Assembly (NCBI GenBank): GCA_036523395.1
Contig: DATDEH010000062.1
Coordinates: 1-38,231 of the forward strand
Length of the DNA: 38,231 nt
Source of the DNA: Candidatus Limnocylindria bacterium
Lineage (GTDB): Bacteria > Chloroflexota > Limnocylindria > P2-11E
Direction: 5' to 3'
The translations under genes were made by a program, and so were the position numbers. The number at the start of each line of letters is the position of its first letter. Position 1 is the stretch's first letter. Positions 1-38,231 of the stretch are shown here, piece by piece. Under the pieces are notes generated by a model. That model was not told where the DNA came from and ran no database searches. It saw only the letters and a list, made by a program, of their open reading frames with translations.

Positions 1-1013
1 ACCAGCGCACGCGAGGCCTCGTCATCGACGAGATCGGTGAACAGCACCACCAGCGCGCGCCGCGCGGTCCGGGCGCGGAGGAACTCGAACGCGGCGCGGT
101 AGTCCGGCTCGGTCGTCGTGACCTCGAGGCGGCGCAGCTCCTCGGTGAGGCGGAGGAACTGCTTGCGCCCGCGGCGCGGCACGGCGTACGAGCGCACGGT
201 GTCCGCGAATCCAAGGAGACCCACTTCGTCGCCCTTCGCGGTCGCGACGTAGCTGAGCATGAGCGCGGTGTTCACCGCGTGATCGAGCTTGGTGAGACCG
301 CCGAGCGTGCTCGACATCATCCGGCCCGCGTCGAGCAGGATGAGGATGCGTTGCTGGCGCTCCGTCTCGTACTCGACCGTGATCGGCCTGCCGCGGCGCG
401 CGGTCGCGGTCCACGAGATCGAGCGCGGATCGTCGTCGGGGAGGTACTCACGCAGCCGCTCGAATACCGTGCCCGCGCCTGGCACGCGCGCGCGGCGCTG
501 ACCTGCGTCGTACGCGAGGCCGCGCCGGAGCGTGACCTCGTACCGGCGGATCTCGTGCAGGTCGGGATAGACGTTCGCCGGCGCCGTCGCGGCGATGGTG
601 CCCTGGCGCTCGGTGAGATCGAGCGGACCGCGGAGGCGCAGATGGATGTCGCCGAACGAGAAGCTGCCGCGGTGGTGCGGCCGCGCCGCGTACGCGACCT
701 CACCCCTGTCGTGCGCCGCGATCGTCAGCGGCGACCGCCGATGGTCGACGTCGAACGAGGCGGGCACCGAGTCGGCGAGCACCAGGCGCAACGGCCGCGC
801 GAAGGGATTCGTCACGCGCAGCGTGACGCGGTTCGGCACGCCGATCGACAGCTGCGGATCGGCGAGGCGCGCCACGGGGACGCGACCGGGCGAGGGCGTC
901 GCGCGGACGTCGACGATCGCGAGCGCCAGCGCGAGCACGATGACCAGCGCGCCGAGCGCGAGGAACGCATCGGAGATCCCGCCGAGCGCCAGAGGAAAGG
1001 CCGCGGCGAGCAT
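1..1013 (-). CDS. DUF58 domain protein (partial, C-terminus outside window)
   Basis: Last gene of the MoxR block; the reading frame runs off the left edge. Two hydrophobic segments at the N-terminus are followed by a long beta-rich region. The DUF58 core reads EYLPDDDPRSISWTATARRG then ERQQRILILLDAGRMM, the family signature leading into a von Willebrand A-like fold with the LDAGR motif. DUF58 proteins almost always sit beside a MoxR AAA+ ATPase and are thought to be membrane-bound partners in metal-dependent chaperone-like assembly; the substrate is unknown. The first ATG in frame is at 1013, but the frame is open upstream and the residues before it (PRPRLLAL) look like the usual family N-terminus. 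A CTG at 1055 overlaps the moxR stop as CTGA, so the true start may be this CTG. Family assignment is firm, start is not. Confidence 0.9.
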   Translation of the reverse strand, partial: MLAAAFPLALGGISDAFLALGALVIVLALALAIVDVRATPSPGRVPVARLADPQLSIGVPNRVTLRVTNPFARPLRLVLADSVPASFDVDHRRSPLTIAAHDRGEVAYAARPHHRGSFSFGDIHLRLRGPLDLTERQGTIAATAPANVYPDLHEIRRYEVTLRRGLAYDAGQRRARVPGAGTVFERLREYLPDDDPRSISWTATARRGRPITVEYETERQQRILILLDAGRMMSSTLGGLTKLDHAVNTALMLSYVATAKGDEVGLLGFADTVRSYAVPRRGRKQFLRLTEELRRLEVTTTEPDYRAAFEFLRARTARRALVVLFTDLVDDEASRAL

Positions 1014-1051
1014 GAGCGCGAGCAGCCGCGGGCGCGGCAGCGGGACCCGGC

Positions 1052-1996
1052 TCAGCGTGGGACGTCGAGGCGCGCGAGCACGCGCCGGCACACCGCGTCC
1101 GCGTCGAGGCCCTCGATCTCGGCCTCGGCACGCAGCACGAGCCGGTGCCGCAGTGTCGGGATCGCCAGCGACTTCACATCGTCCGGCGTGACGAAGTCGC
1201 GGCCCTCGATCGCGGCCGCCGTCTTCGCTGCGCGCAGGAGGTGCACGCCGGCGCGCGGGCTCGCGCCGAGCAGCAGGTCGGTGGACTTCCGCGATTCCTC
1301 GACGATGCGCACCACGTACTGGAGGACGGAGTCCTCGACCGTCACCGCCTCGACCTCGGCCGCGCACTCGTCGAGCAGGTTCTTCGCGAACGGCTCGAGC
1401 TTGTCGACCTCCGCGAGCGGCTGACCCTTGTCGTGCGCGCGGAGGATCGCCTGCTCCTCGGACGATTCGGGGTAACGCATGATCGCCTTGAACAGGAAGC
1501 GGTCGAGCTCGGCCTCGGGCAGCGGATAGGTCCCCTCATACTCGACCGGGTTCTGCGTCGCGATGACGAGGAACGGGCGCGGGAGCATCCGCGAATCGCC
1601 CTCGAGCGTGACCTGCTTCTCCTCCATCGCCTCGAGCAGCGCGGCCTGGGCCTTCGCCGGGGCGCGGTTGATCTCGTCGGCGAGCACGACGTTCGCGAAG
1701 ATCGGCCCTTCCTTGATGCGGAAGTTGCTCGTCGTGATCTCGTACACGGAGGTGCCGACGATGTCGCTCGGCATGAGGTCCGGCGTGAACTGGATCCGCT
1801 TGAAGGTCCCCCCGATGAGGCGCGCGATCGTCCGCGCGAGAAGGGTCTTCGCCGTTCCGGGCACGCCTTCGATGAGCACGTGGCCGCCGAGCACGAGCGC
1901 GATGAAGGCGAGCCGGACGGTCTCGTCCTGGCCGACGATGATGCGATGCACGTCGCGGTGGAAGCGCTCCGCGACCTCGCGCGCGCGCCCGCTCAC
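1052..1996 (-). CDS. MoxR family AAA+ ATPase
   Basis: 314 residues, the usual MoxR length. Walker A is GVPGTAKT near residue 44, Walker B is VLADEIN near residue 107, sensor 1 is ATQNP, and the arginine-finger region follows PLPEAELDRFLFK. A C-terminal helical lid ends with TPDDVKSLAIPTLRHRLVL. MoxR ATPases act in the cytoplasm on neighbouring DUF58/VWA partners, promoting cofactor insertion or complex assembly; no substrate can be read from sequence. The GTG start overlaps the upstream DUF4350 stop (GTGA), and the DUF58 gene follows directly, so the whole block is one translationally coupled operon. Confidence 0.96.
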   Translation of the reverse strand: MSGRAREVAERFHRDVHRIIVGQDETVRLAFIALVLGGHVLIEGVPGTAKTLLARTIARLIGGTFKRIQFTPDLMPSDIVGTSVYEITTSNFRIKEGPIFANVVLADEINRAPAKAQAALLEAMEEKQVTLEGDSRMLPRPFLVIATQNPVEYEGTYPLPEAELDRFLFKAIMRYPESSEEQAILRAHDKGQPLAEVDKLEPFAKNLLDECAAEVEAVTVEDSVLQYVVRIVEESRKSTDLLLGASPRAGVHLLRAAKTAAAIEGRDFVTPDDVKSLAIPTLRHRLVLRAEAEIEGLDADAVCRRVLARLDVPR

Positions 1997-3120
1997 CGTG
2001 TCTTCACAAGGCGTTCTATCTGTCCGACGGTACGGAGCAGCTGGTCCTCGCGCAAGCGGCGGCCCAGAGCGTCATCGACGGCGCGTGCCTCGGCAGCGCG
2101 CTCGCGGTCGGCGGCGGCAAGAGTCGCGAGCACGCGGTCGAACGGCATCGCTGGATCGAGACCGAGCGCGCGGGCGAGTCCGCCGCGCAGATCGTGGCGC
2201 AGTCGGCGTCGCGCGATCTCCCCGCGGCCTGAACGGCGCACCAGACCCGCGAACCCGCGGATGTATTCGAGGCTCGAGCGCGCCGGGCGTGGGTCGAGCG
2301 GCACCGGCGGGCCGAGCCGCCGACCCGAGAGGACGAGATAGAGGAAGCCTGCGAACGACGCGAAGACCAGCGCGCGACCAGGCCAGGTGCTCTGCAGGAG
2401 CACCAGGACATCGGCGCTCGGATGAGACCCGTGGTGGTACTCATCGAAGGCGACCGTGCCGCCGCGTGCGACCGCGTCGTGCGCCAGCGCGAGCACGACG
2501 CGCGCGTTGTCAGCCTGACCGAGGCCCGCGGCAAGGAACGGTCCAAGACTCGCGACGACGACGAACGTGCCGCGGCCCTCACGCACCGCCGCGGCGATGG
2601 TGGTGCGGCCATCGCTCGCGAGCGCGAGCGCCTTCGGGCCGAGCGCAAGGGAGCCGACGCGATCGACCGCGATGTCGCCCGCGGGCGGATCGGCGAAGAC
2701 GGCGTTGGCGAGGGGATGCACGCCCGGGCTCGCGATGCCGTTGACGCGGATGTCGAACGCGTCGAGGAGCGGCCGTTCGAAGATGCCGGCGTCCGTGGCA
2801 AGGACGGCGGTACCGCCGGCGGCGACGAACTTCTTCACGTTCTCCGCATCCGACGTCGTCATCACCTCGGTCGCGCCGAGGATGAACAGCACCGACGCCG
2901 CCGATGCGTCGGGAGCGAAGCGGTCGCCCTGGACGGTCGTCGTGTTCGCACCCATGGCCGCGAGATAACGGCGAAGCGCCGCTGCGCCACCGGGACCGTC
3001 GTCGTACGCCGAACCGGTCCGCCCCGACGCCGTCGGCGCCGCGGTGGTGGCGAACGCGAACACGATCGTCGCGACCGCAAGGAGCGCGGCGAGAAGGTAG
3101 AGCGGATTGACACGCCTCAT
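1993..3120 (-). CDS. DUF4350 domain membrane-anchored protein
   Basis: 375 residues. An N-terminal membrane segment (about residues 7-27) is followed by an extracytoplasmic domain of the DUF4350 type (GPGGAAALRRYLAAMG, then VLFILGATEVMTTSDAENVKKFVAAGG, here quoted only as the beginning of a ThuA/glutamine-amidotransferase-like Rossmann fold), the FDEYHHG motif near residue 235, and a second membrane segment at about 255-276. The cytoplasmic tail is Arg-rich and helical. DUF4350 proteins are standard members of MoxR/DUF58/DUF4129 operons; the biochemical role is unknown. The ATG start overlaps the DUF4129 stop (ATGA) and its own stop overlaps the moxR GTG. Confidence 0.88.
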   Translation of the reverse strand: MRRVNPLYLLAALLAVATIVFAFATTAAPTASGRTGSAYDDGPGGAAALRRYLAAMGANTTTVQGDRFAPDASAASVLFILGATEVMTTSDAENVKKFVAAGGTAVLATDAGIFERPLLDAFDIRVNGIASPGVHPLANAVFADPPAGDIAVDRVGSLALGPKALALASDGRTTIAAAVREGRGTFVVVASLGPFLAAGLGQADNARVVLALAHDAVARGGTVAFDEYHHGSHPSADVLVLLQSTWPGRALVFASFAGFLYLVLSGRRLGPPVPLDPRPARSSLEYIRGFAGLVRRSGRGEIARRRLRHDLRGGLARALGLDPAMPFDRVLATLAAADRERAAEARAVDDALGRRLREDQLLRTVGQIERLVKTR

Positions 3121-4007
3121 CCGGCCACCCGCAGCGCCAGGCTTCGCGCGCGCTGCGCCTCCTCCTGCCCGGGATCACGCAGACCGAACCACGAGCGCTC
3201 GTACAGCGCGACCAGATCGCGCAGCGCATCGGCGTTCGGCACGGCCGCGGCCCGCACGAGGAGCTCGCGATCGGTCAGAGCGGGGTCGTACCGGATCGCC
3301 TCGCGCGCGACCAGCGTCGTCAGCGCGAAGAGGTACAGCGCGTGGATCGCCTCCCGCGGCCTGCCACCGCCGAGCGCCTCGTCCGCGGCGCGAAGGTGGC
3401 GCGCGGGATCGGGACGATCGGCGCCGACGGCCTCGCGGAGCGCGACCTCGGTGCGCACGCGCTCGCCGAGACCGCGTCCCAGCGTCGCGACGACGAAGAA
3501 GATGATCCCGGCGCCGAGGATCCCGAGCAGCGGCCACACCAGACCGAAGTCCACCCGTGGACCCGGAAGCCCCGCGAGGAAGCGCTGCAGGGCGAGGACG
3601 ATCGTGTCGAGGAACGAGAGCGACCCGGACGACGCGCCGACCGCGCCAAGGGCGTCGCGCAGCGCCGCGTCCGAGCGGGCCGCGTCGATCGATGGCGACA
3701 GCGTGCGCTCGGAGAGCGCGAGCTGCGCGTCGATGAGCACGAGCGCGGCGTCGAGGGAGGCGTTGTCCGACGTGATGCGGTCCGCCAGCGGGAGGTCGTT
3801 GATCACAAGCTCGCCCGTCGGCAGTGAGATCGCGGTCGTGACAGACAGGATCACGCGGGCGCGCGTCACCGCGGCGTCGCGCGCCGCGCCCGAAAGGGAA
3901 CGCGCCTGCACGACGAGAGACCGCGCGTCGGCGAGACGCTGGCGGTACTCGCGCCCCGAGACGGTGTCCGCGTGAGCGGCGAGGGGCTGCGCGAGCCACA
4001 GCGCCAC
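3117..4007 (-). CDS. DUF4129 domain protein, secreted or membrane-anchored
   Basis: 296 residues from GTG at 4007. The N-terminus (ALWLAQPLAAHADTVSG) looks like a signal peptide ending at AHA, followed by a helical region, one membrane segment near WPLLGILGAGIIFFVVATLG, and the C-terminal DUF4129 domain with YLFALTTLVAREAIRYDP. The usual positively charged N-region is missing with this start; the frame stays open upstream but overlaps the preceding gene, whose stop is at 4028, so a longer start cannot be excluded. DUF4129 is found beside MoxR and DUF58 and in transglutaminase-like proteins; its function is not known. Coupled to DUF4350 by an ATGA overlap. Confidence 0.82.
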   Translation of the reverse strand: MALWLAQPLAAHADTVSGREYRQRLADARSLVVQARSLSGAARDAAVTRARVILSVTTAISLPTGELVINDLPLADRITSDNASLDAALVLIDAQLALSERTLSPSIDAARSDAALRDALGAVGASSGSLSFLDTIVLALQRFLAGLPGPRVDFGLVWPLLGILGAGIIFFVVATLGRGLGERVRTEVALREAVGADRPDPARHLRAADEALGGGRPREAIHALYLFALTTLVAREAIRYDPALTDRELLVRAAAVPNADALRDLVALYERSWFGLRDPGQEEAQRARSLALRVAG

Positions 4008-4027
4008 GGCCAGCGCGAGGACGCGCG

Positions 4028-4945
4028 CTACGCCTGGCGCGGCAGCGCCTCCGCGGCGAGCTGCAGGTCGAGCGCCTCTTTGCGCACGCGCAGATCGAAA
4101 TAGAGGATCGTGAACGTCCCCCACTCCACCGGCGCCCAGAGCACCGTGGCGATGACGTTGATGATGTTCTGCAGCACGAGGCGCACGGTCGTGTCCGAGA
4201 TGAACGCGGCGATGAAGATGAACGAGATGAGCGTCGAGAGCACGGCCTGCAGCACACCGAGCAGGATCTGCAGACCCAGGATGCGCCAGCGGTGGCCGTT
4301 CGACAGCCACCACGACCGGCGGATCGCGTGGATCGGGCCAACGGGCTCGAGCGCGGCGACGACCGGCGCGACCAGCCAGGACGCGAAGACGTACACCGTG
4401 GCGACGAGACCCGCGAGTATCCCGAGCGTCGCGACGAGCGCGTTGTTCGCGAGTGCGACGACGAGGAACAGGGCGATCCACCCGAGGAACAGCGTGAAGA
4501 ACAGGAGCAGTCCGGTCCCGATGATCTTCGGAGCGACGCGCAGTCCCGCGCGGAAGGAAGCGCCGACGGTGGTCTCGCGCCCGAGATAGCGCGCTCCGGC
4601 GGCGTCAACGAGCGAGCCGATCTGGACCGACAGGAAGAGCACCGAGATGAGGCCCGCGATAAGGCTGACGACGATGAGCGTGAAGAATGCCGCGCCCAGC
4701 GCGGGGGTGATGATCAGGTTCGGAGAGACCGGCTCGGTGCTGAACTGATTGAAGAAGGGCACCAGCGGCGTCAGCTGCGAGCCGACGCTGAGGACGATCC
4801 CCCCGATGACGAGGAACAGCGCGAGGTAGGGCACCGCGGAGAGCGTCATGAAGAGCACCGCGCGCTGCCGGTACATCGAGAAGACGCGGTCGACGATGTC
4901 GCCGACGCCGAGCGGGCGGAGCTGCGGTGCTTCCACGCCGCGCAT
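4028..4945 (-). CDS. Polytopic membrane protein of the MoxR block
   Basis: 305 residues beginning MRGVEAPQLRPLGVGDIVDR, a soluble N-terminal stretch common to integral membrane proteins related to the glycerophosphodiester-phosphodiesterase membrane domain. I count about six hydrophobic segments: FMTLSAVPYLALFLVIGGIV, AAFFTLIVVSLIAGLISVLF, GTGLLLFFTLFLGWIALFLV, LVATLGILAGLVATVYVFAS, LGLQILLGVLQAVLSTLISF and VLQNIINVIATVLWAPV. The motif RRSWWLSNGHRW lies in a cytoplasmic loop between the last two pairs and is typical of this family. No catalytic residues are evident. It sits between the MMPL transporter (12-base gap) and DUF4129, so it probably belongs to the same operon. Function unknown. Confidence 0.8.
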   Translation of the reverse strand: MRGVEAPQLRPLGVGDIVDRVFSMYRQRAVLFMTLSAVPYLALFLVIGGIVLSVGSQLTPLVPFFNQFSTEPVSPNLIITPALGAAFFTLIVVSLIAGLISVLFLSVQIGSLVDAAGARYLGRETTVGASFRAGLRVAPKIIGTGLLLFFTLFLGWIALFLVVALANNALVATLGILAGLVATVYVFASWLVAPVVAALEPVGPIHAIRRSWWLSNGHRWRILGLQILLGVLQAVLSTLISFIFIAAFISDTTVRLVLQNIINVIATVLWAPVEWGTFTILYFDLRVRKEALDLQLAAEALPRQA

Positions 4946-4957
4946 GGTACGGGCGGG

Positions 4958-7219
4958 CTAGTGCGTTTCGGGCGTCGGCGCCGGCGCAGTCTCGCCGAGA
5001 CGCAGCCAGCGGTAGAGGCGCGCCAGGGGCGCGGGCGCCCACCAGTTGAGGTTCCCGAGCAGCCGCATCGTCGCGGGCACGACGAGCGCGCGGACGAGCG
5101 TCGCATCGACCGCGACCGCGAGCGCCATCCCCAGGCCGATCGCCTTGATGAGGAGGATCTCCGCAAGGCCGAAGGCCGCGAAGACACCCACCATGATCGC
5201 GGCCGCCCCGGTGATGAGCCGGCCGCTGCGCTCGAGACCTTCGGCGACGGAGTGGGTGTTATCGCCGGTCCGCCGGTATTCCTCCTGGATCCGCGAGAGA
5301 AGCAGTACCTCGTAGTCCATCGAAAGCCCGAAGACGATGCAGAACATGATCACCGGCGTCGACGGGTCGATGGAACCGGCCTCGAATCCGAGGATGCGCG
5401 CGCCGTTGCCGTCCTGGAAGATCCATACGAGGGCGCCGAACGATGCGCTGATCGAAAGCAAATTCATCACGACCGCCTTCAGCGGGAGCACGACCGATCC
5501 GAGCAGCACGAAGAGCACGACGATCGTCGCGAGCATCACGAACGCGACCGCCTGCGGCGTGCGGCCGACGATGAAGTCCACGGTGTCGAGATCGATCGCG
5601 GTGAATCCGGTGACCAGGAGCTCACCGCCGGGGGGCGGCGCCTGCGCGCGGATGTCCTTCACGAGCTGGCGCGCCTCGTCGCCGTAGAACGGAAGCGACG
5701 TGACGACGTCGAACAGCACGATGTCCTTGCCGATCGTGCTCTTGAGCCCGTTCTGCAGCAGCGGCGGGAGCTGCGCGCGCGGGATCGAATAGAGCGTCGC
5801 GAAGTCCGGGATGCCGAACGTTCGCGGATCGAATCCGGTGAACGCGCTCTGCACTTTGACGACATGCGCGAGCTTCTCGAGACGCTGGCCGAGATCGACG
5901 AGCTGCGGGACGCGCGTGCGCTCGAGCGGATCACCGCTCGCGTAATGGACGACGACCTGCATGTGGTTCTGCCCCGCGTCGGGGAAGTCGTTCACGAGCC
6001 TGTCGTATGCGGCGCGCGATTCCTCGTGTGTGGGCAAGGTGCGCACGTCACTCGTCGCGAGTCGAAGGTGCAGGAAAGGCGAGCCCGCGAGGAGGATGAC
6101 CGCGACCACCGGCACGAGCACCGCGACCGGTCGCCGCATGACGGCCATCGCGATGGTGTGCCACCAGCCGCGGCCGCTCTGATCGGGTTGGAAGATCGGC
6201 ACCCGCAGGAGATCCACCCGATGCCCGAGAAGTCCGAGGAGCGCCGGGAGGAAGGTGAGCCCGTACAGGACGGCGCTCGCGACGACGACCGCTCCCGACA
6301 GGCCCATCGACGGGAGGAAGGTGCCCTCGTAGAAGAGCATCCCGGACAGCCCGATCGCGACGGTGATCCCCGAGAAGGTCACCGCGCGCCCGGAGGTCGA
6401 CATCGCGATCGCGAGCGAGTCCTCGATGCTGCGGCCGCGCCGCATCTCCTCGCGGAAGCGGCTGGTCACGAACAGCGAATAGTCGATCGCGACGCCGAGG
6501 CCGATGAGCGTGACCACGTTCTGCGCGTAGACCGAGACGTCCGTGATGCGCGAGAGCACGAACATCCCGGCGATGCCGCTCATCACGGCCAGGACGCCGG
6601 TGCCGAGCGGGATGAGGGCTGCGACGACCGTGCCGAAGACGACGAGCAGCAGGATGAGCGCGAGCGGCAACGCGACGACCTCGGCGCGCTGGAGGTCCGT
6701 CAGCAGCACCTCGTTGAAGCCGTGATTGATGGCGAGGATGCCCGTCGCCTGCACCTTGAGCTTGTCGGACTTCACCTTCGCTCGCAGCTCGGCGTAGTAG
6801 TCGCGTGCGACATCGATGGTGTCCTTCGCCGCGACGTCGACCGTGATCGCCTTGCCGTCCTTCGAGAACCCGCGAGTCGCATCGGTGCTGTTCGCGTCGT
6901 ACGGGGTGATGATCGTGTCGACGCGCGGGTCGGTCCGCAGCGACGCGATCGCCGCCTCGACCGCCGCCCGGAACGCCGGGTCCTTCGCGTCGAGCGTGTC
7001 GCTCGAGAAGATCAGCGTGAACGTCGAACCGCCGACGCGCGGGAGCTCCTGCTCGATGAGCTTCGACGCGCGACCGGACTCCGCGGTCTCGATGAATCCG
7101 CCGGAGACGAGCTTCCCGCCCTGCGAGGCGAGGAAGCCGGACGCGACGAGCAGTGCTACGGATAGGGCGAGTACGGGCCAGCGATGGCGGTAAACAAGGC
7201 GGCCCCAGGCGGCGAACAA
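4958..7219 (-). CDS. MMPL family RND-type transporter
   Basis: 753 residues, two homologous halves each with one membrane helix, a large extracytoplasmic loop and a five- or six-helix bundle, as in MmpL/HpnN transporters. The paired signature motifs are GLGVAIDYSLFVTSRF in the first half and FGLSMDYEVLLLSRIQEEY in the second; the Asp-Tyr pairs line the proton path. MMPL proteins export lipids or hydrophobic compounds using the proton gradient. The start is TTG at 7219, since no ATG or GTG precedes the first helix (WPVLALSVALLVASGFL). A TTGACC stands about 30 bases upstream between tRNA-Pro and this gene, but I see no convincing -10. It leads the run of minus-strand genes down to DUF58. Substrate cannot be inferred. 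Confidence 0.93.
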   Translation of the reverse strand: MFAAWGRLVYRHRWPVLALSVALLVASGFLASQGGKLVSGGFIETAESGRASKLIEQELPRVGGSTFTLIFSSDTLDAKDPAFRAAVEAAIASLRTDPRVDTIITPYDANSTDATRGFSKDGKAITVDVAAKDTIDVARDYYAELRAKVKSDKLKVQATGILAINHGFNEVLLTDLQRAEVVALPLALILLLVVFGTVVAALIPLGTGVLAVMSGIAGMFVLSRITDVSVYAQNVVTLIGLGVAIDYSLFVTSRFREEMRRGRSIEDSLAIAMSTSGRAVTFSGITVAIGLSGMLFYEGTFLPSMGLSGAVVVASAVLYGLTFLPALLGLLGHRVDLLRVPIFQPDQSGRGWWHTIAMAVMRRPVAVLVPVVAVILLAGSPFLHLRLATSDVRTLPTHEESRAAYDRLVNDFPDAGQNHMQVVVHYASGDPLERTRVPQLVDLGQRLEKLAHVVKVQSAFTGFDPRTFGIPDFATLYSIPRAQLPPLLQNGLKSTIGKDIVLFDVVTSLPFYGDEARQLVKDIRAQAPPPGGELLVTGFTAIDLDTVDFIVGRTPQAVAFVMLATIVVLFVLLGSVVLPLKAVVMNLLSISASFGALVWIFQDGNGARILGFEAGSIDPSTPVIMFCIVFGLSMDYEVLLLSRIQEEYRRTGDNTHSVAEGLERSGRLITGAAAIMVGVFAAFGLAEILLIKAIGLGMALAVAVDATLVRALVVPATMRLLGNLNWWAPAPLARLYRWLRLGETAPAPTPETH

Positions 7220-7281
7220 CCCTCGGTCTTCACTCCCTCGATGTGTGCGGGGTCAAGCGTACGGGGAAACTTGGTCGACTG

Positions 7282-7355
7282 TCGGGGCGGCGAGAATCGA
7301 ACTCGCGACCTCCAGAACCCAAATCTGGCGCGCTACCAGGCTGCGCTACGCCCCG
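7282..7355 (-). tRNA. tRNA-Pro (anticodon UGG)
   Basis: On the minus strand the 7-bp acceptor stem pairs CGGGGCG (7355-7349) with CGCCCCG (ending 7283), followed by discriminator A at 7282. The D arm is GCGC-AGCCTGGTA-GCGC, the anticodon stem CCAGA/TCTGG encloses TTTGGGT so the anticodon is TGG, and the T arm is GCGAG-TTCGATT-CTCGC. No CCA tail is encoded. The first 23 bases overlap the end of the upstream HNH gene on the same strand. Confidence 0.97.
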
Positions 7356-7818
7356 AGCGACTGATGGTACGGAGCACGTGGCAATTGGCGCACACGAGCT
7401 CGCACTTTTTCAACTCTTCAAGCACAAGTGTACGCGGGAAACGTCCGACCAGAACGCTGATCGACTCGATCTTCTCGAAGCCGGGTAAGTGATCCCAGTG
7501 CATCACATACGCAGGGAAGGTTTGACCGCAATCCGCGCAGGCGACTCCTTCCTTGAGCGAAGCCATCCACGCGCGTGCGGCTCTCATCCGCTTCTTGTTG
7601 CGCACGTTGCGCGAGTCTTTGCCACCCGCGTGGTAATAGCGGCGGTCGTACGCACGACGACACTCTCGGCAATAGGAGAACTGACCCGTTCGAGATTTGT
7701 GGAATTCGCTTTGATCCTTCCACTGGCCGCACATCGCGCAACGCCTGACGAAGACCTTGGGGGACGTGTCCGTCGCGGCGGGACTCGCTGTCGACTCGTC
7801 CTCGTTGAACTTTCCCAT
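7333..7818 (-). CDS. Small HNH/zinc-ribbon protein A, overlaps tRNA-Pro
   Basis: 161 residues. An N-terminal zinc-finger-like module has CAMC near residue 28 and CREC near residue 47. The C-terminal HNH-like module has CADC, then HWDHLPG, then CELVCANCHVLRT, matching the CxxC...H.DH...CxxCH layout of the HNH_3/HNH_5-type nicking or homing endonucleases. It is a paralogue of the next gene, three bases upstream. The start is ATG at 7818. The last codons, GRSAAW and the TAG stop, are read from the 5' acceptor stem and D loop of tRNA-Pro on the same strand, so RNase P processing of a read-through transcript would cut this message. The fold is clear; whether it is an active nuclease, and on what, is not. 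Confidence 0.78.
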   Translation of the reverse strand: MGKFNEDESTASPAATDTSPKVFVRRCAMCGQWKDQSEFHKSRTGQFSYCRECRRAYDRRYYHAGGKDSRNVRNKKRMRAARAWMASLKEGVACADCGQTFPAYVMHWDHLPGFEKIESISVLVGRFPRTLVLEELKKCELVCANCHVLRTISRSGRSAAW

Positions 7819-7821
7819 TGA

Positions 7822-8295
7822 TTACGCGATGGCGCGCTCGAGCGAGCAGACACGGTAGAGCGCCGCCTTCTCGCCGATCGCCCATGATGTCGCCCAACCA
7901 GCACGCTCAAAGGTCCGGATCGCGTGGCAGTTCGCGCACACAAGCTGGCACTTGGCGATCTCCGCGAGCACATCCGCACGCGACCGTCCTTTGAACGTGC
8001 TCACGTCGCCCAGCTTGTCTGTTCCAGGGAGGTGATCCCACTGCATGACTTGCGGCGGAAAGGACCGACCGCAGTCCGTGCACGGCTGTCCGACTTTGAG
8101 ACCCAGAAGCCATGCCGCCCGCCCGCGTTCCCACATGCGCTGTGGTCTGCGCTGCCCACGCGACCGTTCGTACTCGAGATGGTCGATCACGGCGCGGCAG
8201 GGTTTGCAGTAGCCCTGAAGTCCATCGCGCCGAGCGCGGTTCCTATGGAACGCCGTGAAGGGCTTCATCTCGTGGCACCCAGAACAACGCTTCAC
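7822..8295 (-). CDS. Small HNH/zinc-ribbon protein B
   Basis: 157 residues, paralogous to its downstream neighbour. It begins with a zinc-finger-like module, CSGC and CKPC, around residues 4-33, then a basic helix (RSRGQRRPQRMWERGRAAWL), then the HNH-like module: CTDC, QWDHLPG, and CQLVCANCHAIRTFERAGW. The tail extends about 20 residues beyond the homologous end of protein A. The start is GTG at 8295. The neighbourhood of its promoter is much more AT-rich than the surrounding genome, hinting at acquired DNA. Probable DNA-binding nuclease of the HNH superfamily; activity not demonstrated. Confidence 0.78.
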   Translation of the reverse strand: MKRCSGCHEMKPFTAFHRNRARRDGLQGYCKPCRAVIDHLEYERSRGQRRPQRMWERGRAAWLLGLKVGQPCTDCGRSFPPQVMQWDHLPGTDKLGDVSTFKGRSRADVLAEIAKCQLVCANCHAIRTFERAGWATSWAIGEKAALYRVCSLERAIA

Positions 8296-8332
8296 AACCT
8301 GTGATAGTACATCTGTTCGATATCAAAAACAA
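8296..8332 (-). promoter_or_regulatory. Promoter of the tandem HNH genes
   Basis: Reading the minus strand, TTGTTT (8332-8327) is followed by a 17-base AT-rich spacer, TACTAT (8309-8304), then 8 bases to the GTG start at 8295. This is a good sigma-70-type match and leaves a 5' leader of only one or two bases, so the message is probably leaderless. Confidence 0.6.
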
Positions 8333-8364
8333 TAGCGGACCGGCGCGTTGAGCGAAGCCCCGAG

Positions 8365-8799
8365 CTACGCCGCGAGTCGTCTCCGCGCGTTCGACATGTA
8401 CGGCTCGAGCGCGCGCACCGCGATGACGAAAATGATCCACATGATGAGTCCCATCACGATCGGCGACGAATACGCGTCCGCATAGCTGACCGCATAGCCG
8501 AGCGTTGGGATCGCGACCCACGCCGTGCCGATCGTGGGAGCCGACGCGTCGCCGCTCGCGGCCGGCTCGGCCGCAACGGCCGTGCCGGAGGGAACGGGTG
8601 CGACCAGAACGAGCGAGCCGATCGGCACCATCGACTCCGTCGGTCCGCCCTGAACGACGTAGGTGGAGAGCCCGACGAATCGGACCGCCATGAGCGCGCC
8701 GGACAAGGTAAGGATCGTCGCCATGACGGCGACCGCGACGATGGTTGCGAATACGTGCGCCGCGCCCCGGATCGGGCGAACAGCCCTCCGTCGTGACAC
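8365..8799 (-). CDS. Signal peptidase I-like membrane protein, degenerate
   Basis: 144 residues from GTG at 8799, chosen because CCTCC at 8806-8810 (GGAGG on the minus strand) lies six bases upstream. A basic N-terminus precedes a membrane helix (HVFATIVAVAVMATILTLSG), then VVQGGPTESMVPIGSLVLVA, which aligns with the SGSMEPTIPVGSLVVV box of SipW/archaeal-type signal peptidases and keeps the Ser-Met. After only a few residues comes SGDASAPTIGTAWVAIPTLG and a C-terminal helix (SPIVMGLIMWIIFVIAV), aligning with the family's GDAN and final membrane segment. The stretch that normally carries the general base (Lys or His) and the following Arg is absent, so peptidase activity is doubtful. A 6-bp hairpin (8824-8841 region) lies upstream of the ribosome binding site. 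Confidence 0.6.
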   Translation of the reverse strand: MSRRRAVRPIRGAAHVFATIVAVAVMATILTLSGALMAVRFVGLSTYVVQGGPTESMVPIGSLVLVAPVPSGTAVAAEPAASGDASAPTIGTAWVAIPTLGYAVSYADAYSSPIVMGLIMWIIFVIAVRALEPYMSNARRRLAA

Positions 8800-8935
8800 C
8801 CGCTGCCTCCCCTGCTCTGCTCCGCCGCCACCCTGGTGGCGTTTCGCTCGCACTTTCCTGCTGAGTCGCCAACGACGCCATAGCCGAATCGGTACGGCGC
8901 GGCGGCCCCGTTCGTACTACCCCGCCTGAATGCGG

Positions 8936-11900
8936 CTACTCCGTGGAGATCATCTGGTCCACGATGTCCGCGCCCGGCCGCACGACCCGGAAGTGCGCCG
9001 CGGGGTCATCCAGCAGGGCTCGCGTCGCGGCTGCTGTTTCGATCTGACCGCCGTCGTGAAGCAGCGTCGCGTAGCTGCCAACAAGATCGCGCAAGGCGAC
9101 GAGGTCCTCGTCGGAGGACGGCGGCCGCAGGTTGACCTTGGCGCCTTTCGCGAAGCGGTCGCGCAGCCCCCGGTCGTCAAGTCCGCGCGCCGCGTCGTGA
9201 CGCAGGAACACGACGCCGCCGCTCATGCCCGAACAGATCCAGCGACCCGGATCGCCGAGGACGACGGCACGGCCACCGGTCATGTACTCGAACGCGAAGC
9301 CGCGCAGGTCGCCGCCGAAGAGCACGTCGGCGCCCGAGAGCCGGATCCCCGCCCGCGCATCGGCGCCGCCCTGGACGTAGAAACGGCCACGCTGCGCCCC
9401 GTATCCGAAGCACTTCCCCACCGAACCATCGACCCATTCGCCGCTGCGGTTGCGCGCCTTGAGGACGGCGAACGTTCCGCCGAGCGCGGTCTTCGCGGCG
9501 CCGTCCTGCGCGCCGCCGGCGATACGCAGCGACACGCCATCGGTCGAGTACGCGCCGAAGCCGTTGCCCGCGACGGAGCCGTGCCCGAACGACGACGCGA
9601 GCTCGGTGACGGCCGCCCCGGCGATGCGCTGTCGCGCGAGCTGACCGGCGGTCGCGGTCGCGATGAAGCGATGCTCGCTCCCGAGGCGCGGCCGATCCGC
9701 TGCGCCGCCGTCGCGCGCTTCCTCTTCGATCGTCGGTCCGCCGGCCGCAGCGAGGACGCGCAGCTCGCGGCCACCGCGACGCACCGGACCGGCGGGAGCG
9801 AGGAGCCCCGAGAGGTCGACGCGGTCGAGGCCACGCGCCTGCGCGAGGAGATCGGTGCGTCCGACCAGATCCTCGGTCGACGAGACGCCGAGAAGGGCGG
9901 CGATCCTCGCGAGCTCGTCTCGAAGCGCGCCGAAGAAGCGCATGAGGTTCGTCACCGCTCGCTCGAACTCCTGCGGCTCGAAGCGCTTGAGCCCCTTCTC
10001 GACCGCCTCGGCCGGAGAGGTGATCTGCGTCGCGATGCCGACATGACAGGTGTCGAGCTGGCAGCCACGGCAGATCGTGCAGCCGATCGCGACCATCGCC
10101 ATCGTCCCGAACCCGACGCGATCCGCGCCGAGGCACAGCATCTTCGCGACATCGAGCGCGCTCTTCATCCCGCCGTCACACCAGATCTGCACGTGGTCGC
10201 GCAGGCCGTTGGCGACGAGCGCGCGGTGCGCCTCGGTCACGCCGATCTCGGCCGGAAGACCCGCGCGCCGTAGTGCGTGCTGCCGCGCAGCGCCGGTCCC
10301 GCCGTCGTATCCGGACAGCGTGATGATGTCGGCGCCCGATTTCGCGATGCCACAGGCGATGATCCCGACATCCGGCGTCACGGGGATCTTCACGGCGACG
10401 CGCGCGCGCGGATTGACGGTCTTCAGCTCGTGGACGACCTGCGCGAGGTCCTCGATCGAATAGATGTCGTGATTGTTCGACGGCGAGATGAGATCGACGC
10501 CCGGTCGCGCATTGCGCGCAAGCGCCACCTTCACCGACACCTTCTTCGCCGGAAGATGGCCGCCTTCGCCGGGCTTCGCGCCCTGGCCGATCTTGATCTC
10601 GAGGTAGTCCGACGAATTCGCGAGCAGGGCCGAGACACCGAATCGTCCCGACGCGATCTGCTGCCCGCGGTTGCGGGGGTACTTGCCGATGAGGTCAGGC
10701 AGCTCGCCGCCCTCGCCGTTGATGCAGAGCAGATTCATTCGCGCCATCGCCTCGGCATACGCGCGGTACGCGGTCTCCCCCTGCGAACCGAACGACATCG
10801 ACGATATGTACATCGGCGCATCGTGGTCGCCGGTGCGCGTGCTCGCGGCCGCGTTCGTCTCCTCATCGAGCGGCGCGCGGAAATCGAGGAGATGGCGCAG
10901 CGACACCGGATGCGTTCGCTCGAACTCCTCGAGCTTGTCGGCGAACGCGCGGTACGGCTGTTCGCCGTTGGCGACGGCGAGCCCGGTCTTCCAGACGCGC
11001 GGGTAGATACGGAACACCGGCTCGATGCGCGCCGCGCGCCGCTCGCGCAGCATCGTCCCGCGATCGAAGCCGTCGGCGCCGACGCGCTCCCACGAGAGAC
11101 CGTGATCGTCGCTCGCGCAGAACGTCGTGATACCGAGCATCCGCGCGACCTCGGGCGCGACGCCGATCGCGGAGAGCTGCCGGCCGTAGCCGCGGATCTC
11201 GTGCACACCGAGCGTCGAGATGACCTTCTCCATCCCCTTGCGCAGCGCTTCGACGAGGTTCGGCAGCGCATCGGGATCGCCCAGCGACAGCGCGTACTCG
11301 AGCAGCAGGTACGGGTTCACGGCGTCGGCACCGAGCGCGAGCGCGACCATGAGGTCGTGCAGGTTGCGCAGGCTGCCTGCCGACACGATGAGCGCGCACT
11401 CACGCCGGAGCGAGCCGTTGCGCGACGGCTGCGTGATGAGCGCGCGGTGCGCCGCAGCCACGACGAGCAGCGGGTCGAGCCACGCGCGACCTTCTTCGAC
11501 CACGTGGCGGTCCTGGACGACGACGAGCGTCGCGCCGCCGCGAACGCCGCGACACGCCTGCGCGCCGAGACGCGCGAGCGCGTCGCGCGGATGCTCCTCC
11601 CAGTCGCGGTCCGCCTCGAGGATCACGGGAACTCGCGCCCCGTCGGCGGTGAACTGCGCGACCACGTCCTCCACGATCCAGGTGCCAAGCTGGCGCGCGA
11701 GCGAACGGTGATCGTCGCCGCGCAGCCCGGTCTCGGGGGCGTGGCCGCCGAGGAGGATCGGCGTGCGCAGCTCGATCCACCGGCCGCGATCGCCGCGGCG
11801 CGTCGATGCGGCACGCGGCGAAGGACGCGGACCGAGCAGGGCGCGCGTCGAGAAGTGCTCGATCTCGCGCTCGCGGTCGATCGCCGGATTCGTCACGACG

Positions 11901-13423
11901 GCCACGGTCTCGTGCAGGTAGTCGGCGAGGTTCGGATGCGCAGCCGACAGCGCCGCGAGCGGTCCGTCCCATCCCAGAGAGCCGATCGGCTCGTTCCCCG
12001 TCCGCGCGGCGAACTGCGCCATCTTCAGGTCGTCGGGCTCGAACCCGAGCGACGCGAACTGCTGCTCGCGGCGCTGCGAGGGATCCTCGAGCTCGTCGGG
12101 CGGCGTCGCGATCTGCCAGCGCGCGGTCGGCTCGCGCCGCGCGCCGGGGCGATGAACGCTCCCGGGCGCCTCCTCGGGACCGCCGCAGTCGATGCGATCG
12201 CGAATGCCCTCGACCGTGACGCCGCGCGTCGTGCGGTCCGCGACGAACGCCCGGCGCAGCGTGTCCTGATCGAGGAACCGCCAACCGGTGCTCGTGCGGC
12301 GAAGGCCGACGCGCTCGCCGGGTCCCAGCGGATACGGATCGCGGACGTACCGCTCGAGGGGCACGAATCCGCGCTCGCTCGCGAACACCTGCTCGTCGGG
12401 TGTCTCGACGTGCCACAGCGGGCGCAGCCCGAGCGCGTCGACGCCGAAGAGACAGGTGTCGCCGACGCGCGCGAGGAACGCGGCCGGTCCCTGGGCGAAC
12501 GGGCCGAACGCGGCGCGCGACTGGATGTACAGATCCTGCAGCTCCGCGGGCATGCGCTTGATCTCGTTCACGATCGGCGGGAAGAGAAGCTCGATCGCCT
12601 CGATCGGCGTGAGCCGCAGCCCTAGCACCATGCCGCGCAGCACCGCGTCGACGTCCTGCGAGTCGCTGCCGGACCGCGAGAGCGGGATGCGCAGCGCCTT
12701 GGCCTCTTCACGCATCCGCCCGATCGTGTTGATCTCGCCGTTGTGCGCGAACGACGCGAAGGGCTGGACGCGATCGAAGCTTGTGCTCGTGTTCGTCGCA
12801 TAGCGGTTGTGGCCAAAGGCCATCGACGTCGCGAAGCGCGGATCCGCGAGGTCCGCGAAGTAACGCGGGAGCTGATGGCCGGCGCCGCGCAGCTTGTAGA
12901 CCGCCGTGTGGCGCGACAGGCTCACGACCGTCGCGGCCGTGAGGCGCTCGATCTCGACGGCTGCTTCGTAGAGCGCGCGCGAGCCGGGGCCATCGCGTGA
13001 CGGCGTGAGGAGCGCGAGCTGCCAGAAGTGCGGCTCCTCGGTGCGTCCGCGCGGACCGAGGACGCTGCTCTCGGTGGTGAGCTCGCGCTCGACGAGGATC
13101 TCGATGCCGCGACGCGCGAGGCTGCGACGGACGGCCGCCCGGTCCGCGTCGCCGTCGCCCGACGGGATGAACAGATGACCGACGGCGAACCGACCGCTGC
13201 GGACGAGGGTCGAGTCCCGGCCCGATGTGCGAAGGACGTTCGCCCAGAGGGCGCGCGGGATATCGGTGAGGACGCCAGCGCCGTCGCCTTCGCCGTCGAC
13301 CAGGCCCGAGCGGTGCGCGAGCGCGGCCATGCCATGGAGCACGCCGTCCAGTACCTCGCGCGATGGCCGACCGTCCTTCCGGGCGATCGAGACCAAGGCA
13401 CAGGCATCGCGCTCGTCGCTCAC
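8936..13423 (-). CDS. gltB: Glutamate synthase large subunit (GOGAT)
   Basis: 1495 residues, normal length for GltB. It makes two glutamates from glutamine and 2-oxoglutarate. The glutaminase domain begins with DACALVSIARKDG, so Cys8 would be the nucleophile after removal of a 7-residue leader; EGDGAGVLTDIPR and HNRYATNT (near residue 203) and AHNGEINT follow. The central domain is around 660-780, the FMN-binding synthase domain about 865-1180 (PMYISSMSFGSQGE, SGYDGGTGAA), and the 3Fe-4S motif C-x5-C-x4-C is in CTICRGCQLDTC near residue 1114. A GXGXG beta-helix domain (GHGSVAGNGFGAYSTDG onwards) closes the protein. The start is GTG at 13423 with AGGAGG six bases upstream. No small subunit gene (gltD) is nearby, so the electron donor must be encoded elsewhere or be ferredoxin. 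The glutaminase domain is divergent from enterobacterial GltB. Confidence 0.95.
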   Translation of the reverse strand: MSDERDACALVSIARKDGRPSREVLDGVLHGMAALAHRSGLVDGEGDGAGVLTDIPRALWANVLRTSGRDSTLVRSGRFAVGHLFIPSGDGDADRAAVRRSLARRGIEILVERELTTESSVLGPRGRTEEPHFWQLALLTPSRDGPGSRALYEAAVEIERLTAATVVSLSRHTAVYKLRGAGHQLPRYFADLADPRFATSMAFGHNRYATNTSTSFDRVQPFASFAHNGEINTIGRMREEAKALRIPLSRSGSDSQDVDAVLRGMVLGLRLTPIEAIELLFPPIVNEIKRMPAELQDLYIQSRAAFGPFAQGPAAFLARVGDTCLFGVDALGLRPLWHVETPDEQVFASERGFVPLERYVRDPYPLGPGERVGLRRTSTGWRFLDQDTLRRAFVADRTTRGVTVEGIRDRIDCGGPEEAPGSVHRPGARREPTARWQIATPPDELEDPSQRREQQFASLGFEPDDLKMAQFAARTGNEPIGSLGWDGPLAALSAAHPNLADYLHETVAVVTNPAIDREREIEHFSTRALLGPRPSPRAASTRRGDRGRWIELRTPILLGGHAPETGLRGDDHRSLARQLGTWIVEDVVAQFTADGARVPVILEADRDWEEHPRDALARLGAQACRGVRGGATLVVVQDRHVVEEGRAWLDPLLVVAAAHRALITQPSRNGSLRRECALIVSAGSLRNLHDLMVALALGADAVNPYLLLEYALSLGDPDALPNLVEALRKGMEKVISTLGVHEIRGYGRQLSAIGVAPEVARMLGITTFCASDDHGLSWERVGADGFDRGTMLRERRAARIEPVFRIYPRVWKTGLAVANGEQPYRAFADKLEEFERTHPVSLRHLLDFRAPLDEETNAAASTRTGDHDAPMYISSMSFGSQGETAYRAYAEAMARMNLLCINGEGGELPDLIGKYPRNRGQQIASGRFGVSALLANSSDYLEIKIGQGAKPGEGGHLPAKKVSVKVALARNARPGVDLISPSNNHDIYSIEDLAQVVHELKTVNPRARVAVKIPVTPDVGIIACGIAKSGADIITLSGYDGGTGAARQHALRRAGLPAEIGVTEAHRALVANGLRDHVQIWCDGGMKSALDVAKMLCLGADRVGFGTMAMVAIGCTICRGCQLDTCHVGIATQITSPAEAVEKGLKRFEPQEFERAVTNLMRFFGALRDELARIAALLGVSSTEDLVGRTDLLAQARGLDRVDLSGLLAPAGPVRRGGRELRVLAAAGGPTIEEEARDGGAADRPRLGSEHRFIATATAGQLARQRIAGAAVTELASSFGHGSVAGNGFGAYSTDGVSLRIAGGAQDGAAKTALGGTFAVLKARNRSGEWVDGSVGKCFGYGAQRGRFYVQGGADARAGIRLSGADVLFGGDLRGFAFEYMTGGRAVVLGDPGRWICSGMSGGVVFLRHDAARGLDDRGLRDRFAKGAKVNLRPPSSDEDLVALRDLVGSYATLLHDGGQIETAAATRALLDDPAAHFRVVRPGADIVDQMISTE

Positions 13424-13437
13424 GCACTACCTCCTTC

Positions 13438-13470
13438 TAAACAGAAAAGCCCCCCGGTCCTGGGAGGCTT
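13438..13470 (-). terminator. Intrinsic terminator in the gltB leader (putative attenuator)
   Basis: On the minus strand AAGCCTCCC (13470-13462) and GGGGGGCTT (13455-13447) form a 9-bp stem with one G.U pair and a 6-base loop, followed by TTCTGTTT. It ends about five bases before the gltB ribosome binding site, with no gene in between on that strand, so it would end transcripts before gltB unless it is prevented from forming. Its 5' arm AGCCTCC (13469-13463) is exactly complementary to GGAGGCT at 13513-13507, giving an alternative, antiterminating pairing. Confidence 0.6.
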
Positions 13471-13504
13471 CATCGGTCTCGATGTTTCGCTCAGCAGACG
13501 CGAC

Positions 13505-13558
13505 TCAGCCTCCACCTCCCGCGGTGATCGCTGCTGCTGCGGAGCGGACCTTTGTCAC
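13505..13558 (-). CDS. Candidate leader peptide upstream of gltB
   Basis: A 17-codon frame GTG...TGA on the minus strand reads MTKVRSAAAAITAGGGG. Its last Gly codons and stop (GGA GGC TGA) contain the strand that can pair with the terminator's 5' arm, so a ribosome finishing this peptide would free the terminator, while a ribosome paused at the Ala codons would leave the antiterminator strand exposed. There is no clear Shine-Dalgarno sequence; TACAAA lies 8 bases before the GTG and could be a -10 for a leaderless transcript. The frame is also open upstream because it shadows the neighbouring gene, so translation is unproven. Confidence 0.3.
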   Translation of the reverse strand: MTKVRSAAAAITAGGGG

Positions 13559-13620
13559 TGCCGGGATTTGTAGCCGAAGCGAAGGTTGCGGAACAGCGCT
13601 GGAATGGTCGCGAATCGGCG

Positions 13621-13995
13621 TTAGACGCCGGCGCGCGCGGGCAGGACGACCGCGTCGCCGATCCGGACGGGACCGTCGACCGCGATGACGGTGCATATCG
13701 CACCACGGCGTCCGGCAAGCGATGCCTGGAAGGCGACGACGTCGTCGACGCCGAGCAGCTCGCCGATGTGCGTGCACGGCTCGGCCTCGCCGTTCACCCG
13801 CAGGGTGGTCCCTCCCACGCGGATCTCGGTGTCGGGCGTAAGAAGGCTCAGACCGGGCAGGCCGTCGAACGTGATCTGCTCGCGGAGGTCGCCGGGTCGC
13901 AGGCCGAGTGAATCGTGTGTCGAGCGGTCGACGATCAGGACAGCGCGCTTGGTGCGATCGGCGTGCGAGTCGCCGTCGATGCCTCCCGGTGACAA
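13621..13995 (-). CDS. Short MOSC domain protein
   Basis: 124 residues from TTG at 13995. The MOSC core is recognisable: GIDGDSHADRTKRAVLIVDR, LGLRPGDLREQITFDGLPGL, the conserved Cys in GEAEPCTHIG, and AGRRGAICTVIAVDG followed by IRIGDAVVLP-like RIGDAVVLP. MOSC domains bind molybdenum cofactor through the Cys and act in sulfur transfer or reduction of N-hydroxylated substrates. The family usually has another 15-20 residues (first beta strand) before GIDGD; upstream sequence in frame overlaps the GNAT gene and does not look like it, so the N-terminus is short or degraded. It lies two bases after the GNAT stop, so it is the last gene of the MOSC-GNAT-MOSC operon. Confidence 0.78.
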   Translation of the reverse strand: MSPGGIDGDSHADRTKRAVLIVDRSTHDSLGLRPGDLREQITFDGLPGLSLLTPDTEIRVGGTTLRVNGEAEPCTHIGELLGVDDVVAFQASLAGRRGAICTVIAVDGPVRIGDAVVLPARAGV

Positions 13996-13997
13996 GG

Positions 13998-14552
13998 TTA
14001 GAGCGGCATCCGCACGACGGCGTTGTCGCCGTGCTTCTCGACAACCTTGAACCCCGCCTTCACGTACATCGAGAGCGGCCCGACGTAGTTGATCTGCGTC
14101 CAACGCGCCGGGTCGATCTCGCCGAGGAACGGGTAGGCCTCTGCGGTCGTCATGCCACGCTCGCGCAGGTGCTCGAGCGCGGCTTCGAGCAGTGTCGTCG
14201 CGACGCCCTGCCGCCGCTGATCGGGCGCGACGACGAAGCAGACGATCGCGCCGACCGTCGGATCCTTCTCACCCTCGACATTCACCAGCTCGTTCTTCGG
14301 CGCAGCGTGGCACCAGCCGACCACGCGGCCCAGCCGGTAGGCGACGAGCCCGTTGGCCTTCGCGGAGCGGATGAGCTCGCTGCGCGACTCGCGGTTCTGC
14401 TGCTTGGTCCGACTCTCGTAGTCGTCGACCAGTCGCTCCATGCAAAAGCACTTCGACCAGTTCGGATTGTCGGCGTACGCGACCATGTCGAAGTAGTGCA
14501 GCACGACGTCGTGCTGATCCGGAGAGATCGGACGGACGGTGATGTCGCTCAT
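13998..14552 (-). CDS. GNAT family N-acetyltransferase
   Basis: 184 residues from ATG at 14552, selected because GGAGG stands seven bases upstream and the ATGA overlaps the stop of the preceding MOSC gene. The N-terminus is MSDITVRPISPDQHDVVLHY. The acetyl-CoA binding motif A is VAPDQRRQGVATTLLEAAL (R/QxxGxA), and the C-terminal strand is YVKAGFKVVEKHGDNAVVRM. A CFCM motif near residue 37 and VGWCHAAPKNE resemble a group of GNATs annotated only as acetyltransferases. The substrate is unknown. Lying between two MOSC genes, it may act with them, but that is context only. Confidence 0.87.
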   Translation of the reverse strand: MSDITVRPISPDQHDVVLHYFDMVAYADNPNWSKCFCMERLVDDYESRTKQQNRESRSELIRSAKANGLVAYRLGRVVGWCHAAPKNELVNVEGEKDPTVGAIVCFVVAPDQRRQGVATTLLEAALEHLRERGMTTAEAYPFLGEIDPARWTQINYVGPLSMYVKAGFKVVEKHGDNAVVRMPL

Positions 14553-15328
14553 GTGTGGACCTCCACGGTATCGCCGATGCGCACCGTGCCCGGCTGCTCG
14601 ACCCTCGCCCACACGCCGAACGCAAGCTCCTCGGTCGTACCGATGTCGCGCCGGTAGCGAGCGAGGAGCTCGAGCGTGTCGAGGGTCGGTTCGGCCGTTT
14701 CGGGATCGCGAGTGGTCACGACGCACCGGCCCACGTTGCCCGAGGGCACAACGACGGCGTCACCGACGTGCACGCGGCGACCGATCCACTGGTCCTCTTC
14801 GTGAGCCCGCGTTCCAGACACTCCGATGAGCATGCGGAAGCGCCGAGGGTCCACCGGCTCGGTCGACGACGCCTCCTGCTGCATGCGCTCCAGCGATCCG
14901 GTCGAGAGCATCGTCGCCCCTGCCCCGTGACCCGCGCGATCGTGTCCTTGACCCGGTCCGTCGAGACGCACCAGCTGCACCGGCCGGCCGAGCTCATCAC
15001 TGAGGGCCTCGGCCCACGGTCCGTAAGCGATGTGCCCCGGTGCTGCGTGTCCGTAGATCGTCACGGTGATCGGCGCGGCGACCGCGACTGCGCCGCCGAC
15101 CGACGATCCGCTCGGCATCCGCAGCTCGAGGTGCCCGCTCTTCAGGTCGTAGCGGGCAACGATCGTCGAGAGCGGCGCGAGCCGCTTCCCGTTGAGGAGC
15201 CGGCCGGTCTCGTCGACGACGCAGAAGAGGCGGTCATCCGCGACACCGTTCGGTCCGAGCTCGATGCGATCGCGCTCTTCGATGCGGAGCCCCTTGACCG
15301 GCGCGACATGCAGCCACGCGACCTTCAC
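14549..15328 (-). CDS. MOSC domain protein, YcbX/mARC-like
   Basis: 259 residues. The N-terminal beta-barrel (MOSC_N) begins KVAWLHVAPVKGLR and contains ADDRLFCVVDETGRLLNGKR; the C-terminal MOSC domain follows DPRRFRMLIG and has the putative molybdenum-ligand Cys in GNVGRCVVTTRDPETAEPTL, ending with GTVRIGDTVEV. This layout is that of YcbX and eukaryotic mARC, molybdoenzymes reducing N-hydroxylated compounds, with electrons from a ferredoxin domain or partner not present here. The start is GTG at 15328, facing away from the DUF488 gene at 15354. It heads a three-gene operon. Confidence 0.88.
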   Translation of the reverse strand: MKVAWLHVAPVKGLRIEERDRIELGPNGVADDRLFCVVDETGRLLNGKRLAPLSTIVARYDLKSGHLELRMPSGSSVGGAVAVAAPITVTIYGHAAPGHIAYGPWAEALSDELGRPVQLVRLDGPGQGHDRAGHGAGATMLSTGSLERMQQEASSTEPVDPRRFRMLIGVSGTRAHEEDQWIGRRVHVGDAVVVPSGNVGRCVVTTRDPETAEPTLDTLELLARYRRDIGTTEELAFGVWARVEQPGTVRIGDTVEVHT

Positions 15329-15353
15329 CGAACGAGTCTTTCACACTGAGTGC

Positions 15354-15890
15354 ATGCCGAGGATCTTCAGCGTTGGCCACGGCACGCGGCCGATCGAGGA
15401 GTTCCTCGACGTCCTGGGCGCGGCGGGGGTGAAGACCCTCGCTGACATCCGCAGCGCGCCAGGATCGCGCAGGCATCCGCAGTTCGGTCAGGCCGCGCTG
15501 GCTGCGTCGCTCAGGGCAGCCGGCATCGAGTACGTGCATCTGCGCGGTCTGGGTGGCCGCCGCGAGGCGGCACCGGATTCGCCGCACACAGCATTGAAAG
15601 TTGACGCGTTCCGTGGTTACGCGGACCACCTGTCGACTGACGAGTTCGCCGCGGACTGCGCACGCTTGGTCGCGATCGCGCACGAAAGAACGACGGCGTT
15701 CATGTGCGCCGAGACGCTCTGGTGGCGCTGTCATCGACGATTGCTGGCCGATCGGCTCGCGGTCGATGGCTGGGACGTCGTCCATCTTCTGGCGCCGGGA
15801 AAGAGCGAGCCACATCGACTGTGGGACGTCGCGCGCGTCGTCGATGGTCGGCTCGTGTACGACGATGGCGCGATACCGTTGGGCACGTGA
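15354..15890 (+). CDS. DUF488 family protein
   Basis: 178 residues from ATG at 15354. The family motifs are all present: IFSVGHGTRPIEEFLDVL, LADIRSAPGSRRHPQFG, YVHLRGLGGRRE, and AFMCAETLWWRCHRRLLAD with its conserved Cys residues. DUF488 proteins are small cytoplasmic proteins of uncertain biochemical role, possibly nucleic-acid related. The stop overlaps the GTG of the next gene (GTGA), and the run DUF488-kinase-HIT is a translationally coupled operon. The 25-base gap to the divergent MOSC gene is too short to show separate promoters clearly. Confidence 0.88.
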   Translation: MPRIFSVGHGTRPIEEFLDVLGAAGVKTLADIRSAPGSRRHPQFGQAALAASLRAAGIEYVHLRGLGGRREAAPDSPHTALKVDAFRGYADHLSTDEFAADCARLVAIAHERTTAFMCAETLWWRCHRRLLADRLAVDGWDVVHLLAPGKSEPHRLWDVARVVDGRLVYDDGAIPLGT

Positions 15891-16357
15891 GCGGGCGCCT
15901 CGTGATCATCGGCGGCGCACCGGCGACCGGCAAGACGACGCTCGCACGGGCACTCGGCGACGCGCTCGGCCTCCCCGTCATCACCAAGGACGACATCAAG
16001 GAGTCGCTTGCCGAACCGTTCACGACCGGCGATCGCGAGTGGTCGAGGCAGCTGGGCGTGGCGGCGTACGGCGTCCTCTTCGTCGTGGCGGAGCGCATCC
16101 TCGCCGCGCTTGCGCCGACCGCCGTCATCCTGTGCCGGACGCCGAAGGCACGACATCGTTACGCGGAGCGCGCCGCGGTCGGCCGACATCGTGTTCACAT
16201 CGATGACGCGGTCCTCGCCACGTGGAACGGCGACGACGCTGAGTTCCTCATCGACATCGGCACGCCGCGGCTCATCGTCGGCACGACGGACGGCTACACC
16301 CCAGATCTCGAGCGGATCGCCGCCTTCGCGCGAGGCGCTACCGTGCCACCTCGATGA
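15887..16357 (+). CDS. P-loop kinase (AAA_33 / Zeta-like), internally shortened
   Basis: 156 residues. Walker A is GAPATGKTT near residue 10, followed by VITKDDIKESL, the substrate-side Asp pair typical of small P-loop kinases resembling chloramphenicol phosphotransferase and AAA_33 proteins. After LAALAPTAVI the sequence goes directly to LCRTPKARHRYAERAAVGRH, whereas relatives have about 25 more residues here with an E-x-N-F strand and helix. So the central part of the fold appears deleted, though the frame is intact. The lid Arg residues remain. Substrate unknown. The start GTG overlaps the DUF488 stop and its stop overlaps the HIT gene start (ATGA). Confidence 0.75.
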   Translation: MSGRLVIIGGAPATGKTTLARALGDALGLPVITKDDIKESLAEPFTTGDREWSRQLGVAAYGVLFVVAERILAALAPTAVILCRTPKARHRYAERAAVGRHRVHIDDAVLATWNGDDAEFLIDIGTPRLIVGTTDGYTPDLERIAAFARGATVPPR

Positions 16358-16836
16358 AGCGTGAATGGCCGGCGGACTGGATGGGGCGCGTGCGCGGCAA
16401 GAACTGCGCGATGTGCGCCGATGGACGACCGGAGGTCGCGCACGGCAGCTCGCGCATCTTCGCCGGTCGCGCCAGCGATGCGTACCTCGTCCGGAACGAC
16501 GTCGGGCAGCGCGGCTACTCGATCGTCATCTGGCGCGGACGCCATGTCTCGGATCCGACCGAGCTCACAGCGGAAGAGGCACGGGACTACTTCGACGAGG
16601 TGCTCCGCGTTGGGCGAGCGATCGAGCGGCAGTTCAAGCCGATCAAGATGAACTTCGAGATGCTCGGCAACTCGCTTCCGCATCTGCACACGCATGTCAT
16701 CCCGCGCTATCTCGAGGATGGCGAGCCTGGGCACCCCGCGCACTTCATGCGCATCGACCTCAAAGACGAGCCGAAGATCTCCGAAGCGCGGTACGCCCGC
16801 GACCTCGCTGCCCTTCGCGCGCTCCTCGATCGATAG
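16354..16836 (+). CDS. HIT family hydrolase
   Basis: 160 residues. The catalytic histidine triad is LPHLHTHVIPRY near residue 110 (HxHxH followed by hydrophobics), and an N-terminal CAMC could bind zinc. HIT proteins hydrolyse nucleotide phosphoramidates and dinucleoside polyphosphates in the cytoplasm; this length and the RGYSIVIWRGRHVSDPTEL strand are usual for the diadenosine-tetraphosphate-hydrolase-like branch. The ATG overlaps the kinase stop. It is the last gene of the DUF488 operon; 51 bases separate it from the secreted peptidase. Confidence 0.9.
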   Translation: MKREWPADWMGRVRGKNCAMCADGRPEVAHGSSRIFAGRASDAYLVRNDVGQRGYSIVIWRGRHVSDPTELTAEEARDYFDEVLRVGRAIERQFKPIKMNFEMLGNSLPHLHTHVIPRYLEDGEPGHPAHFMRIDLKDEPKISEARYARDLAALRALLDR

Positions 16837-16874
16837 GGAGACCGCGCCGAGACCGGGATCGCTCGACCCCATCG

Positions 16875-16887
16875 CATACTCGGCGCG
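16875..16887 (+). promoter_or_regulatory. -10 element for the secreted metallopeptidase gene
   Basis: CATACT at 16875-16880 is followed by exactly seven bases and the GTG start at 16888. No Shine-Dalgarno sequence and no good -35 are visible. The hexamer and spacing equal those of the antitoxin promoter near 37744, suggesting a leaderless transcript. Confidence 0.4.
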
Positions 16888-19743
16888 GTGAGGAAGGTCG
16901 CGGTCGCGCTTGCCTGTGCGCTCGCGCTCAGTCTCACGAACGGCGCGCGGCCGGCCGCCGGAGCATCCACGTCGCCGCCCAGCCCGACGACATCGGCCGC
17001 TCCCGCCGCCTCATGCGGCACGCCGGGCGTGCCGACCACGACGATCTTTCTCCCGAACATCACGAAGATGCTCGGCGGACCGAACGGCTGGGTCACGCCG
17101 TTCATCGTGCAGAACGTCGGCGTGAAGAAGGCGACGCTCGAAGTGTCGTTCTTCCGCTTCAGCGACGGCGGACTCGTTGCCTGCCGCCGGGTGGACAACC
17201 TCGCGCCAGCGACGAGCTTCGCCGACTACCCGAACAACGACGCCGACCTTCCGGTCGACGCGCAGTTCTCTGTTGTCGTGAAGTCCTTCGGGTCGGAGGT
17301 CGTCTCGGTCGTCAACGAGCATCAGGGACAGGGCACGCCGGCGCGTGCCGAGGCGCTCTCGTACAACGGACTCACCACCGGCGCGACGACGGTCTACCTG
17401 CCGTTCGTCGCCAAGCCAGAGCCAGCTCCGTGCTCGGCCGTTCCGCAGACCGACGCGACCTGCAACGTGCGCTGGGTCACCACCTTCGTCATGCAGAACT
17501 TCGGCACGGTCGACGCCGCGGTGACCGCGCGCTTCGTCAGCTACGACGGCGCATCGACCGCGACACTGAGCCGGACGATCGCGCCGGGACGATCGCGGTT
17601 CGTGGACCCCTCGGTCGAGGCGCAGCTGCGCGCGGGCCGGTACTACTCGGTCGTACTCACGTCGACGCAGCCGATCGGCGTCATCGCGAATGCGCACGAC
17701 GACGCGCCGACGACCACCGCGCCGCGAGGCTTCAGCTACAACGGGATCGCCCAGCCGTCGTCCGGTGACGTATTCCTGCCCTACGTGCGGCGTGACGGCG
17801 TGGCCCCGAGAACGTACGCGAACGGCGTGGTCATACAGAACGGCGGCACGAGCGACGTGGCGCCGACGCTCACGTTCCAGCGGCTCGGCGGCGGCAGTCC
17901 GTTCACGATCGCGGCGCCGGCACCGATCAAAGCCGGGATGACCTGGTACTTCGATCCGGAGGCGTATCCGATCCTGACAGTGGGCGAGTACTCGGTCGTC
18001 GTCGGTGGCGGAGCGCTGGCGGTGCTCGACGCCACGCTGAGCGCCGGCGCGGCGATGGGATACGTCGGGGTGACCGGTCAGGGCAACCGCGCCTATCTCC
18101 CGAACATCACGCGGACGCTCGGCGGCGCGCGTGGTTGGAGCACCCCGATCGTGCTGCAGTCCACAGGCGCGACGAGCGCGACCTTGCGCTGGTACCGGTT
18201 CGCGGACGGTGCGCTCATCACGCGCCAATCGGTCGGGCCGTTCGGCCGCGGTGCGGCGCTCCGCGTCGATCCACGGAACGTCCTCGGGCTTTCAGACGAC
18301 ACCCAGTACGGGGTCGTCGTCGACGCGCAGGGCGGGACCATCGCCGCGCTCGTCACCGAGCTCAACTTCGAGGGCGGCGACGGGACGATGATCTACGAGG
18401 GCTTCCCCGCGACCGTCAGCACCGTACCCGCGCCGACCGCAGTGCTGCTCACGCCTGGCGTCGCGCAGCTTGGCACCGACGAGACCGCGCAGCTGACCAC
18501 GACCGTGAAGGACCAGTTCGACCAGGCGATGCCTGATGTGCTTCCGACCTGGCGCGTCGCGCCGTTCGCGCTCGGATCGGTCGCGAGCAGCGGACTCCTC
18601 ACTGCGGGCTCGATCGGCGGCGTCGGGTCGATCACGGTGACGGCGGGGAACGCCTCCGAGACGATCCAGCTCACAGTCGTCGCGCCAGTGCCCGTCACGA
18701 AGGGCGGCATCTCGTTCCTGCTGCGCACGACCGGATCGACCGACTTCTATGCGGAGGCGACGGTGTCGCGGTTCGAGGCAGGCGCGATCAACACACAGGT
18801 CAATGCGGATATCGCGAGCATCCAGCAGCACTACGGCAGGAGCTACATCGCGCGCCCCGAGGTGTACCTGCTGGCGACCGACACGACCTACGCGACCGCG
18901 CAATCACAGATCCTGGGCCTCGCGACCACATTCGTGTCGTCTCCGGCCGAGGCTGACCCGTTCGAGAGCGCGGGCGTCTACTACCAGAAGCGCGTCGCGA
19001 TGGACCTCGCGCGCACCGGGAACAGCCTGCCCTTCACGACGGCGCGCCACGAGCTGACGCACATGATGATCGACGAGATCACTGGCGACGCGTCAGTCCC
19101 GGCGTGGCTGAACGAGGGCTCGGCAAGGCTAGAGGAATTCACGGTCACCGGAGCCGAGTGGCTGCGGGCGCTCAACAGGCACCGCGCCGTCTCTATGACG
19201 GTGAACGGCCGACAGCTGAGCACGGCCGAGCTCACGTCGCAGGGTTCGTGGAACTCGCGCGAAGGCGCTCTCAGCACGTACCAGTACGCCGAGGCATCGC
19301 AGATCGTCGGGCTGCTCCGCAGCGACATCGGCCTCCCCGGTCAGATGCAGATCCTCACGCTGCTGGGTGCGGGCCGGACGTTCGAAGAGGCATACGGCGC
19401 GGTCACAGGACGTTCGTGGGCGGAATTCGCGGCATCGGTGCCGGCTCGTCTTCGCGCGATCGCGACATCACCCGGCATCGCATTTGCGCCCGACAGCACG
19501 GCCGGGACCGGGGCGAACGGCGCGACGTTCGTGATCTTCGGCTATCAGCCAAGCTCGGTCGTCACGGTCTCGATCCGCGGCGTGGCGACCGGCTCGAGCA
19601 ACGGCGGCCAGTTCCGCATCGTCGACGAGATGGGCGTCTATTGGAGCTGGCTTGGAACGTCGTGGCCGGCTGACACCTACAGGTTCACGGTGACGTCGGG
19701 TAACGCGCCCACGGTGACGGGTACCTTCATCAAGACGCCGTAG
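16888..19743 (+). CDS. Secreted metallopeptidase with four N-terminal beta repeats
   Basis: 951 residues. A signal peptide (RKVAVALACALALSLTNGAR) is followed by a Pro/Ser/Thr-rich linker, then four divergent copies of a roughly 105-residue beta-sandwich module, about 51-165, 166-290, 291-395 and 398-505. Each copy starts with a strand like YLPNITRTLGG or VFLPYV and has W-x-TP-F/I-V-x-Q-N/S-x-G. A Big_2-like Ig domain spans about 511-600 (LGTDETAQLTTTVKDQFD). The catalytic part has HELTH at 721-725 and WLNEG with Glu743, the gluzincin layout of peptidase MA-type zinc proteases. A final beta domain (865-951) ends in TGTFIKTP. It is therefore an exported, cell-surface or released protein; the four repeats probably bind glycan or protein, which is inference. 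No membrane anchor or sorting signal is seen. Confidence 0.85.
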   Translation: MRKVAVALACALALSLTNGARPAAGASTSPPSPTTSAAPAASCGTPGVPTTTIFLPNITKMLGGPNGWVTPFIVQNVGVKKATLEVSFFRFSDGGLVACRRVDNLAPATSFADYPNNDADLPVDAQFSVVVKSFGSEVVSVVNEHQGQGTPARAEALSYNGLTTGATTVYLPFVAKPEPAPCSAVPQTDATCNVRWVTTFVMQNFGTVDAAVTARFVSYDGASTATLSRTIAPGRSRFVDPSVEAQLRAGRYYSVVLTSTQPIGVIANAHDDAPTTTAPRGFSYNGIAQPSSGDVFLPYVRRDGVAPRTYANGVVIQNGGTSDVAPTLTFQRLGGGSPFTIAAPAPIKAGMTWYFDPEAYPILTVGEYSVVVGGGALAVLDATLSAGAAMGYVGVTGQGNRAYLPNITRTLGGARGWSTPIVLQSTGATSATLRWYRFADGALITRQSVGPFGRGAALRVDPRNVLGLSDDTQYGVVVDAQGGTIAALVTELNFEGGDGTMIYEGFPATVSTVPAPTAVLLTPGVAQLGTDETAQLTTTVKDQFDQAMPDVLPTWRVAPFALGSVASSGLLTAGSIGGVGSITVTAGNASETIQLTVVAPVPVTKGGISFLLRTTGSTDFYAEATVSRFEAGAINTQVNADIASIQQHYGRSYIARPEVYLLATDTTYATAQSQILGLATTFVSSPAEADPFESAGVYYQKRVAMDLARTGNSLPFTTARHELTHMMIDEITGDASVPAWLNEGSARLEEFTVTGAEWLRALNRHRAVSMTVNGRQLSTAELTSQGSWNSREGALSTYQYAEASQIVGLLRSDIGLPGQMQILTLLGAGRTFEEAYGAVTGRSWAEFAASVPARLRAIATSPGIAFAPDSTAGTGANGATFVIFGYQPSSVVTVSIRGVATGSSNGGQFRIVDEMGVYWSWLGTSWPADTYRFTVTSGNAPTVTGTFIKTP

Positions 19744-19747
19744 CGAG

Positions 19748-20119
19748 CTAGATCAGCGCCTGACCGCCGTCATCGCCGCGCAGCCCGAAGCCCATGAGGC
19801 GATCGAGGCTCACGTGCAGGAGCCAGCCTAGGAGCGGCCACGGGTTTCCTGCGACGAGAAGCAGGAGTGCGATCCACAACACGATCGGCAGGGTGAAGTT
19901 GTGCCACCCGTTGTAGAGCCAGACCGCGCGCGGCGGGATAGAGCCCTTCCCCGTTGACGCACCGAAGAGGAACGACGGCACCAGGCCAAAGACGTCCGGC
20001 GCGAACAGCCAGAACCAGAACCAAGCCGTGATCTGGTCCTTCTGCCAGATCGCCGCGCCGATGAGGAGAAGCGCGAGCGCGAGGTACTCGCTGTGATGGA
20101 CGATGCGCGCGCGCATCAT
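19748..20119 (-). CDS. DUF4260-like small membrane protein
   Basis: 123 residues with about four hydrophobic segments: YLALALLLIGAAIWQ, WFWFWLFAPDVFGLVPSFLF, FTLPIVLWIALLLLVAG and the C-terminal WPLLGWLLHVSLDRLMGFGL. The pattern FAPD, YNGWHN and the closing HVSLDRLMGFGLR match DUF4260 family membrane proteins, whose function is unknown. Its ATG overlaps the rdgB stop (ATGA), so it is co-translated with the house-cleaning operon, but nothing links it to nucleotides apart from position. Confidence 0.72.
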   Translation of the reverse strand: MMRARIVHHSEYLALALLLIGAAIWQKDQITAWFWFWLFAPDVFGLVPSFLFGASTGKGSIPPRAVWLYNGWHNFTLPIVLWIALLLLVAGNPWPLLGWLLHVSLDRLMGFGLRGDDGGQALI

Positions 20120-20712
20120 CGAGGCTCACCGGCGAGATACGCACGCAGCTTTGCGACAGCAAGACCGCGGTGCGAGATCCGGTGCTTCTCGTGAGCGGGC
20201 AGCTCGGCCATCGTGCGGCCATCACCGGCGATCACGAACAGCGGGTCGTAGCCGAAGCCCGCGTCGCCGCGCGGTGCGAGCGCGATCTCACCGCGCACCT
20301 CGCCATCGAAGAGCTCGACACGTCCGTCGGACGACGCGAGCGCCGTTACGCACACGAAGCGCGCGCTGCGCGACGCGACGCCGTCGAGCAGCGCGAGCAG
20401 CTTCTCGTTCCGCTCTGCCGCGCTCGCGTCATCACCGAAGAAACGGCGGCTGCGCAGGCCGGGCGCGCCACGAAGCGCATCGACCTCGAGGCCGGAATCG
20501 TCCGCGACGGTGCGCAGACCGGTTGCGGCGGCGTACGTGCGCGCCTTGTCCGCCGCGTTCTCCGCGAATGTCGCGCCGGTCTCGTCGGGCTCTGGCGGGA
20601 CGGGATCGAGATCCCCAGGGACGGCGAGGTCGAGATCGAGGCCCGCGAGAAGCTCTCGGTATTCGTGCTGCTTCCCGGGATTCCCAGTCCCGATGAGCAG
20701 GCGCTCCGTCAC
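20116..20712 (-). CDS. rdgB: XTP/dITP pyrophosphatase
   Basis: 198 residues, the standard length. It removes non-canonical purine triphosphates (ITP, XTP, dITP) from the nucleotide pool. The motifs are GTGNPGKQHEYRELL at the N-terminus, ETGATFAENAADKA, the magnesium site ADDSGLEVDAL, RGDAGFGYDPLF, and ISHRGLA near the C-terminus. The GTG start at 20712 overlaps the rph stop as GTGA. The rph-rdgB order is common in many bacteria. Confidence 0.97.
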   Translation of the reverse strand: MTERLLIGTGNPGKQHEYRELLAGLDLDLAVPGDLDPVPPEPDETGATFAENAADKARTYAAATGLRTVADDSGLEVDALRGAPGLRSRRFFGDDASAAERNEKLLALLDGVASRSARFVCVTALASSDGRVELFDGEVRGEIALAPRGDAGFGYDPLFVIAGDGRTMAELPAHEKHRISHRGLAVAKLRAYLAGEPR

Positions 20713-21416
20713 CGCAGGGCGGCGCGCTGCGCTTCGATGAGCTGACTGATGCCGCGAAGCGTCAGGTCCAAGACCTGATCGAAGTCCGCCTTGGAGAATG
20801 GTCGACCCTCTGCGGTGCCCTGCACTTCGATGAGCTGGCCATCCGAGTTCGCCACCACGTTCACGTCGGCGTCGGCGATCGAGTCTTCGGCATACGCGAG
20901 ATCGAGCATCAGCTCCCCCTTGACGAACCCCGCGGAGACGGCCGCGACGTTCTTCCGCATCGGGGACGGCGTGATCTTGCGCACGGCGTGCGCGAGCGCG
21001 ACGTATCCGCCGGTGATCGCGGCGGTGCGCGTGCCACCGTCGGCCTGGATCACCTCGCAGTCGACGATCACGCTGCGAGACCCGAGCGCCTTGAGATCGA
21101 CCGCGCTGCGCAGCGCTCGCCCAACGAGCCGCTGGATCTCGAACGTGCGTCCGCCGGGCCGGCCGGCGATGCTCTCGCGCTGACTCCGCTCGGGCGTGGA
21201 GCGCGGCAGCATCGCGTACTCCGCGGTCACCCAGCCCTCGCCTTTGCCTTCCAAGAAGCGCGGCACGCTGTCCTGGAGCGTTGCCAGGCACAGCACGACC
21301 GTGTCGCCGAACGAGATACGCGCGGAGCCTTCCGCGAACTTCGACACGCCGACCTCGATCGTGATCGGACGCAGCGCGTCGTTCGCGCGCCCATCGGGTC
21401 GCTTGAACTTACTCAC
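20709..21416 (-). CDS. rph: Ribonuclease PH
   Basis: 235 residues from GTG at 21416, chosen because it overlaps the mazG stop as GTGA; a start six codons upstream is possible. The enzyme trims tRNA 3' ends by phosphorolysis. Family motifs include KFKRPDGRANDALRP, EGSARISFGDTVVLC, GWVTAEYAMLPRSTPER, GRALRSAVDL with phosphate-site Arg residues, DCEVIQADGGTRTAAITG, and DLAYAEDSIADADVNVV. Length and motifs are normal. Confidence 0.97.
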   Translation of the reverse strand: MSKFKRPDGRANDALRPITIEVGVSKFAEGSARISFGDTVVLCLATLQDSVPRFLEGKGEGWVTAEYAMLPRSTPERSQRESIAGRPGGRTFEIQRLVGRALRSAVDLKALGSRSVIVDCEVIQADGGTRTAAITGGYVALAHAVRKITPSPMRKNVAAVSAGFVKGELMLDLAYAEDSIADADVNVVANSDGQLIEVQGTAEGRPFSKADFDQVLDLTLRGISQLIEAQRAALR

Positions 21417-22276
21417 TGCGTGGTCTTGTCCCACAGGGCGCGCATCTCGTCGGCAGAGTAAGACTCCAGCGGGCGACCGTCGGCGCGGGCGCGCGCCTCC
21501 ACGCGCGCGACGTGCCTCATGAAGCGCTCGTTCGCCTCGCGCAGCGCGCTCTCGGCATCGAAGCCCTGCTCGCGCGCCGCGCCGACGAGGTCGAACAGCA
21601 GCTCGCCAAGGAACTCCGGGTCGTCAACGTCCACCGGAAGCTCGATGCGCGGCGGGATCATCCGCACGCGAGCGGCGCGCTCCTGCAGCCGCTCGGCGGC
21701 GAACAGCGCCGGTAGGTCTTTCGGCACACCGCCGAGCACGCTCTGTCCGTCCTTCGGACCTCCTCCCCCGCCGGCCCGCTCCTCGCGCTTGATGCGCTCC
21801 CATTGCCCGAGCAGATCGCCACCCTCGATCGCCACACCTTCGAAGACGTGCGGGTGACGGCGCACGAGCTTCTCGCCGAGCCGCCGCGCGACGTCCGCGA
21901 TGTCGAACGCCCCCTCCTCGTGCGCGAGCTGGGCATGGATCGCCACCTGGAAGAGGAGATCGCCGAGCTCGTCGCGCAGCCGCTCGAGGTCACCGGAATC
22001 GAGCGCCTCCAGCGCCTCGTACGCCTCTTCGAGCAGATGCGGTCGCAGGGACGCGTGCGTCTGCTCGCGGTCCCACGGGCAGCCGTCCGGGGCACGAAGA
22101 CGATCTGCGATGCGGCTGATGGCAGCGACGGACGCGAGATCGACGTATGGATCGACCGGTGGGAACACGACGAACCGCGCATCGGATGTGCCCACGGAGT
22201 CGAGCGTCAGCGAGCGTTCGCCGCCGGAGCCGAGCGCGATGAGCGGATGCGCGGCGGGATAGTGCTTGCGCAGCAC
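21413..22276 (-). CDS. mazG: Nucleoside triphosphate pyrophosphohydrolase MazG
   Basis: 287 residues from the first conventional start in the gene, GTG at 22276. The MazG helical core begins VAAISRIADRLRAPDGCPWD (residue numbers about 48-67), continues HLLEEAYEALEAL and RDELGDLLFQVAIHAQ, the E-x-x-E / E-x-x-D magnesium ligands, and is followed by a second, less conserved half ending in a GELLFDLVGAAREQGFD repeat. Coding-like sequence continues upstream in the same frame to about 22420, directly after the foldase stop (LPEALERLLARFPGGVDVIP, VVLVLDAKPDL), but contains no ATG, GTG or TTG; a CTG at 22321 is available. So the real protein is probably longer and may use a non-standard start. Confidence 0.88.
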   Translation of the reverse strand: MLRKHYPAAHPLIALGSGGERSLTLDSVGTSDARFVVFPPVDPYVDLASVAAISRIADRLRAPDGCPWDREQTHASLRPHLLEEAYEALEALDSGDLERLRDELGDLLFQVAIHAQLAHEEGAFDIADVARRLGEKLVRRHPHVFEGVAIEGGDLLGQWERIKREERAGGGGGPKDGQSVLGGVPKDLPALFAAERLQERAARVRMIPPRIELPVDVDDPEFLGELLFDLVGAAREQGFDAESALREANERFMRHVARVEARARADGRPLESYSADEMRALWDKTTQ

Positions 22277-22415
22277 GGCGAGGTCGGGCTTCGCGTCGAG
22301 GACGAGGACGACCGCGCGCAGCGTCGAGTACGAGTGGCGGTCGATCGCGCTCGCGGGGATGACGTCTACGCCGCCGGGAAACCGCGCGAGGAGCCGCTCG
22401 AGCGCCTCAGGAAGA

Positions 22416-23768
22416 TCAGCCGTCGAGCTCGTGCCCGGGCACCAGCTTCTGAACGCCGTGCGCCTTCTTCTGCTGCTGGAGCCAGTACGTGTATGCGTTG
22501 TCCTTGATCTTCGTCTTCTGGTCGTCGTCGAGCGCGCGCGCCGGGTCCTTCTCGAGGATCTTGTACCAGACGGTGTTCGTCTTATCGCTGTGCTGGACGG
22601 TGCGCAGGCCGACGTCGAGGACGAAGATCTCGCTCTCGACACTGACGTCCGTCAACATGCCGCGCGCGTACCAGCCGAGCTCGCCGCCCTTGTCCTTCGT
22701 CGCGCTGTCTTCTGAGAAGTGTTTCGCGATCTCGGAGAACTCCGTGCCCGCGTCGAACGCCTTCTGGATATCCGCGACCTTCTTCAGCTGATCCGCGTAC
22801 GTCTGGAAGTCACCGCCTGCGGTCGGGAACGGCGTCGAGACCTGGATCCAGGCGACCTTCACCTGCTCTGTCGGTGACTGCGTGTTCCGCTCCTGGGCGC
22901 GCTTCGTGTACTCCGCGCGGAGCAGCTCATAGCGGGCCCGCGCCTTGATCTCGTCGATCGGGATCTTGTACGAGACGGCGCGCTTCACGAAGTCGTTCTC
23001 TTCAGGTCCGCGCTTCTGCATCACCTGGAGGATGTGGTAACCGAACTGGCTCTTGACCGGATCCGAGACCTGTCCCATCGGCAGCGACTTCGCCGCCTCC
23101 TCGAACTCCTTGACGAACTGGCCCTTGGACACCCAGCCAAGGTCGCCGCCCGATTGCGCGTTGCTCGAGTCGTCGGAGTTGTCCGCCGCGAGCTTGTTCC
23201 AAAGGGCCTGGTCGTTGGGATCCTGCTTCAGCTGATCGGCGAGCGCGCGCGCCTTCGCGAGCGCGACGGAATCAGCGAGGTCTTTGTCATCGCCCTTCGG
23301 CGTGATGAGGATGTGGCGCGGGTGGTACTGGCCGAAGTCCTCGTTGTACTTGTCGTCGATCGCGGCCTGGTCGTACTTGATGCCGTCCTCGCGTGCGGCG
23401 GAATCGAGGATCGCCTCCTCGACGAGCGCATCAAGCGCGACGCCCTCGTATTCGGCCTTCTGCCTCAGGACCTGCGGGTCGTTCTCGTATCCGGGTGGTA
23501 CGCCGAAGTCGACGTAGAAGCGCACGTATTGATACGCCAGCTCGCGCTTGTACTCGCGCAGCGACACCGAGTGGCCGTCGAACATCATCGCGGGCTTGAG
23601 GTTGTTGTCGTAGTAGCGCGAGGACGCGGCCCAGGCCACAAGGCCGAGCGAGAAGAAGAGGATCGCCGAGAAGATCGTCACGATGATCGTTTGCTGGCGG
23701 CGCTCGCGCTGCCACCGCGCCATGCGCTGACGCTGCGTGAGTCGCGGAAGAGGGATACGACGTGCCAC
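22416..23768 (-). CDS. Membrane-anchored peptidyl-prolyl isomerase with two parvulin domains
   Basis: 450 residues. A basic N-terminus and one membrane helix ([20 protein letters not shown]) orient the rest outside the cell, as in PrsA/SurA-like foldases. A SurA_N-like region (about 60-150) is followed by a first PpiC parvulin domain, [15 protein letters not shown] to [15 protein letters not shown], and a second, more divergent one from [17 protein letters not shown] to [12 protein letters not shown], both containing GGDLGW/GGELGW. The expected role is folding of exported proteins. The start is GTG at 23768. TACAAT at 23784-23779 ten bases upstream is a good -10 hexamer in the 21-base gap after the glycosyltransferase, so mazG-rph-rdgB may be transcribed from here. 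Confidence 0.9.
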
Positions 23769-23789
23769 GGGGAACCGAATTGTACCGGG

Positions 23790-24923
23790 CTAGCCGACGC
23801 GCCGATAGACGGCGAGCGTGTCGGCGGCGGCCCGGTCCCACGAGAAGCGCGCGGCGCGCGCCCGCGTACGCGCGCGCAGCTCCCGCTGCTTCGCCTCGTC
23901 CTCGAGATACGCGACGAGTGCGTCGCCAAGGGCGTCCGGATCGCCTGGCTCGACGAGGACGCCCGCGTTGCCAACGACCTCCTCGACGGCGCCGGCGCGA
24001 TAGCCGACGACCGGCGTACCCGCGGCGAGGGACTCTAGCGGCGTCAGGCCAAAGCCCTCGAGCAGCGCGGCGTGGAGAAGGCATTCGGCGCCCGCGTAAA
24101 GAGCGGCCAGCGTCGCGTCGTCCACCCGACCGGTCACGACGACCCGCTCGCGGGGCGCTCGCGTCTGCTCCAGCGCGCGCGTGAGGTACGACGAGAGCTT
24201 TCCGAGATCGCCGGCGATGACGAGGCGAAGGTAGGGATGCGTTGCCGAGGCGCGGGCGAACGCCGCGAGGAGGCCCTCCATGTTCTTCCGTGGGTCGAAC
24301 TGGCCGACATACAGAACGTACCGTCCGGGCACGCCAAAAGTTGCCGCGACCCGCCGTCCCTCCTCGGGCGATGGCGGCGCGAACTCGGTGTCGACCGCCT
24401 CGGGGATCACCGTCACGCGCTCGGGCGGGACGAGCAGCAGATCGACGACGTCGCGCCGAGTGGCCTCCGAGACCGCGATGATCGCGTCGGCGCGTCGCGC
24501 GAGCGCGTACTCCCAGGCGTGGCCGAGTCGCGCGTGCGGCAGGCGGAGGTAGTGCTGGGGCCAGCGCAGCGGCGCGAGGTCGTGGATCGTGATCACCGCG
24601 CGATACGTTCGCAGCGCGGGCAGCCCGAGCTGCGTCGAGTGATAGACGCGCGGGCGCGCGAGCGCGAGCTCCGCCGAGAGCAGGATCGGATCGACCGCGA
24701 GCATCGAGAGCTCCGGGCGTCGAAGACGAAGCGTGTTGAGATCGCGATGCGGTGGGAGAGGCGACATGTCGGCCGGCGGGAAATTTCGAAGGCGCAGCAG
24801 CGTCCATTCGATGTCATCCGGTGCGAGGCGCGCGAACGCCGCGAGCAGGTTGCGTGTGTAGCGACCGATTCCGCGAACACGGGCCACCGTTTGCAGATGG
24901 CGCGCATCGAAGGTGACGCGCAA
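23790..24923 (-). CDS. Family 4 glycosyltransferase (GT-B fold)
   Basis: 377 residues from TTG at 24923 (LRVTFDARHLQTVARVRGIG). The N-terminal Rossmann domain has GIGRYTRNLL; the C-terminal domain has YVLYVGQFDPRKNMEGLLAA, VVTGRVDDATLAALYAGA and the donor-site motif ALLEGFGLTPLESLAAGTPV with E-x7-E, followed by VLVEPGDPDALGDAL. This is the mannosyltransferase-like GT4 type using a nucleotide sugar, cytoplasmic and membrane-associated. Donor and acceptor are unknown. It is divergent from the GT2 gene with a 24-base gap, and TAGTCT lies seven bases before the start. Confidence 0.92.
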   Translation of the reverse strand: MRVTFDARHLQTVARVRGIGRYTRNLLAAFARLAPDDIEWTLLRLRNFPPADMSPLPPHRDLNTLRLRRPELSMLAVDPILLSAELALARPRVYHSTQLGLPALRTYRAVITIHDLAPLRWPQHYLRLPHARLGHAWEYALARRADAIIAVSEATRRDVVDLLLVPPERVTVIPEAVDTEFAPPSPEEGRRVAATFGVPGRYVLYVGQFDPRKNMEGLLAAFARASATHPYLRLVIAGDLGKLSSYLTRALEQTRAPRERVVVTGRVDDATLAALYAGAECLLHAALLEGFGLTPLESLAAGTPVVGYRAGAVEEVVGNAGVLVEPGDPDALGDALVAYLEDEAKQRELRARTRARAARFSWDRAAADTLAVYRRVG

Positions 24924-24929
24924 GGCACA

Positions 24930-24936
24930 TAGACTA
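24930..24936. promoter_or_regulatory. Shared symmetric -10 for two divergent glycosyltransferase genes
   Basis: The seven bases TAGACTA give TAGACT on the plus strand (24930-24935) and TAGTCT on the minus strand (24936-24931), both fitting the TANNNT core of a -10 hexamer. The minus copy is seven bases before the GT4 start; the plus copy is 12 bases before the ATT where the GT2 protein seems to begin. No -35 is convincing on either strand. Confidence 0.4.
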
Positions 24937-24947
24937 GCCGCACGTTC

Positions 24948-25631
24948 ATTTCCGTCGTCGTTCCCACGTACAACGAAGTCGGTTCGCTGCGCCACCTCGT
25001 GCCGCGCCTCGCGGCGGCGCTCGCGGTGCACACGTGGGAGCTGATCGTCGTCGACGACGGCTCGCCCGACGGCACCGCCGATCTCGCCGAGTCATACGCC
25101 GCCGTCCATCCCGTACAGGTGATCCGCAGGCCGGGCAAGGCCGGCCTCGCGTCCGCTGTCCTCGCGGGATTCGCGCAGGCGCGCGGCGACATCCTCCTCG
25201 TCATGGACGCCGATCTCTCGCATCCGCCTGAGGCCGTCCCGCGACTCGCGGCAGCGATCGAGGAGGGCGCGGACCTCGCGGTGGGAAGCCGCTACGTAAA
25301 GGGCGGTGGCACCGAGGACTGGCCGCTGAAGCGGCGCGTCGTGTCGCGCGCGGCCTGTCTCATGGGGAATCTGCTCGTGCCGATCCGCGACTGCACATCC
25401 GGCTTCTTCGCGATCCGCAAGTCGGCGCTCGACGGCGTGAAGCTCAACCCGATCGGATTCAAGATCGGCTTCGAGGTCATGGCGCGCGCGCACTACAAGA
25501 AGGCCGTCGAGGTCCCGTATGTGTTCCGCGACCGCGAGCTCGGCAAATCAAAGTTCGGCCGCCGCGAGATCCTGCAGTACCTCGTGCAGCTGGGCCAGGT
25601 CGCGCGTGATCGAGTGCTCCACAGAACTTGA
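24948..25631 (+). CDS. GT2 glycosyltransferase, dolichol-phosphate mannose synthase-like
   Basis: 227 residues if it begins at 24948. The GT-A fold is complete: ISVVVPTYNEVGSL at the very N-terminus, ELIVVDDGSPDGTADLAE, the metal-binding MDADLSHPPEAVPRLAAAIE, GSRYVKGG, and DCTSGFFAIRKSALDGV. These match polyprenyl-phosphate mannosyl (or glucosyl) synthases, which charge lipid carriers on the inner membrane face; the C-terminal membrane anchor of some relatives is absent. The first ATG/GTG/TTG is GTG at 24999, which would delete the first beta strand and nucleotide-binding PTYNE. An in-frame TAG sits 18 bases before 24948, so initiation must use ATT (24948), ACG (24942) or the truncating GTG. 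Confidence 0.88.
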   Translation: MSVVVPTYNEVGSLRHLVPRLAAALAVHTWELIVVDDGSPDGTADLAESYAAVHPVQVIRRPGKAGLASAVLAGFAQARGDILLVMDADLSHPPEAVPRLAAAIEEGADLAVGSRYVKGGGTEDWPLKRRVVSRAACLMGNLLVPIRDCTSGFFAIRKSALDGVKLNPIGFKIGFEVMARAHYKKAVEVPYVFRDRELGKSKFGRREILQYLVQLGQVARDRVLHRT

Positions 25632-25702
25632 CGTTTCGGTAACGAAGACTGCGAAGCATTGACGCTCGTCCGACGGGGCAGGTGACTTGCGCGCTCGCAC
25701 AC

Positions 25703-25854
25703 ATGGAGGAGAGGGACATACGGCTCGGCGCCCCGTGATGACGGCACGCTCATCGATGTACTTGATCGCGTGCTCGACAAAGGCATCGTCATCGACGCGT
25801 TACCTCCTGTACGCGGACAAGCTGGATCTGAGATACCTACCATCTCGCGGGTGA
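25703..25854 (+). pseudogene. gvpA: Broken gas vesicle structural protein gene (gvpA remnant)
   Basis: Three pieces in three frames together spell a GvpA. Piece 1, from ATG 25703 with GGAGG-like sequence around it, reads MEERDIRLGAP and stops at TGA 25736. Piece 2 (from 25737) reads DDGTLIDVLDRVLDKGIVID plus Ala, which fits the GvpA signature L-x-[DE]-x-[LIVM]-[DE]-x-[LIVM]2-[DKR]2-G-x-[LIVM]2 at every position. Piece 3 (from about 25795) reads RYLLYADKLDLRYLPSRG and stop at 25852, like the GvpA C-terminal helix. The conserved middle (WVRVSLVGIEL...ASVD, some 24 residues) is missing. So the gene has two frame changes and an internal deletion. GvpA forms the gas vesicle wall; no other gvp genes are in the window. 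Confidence 0.65.
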
Positions 25855-27059
25855 GGGAGCCGGCTCCGACGGCCACGTCTCAGCTCGTCTTCGTTTCTCT
25901 CATCGGCTTCCGGCCAGAAGGGACGCGAGTCCTCCGCGACCGCACCCAGACGACCGCGAACGGCACGAGGCTCATGGTCCTCGCCGCCGCAGCCGCACGG
26001 GATCGCACGGATGTCGTGATCGAGTGGGAGCGCACGGGCGATCCCGCGACTTGTCCTCCCGACTCGCAGCTTCTCTGGCACACCAACAGCCAGCCACTGG
26101 AGCACGGACTCACCGTTGACCTCCTGGTCGGCACCGGCCGAGTCAGTGCGATCCGGATGGCTCGTCGGGCGTACCACTCGAGCCACCCTTCCATCGGGGC
26201 GATCGACGCGGTCAGCTTTGGGTCGCTGCCGGCCGGGACCAGCGCCGCCGAGCTGCTTGTGACCGAGGGCGAACGCGAGTGGCGCGCGCAGCTCGCTGTC
26301 GTGCCACGCGACGCGAACGCCTCCGCGCTCACGGCGGAGCTCAACCGCGACGGAATCGCCGTTCGCGCGACCGCTGTCGCGAAGGACCGGGACAAAGTCG
26401 TCGTCGAGCTCGAGGTCGTGGCGCCGCATCAGATCCGGCAGGTCGGTGCGCCGCTGACCGCACCAGTGCGCTTCGCAAGCACGAGTGACGAGGATCAGCG
26501 GGCCCGCAGAGCCAAGATTCGTCGTGTCCTCGGCCAGCACTCTCGACCGATCACGCTAGAGGACGATCGAGGCGGCCGGACCGACGAGGGCCGCCGTCTC
26601 TTTTCACAGGAGCCACAGCAACGCGCGCCGGGCACCCCGTACGTCAGTCGATTCGTTGTCGCGTTCGACGCGCCAGGCACCGCTGCGAAATCCGCAACGA
26701 TCGTGGTCCCGTTCATCGACCTCAACGACCGCGAGCCTTCCGCCAGGGCGGATCTGCGCGATGTGCCACTTGATGTGAAGCTCGGCGAACACCAATTCCG
26801 AGTCATCAGCGCCGAGCCGATCGGGACGGATCAGCGACACGTCGTCCTCACCATCGCGCCGTCCCAGTCACGGCCTCGGTTCACGCAGCCAGCCCGGATG
26901 CACGGCACCGACGACAAGAACTTCGCCTGGAATCCCGACTCGACTCCGGGCGACAGTGTTTCGCTCACGACGAAGGTCGGCGATCCGCCGATCGTCACCT
27001 TCACCGGCGCAGTGCTGCGTATCGACGGACCGCTGCGCCTGGAGATTCCTCTCCGCTAG
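25851..27059 (+). CDS. Hypothetical three-domain beta-rich protein
   Basis: 402 residues from GTG at 25851, which overlaps the gvpA remnant stop as GTGA. Not confidently recognised. Three similar beta-sandwich-like units follow one another, about 20-150, 155-300 and 305-402, each with a strand pattern such as GTRLMVLAAAAARDRTDVVI, IAVRATAVAKDRDKVVVELE and HQFRVISAEPIGTDQRHVVL. The pattern resembles the DUF4179/DUF5643 domains of extracytoplasmic anti-sigma-like proteins, but here there is no signal peptide or membrane segment, which may have been lost from the N-terminus. Its TAG stop and that of the convergent aminotransferase share the palindrome CTAG. Could be a fragment of a once longer gene. 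Confidence 0.6.
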   Translation: MREPAPTATSQLVFVSLIGFRPEGTRVLRDRTQTTANGTRLMVLAAAAARDRTDVVIEWERTGDPATCPPDSQLLWHTNSQPLEHGLTVDLLVGTGRVSAIRMARRAYHSSHPSIGAIDAVSFGSLPAGTSAAELLVTEGEREWRAQLAVVPRDANASALTAELNRDGIAVRATAVAKDRDKVVVELEVVAPHQIRQVGAPLTAPVRFASTSDEDQRARRAKIRRVLGQHSRPITLEDDRGGRTDEGRRLFSQEPQQRAPGTPYVSRFVVAFDAPGTAAKSATIVVPFIDLNDREPSARADLRDVPLDVKLGEHQFRVISAEPIGTDQRHVVLTIAPSQSRPRFTQPARMHGTDDKNFAWNPDSTPGDSVSLTTKVGDPPIVTFTGAVLRIDGPLRLEIPLR

Positions 27060-28216
27060 CGGGGCCCGAGCTCGTCGCGCAACGCGTCGATCACGTAGGT
27101 CTGCTCCTCGTCGGTCATCGCCGCGTAGAGCGGGATGAGCATCGTCGTGCGCGTCGCCTCCTCAGTCACGGGCAGGCTCACCTTGCCGTATCGCGACGTG
27201 TAGGTCTTCTCCAGGTGCGAGGCCATGACGCCGCGACGCGTGGCGATCCCGCGGCGCAGGAGGTTGGTCATGAGCTCCTCGCGATCAAGCCGGCACTCCT
27301 TCGTGAGGCGCAGGCAGTACGACTGGTAGGTGTGATCCGCGTACGGAGGCACGAATGGGACCTCGATACCGCGGATGTCGGATAGCTCCTCGTTGTATCG
27401 CTTGGCGCGCGCGCGACGGACACGGAGCAGCTCGTCGAGCCGGCGCAGCTGCACGAGACCGATTGATGCCTGGATGTCGGTCATCCGGTAGTTGAACCCG
27501 AGCTCGTTGTACTCCTCGATGATCACGCGATCCGAGCTGTGGCGCTCGAGGTCGGACACGCTCATGCCGTGCGCGCGCAGCTTGCGGGCGCGTCCGGCGA
27601 GCGCGTCGTCGTCGGTCGTGATCATCCCGCCCTCGCCGGTGGTGATCACCTTGCGCGGGTGGAAAGAGAAGACGGTCTGATGAGCGTTCGCTCCGACGCG
27701 GCGTCCCTTGTACGACTCGCCGATCGCGGGCGCGGCGTCCTCGACGACGTCGATACCGTGCCGCTTCGCGATGTCATTGACCGCGTCGATATCACAGCCG
27801 AGGCCGATCTGGTCGATCGGCATGATCGCCTTCGTCCGCTTGGTGATCCGCTTCTCGATGTCCTTGGGATCGACGTTGAACGTGCGCGGATCGACTTCGC
27901 AGAACACGACGTCGGCGCCGGTGTAGAGCACCGCGTTCGCGGAGGCGATGAAGGTGAACGACGGCACGATGACCTCGTCACCGCGGCCGATACCGATGCT
28001 CGCGAGCGCGAGATGCAGTCCGGTGGTGCACGACGTGGTCGCGATGCCGTGCTTTGCTCCAACATAGGCGGCCACGGCCTTCTCGAACTCGGCGACCTTC
28101 GGGCCCTGCGTCACCCAGCCGCTCTTGATCGACTCGTATGGAGCGCGGGCCTCTTCTTCGGTCAACGCGGGCTTGGTGATCGGGATGTTCATCTTCCGCT
28201 GCGTCTCGGTAGCCAT
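27056..28216 (-). CDS. DegT/DnrJ/EryC1 sugar aminotransferase
   Basis: 386 residues from ATG at 28216, with GAGGAGG six bases upstream. PLP-dependent type I fold: TTSCTTGLHLAL binds the phosphate, DVVEDAAPAIGESY contains the ring-stacking Asp, and SFHPRKVITTGEGG carries the catalytic Lys. These enzymes aminate keto-sugar nucleotides for surface glycans. The protein is preceded by the epimerase gene in the same direction with a 14-base gap, so the two probably act on the same sugar nucleotide. It is clearly different from the second DegT protein at 30346-31479. Exact sugar not predictable. Confidence 0.93.
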   Translation of the reverse strand: MATETQRKMNIPITKPALTEEEARAPYESIKSGWVTQGPKVAEFEKAVAAYVGAKHGIATTSCTTGLHLALASIGIGRGDEVIVPSFTFIASANAVLYTGADVVFCEVDPRTFNVDPKDIEKRITKRTKAIMPIDQIGLGCDIDAVNDIAKRHGIDVVEDAAPAIGESYKGRRVGANAHQTVFSFHPRKVITTGEGGMITTDDDALAGRARKLRAHGMSVSDLERHSSDRVIIEEYNELGFNYRMTDIQASIGLVQLRRLDELLRVRRARAKRYNEELSDIRGIEVPFVPPYADHTYQSYCLRLTKECRLDREELMTNLLRRGIATRRGVMASHLEKTYTSRYGKVSLPVTEEATRTTMLIPLYAAMTDEEQTYVIDALRDELGPR

Positions 28217-28230
28217 GTGCCCCTCCTCAG

Positions 28231-29202
28231 TTAGCGGGTCGAACGTGTGAGCGCCGCGCGCCGCCACGCGATCAGCTGTCGCACTCCGTCGGCGAGACTG
28301 GTCGCGGTACGGAATCCGAGCAGCTCCTCGGCGCGGCGCGGATCGCCGTAGCGGCGAGCCGGCAGCTGTCCCGCGGGTTGCGCTTTGAACTCCATCCCCA
28401 CCGAGCTCCCCGTCAGATCGAGCAACAGCGTCGCCAGCTCGCGCATCCGAGTTTCGACGCCGCTACAGACGTTCACGATAGCGTCCTTTTGCTTCACATC
28501 AGAGGCCAGAATGTTGGCTTTGACCACGTCATCGACATAAACGAAGTCAACTGATGCGGAACCGTCACCAAAGAGCGTGAGCGGCTGTCCCTGGTCGATG
28601 AGATCGAGCCAGCGGACCATGACCTCAACATATTTAGAACGGATATCCATACGCGGCCCAAACACGTTGAAGTAACGGAGCGTTGTTGTCGGCACATCGC
28701 GGAGATGCGCGAAGGCGCGCCCGAGCTGCTCGTTCGCGACTTTCGCCGCGCCGTAGACGGTCCTGCCGTTCAGCGGATGGTCCTCGTCGATCGGCAGTCG
28801 CATCGGCTCCCCGTACACGACCGCGCTGGACGCGAGGACCACGCGCGAGACCTTGGCATCGGCCGCTGCCTCGAGGACGTTGAACGTCCCGTCGACCATG
28901 ACCTCCTGGCACTCGCGCGGCTGCTCCTGGCACCGAGTCCAGCGGAGCGCGGCCTGATGGAAGACAACGTCGGTCCCCGCGATATTCGCGCGGGTCGCCT
29001 CGCGATCGCGGATATCGACCTCCACCAAACGTGCGCGCCCCGTGGCGAGCGCTGCGGTGAGGTTCTCCGGGACGCCGCGCACCAGCGCGTCGAGCGCGAT
29101 GACCTCGCGCGCACCGGCGGCGAGCGCCGCGTCCACAATGTGCGATCCGACGTTCCCGGCGCCGCCGGTAACGGCGACCCGCGCGCCCGACAGCGATCCC
29201 AT
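28231..29202 (-). CDS. NAD-dependent sugar epimerase/dehydratase
   Basis: 323 residues from ATG at 29202; a TTG three codons earlier is possible. Extended SDR: the dinucleotide site is VTGGAGNVGSHIVDAAL, the catalytic Ser is in LASSAVVYGEPMRLP and the Tyr-Lys pair in TVYGAAKVANEQLGR; RYFNVFGPRMD and VDFVYVDDVVKANI are typical of UDP-sugar 4-epimerases and 4,6-dehydratases. It probably makes the substrate for the downstream aminotransferase. No Shine-Dalgarno sequence is evident; TAGGCT (29216-29211 on the minus strand) is eight bases before the ATG. Confidence 0.92.
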   Translation of the reverse strand: MGSLSGARVAVTGGAGNVGSHIVDAALAAGAREVIALDALVRGVPENLTAALATGRARLVEVDIRDREATRANIAGTDVVFHQAALRWTRCQEQPRECQEVMVDGTFNVLEAAADAKVSRVVLASSAVVYGEPMRLPIDEDHPLNGRTVYGAAKVANEQLGRAFAHLRDVPTTTLRYFNVFGPRMDIRSKYVEVMVRWLDLIDQGQPLTLFGDGSASVDFVYVDDVVKANILASDVKQKDAIVNVCSGVETRMRELATLLLDLTGSSVGMEFKAQPAGQLPARRYGDPRRAEELLGFRTATSLADGVRQLIAWRRAALTRSTR

Positions 29203-29216
29203 CCCACGCAAGCCTA

Positions 29217-29333
29217 GCGGGCGGCACGCCGCTGGCAGGCGCGGGCTACCCCGCGGGGGCCATCATTTAGCCAGAGCTTAAGTGTCGCCCTGACGATCAG
29301 GCAAATACAGAAGAAGAGGAGGCTTAAGAACAA
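29217..29333 (+). other. Intergenic region between epimerase and flp
   Basis: About 115 bases, more AT-rich than the neighbourhood. It contains a small hairpin CCTGA-CGA-TCAGG around 29289-29301, two copies of GCTTAAG, and AGGAGG near 29318-29323, which is about 11 bases before the flp GTG and is its likely ribosome binding site. No clear promoter hexamers. Confidence 0.4.
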
Positions 29334-29492
29334 GTGAGTCTTCGGCAGTTCGTTCGTGACGAGGAAGGCCAGGGTCTGGTCGAATATGCACTCATCATCG
29401 CGGTCATCGCGATCGCGGTCATCATCGCGATGGTCTTCCTCCGCGGTCAGATCGAGAACATCTTCAGCAACATAGGCAACAACCTCACGTGA
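29334..29492 (+). CDS. Flp/Fap-type pilin
   Basis: 52 residues from GTG at 29334, too short for usual gene-length cut-offs. The N-terminus MSLRQFVRDEEG is followed by QGLVEYALIIAVIAIAVIIA, the class III prepilin signature with Gly before the cleavage site and Glu at +5 or +6, and a short polar tail FLRGQIENIFSNIGNNLT. Flp pilins are processed by a TadV-type peptidase and assembled by the Tad machinery into adhesive pili; none of the tad genes is in this window. It lies alone between sugar genes. Codon use fits the rest of the window. Confidence 0.88.
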   Translation: MSLRQFVRDEEGQGLVEYALIIAVIAIAVIIAMVFLRGQIENIFSNIGNNLT

Positions 29493-29576
29493 TCGCCGCC
29501 GCGGCGGGCGCTCGCGAGGGCGTCCGTCGCGGCCGGTATCGTAAGCGGCACCACCGGCGCGTCCGAGGAGTGCCCT

Positions 29577-30365
29577 ATGTCGTCTGAATCCATCGAGCGC
29601 ATCAAGGAAACGTGGGAAGGCCGCGCCAAGAACACGCGACTGCATGGCACCTACGTGACGATGACCGACCGCAACCAGCGGGGGCTCGAGATCGACGAGG
29701 CCCTCCGCTACATACCCGTCGGGCAGCGCATCCTGGACGTCGGTTGCGGCAACGGCTATTCGAGCGCCATCTTCGCGAAGCAGGCCGAGCACATCGTTGC
29801 GATCGACTTCTCCGAGGCGATGATCGCGCGAGCGACGCGCGAATACGGAAACGTGCCGAACGTCACCTTCGAGGTGCGAGATGTCCTCGCGCCGCTTCCC
29901 TACGCAGCCGCGAGCTTCGGCGTGGCGGTCGCCCAGCGCTGCCTGATCAACCTCGCGTCGTGGGAGAACCAGCAGAGAGCGATCGAGAACATCGCACGCG
30001 TCATCCGGCCCGGTGGGCTGTTCGTGATGCAGGAGGGGTCACGTCAGGGCCGGCTGGCGCTGAACCAGCTGCGCCAGAGCATGGGCCTCCAGGCCATGCC
30101 GGACGTGCCGTTCAACACTGACTTCGATGAAGAGAAGCTGTGGCCCTTTCTCCGCCGTCACTTCGAGATCGTGGACGTCCGCCGGTATGGCCTGTACGAC
30201 GTGATCGCGCGCGTCGTCCACCCGCTGCTCGTGGCGCCTGCGGAGCCGAGCTACGAGGCGAAGATCAACGACATCGCGCGCAAGATCGCCGGCACGAGCG
30301 ACGCCGCCGGCGACGTGTCGCGCTGGTTCACGGCGGTCCTGCGGGTCAGCTCTTCTTCCGCATGA
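29577..30365 (+). CDS. Class I SAM-dependent methyltransferase
   Basis: 262 residues from ATG at 29577, with GAGGAG six bases upstream. The SAM site is ILDVGCGNGYSSAIFAKQ (motif I), IVAIDFSEAMIARA (motif II acidic residue) and VRPGG-like VIRPGGLFVMQEGSRQG. The N-terminal SIERIKETWEGRAKNTRLHG and the C-terminal half resemble small-molecule or sugar methyltransferases. Substrate unknown; location between aminotransferase genes suggests a role in surface-sugar decoration. Its last 20 bases overlap the convergent aminotransferase gene tail to tail. Confidence 0.9.
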   Translation: MSSESIERIKETWEGRAKNTRLHGTYVTMTDRNQRGLEIDEALRYIPVGQRILDVGCGNGYSSAIFAKQAEHIVAIDFSEAMIARATREYGNVPNVTFEVRDVLAPLPYAAASFGVAVAQRCLINLASWENQQRAIENIARVIRPGGLFVMQEGSRQGRLALNQLRQSMGLQAMPDVPFNTDFDEEKLWPFLRRHFEIVDVRRYGLYDVIARVVHPLLVAPAEPSYEAKINDIARKIAGTSDAAGDVSRWFTAVLRVSSSSA

Positions 30366-31479
30366 ACTCCGACACGCTCGCCGTGACGCGGTCGATCTGA
30401 CCGTCGGTCAGCTCGGGGTACATCGGCAGCGACAGGACTTCCCCTGCGATCTTCTCCGTGACCGGCAGATCGCCCTTCCGGTAGCCGAGGAACTGCGCCG
30501 CTTCCTGCATGTGGATCGGCACCGGGTAGTGGATCTGGGTCCCGATACCCTTCTCCGCGAGATACGAGCGCAGTGCGTCGCGCCGACCGCCGGGCACGCG
30601 GATCGCGTAGCAGTAGAAGACGTGCCGGCCACCCGCCGGGATCTCGGGCGTGATTATGTCGAGGCCGGTGAGCAGCTCGTTGTACCGCGCCGCGACGGCC
30701 TGGCGGCGCCCGGTCCATTCGTCGAGGCGCCGCAGCTTCACGCGGAGGATGGCGGCCTGGAGTTCGTCGAGCCGCGCGTTGTATCCAACGATCGGGTGGT
30801 AGTAGCGCATCGACTGACCGTGCTCGCGCAACGCGCGCAGATCGTCGGCGAGCTTGTCGTCGTTCGTCGTGATGCTGCCCGCCTCGCCGTACGCGCCGAG
30901 GTTCTTGCTGCAGTAGAAAGAGAAGCAGTTGACGCGTCCGCCGGCGCCCGCCTTGTTGCCGTCGTCAAGTCGTGCGCCGTGAGCCTGCGCCGCGTCCTCG
31001 ATGATCGTGATGCCACGGTCCTGCGCGAGCTGGCGCAACGGCTTTAGATCGACGGTCCGCCCGTACAGGTGGACTGGGATGATCGCCTTCGTCCGCGGCG
31101 TCATGCGTGACGCGACGGAGCTGATGTCCATGAGCATCGACCGTTCGTCCACATCCACGAGGATCGGGCGGGCGTTCGCGTAGACGATCGCCTCGACCGT
31201 CGCGAAGAACGTGTGCGAGACGGTGATGACCTCGTCACCCGAGGACACGCCGCACGCGCGGATCGCGAGCTGCAACGCGTCTGTGCCAGATCCAACGCCG
31301 ATCGCGTGGCTGGTGCCGCAGAACTCCGCCCATTCTTTGTCGAAAGCGCGGACGTTCGGTCCGATCGTGAGCTGCATGCTCTCGAGTACTTCGTCGATCG
31401 CCTGGCGGACCTCGTCACGGATCGTCGCGTACTGCGCCTTTAGGTCGACGAGTGGGATCTCCTGTGTCATGACGGTCAT
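30346..31479 (-). CDS. DegT/DnrJ/EryC1 aminotransferase, WlbC/WbpE-like
   Basis: 377 residues from ATG at 31479, with GGGAGAG seven bases upstream. It starts IPLVDLKAQYATIRDEV, a beginning characteristic of the WbpE/WlbC and related sugar aminotransferases. The PLP features are GVGSGTDALQLAIRACG, ITIIEDAAQAHGA and FSFYCSKNLGAYGEAG with the Schiff-base Lys. In the WbpB-WbpD-WbpE pathway this enzyme transfers an amino group from glutamate to the 3-keto intermediate of UDP-GlcNAcA. The two genes upstream are the matching oxidoreductase and N-acetyltransferase, which supports this assignment. It is the third gene of that operon. Confidence 0.9.
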   Translation of the reverse strand: MTVMTQEIPLVDLKAQYATIRDEVRQAIDEVLESMQLTIGPNVRAFDKEWAEFCGTSHAIGVGSGTDALQLAIRACGVSSGDEVITVSHTFFATVEAIVYANARPILVDVDERSMLMDISSVASRMTPRTKAIIPVHLYGRTVDLKPLRQLAQDRGITIIEDAAQAHGARLDDGNKAGAGGRVNCFSFYCSKNLGAYGEAGSITTNDDKLADDLRALREHGQSMRYYHPIVGYNARLDELQAAILRVKLRRLDEWTGRRQAVAARYNELLTGLDIITPEIPAGGRHVFYCYAIRVPGGRRDALRSYLAEKGIGTQIHYPVPIHMQEAAQFLGYRKGDLPVTEKIAGEVLSLPMYPELTDGQIDRVTASVSEFMRKKS

Positions 31480-31495
31480 TTTGTCGCTCTCCCTT

Positions 31496-32179
31496 TCACT
31501 TCCGCACACTCTCTTCCAGCCACGCATATGCGTGCGGATAGATGCCGACGAAACACGCGAGGTCGGTGATGTCCTCCTTGAGCTGCACGGCAGGATTGCC
31601 CGCCCATACCGTGCGCGGCGCGATGCGGCGCTCCCGGACGACGCTTCCCGCGCCGATGAGCGCGTCTTCACCGATCTCGACGCCAGGGAGGATCGTGCTG
31701 TTCGCGCCCAGTCGCGCGCGGCTTCGCACGGTCGCGCCTTTCACGCACTGCAGGTAGGCCGGGCACTGTGGGTGCGGGTCGTCGGTGAAGACGACATGCG
31801 GGCCGAGGAATACCTCGTCCTCGATCGTGACGAGCTCGAGAAAGCACCCGGTGTGGATCCGCACGCGCGAGCCAACACGGTTGCCGAACTCCAGCGACGC
31901 GTGCGTGCCGACGGAGACGTCGTCACCGAGCACGTTGTCCTCTCGGATCGACGCGCCCTGACCTGTTTGAAGGCGGGCGCCGATCCTCGTGCCGGCGTAG
32001 ATCGTGGTGAAGGGGCGGATGACCGAGTCAGGGCCGATCACCAGCGGGAGCTCGCCTTCTCTCTTTCCCCGTGGGGCCCGACCCAATACAACGTACTCGC
32101 CGACGATCGTGCCCGATCCGAGCTCGACGTTGGCAGCGATCACGGCCGTCGGGTGCACGACGACGCCGAGCGAGGTCAC
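31496..32179 (-). CDS. Left-handed beta-helix N-acetyltransferase, WlbB/WbpD-like
   Basis: 227 residues from GTG at 32179, overlapping the oxidoreductase stop as GTGA. Hexapeptide repeats run through most of the protein: VVHPTAVIAANVELGSGTIV, SVGTHASLEFGNRVG, ARLGANSTILPGVEIGEDAL and IGAGSVVRERRIAPRTVWAG. A loop VVFTDDPHPQCPAYLQ interrupts the helix where WlbB/WbpD relatives have a similar insertion. The expected reaction is acetyl-CoA-dependent acetylation of the 3-amino group of UDP-GlcNAc3NA, giving UDP-2,3-diacetamido-uronic acid. The C-terminal helix (LACFVGIYPHAYAWLEESV) is unusual in detail. Confidence 0.87.
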   Translation of the reverse strand: MTSLGVVVHPTAVIAANVELGSGTIVGEYVVLGRAPRGKREGELPLVIGPDSVIRPFTTIYAGTRIGARLQTGQGASIREDNVLGDDVSVGTHASLEFGNRVGSRVRIHTGCFLELVTIEDEVFLGPHVVFTDDPHPQCPAYLQCVKGATVRSRARLGANSTILPGVEIGEDALIGAGSVVRERRIAPRTVWAGNPAVQLKEDITDLACFVGIYPHAYAWLEESVRK

Positions 32180-33213
32180 GCCTGCGCCGGCTCCGGACGC
32201 ACCGGCTCCTGCCGATACGTTACGCGGGCGCCGCCCGAACGAAGCGAACGCATCCCCGCGTCGAGCACGCGAACGACACGCAGAGCCGCTTCGCCATCGC
32301 TTCGCGGCCGCTCGCCGGTACGTATGCAGTCGACGAAGTGTCGCATCTCCATCTGGAGTGCCTCGGTCCCAGAGAGGTGCGGGCTGCGCACATCGCCCGA
32401 ACGGTAGGCGCGTAGAAGATCCTCACGCGACAGCTGCGTGACACCGTGGTCGTAGATCTTCACCTTCTCGACCGACTGCACGTCGTCGTACACCGCCATC
32501 CGCTTGTTTCCGATCACCACCATCGTCCGCAGCTTGCTCGGCGCGAGCCAGGAGAGATGGGCGTGTGCGACCGCGCCTGACGGGAAGCCCATGGTGAGGA
32601 AGACGACGTCCTCGATCTCAGGCTGCACATAGCACGCGCCCACGGATTGGACCCACTCGGGTTCCTCGTCGAGCCAGTACAGCGTGATCGACACGTCGTG
32701 CGGACCCAGATCCCAGAGCACGTTGATGTCGAATTGGTGCAGGCCGAGGTTCACGCGCTGGCTGTCGACGTAGTAGATCTTTCCGAGGTCGCCGCGCACG
32801 ATCCGCTCGCGCACGTTCACCACCGCGGGGTTGTACACGAAGGTGTGGCCGACCATCAGCGTCTTACCGGCACGCTCGCTCGCGCGGATGATCGCCTCGG
32901 CGTCCTCGATCGTTCCGGCGATCGGCTTCTCGACGAAGACGTGCTTGCCGGCGGCGAACGCCTCCTCGGCGAGGCGCCGGTGCGTGCCGACAGGTGTTGC
33001 GATGCATACCGCGTCGACCTCTGGATCGGCGAACAGCTCGCGATGATCTGTCGTGGTGCGCACGGCCGGGAAGCGCTTGTGGATCGTCTGGAGACGCTCG
33101 TCCGAAAGATCCGCGACGGCCACGGGCATCGCGCCCGGTGCCTCACTGAGATTGCGGATGAGGTTCGGGCCCCAGTATCCGGCGCCGATGACGGCGACGC
33201 GCAGTGCGTTCAT
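32176..33213 (-). CDS. Gfo/Idh/MocA oxidoreductase, WlbA/WbpB-like
   Basis: 345 residues from ATG at 33213. The NAD-binding Rossmann domain is RVAVIGAGYWGPNLIRNL; VFVEKPIAGT contains the catalytic-site EKP, and VGHTFVYNPAVVNVRERIV and VLWDLGPHDVSITLYWL give the His/Asp-containing active site of the WlbA branch. The expected reaction is oxidation of UDP-GlcNAc-uronic acid at C3, feeding the aminotransferase and acetyltransferase encoded next. The required UDP-GlcNAc 6-dehydrogenase is not in the window. No Shine-Dalgarno sequence; TAGACT (33228-33223 on the minus strand) precedes the ATG by nine bases. First gene of the three-gene operon. Confidence 0.92.
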   Translation of the reverse strand: MNALRVAVIGAGYWGPNLIRNLSEAPGAMPVAVADLSDERLQTIHKRFPAVRTTTDHRELFADPEVDAVCIATPVGTHRRLAEEAFAAGKHVFVEKPIAGTIEDAEAIIRASERAGKTLMVGHTFVYNPAVVNVRERIVRGDLGKIYYVDSQRVNLGLHQFDINVLWDLGPHDVSITLYWLDEEPEWVQSVGACYVQPEIEDVVFLTMGFPSGAVAHAHLSWLAPSKLRTMVVIGNKRMAVYDDVQSVEKVKIYDHGVTQLSREDLLRAYRSGDVRSPHLSGTEALQMEMRHFVDCIRTGERPRSDGEAALRVVRVLDAGMRSLRSGGARVTYRQEPVRPEPAQA

Positions 33214-33319
33214 TCGCTTCGAAGTCTAATGGCGACCAGCGCGATTCCACGGGCCTCGATCGCTCCGACATGTACCTACTACGGCTGCGTTGTCCAGCGC
33301 GCGAACAGCAATGGCACCA

Positions 33320-33630
33320 TCACGATCCGCGCGCCCGCGAGTGCTGCCGCGCCGCGAGTAGGGATGCGCCACCGCCGGCTAGCGCAACTAAACCCAGACC
33401 GCCGAACAACGCGATCGCAACGAAGAGCGGGACAAGCGGCGCGGGATCGCCAACTCGCGAGCGTGTTCAGGATGTTCGCGCCCCAGATCTCGTCATGGCA
33501 TGTGAGCGCCGCGTGTTGCTGCTCAATGAACGCGCCCGGATCGCGCGCGAAGACGACGCCAATCGTCGCCACGCAGGGTTGTAGCGGACGGTGGGCTGCA
33601 ACACGAGAACCGCGAACTGAGGACGATGGC
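33320..33630 (-). pseudogene. Decayed membrane protein gene
   Basis: The 440-base gap between the oxidoreductase and UPF0182 genes has no intact frame but shows protein-like stretches in three successive minus-strand frames: FAVLVLQPTVRYNPAW (about 33607-33560), then VVFARDPGAFIEQQHAALTC and HDEIWGANILNTLASW (about 33560-33450), then DPAPLVPLFVAIALFGGLGL followed by VALAGGGASLLAARQ (33450-33320), ending at TGA 33320. The last piece is a membrane helix with a basic tail. I do not recognise the parent family. It is probably a gene broken by two frameshifts; the remaining 33214-33319 shows nothing else. Confidence 0.5.
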
Positions 33631-33652
33631 GACGAGGACCGCGGGGCGCTGG

Positions 33653-36532
33653 TCATTGGCCCGTGACGGCACGGAGCTTGGTGAGATCGTCCTCGAGAAG
33701 CTTCAGGAGACGGCCGTACTCGGCGAAGTCGCTCCGCCTGAGCGCCTCCTGCGCCTGCAAGTAGTGGTCGCTGGCCGCCTTGACGAGCTCGGCGATCATG
33801 CCGGTCGCCGGTGGTGTCGTGACTGGTGGTGGCTGCGTCACCGGTGGAGTCGTGCCTGCGCCGAAGAGCGCGTCGAGCCCGGCCACGAAGGTCGGGGCCA
33901 TCACGACGTGACGCTGCGTTGCCAGGATCACGCGCTGCAGCTGCGGGATCTTGCTCTGCGTCGCCTGCACGAACAGGCCCTCGACATAGACGAACGAGTT
34001 GCCGACCGGGAGCACGAGCAGATTGCCGCGGAAGCACTGCGATCCGCCGCCCTGCGGGCAGAGAAGGGTGAGCTGCTGCTTGATGGTCGCGTCGGCGTCG
34101 ATGATGCCCTCGACCTGCAGCGGGCCGAAGATCTGCCGATCCCGCGAGAAGCGGAGCACTCGCAGCCTGCCGTATTCGGGCGGGTCCGCGCGGCCCGCGA
34201 TCCACGCGACCATGTTGTCGCGCTGCCCGCCGGCAGGCGTCATCGGCACGAAGAGGATGAACTCCTTGCGGTCCGAGCCCGGCAGCCGCGTCGTGACGTA
34301 GTACGGCTCGATCGGCGCCTTCGACTGCCCCTGCTCCTGCACCTCGTTCGCGATCCGCCATGCGTCGCCGCGGTTGTAGAAGTTGTCGACGTCGGTCATG
34401 TGATAGATCGCGAACACCTGCGACTGGATCGAGAAGAGATCCTCCGGATAGCGCAGGTGGTCCTTGAGGCTCTGCGGCATCTCGGCCAGCGACTTGAAGA
34501 GGCTCGGGTAGATCGCGCGGAGGTTCCGCACGACCGGGTCCGTCTCGTCCACCACGTAATAGCGAACGGTGCCGTCGTATGCGTTCGTCACGACCTTCAC
34601 GCTGTTCCGGATGTAGTTGAGATCGCCGTTGGACACGCGCGTTCCACCACGCACGAGCTCGTTGAAGCGCTCGCTGTACGGGTAGCGATCCCCGACCGTG
34701 TAGGCGTCGTTGATCCACCACAGCTGGCCGTCGGCGATGACGAGATAGGGGTCCTTGTCGTACTCGAGGAACGGCGCAAGGAGACGCTCGCGCTCGGCGA
34801 TGTTGCGGTGGAACAGCAGACGGCTGTCGGAGCGGATCTGGTCGCTGAAGAGCAGGTTGGTCTCGCCGAAGCGGAGCGTGAAGAGCAGGCGGTCCCACAG
34901 CGAGCTCACGCCGACGCCGCCGCCGCCCGTGAAGCGGGTGCGCGCGTCGCTGCCTGCCTGCGGGTAGTCGAACTCCTCCGCAGCGCTGTCGACGATCACG
35001 TAGTCATTCGTGAGCTCGCCGTAGTAGATGCGTGGCTGGTCGATCTTCGGCTCGCCTTGCGGCGGGATGTCCTTCACGAGGAGCGCCGGCCTGCCTTCGC
35101 TGTCGACACCACCGACCGGCGTGAGGGCGGCGCCGATGCCATGCGTGAACTGCAGGTGGCGGTTGATCCAGGTCTGCTGCGCGAGCGAGGTCGTGTTGAG
35201 CTCGCGTGCCGACAGCATCACCGGCACCTCGCGACCGCCGATCGCATAGCGATCCACGTCCACGTCCACGAAGTCGTAGTACTGCTGCAGCGCCTGCATC
35301 TGGTCGAACGCCGGCAGGAGCCGGTGGTAGTCCCAGAGGCGGACCGAGAGCGTGTCGGAGAACTCTCGCGTCGCCTCGCCCTGACTCGGCGTGTCCGCGA
35401 CGTCGAACTGCGACTCCTCGACCTTGTCAAGCGAGTACGCGGCGCGCGTGGCCGCGATGTTGCGCTCGAGGTAAGGACGCTCTTTGTTCAGCTGGTCAGG
35501 CGCGACCACGTAGTTCTGGACGACCGCTGGGTACACGCCGTTGATGAGGACGGTCGCGGCGAACCAGACGACGATCGCGCCGCCAAGGACCCACACGGTC
35601 CGCGCGAACGCGTTTGCGAAGCACGCGAGCGCCGCGATACCGACGATGACGGCGAGGATCGTGAGCGCGGGGATGCGCGCGTTGATGCTCGCGAAGCCTG
35701 CGCCGGTGAGGACCGGCTCCGTACGGAAGAGCAGGTCGTACTGGTCGAGGAGATAACCGAAGGCGACCAGGATGAGGAAGAGGCCGCCGAGCACCGAGAG
35801 GTGCGCGCGCGCCGGCCGCGCGAGAGCGAGCGCGGTGCGTCCGGCCACACCGAGGTCGCCGCGCGTGATCGTGCTCGTCGCGACACCGATGACGCCGCGC
35901 ACCGCGTAGACGGCTACGACGCCGGCTGCGATCACGAGCACGGCGGCGATCGACCATCCGCGCGCGAACTCGAGGACCGGAAGCGTGAAGAAGTAGAAGC
36001 CGATGTCACGGCCAAAGACCGGATCGCTCACGCCGAACGGGACAGCATTGAGCCAGCGGAGCAGCTGATCCCATTGATCACCGCCCGCGATGCCGAAGAA
36101 GAACGCCGGGATCGCGATGACCCAGAGGAGACGCAGGGTCTGTGCGAGCGCGGAGGACCGCGGCCGTTCCGTGTCGACCACGACGCGCGGGACCTGTGGG
36201 CGGAGCGCGAGGTAGAGATTCGGTACGGCGACGACGAAGAAGATCAGGAAGAACGCGAGGAAGGCCCAGAAACCGGCCGTGTATCGGCGCAGGTAGACAT
36301 CCTCGTAGCCGAGGCTGCGGAACCACAGCAGGTCGGTGAGGAACTCGTTAAGAGGGAGGAGCAGCAGCGGGACGAGGAGGAGGAAGAGGACGATGATGAC
36401 GATCGCGACTCCGCGGCCCGACGGTGGTCGTGGTGTGCCGCCGCCGCGGCGGGTGCGAAGCGAAGATAGGTCCAGGTTCGACCAGTCGATGTTGCCCCAG
36501 TCGCGCTCGCCGTTCCCCCTTTTGTCCCTCAC
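33653..36532 (-). CDS. UPF0182 family membrane protein
   Basis: 959 residues from GTG at 36532 (RDKRGNGERDWGNIDWSN). About seven membrane segments lie in the first 350 residues (VAIVIIVLFLLLVPLLLLPL, GFWAFLAFFLIFFVVAVPNL, LLWVIAIPAFFFGIAGG and others), then a very long extracytoplasmic part with the family blocks WDYHRLLPAFDQMQALQQYY, DIPPQGEPKIDQPRIYYGEL, YTVGDRYPYSERF and LFVPMTPAGGQRDNMVAWIA. The C-terminus has a Pro/Thr linker (TTPPVTQPPPVTTPPATG) and a helical region resembling the coiled tail of relatives (EALRRSDFAEYGRLLKLLED). UPF0182/COG1615 is widespread in Actinobacteria, Cyanobacteria and some other phyla; its function is unknown. TATGCT (36544-36539) is six bases before the start. 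Confidence 0.94.
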   Translation of the reverse strand: MRDKRGNGERDWGNIDWSNLDLSSLRTRRGGGTPRPPSGRGVAIVIIVLFLLLVPLLLLPLNEFLTDLLWFRSLGYEDVYLRRYTAGFWAFLAFFLIFFVVAVPNLYLALRPQVPRVVVDTERPRSSALAQTLRLLWVIAIPAFFFGIAGGDQWDQLLRWLNAVPFGVSDPVFGRDIGFYFFTLPVLEFARGWSIAAVLVIAAGVVAVYAVRGVIGVATSTITRGDLGVAGRTALALARPARAHLSVLGGLFLILVAFGYLLDQYDLLFRTEPVLTGAGFASINARIPALTILAVIVGIAALACFANAFARTVWVLGGAIVVWFAATVLINGVYPAVVQNYVVAPDQLNKERPYLERNIAATRAAYSLDKVEESQFDVADTPSQGEATREFSDTLSVRLWDYHRLLPAFDQMQALQQYYDFVDVDVDRYAIGGREVPVMLSARELNTTSLAQQTWINRHLQFTHGIGAALTPVGGVDSEGRPALLVKDIPPQGEPKIDQPRIYYGELTNDYVIVDSAAEEFDYPQAGSDARTRFTGGGGVGVSSLWDRLLFTLRFGETNLLFSDQIRSDSRLLFHRNIAERERLLAPFLEYDKDPYLVIADGQLWWINDAYTVGDRYPYSERFNELVRGGTRVSNGDLNYIRNSVKVVTNAYDGTVRYYVVDETDPVVRNLRAIYPSLFKSLAEMPQSLKDHLRYPEDLFSIQSQVFAIYHMTDVDNFYNRGDAWRIANEVQEQGQSKAPIEPYYVTTRLPGSDRKEFILFVPMTPAGGQRDNMVAWIAGRADPPEYGRLRVLRFSRDRQIFGPLQVEGIIDADATIKQQLTLLCPQGGGSQCFRGNLLVLPVGNSFVYVEGLFVQATQSKIPQLQRVILATQRHVVMAPTFVAGLDALFGAGTTPPVTQPPPVTTPPATGMIAELVKAASDHYLQAQEALRRSDFAEYGRLLKLLEDDLTKLRAVTGQ

Positions 36533-36538
36533 GGCCTC

Positions 36539-36546
36539 AGCATATG
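36539..36546. promoter_or_regulatory. Shared -10 between UPF0182 and lipoprotein genes
   Basis: The sequence AGCATATG gives TATGCT on the minus strand, six bases before the UPF0182 GTG, while the palindrome CATATG (36541-36546) stands five bases before the lipoprotein ATG on the plus strand. The two starts are only 19 bases apart, so the promoters must overlap. Confidence 0.35.
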
Positions 36547-36551
36547 GGGAG

Positions 36552-37070
36552 ATGCTCCGAAGGCTGGCGCTCGCCGCTGTCCTCGCCATGGCGATTGGCG
36601 CCTGCTCGCAGGCTCAGCCGGCACCGACGCCGACAAGCGGGTGCCCTGAACCCACGCGCACCGTGTTCGGGCAATCTCCGTTCGACATCGACAACCTCGC
36701 GACCTGGCGGAAGGAGCTGGCCGCGGGCGGCTCGTGCGAGACGGTCACCGCCGCCTACAACGCGCGCCTCGACGAGAAGAAATCGGAGCAGCTCTTCGCG
36801 AACGCCAGCACCTTCGCGATGATCGGCCGTGTCACCGATGCCGCGAGCGGCGCTCCGGTCGATCAGGTGTGCATCACGCCCGGAAAGCCCGGACAGATCT
36901 GCTGGGCTCGCACCGACAAAGACGGCTGGTACCTGCTCGACCTGGGCGCGGTGTTCGCGAAGGAAGGCTTCTTCGAGATCTTCTTCGTGAAGACGGGCTA
37001 CCCGGAGCAGCACTCGGTCTCGCGGATGCTCAGCGGTCGCGCGCGGATCGATTACCAGATGACGAAGTGA
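36552..37070 (+). CDS. Lipoprotein with carboxypeptidase-regulatory-like domain
   Basis: 172 residues from ATG at 36552. The N-terminus LRRLALAAVLAMAIGACSQ is a lipoprotein signal with lipobox AIGAC, then a Pro/Thr linker. The middle region contains FDIDNLATWRKELAAGGSCE. The C-terminal half, IGRVTDAASGAPVDQVCITP to KDGWYLLDLGA and GRARIDYQMTK, has the strand order of a carboxypeptidase-regulatory-like (transthyretin-type) beta domain: G-x-V-x-D-x-x-S-G-x-P-V followed by T-D-x-D-G-x-Y. So it is an anchored extracytoplasmic protein of unknown function, divergent from UPF0182. Confidence 0.8.
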   Translation: MLRRLALAAVLAMAIGACSQAQPAPTPTSGCPEPTRTVFGQSPFDIDNLATWRKELAAGGSCETVTAAYNARLDEKKSEQLFANASTFAMIGRVTDAASGAPVDQVCITPGKPGQICWARTDKDGWYLLDLGAVFAKEGFFEIFFVKTGYPEQHSVSRMLSGRARIDYQMTK

Positions 37071-37469
37071 TCACCGCGGAACCACATACGCGACCTCGCA
37101 ATAGCCGTTAGCGGCGCGCGCAAGACCGCGATCACAGGTCACGAGTGTGGCGCCGCTCAGTCTTGCGATGATCGCGTAGAACGCGTCATAGGCGGCGAAT
37201 CGATCGCGTAGCGCGAACGCCTCGCCGACCAGAGGCACGATCGCGACTCGCTGCAGGTGGAGCGTTCGCAAACGGAAGAGCGCCCCGAGAGCGTCGTCGA
37301 TGACGATCTCGCGGCGGTGCGTCATTCCTCGGATCGCAGAGAACACTTCAGCGTCGAAATGCACAGGGACGCGCGGCAGCTCGTTCCTCAGGACTGCGGC
37401 GACTGACGTGGTTGCGCGCGATCGGGCAACCAGTAGCTCGACCGCAGCGGACGCGTCCAGGACGATCAG
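37071..37469 (-). CDS. PIN domain toxin (VapC-like)
   Basis: 132 residues if read from CTG at 37469, which gives the usual VapC length and start, LIVLDASAAVELLVARSRAT. The first conventional start (GTG at 37364) would remove the first catalytic Asp and about 35 residues. Conserved acidic residues are in VLDAS, VHFDAEVFSAIR, and AAYDAFYAIIARLSGATLVT with CDRGLARAANG. PIN toxins cleave RNA, often tRNA, and are held inactive by a cognate antitoxin. The gene follows the antitoxin by six bases. Either a CTG start is used with translational coupling, or the toxin has lost its start codon. Confidence 0.82.
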   Translation of the reverse strand: MIVLDASAAVELLVARSRATTSVAAVLRNELPRVPVHFDAEVFSAIRGMTHRREIVIDDALGALFRLRTLHLQRVAIVPLVGEAFALRDRFAAYDAFYAIIARLSGATLVTCDRGLARAANGYCEVAYVVPR

Positions 37470-37475
37470 GGCCGC

Positions 37476-37736
37476 CTACGCGCGGTCGATCGCATCGCGG
37501 ATCCTGCGTACGGCAGCCGCGCCCATGCCCGGCTTGTACCCGGGTATGGGAGGCAACGAGGTCATTTCGTCGAGCCAGTCGTTGATCGTGTTTGGCTCAT
37601 CGAGGTTGTCCTCGAGGATCTGGATCACGTACTTACTCATCGACACGCCCTTGCGGGCGGCCTTCGTGCGGATACGGCGCTGGAGCCGCACAGGCATGCC
37701 GCGGATCTGGAGATCGACCTTCTCTTTGCCAGCCAT
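37476..37736 (-). CDS. Ribbon-helix-helix-type antitoxin
   Basis: 86 residues from ATG at 37736 (AGKEKVDLQIRGMPVRLQRR). The beta strand VDLQIRGMP followed by helices RLQRRIRTKAARKGVSMSKY and VIQILEDNLDE is the RHH DNA-binding fold of VapB/FitA-type antitoxins; the C-terminal part (TINDWLDEMTSLPPIPGYKP and onwards) would wrap the toxin. It should repress its own promoter, and the repeats in that promoter are suitable operators. It is the first gene of the pair. Confidence 0.85.
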   Translation of the reverse strand: MAGKEKVDLQIRGMPVRLQRRIRTKAARKGVSMSKYVIQILEDNLDEPNTINDWLDEMTSLPPIPGYKPGMGAAAVRRIRDAIDRA

Positions 37737-37774
37737 CGACTCAAGTATGCATGCACTAATGCATGCGCTCAAGT
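37737..37774 (-). promoter_or_regulatory. Toxin-antitoxin promoter with operator repeats in its spacer
   Basis: On the minus strand TTGAGC (37772-37767) is followed by a 17-base spacer and CATACT (37749-37744), then seven bases to the antitoxin ATG. Two copies of the palindromic octamer ATGCATGC (plus-strand 37747-37754 and 37759-37766) fill the spacer and the edge of the -10, twelve bases apart, and TCAAGT flanks them at 37741-37746 and 37769-37774. An RHH protein bound to these repeats would block RNA polymerase directly. The transcript would be leaderless. Confidence 0.7.
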
Positions 37775-37811
37775 GTCTGTACGGCGCCCACCGAAGCCTG
37801 TGGATTCTGGG

Positions 37812-38231
37812 TCAAGCGTTGCGCGCCCGCACCTCAGCGAAGAGATCGAGATATGTCTCGACGACGCGCGGCCACGTGTAGGTCCGCTCGACGAATGCCT
37901 GGCCCGACGCGCCAAGGCGCGACGCGAGCTGCGGTCGGCCGATGAGCATCTCGGAGATCTCGGCGTACTCGGCCGCACTCCGGTACGCGACGCCGGCGCC
38001 CGCGCGGTACGTCATCCCCCACACCACCGGCGAACGTGCGTCGCAGATCACCGGCCGGCCGCAGGCCCACGCCTCGAGCGCGATGATCGAGAGCGACTCG
38101 AGCAGGCTCGGCTGCACGAGCGCCACGCAACCCGCGAGCGCGTCGAACTTGTCCTCGTCCGAGGTGCGGCCGAGAAGCCGGATGTCCGGACGATCGGGCA
38201 CAGGCATCTCGCGGTGGCCCATGAGCACGAG
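37812..38231 (-). CDS. Glycosyltransferase, family 4-like (partial, N-terminus outside window)
   Basis: C-terminal 139 codons; the frame continues past the right edge. It shows the GT-B C-terminal domain: IRLLGRTSDEDKFDALAGCV, then VQPSLLESLSIIALEAWACG with the E-x7-E donor-site motif, VICDARSPVVWGMTYRAGAG and a closing helix ASGQAFVERTYTWPRVVETY. It is similar in type to the GT4 gene at 23790 but not a copy. The donor sugar is unknown. Convergent or adjacent relationships on the far side cannot be seen. Confidence 0.88.
   Translation of the reverse strand, partial: LVLMGHREMPVPDRPDIRLLGRTSDEDKFDALAGCVALVQPSLLESLSIIALEAWACGRPVICDARSPVVWGMTYRAGAGVAYRSAAEYAEISEMLIGRPQLASRLGASGQAFVERTYTWPRVVETYLDLFAEVRARNA

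What the first reader, a model, noticed from the sequence alone, without database searches (positions are those of the whole stretch)
13438..13558. Attenuator-like leader in front of glutamate synthase
Seen: a 9-bp GC-rich hairpin with a T-rich tail sits just before the gltB ribosome binding site; its 5' arm AGCCTCC is exactly complementary to GGAGGCT 37 bases earlier, and that upstream strand is the end of a 17-codon frame MTKVRSAAAAITAGGGG. Known: classical amino-acid attenuation uses competing pairings controlled by a ribosome on a short leader. Inferred: translation through the Gly codons would mask GGAGGCT and cause termination, while pausing at the four Ala codons, or no translation, would allow antitermination. 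I know of no described peptide attenuator for gltB. A protein or small-molecule sensor acting on the same two pairings is the alternative.
Basis: partly seen in the sequence, partly recalled or inferred. Interest (0 to 1): 0.65.

Follow-up and report, generated by a model that had tools for sequence, protein, structure and literature searches.

The report
Alanine-codon attenuator before glutamate synthase
A soil Chloroflexota bacterium and its relatives carry, in front of the nitrogen-assimilation gene gltB, a tiny alanine-rich reading frame and a pair of competing RNA hairpins that almost certainly switch the gene on when charged alanine tRNA runs short, a use of the classical amino-acid attenuator that I found no description of.

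Summary
On the minus strand, the leader frame GTG 13558-13505 (VTKVRSAAAAITAGGGG*) ends in GGAGGC. That strand can pair with the 5' arm of an intrinsic terminator lying just before the gltB Shine-Dalgarno. The same arrangement precedes gltB in 23 of the 24 genomes whose upstream region is readable. In the 22 leaders analysed, all keep the frame, a -10-like hexamer 6-10 nt before its start codon (so the peptide is probably translated leaderless), the antiterminator and the terminator. Ala is the conserved residue: 32% of leader codons, with the rare codon GCA making up 52% of Ala codons against 2.7% in gltB. The spacing from stop codon to hairpin slips by 1 nt between clades, yet the Ala run stays in frame. 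With a ribosome placed on the Ala run, the free RNA folds into the antiterminator in 22/22. The same lineage carries sister attenuators with a pathway-matched residue: Thr before aspartokinase and asd, branched-chain before ilvE. I read it as a trp/his-type ribosome-mediated attenuator sensing Ala-tRNA charging: a new variant of a known kind (new regulated gene, new amino acid and, as far as I could find, new phylum). Charging dependence itself is untested.

The parts
13567..13572 (-). -10-like hexamer TACAAA, 8 nt before the leader start codon
   Evidence: TANNN(T/A) ends 6-10 nt before the leader start in 22/22 relatives against 7/186 background start codons
13590..13595 (-). conserved -35-like block (c)TGTTCC, 17 nt from the -10-like hexamer
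   Evidence: conserved as CTGTTCCGCAACC in most relatives
13505..13558 (-). leader peptide frame VTKVRSAAAAITAGGGG*, no Shine-Dalgarno, probably leaderless
   Evidence: frame kept in 22/22 orthologous leaders
13529..13540 (-). run of four Ala codons GCA GCA GCA GCG (proposed regulatory codons)
   Evidence: run of 3 or more Ala in 20/22 leaders; GCA 52% of leader Ala codons vs 2.7% in gltB
13508..13513 (-). strand 2 GGAGGC (Gly codons), 5' arm of the antiterminator
13499..13504 (-). GTCGCG directly after the stop codon, second 5' arm of the antiterminator
13472..13475 (-). CGAT, partner of GTCG (CGAC in most relatives)
13462..13468 (-). strand 3 GCCTCCC, shared by antiterminator and terminator
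13446..13471 (-). intrinsic terminator hairpin (strand 3:4), followed by TTTTCTGTT
   Evidence: covariation above all 500 shuffles
13430..13437 (-). gltB Shine-Dalgarno GAAGGAGG
8936..13423 (-). gltB, glutamate synthase large subunit, 1495 aa, GTG start

Best explanation
A ribosome-mediated transcription attenuator of the trp/his type that controls gltB by the charging of alanine tRNA. Transcription starts at or a few bases before the leader GTG, and a ribosome begins the 17-codon frame without a Shine-Dalgarno. With enough Ala-tRNA it runs to the stop codon, covers GGAGGC and GTCGCG, leaves GCCTCCC free to pair with GGGGGGC, and transcription stops before gltB. When Ala-tRNA is short it pauses on the GCA run, GGAGGC-TGA-GTCG pairs with CGAT-GAA-GCCTCC first, the terminator cannot form, and gltB is transcribed. 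Shown here by sequence and comparison: the frame, the Ala conservation, the two exclusive helices, the promoter spacing and the sister attenuators. Inferred: translation, pausing, and Ala-tRNA (a proxy for amino-nitrogen status) as the signal.
For: Frame, stop, antiterminator and terminator are present in all 22 leaders analysed, plus a 23rd (L150), across at least eight genera and two families. Ala is 32% of leader codons; GCA is 63/121 Ala codons against 99/3608 in gltB (Fisher p 8e-58, though the sequences are related), while Ser and Thr show no rare-codon shift. Ala codons vary in their third base, and the stop-to-helix spacing differs by 1 nt between clades while the Ala run stays in frame. 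With the ribosome placed on the first Ala of the run, the RNA free before strand 4 is made folds to the antiterminator in 22/22. Helices exceed shuffles and the terminator covaries. -10 spacing 22/22 against 7/186. Sister attenuators in the same lineage match their pathways: Thr leaders before aspartokinase and asd, Val/Ile/Phe leaders before ilvE.
Against: No RNA or expression data. Antiterminator covariation is not above shuffles. The protector helix 1:2 is not more stable than shuffles (mean z -0.4). In 17 of 22 leaders the terminator is computed as more stable than the antiterminator, so control must be kinetic. Alanine is not the direct product of gltB. GCA could partly be chosen to keep the run unpaired.
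Confidence: 0.85

Rival explanations
1. The attenuator is ribosome-mediated but reads general translation speed or the low-usage GCA codon or its tRNA (UGC), not alanine supply as such.
For: GCA is the rare codon (2.7%). tRNA-Ala genes with anticodons CGC and GGC were found but no UGC gene among the tRNAs examined in this incomplete assembly.
Against: Sister leaders use residues matched to their pathway, so the lineage uses these leaders as amino-acid sensors. GCG, GCC and GCT also occur among the leader Ala codons.
Confidence: 0.1
2. A protein or small molecule (for example a glutamine- or 2-oxoglutarate-sensing RNA) switches the same two pairings, and the frame is incidental.
For: gltB is known to be under other RNA and protein controls elsewhere (background knowledge).
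Against: No Rfam family reaches its threshold. The loop between the strands is variable in length and sequence, unlike an aptamer. The frame with Ala codons is kept in 22/22 while its register to the structure changes.
Confidence: 0.03
3. The regulatory codons are glutamine (CAG CAG CAG in the +1 frame), which would suit gltB better.
For: CAG runs of 3 or more occur in the +1 frame in 8/22 leaders.
Against: The +1 frame has no start next to the conserved promoter; in most leaders GTGA/ATGA puts a stop at the start codon. The CAG run is broken in 14/22, whereas the Ala run is kept in 20/22.
Confidence: 0.02
4. A constitutive terminator plus conserved leader with no regulated switch.
For: The terminator is the best-supported helix.
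Against: The antiterminator arms are as strongly kept (87% paired against at most 47% when slid; z -3.3), including a segment outside the terminator.
Confidence: 0.03

Closest known systems
trp/his/leu/thr/ilv leader-peptide attenuators (Proteobacteria, Actinobacteria)
   Same: Short leader frame with regulatory codons, mutually exclusive antiterminator and intrinsic terminator, strand 2 encoded by the end of the peptide
   Different: Ala codons, gltB as target, Chloroflexota host, no sequence match to Rfam leaders at threshold. PMC2965389 (2010) knew of leader-peptide systems only in Proteobacteria and Actinobacteria and added histidine leaders in bacilli.
Leaderless or uORF attenuators of actinobacterial ilvB (PMC13236596; PMC10272879; Morbach 2000 as cited in PMC11550727)
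   Same: Leader peptide upstream of an attenuator, in ilvBNC of Corynebacterium reported without a ribosome binding site (title as cited)
   Different: Branched-chain codons and ilv genes
whiB7 uORF, linked to alanine starvation in mycobacteria (Poulton 2024, cited in PMC10727445 and PMC13236596; original not held)
   Same: uORF-based attenuation linked to alanine shortage
   Different: Controls a transcription factor and responds to many kinds of ribosome stalling; not gltB
RF01859 Phe_leader
   Same: Weak hit, 21.7 bits, over the terminator half
   Different: Far below its gathering score of 55

Membership tests
Ribosome-mediated amino-acid transcription attenuator | Short translated leader frame with a cluster of codons for one amino acid | tested here: met
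   Frame and Ala run kept, (translation itself not tested)
Ribosome-mediated amino-acid transcription attenuator | Intrinsic terminator before the structural gene | tested here: met
Ribosome-mediated amino-acid transcription attenuator | Antiterminator excluding the terminator, available when the ribosome pauses on the regulatory codons and covered when it reaches the stop | tested here: met
   22/22 in a footprint-masked fold; thermodynamic model only
Ribosome-mediated amino-acid transcription attenuator | Protector (1:2) hairpin giving termination without translation | tested here: inconclusive
   Clear only in genus g5; not below shuffles overall
Ribosome-mediated amino-acid transcription attenuator | Sensed amino acid belongs to the pathway of the regulated gene | tested here: inconclusive
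   Glutamate donates the amino group of alanine (established metabolism), but alanine is not the gltB product
Ribosome-mediated amino-acid transcription attenuator | Readthrough rises when the cognate tRNA is uncharged | not testable with these tools
   Needs expression data
Rfam leader families, T-box, glutamine riboswitch | Covariance-model match at gathering score | tested here: not met
   Only a tRNA in the whole window reaches threshold; best sub-threshold leader hit Phe_leader 21.7 bits

The most novel reading that the evidence does not exclude
In one order of Chloroflexota, alanine-tRNA charging, read by a leaderless leader peptide, is the signal for nitrogen assimilation through GOGAT, as one member of a lineage-wide set of leaderless attenuators (Ala-gltB, Thr-aspartokinase/asd, branched-chain-ilvE, Met-rich-thrC).
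Probability: 0.7. Interest if true: 0.66.

Novelty: new variant of a known kind. Interest (0 to 1): 0.6.

Why it matters
It would add alanine to the amino acids sensed by dedicated attenuators and put glutamate synthase, a hub of nitrogen assimilation, under tRNA-charging control. It extends leader-peptide attenuation to a phylum for which I found no report, with the peptide apparently translated from the first base of the message. It gives a concrete idea of how uncultured soil Chloroflexota sense nitrogen status.

Tried and rejected
Rfam match: none at threshold. Gln-frame reading: rejected. Ala leaders before gltB in other phyla: 20 upstream regions (Thermus, Meiothermus, Bacillota, one Solirubrobacterales) showed no comparable leader, only chance Ala-containing frames. 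Spread beyond the order: model R1 hits only genomes of this order in a 177-genome scan of the class; in 400 genomes of the phylum the single outside hit (G218) lies at the end of a repetitive frame and has no leader frame. Protector helix as a general feature: not supported. MFE of the whole leader: not unusual. Literature searches found no gltB or alanine leader-peptide attenuator, but only open-licence papers were searched.

Full report
OBSERVATION. On the minus strand between the end of a MOSC-domain gene (13621) and gltB (13423-8936) lies a leader of about 200 bases. It holds the frame GTG 13558-13505 VTKVRSAAAAITAGGGG*, a terminator hairpin with T tract, and GAAGGAGG before the gltB GTG.

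CONSERVATION. gltB orthologues in the same genus, family and order have the same leader. I curated 22, the window's own included; a 23rd (L150, G011) came from a model search. Of 24 genomes whose upstream region of the orthologous gltB is readable, only G006 lacks it: there a -10-like TTAGCG lies directly before the gltB ATG. G025 is cut off 33 nt upstream by the contig end, G012 has no gltB start on its contig, and G019 and G024 gave no gltB. G010 has a divergent gltB and a related leader before rlmN-gltB. The nearest named records are soil and groundwater Chloroflexi MAGs.

THE FRAME. Peptides include VTKVRSSAAAATAAGGGG, MTSARLAAAAATTTGGGG, VGTRISAAAAVATGGGGG, VSDRVTSSAAAATSEDEA, VNTAATIIATITTAAAEVRG, VTSSSAASAITIPAAAEDIA and MSISSTATAASARSGA. 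Only the Ala-rich stretch is common to all. Ala is 32% of codons against 14% in gltB. GCA is 63 of 121 leader Ala codons against 2.7% in gltB. Ser and Thr are also frequent but use their common codons. The p-value (8e-58) treats related sequences as independent, so the size of the shift matters more than p. Theory predicts that regulatory codons of low general usage raise sensitivity, provided the reading tRNA is scarce relative to its use (PMC1183508); tRNA levels are unknown here. The stop codon sits in three registers against the structure (GGC-TGA-GTCGC, GGC-CTAGTCGC, GGC-TAG-GTCGC), and in each the Ala run is in frame, so coding and structure are kept separately.

PROMOTER. A TANNN(T/A) hexamer ends 6-10 nt before the leader start in 22/22, against 7/186 other start codons in the same regions, with a conserved CTGTTCC-like block 16-18 nt upstream in most and no Shine-Dalgarno. 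This predicts a transcription start at or next to the GTG. It is inferred, not mapped.

STRUCTURE. The terminator pairs in 22/22 on the hand-made register, with compensatory changes; on the MAFFT alignment its covariation exceeds all 500 shuffles. The antiterminator (GAGGC-xxx-GTCGC with GCGAC-xxx-GCCTC) is 87% paired against at most 47% when slid, but it is too conserved to covary above shuffles. L013 changes the shared strands together (GGGGCC/GGCCCC and GAGGGG). Folding energies are below shuffles (mean z -3.3 and -3.9). With a ribosome masking 15 nt from the first Ala codon of the run, the RNA present before strand 4 is made folds to the antiterminator in 22/22. The terminator is the more stable of the two in 17/22, so order of synthesis must decide. 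Protector helices are visible in several clades but are not better than shuffles.

SISTER ATTENUATORS. A DNA search of the own genome hit a second leader before ilvE, MARFVFFVIVIELPQGAGGGGALS*. Pattern and model searches added Met-rich leaders before threonine synthase in three genomes, Thr-run leaders before aspartokinase (VTLSTRITVGTTTTTTEVEAS and a relative), a Thr leader before aspartate-semialdehyde dehydrogenase, an Ile/Leu/Pro leader before a PLP aminotransferase-like gene, a branched-chain leader before an unnamed gene, and the ilvE leader again in another genus. In the Thr and branched-chain cases the leader residue matches the pathway, which supports reading Ala as the sensed amino acid at gltB.

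DISTRIBUTION AND NOVELTY. The covariance model R1 matches only this order among 177 genomes of the class. Among 400 genomes of the phylum one outside hit has no leader frame. R1 was trained on these leaders, so unlike attenuators elsewhere in the phylum would be missed. Rfam has no match at threshold. Literature searches in the open-licence library found no gltB or alanine leader-peptide attenuator, and none in Chloroflexi; the nearest idea is whiB7 and alanine starvation in mycobacteria.

LIMITS. No transcripts, no translation data and no genetic test exist here for these uncultured organisms. That alanine charging is the signal is an inference from codon conservation and from the sister attenuators.

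Noticed in passing
L122 (G000:C95:3715-3819), L155 (G001:C4), L151 (G025:C143): Met-rich leader peptides (MAQRISMSMPTAPMAG.., MTHRAMSMSMAMASGG.., MRLVLIPPMPIAPMPG..) with terminators before threonine synthase; why methionine is sensed there is unclear, perhaps because both pathways compete for a homoserine-derived substrate.
   Followed up: partly
L148 (G010:C205), L152 (G007:C10), L154 (G014:C9): Thr-run leader peptides with the same GTAGCGCG antiterminator style before aspartokinase and aspartate-semialdehyde dehydrogenase.
   Followed up: partly
L124 (G000:C95:5915-6022): Branched-chain-rich leader VSQPIIVIVPVDLLVLERAHQTLGGGRT* and terminator before a frame with no family match and no usual start codon at the expected place.
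   Followed up: no
L121 (G000:C1:3234-3340) and L156 (G004:C91): Leader MAFRLLPIILPAPIPGPISRSGG* before a PLP aminotransferase-like gene.
   Followed up: partly
L153/L029 (G010:C13): In G010 a related leader (VAQVAISSAKSTDAGAPAGGA*) precedes rlmN followed by a gltB only 35% identical, as if the attenuator stayed linked to a replaced glutamate synthase.
   Followed up: partly
L021 (G006:C1): Leader lost; a -10-like TTAGCG lies directly before the gltB ATG, so gltB itself may be leaderless there.
   Followed up: partly
window 13583-13596 (-): The block CTGTTCCGCAACCT upstream of the leader is conserved beyond a -35 hexamer in most relatives and may also be a regulator site.
   Followed up: no
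G000 tRNA genes (L157-L188): tRNA-Ala CGC and GGC found but no UGC gene among those examined; tRNA-Ile GAT sits at a contig end, so tRNA-Ala UGC may lie in an unassembled rRNA operon.
   Followed up: partly

Follow-up and report, generated by a model that had tools for sequence, protein, structure and literature searches.

Does the stretch at positions 25703–25854 of a Limnocylindria genome, in which pieces of the gas vesicle shell protein GvpA can be read in three different frames, represent a dead gene and, if so, does it record the loss of gas vesicles in this lineage? The stretch lies in the window (the whole piece of DNA analysed, 38,231 nt), which forms contig C62 of a draft genome (G000; 3.0 Mb in 128 contigs, 95% complete). 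The first-pass annotation, made from the letters alone, had described a gene of the gvpA family whose remains are spread over three frames, the helices readable and the hairpin core missing, and this description stands. The features of the locus are listed below, G012 and G014 being two relatives from the same genus.

24999–25631, plus strand: glycosyltransferase family 2 gene, upstream neighbour and synteny anchor (PF00535, E 3.2e-32)
25703–25735, plus strand: ATG-initiated stretch of 11 codons, a conserved leader ATGGAGGAG and not the old gvpA start (alignment to G012 and G014)
25726/25727, plus strand: junction at which 28 nt present in both orthologs are missing, including the only in-frame start (GTG)
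25743–25796, plus strand: remnant of GvpA helix 1, GTLIDVLDRVLDKGIVID (PF00741, 27.5 bits; codon comparison)
25797–25800, plus strand: core-deletion junction, 4 nt versus 78 nt in G014 (count from the sequences)
25801–25854, plus strand: remnant of GvpA helix 2, YLLYADKLDLRYLPSRG, with the old stop TGA at 25852–25854 (matrix rank 1; shuffles)
25851–27059, plus strand: downstream open reading frame (ORF), 402 codons and a stop, its only Pfam match lying in the fused helix piece
27056–28267, minus strand: DegT/DnrJ/EryC1 aminotransferase gene, downstream neighbour and synteny anchor (PF01041, E 2.4e-123)

Helix 1 is read in frame 3 and is matched by the Gas_vesicle profile PF00741 at 25746–25799 in a profile search of the genome (genome-wide E 1.4e-5); the score of 27.5 bits lies above the curated cut-off of 25 bits, for a match that covers only profile positions 1–18 of 39, so the reported GvpA signature is genuine. 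Within the longer frame of 437 amino acids, the helix match drops to 24.6 bits, slightly below the cut-off. Frame 1 at 25801–25854 reads YLLYADKLDLRYLPSRG and then a stop, and this tail ranks first among the 76,404 six-frame positions of the window (20.9 bits, the next position scoring 14.1) when scanned with a matrix built from 19 intact GvpA tails, 13 of them off-cluster and 6 from gvp clusters. None of 200 dinucleotide shuffles reached this score, the best attaining 19.1 bits, which bears out the earlier claim of a GvpA-like C-terminal helix in another frame; the identification of the tail rests on the matrix scan, the codon comparison and the shuffles, a pairwise alignment with high gap costs having left it unaligned. 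Given these scores, both pieces are more than chance similarities. In frame 2, the ATG at 25703 is followed by TGA after 11 codons. The arrangement helix 1, beta-hairpin, helix 2 in a single reading frame is thus broken, with the hairpin gone and the helices in different frames, and helix 1 is preceded by no in-frame start codon, the first ATG, GTG or TTG of its frame being located at 25770, within the helix itself.

Intact gvpA orthologs, for which a search at the same locus of sister genomes had been proposed, are present between the same neighbours in two of the four genus relatives, G012 and G014. The glycosyltransferase gene is 90% identical in both and is located just upstream of the off-cluster gvpA in each; orthologs of the downstream ORF show 62% identity in G014 and 59% in G012, and the DegT aminotransferase gene is present at the locus in both genomes. 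In G014, the locus is distributed between two contigs, with an overlap in the downstream ORF. The other two relatives, G013 and G015, also encode the glycosyltransferase (79% and 77%, respectively); no gvpA or remnant could be traced after it in either genome, the G013 contig extending for only 1 kb there, and the DegT gene was not found in either at E 1e-60. In G012, about 1.4 kb separates the glycosyltransferase gene from gvpA, and this interval holds, on the opposite strand, a collagen-like reading frame with GPTGPTG repeats (L043, G012:C62, reversed coordinates 5663–7120) that is absent from the window. The downstream ORF is fast-evolving, and the distantly related sequences in G009 and G002 are not adjacent to the off-cluster gvpA of these genomes.

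Comparison with the intact orthologs reveals two lesions. The pairwise alignments to G012 and to G014 place an identical 28-nt gap between window positions 25726 and 25727, and the only in-frame ATG, GTG or TTG ahead of the helix in the two orthologs, a GTG, falls inside the missing segment. The leader ATGGAGGAG is conserved in G012 and G014 and is out of frame with gvpA there; the ATG that had been proposed as the beginning of the broken gene does exist, but it is not the old start. The second lesion, a net loss of 74 nt in the core, takes out the beta-hairpin codons and shifts the frame. A product devoid of both start and hairpin would not yield a shell protein. At the 3′ end, the old gvpA stop overlaps the GTG start codon of the downstream ORF at 25851 (GTGA), and the gvpA stop of G012 likewise overlaps the TTG of the next ORF (TTGA); inspection of the G014 locus detected no such overlap in frame.

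Of the changes in the 18 helix codons, 6 are synonymous and 1 is non-synonymous relative to G014, and 9 and 1, respectively, relative to G012; between G012 and G014 the counts are 6 and 1. Over the 54 nt, the remnant shows 7 differences from G014, 10 from the paralog of G009, 11 from G012 and 13 from the gvpA of its own cluster. Because nearly all helix changes are synonymous, there is no sign of long neutral drift, which points either to a recent loss or to an artefact. The breakage of the gene looks recent from these codon comparisons, in keeping with one half of the original proposal, a recently decayed gvpA; the other half, a gene received by this lineage, fails to the extent that it implies a foreign gvpA newly acquired by this genome alone, given that two sisters have the whole gene at this locus.

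These observations are best explained if the segment is a recently inactivated pseudogene of a redundant off-cluster gvpA paralog, a reading that we put at roughly four in five. The homology to GvpA, the conserved gene neighbourhood, the lesions relative to the orthologs and the intact cluster genes elsewhere in the genome are all directly observed. The common ancestor of G000, G012 and G014 would have carried a GvpA-like gene, probably encoding a shell subunit, between the glycosyltransferase gene and the uncharacterised ORF, with a stop codon overlapping the start of the ORF, an arrangement suggestive of translational coupling. If the lesions are real mutations, the source genome may have lost the start codon in a first deletion and the beta-hairpin codons, with the accompanying frame shift, in another, after which no shell protein could be made from this copy. 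Gas vesicles could have persisted through the gvpA of the gvp cluster on another contig, so that the paralog would have been dispensable. Several facts sit uneasily with this reading. The genome is a metagenome assembly, and two neighbouring genes of G012, one of which encodes a conserved enzyme, are affected by gaps of about 100 nt. The tail is strongly dissimilar to those of G012 and G014 after its first 6 codons, and the codon after IleAsp encodes Ala in the window, as in the cluster gvpA, versus Gly in the orthologs. Furthermore, the GvpA tree did not place the remnant, whose gap drew it to a position next to the outgroup.

The principal alternative is that an intact gvpA paralog exists at this position in the living genome and that the assembler lost the missing stretches. 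The draft comprises 128 contigs, the G014 contig ends directly after the off-cluster gvpA, and the helix carries no excess of amino-acid changes, all of which fit this scenario. The sharp-edged gaps of about 100 nt by which the downstream ORF and the DegT gene of G012 are interrupted (L043, G012:C62, at about 7600 and 8770 in reversed coordinates) are either real or assembly faults, and faults of this kind may therefore occur in the region. However, the scenario requires two separate losses within about 75 nt, and the tail, too, is divergent. Moreover, 8 of the 10 neighbouring ORFs of the window align to G012 or G014 as a single piece spanning the greater part of each ORF (the exceptions are 29214–29792, which is poorly conserved, and 30346–31671, which extends beyond the compared stretch), so the window is not generally faulty. 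An assembly artefact hence appears unlikely, although, in view of the G012 gaps, it deserves to be retained at perhaps one chance in seven. A live new gene, with the helix either joined in frame to the ORF that follows it or made as a short peptide, is far less probable still. The helix and the ORF do share one open frame of 457 codons, and the helix changes are almost entirely synonymous, but the two occupy separate frames in the orthologs, an in-frame agreement is expected by chance in one case out of three, and the first possible start codon of the frame (25770) lies within the helix, so that fusion to the downstream ORF is ruled out for want of a start ahead of the helix. Chance resemblance to GvpA, which the match to just 18 of the 39 profile positions might suggest, has next to no credibility in the face of the genome-wide E-value of 1.4e-5 and the independent tail match, and is refuted by synteny, that is, by the undamaged GvpA gene that two sister species carry at this locus.

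The suggestion that the lineage once had gas vesicles and has since lost them does not survive examination of the rest of the genome. Three further matches to the gas vesicle family were identified in the source genome by the profile search, all on contig C6, which carries a gvp cluster consisting of gvpA (G000:C6, L005:7072–7353) and gvpJ, both full PF00741 matches, gvpK and three gvpF/L (GvpL/GvpF) genes, all of them open reading frames. Neither gvpG nor gvpO was among the genes identified there. The third GvpA-family copy on C6, which also scored in the genome profile search, we take to be S/M-like. Immediately after the cluster gvpA come two genes with histidine kinase domains, one of them also containing a receiver domain (L005:7335–10545). 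Across the family, 22 of the 28 genomes, the source genome included, contain a gas vesicle family match. Because the cluster on C6 retains its own gvpA, gas vesicles need not have disappeared with the spare copy, and the broken gvpA is accordingly no evidence of gas vesicle loss. A recent foreign origin of the segment and lineage-wide loss of gas vesicles are both ruled out by the cluster in the same genome together with the sister loci.

Beyond this single locus, the analysis brings to light an off-cluster gvpA paralog in soil-associated Chloroflexi that is under purifying selection in the sister genus, g2. All 15 relatives in the genus of the source genome (g1) and in g2 have a gas vesicle family match on a contig other than that of the cluster. 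This match is a full GvpA-like gene in 13 of them (all 11 genomes of g2, plus G012 and G014 in g1) and a different, more divergent sequence in G013 and G015. The 13 paralogs (L048–L058, L043 and L044) contain IDGW or IEGW where the cluster copies have IDAW, and lack the EAR of the latter. Among the off-cluster paralogs of g2, the median pN is 0.108 and the median pS 0.568 (55 pairs; pN/pS ~0.19), compared with 0.018 and 0.496 for the cluster gvpA (55 pairs; pN/pS ~0.04). These ratios indicate that the paralogs are constrained, less so than the cluster gene. The intact G014 paralog gives matches to GvpA shell proteins of solved structure (8gbs, E 5.5e-18; 7r1c, E 1.5e-16). It is conceivable, if doubtful, that the paralogs with IDGW or IEGW and without EAR constitute a branch of GvpA specialised in building or modifying a protein shell apart from the classical gvp cluster, of which the window lineage would just have lost one member. 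A title-level literature search, which is no proof of absence, retrieved no title on off-cluster gvpA in soil Chloroflexi.

Compared with the GvpA/GvpB shell proteins (PF00741; PDB 8gbs and 7r1c), the window copy has in common the helix 1 signature and the helix 2 tail but lacks the start and the beta-hairpin, whereas the profile is covered in full by the intact orthologs, which also match the shell proteins of solved structure. In the GvpA cryo-EM structure, the beta-hairpin forms the rib core and helix 1 bridges adjacent ribs (PMC9994262). The off-cluster paralogs of g2 reside at a different locus (in G009, genes for an oxidoreductase, a response regulator and an MFS protein lie close by), and in the tree they group weakly (support 0.78) with the paralogs of G012 and G014. 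The gvpA of the genome's own cluster belongs to the same family as the remnant, its helix differing at 13 of 54 nt; unlike the off-cluster paralogs, it contains both IDAW and EAR, and it is intact amid gvpJ, gvpK and gvpF/L genes.
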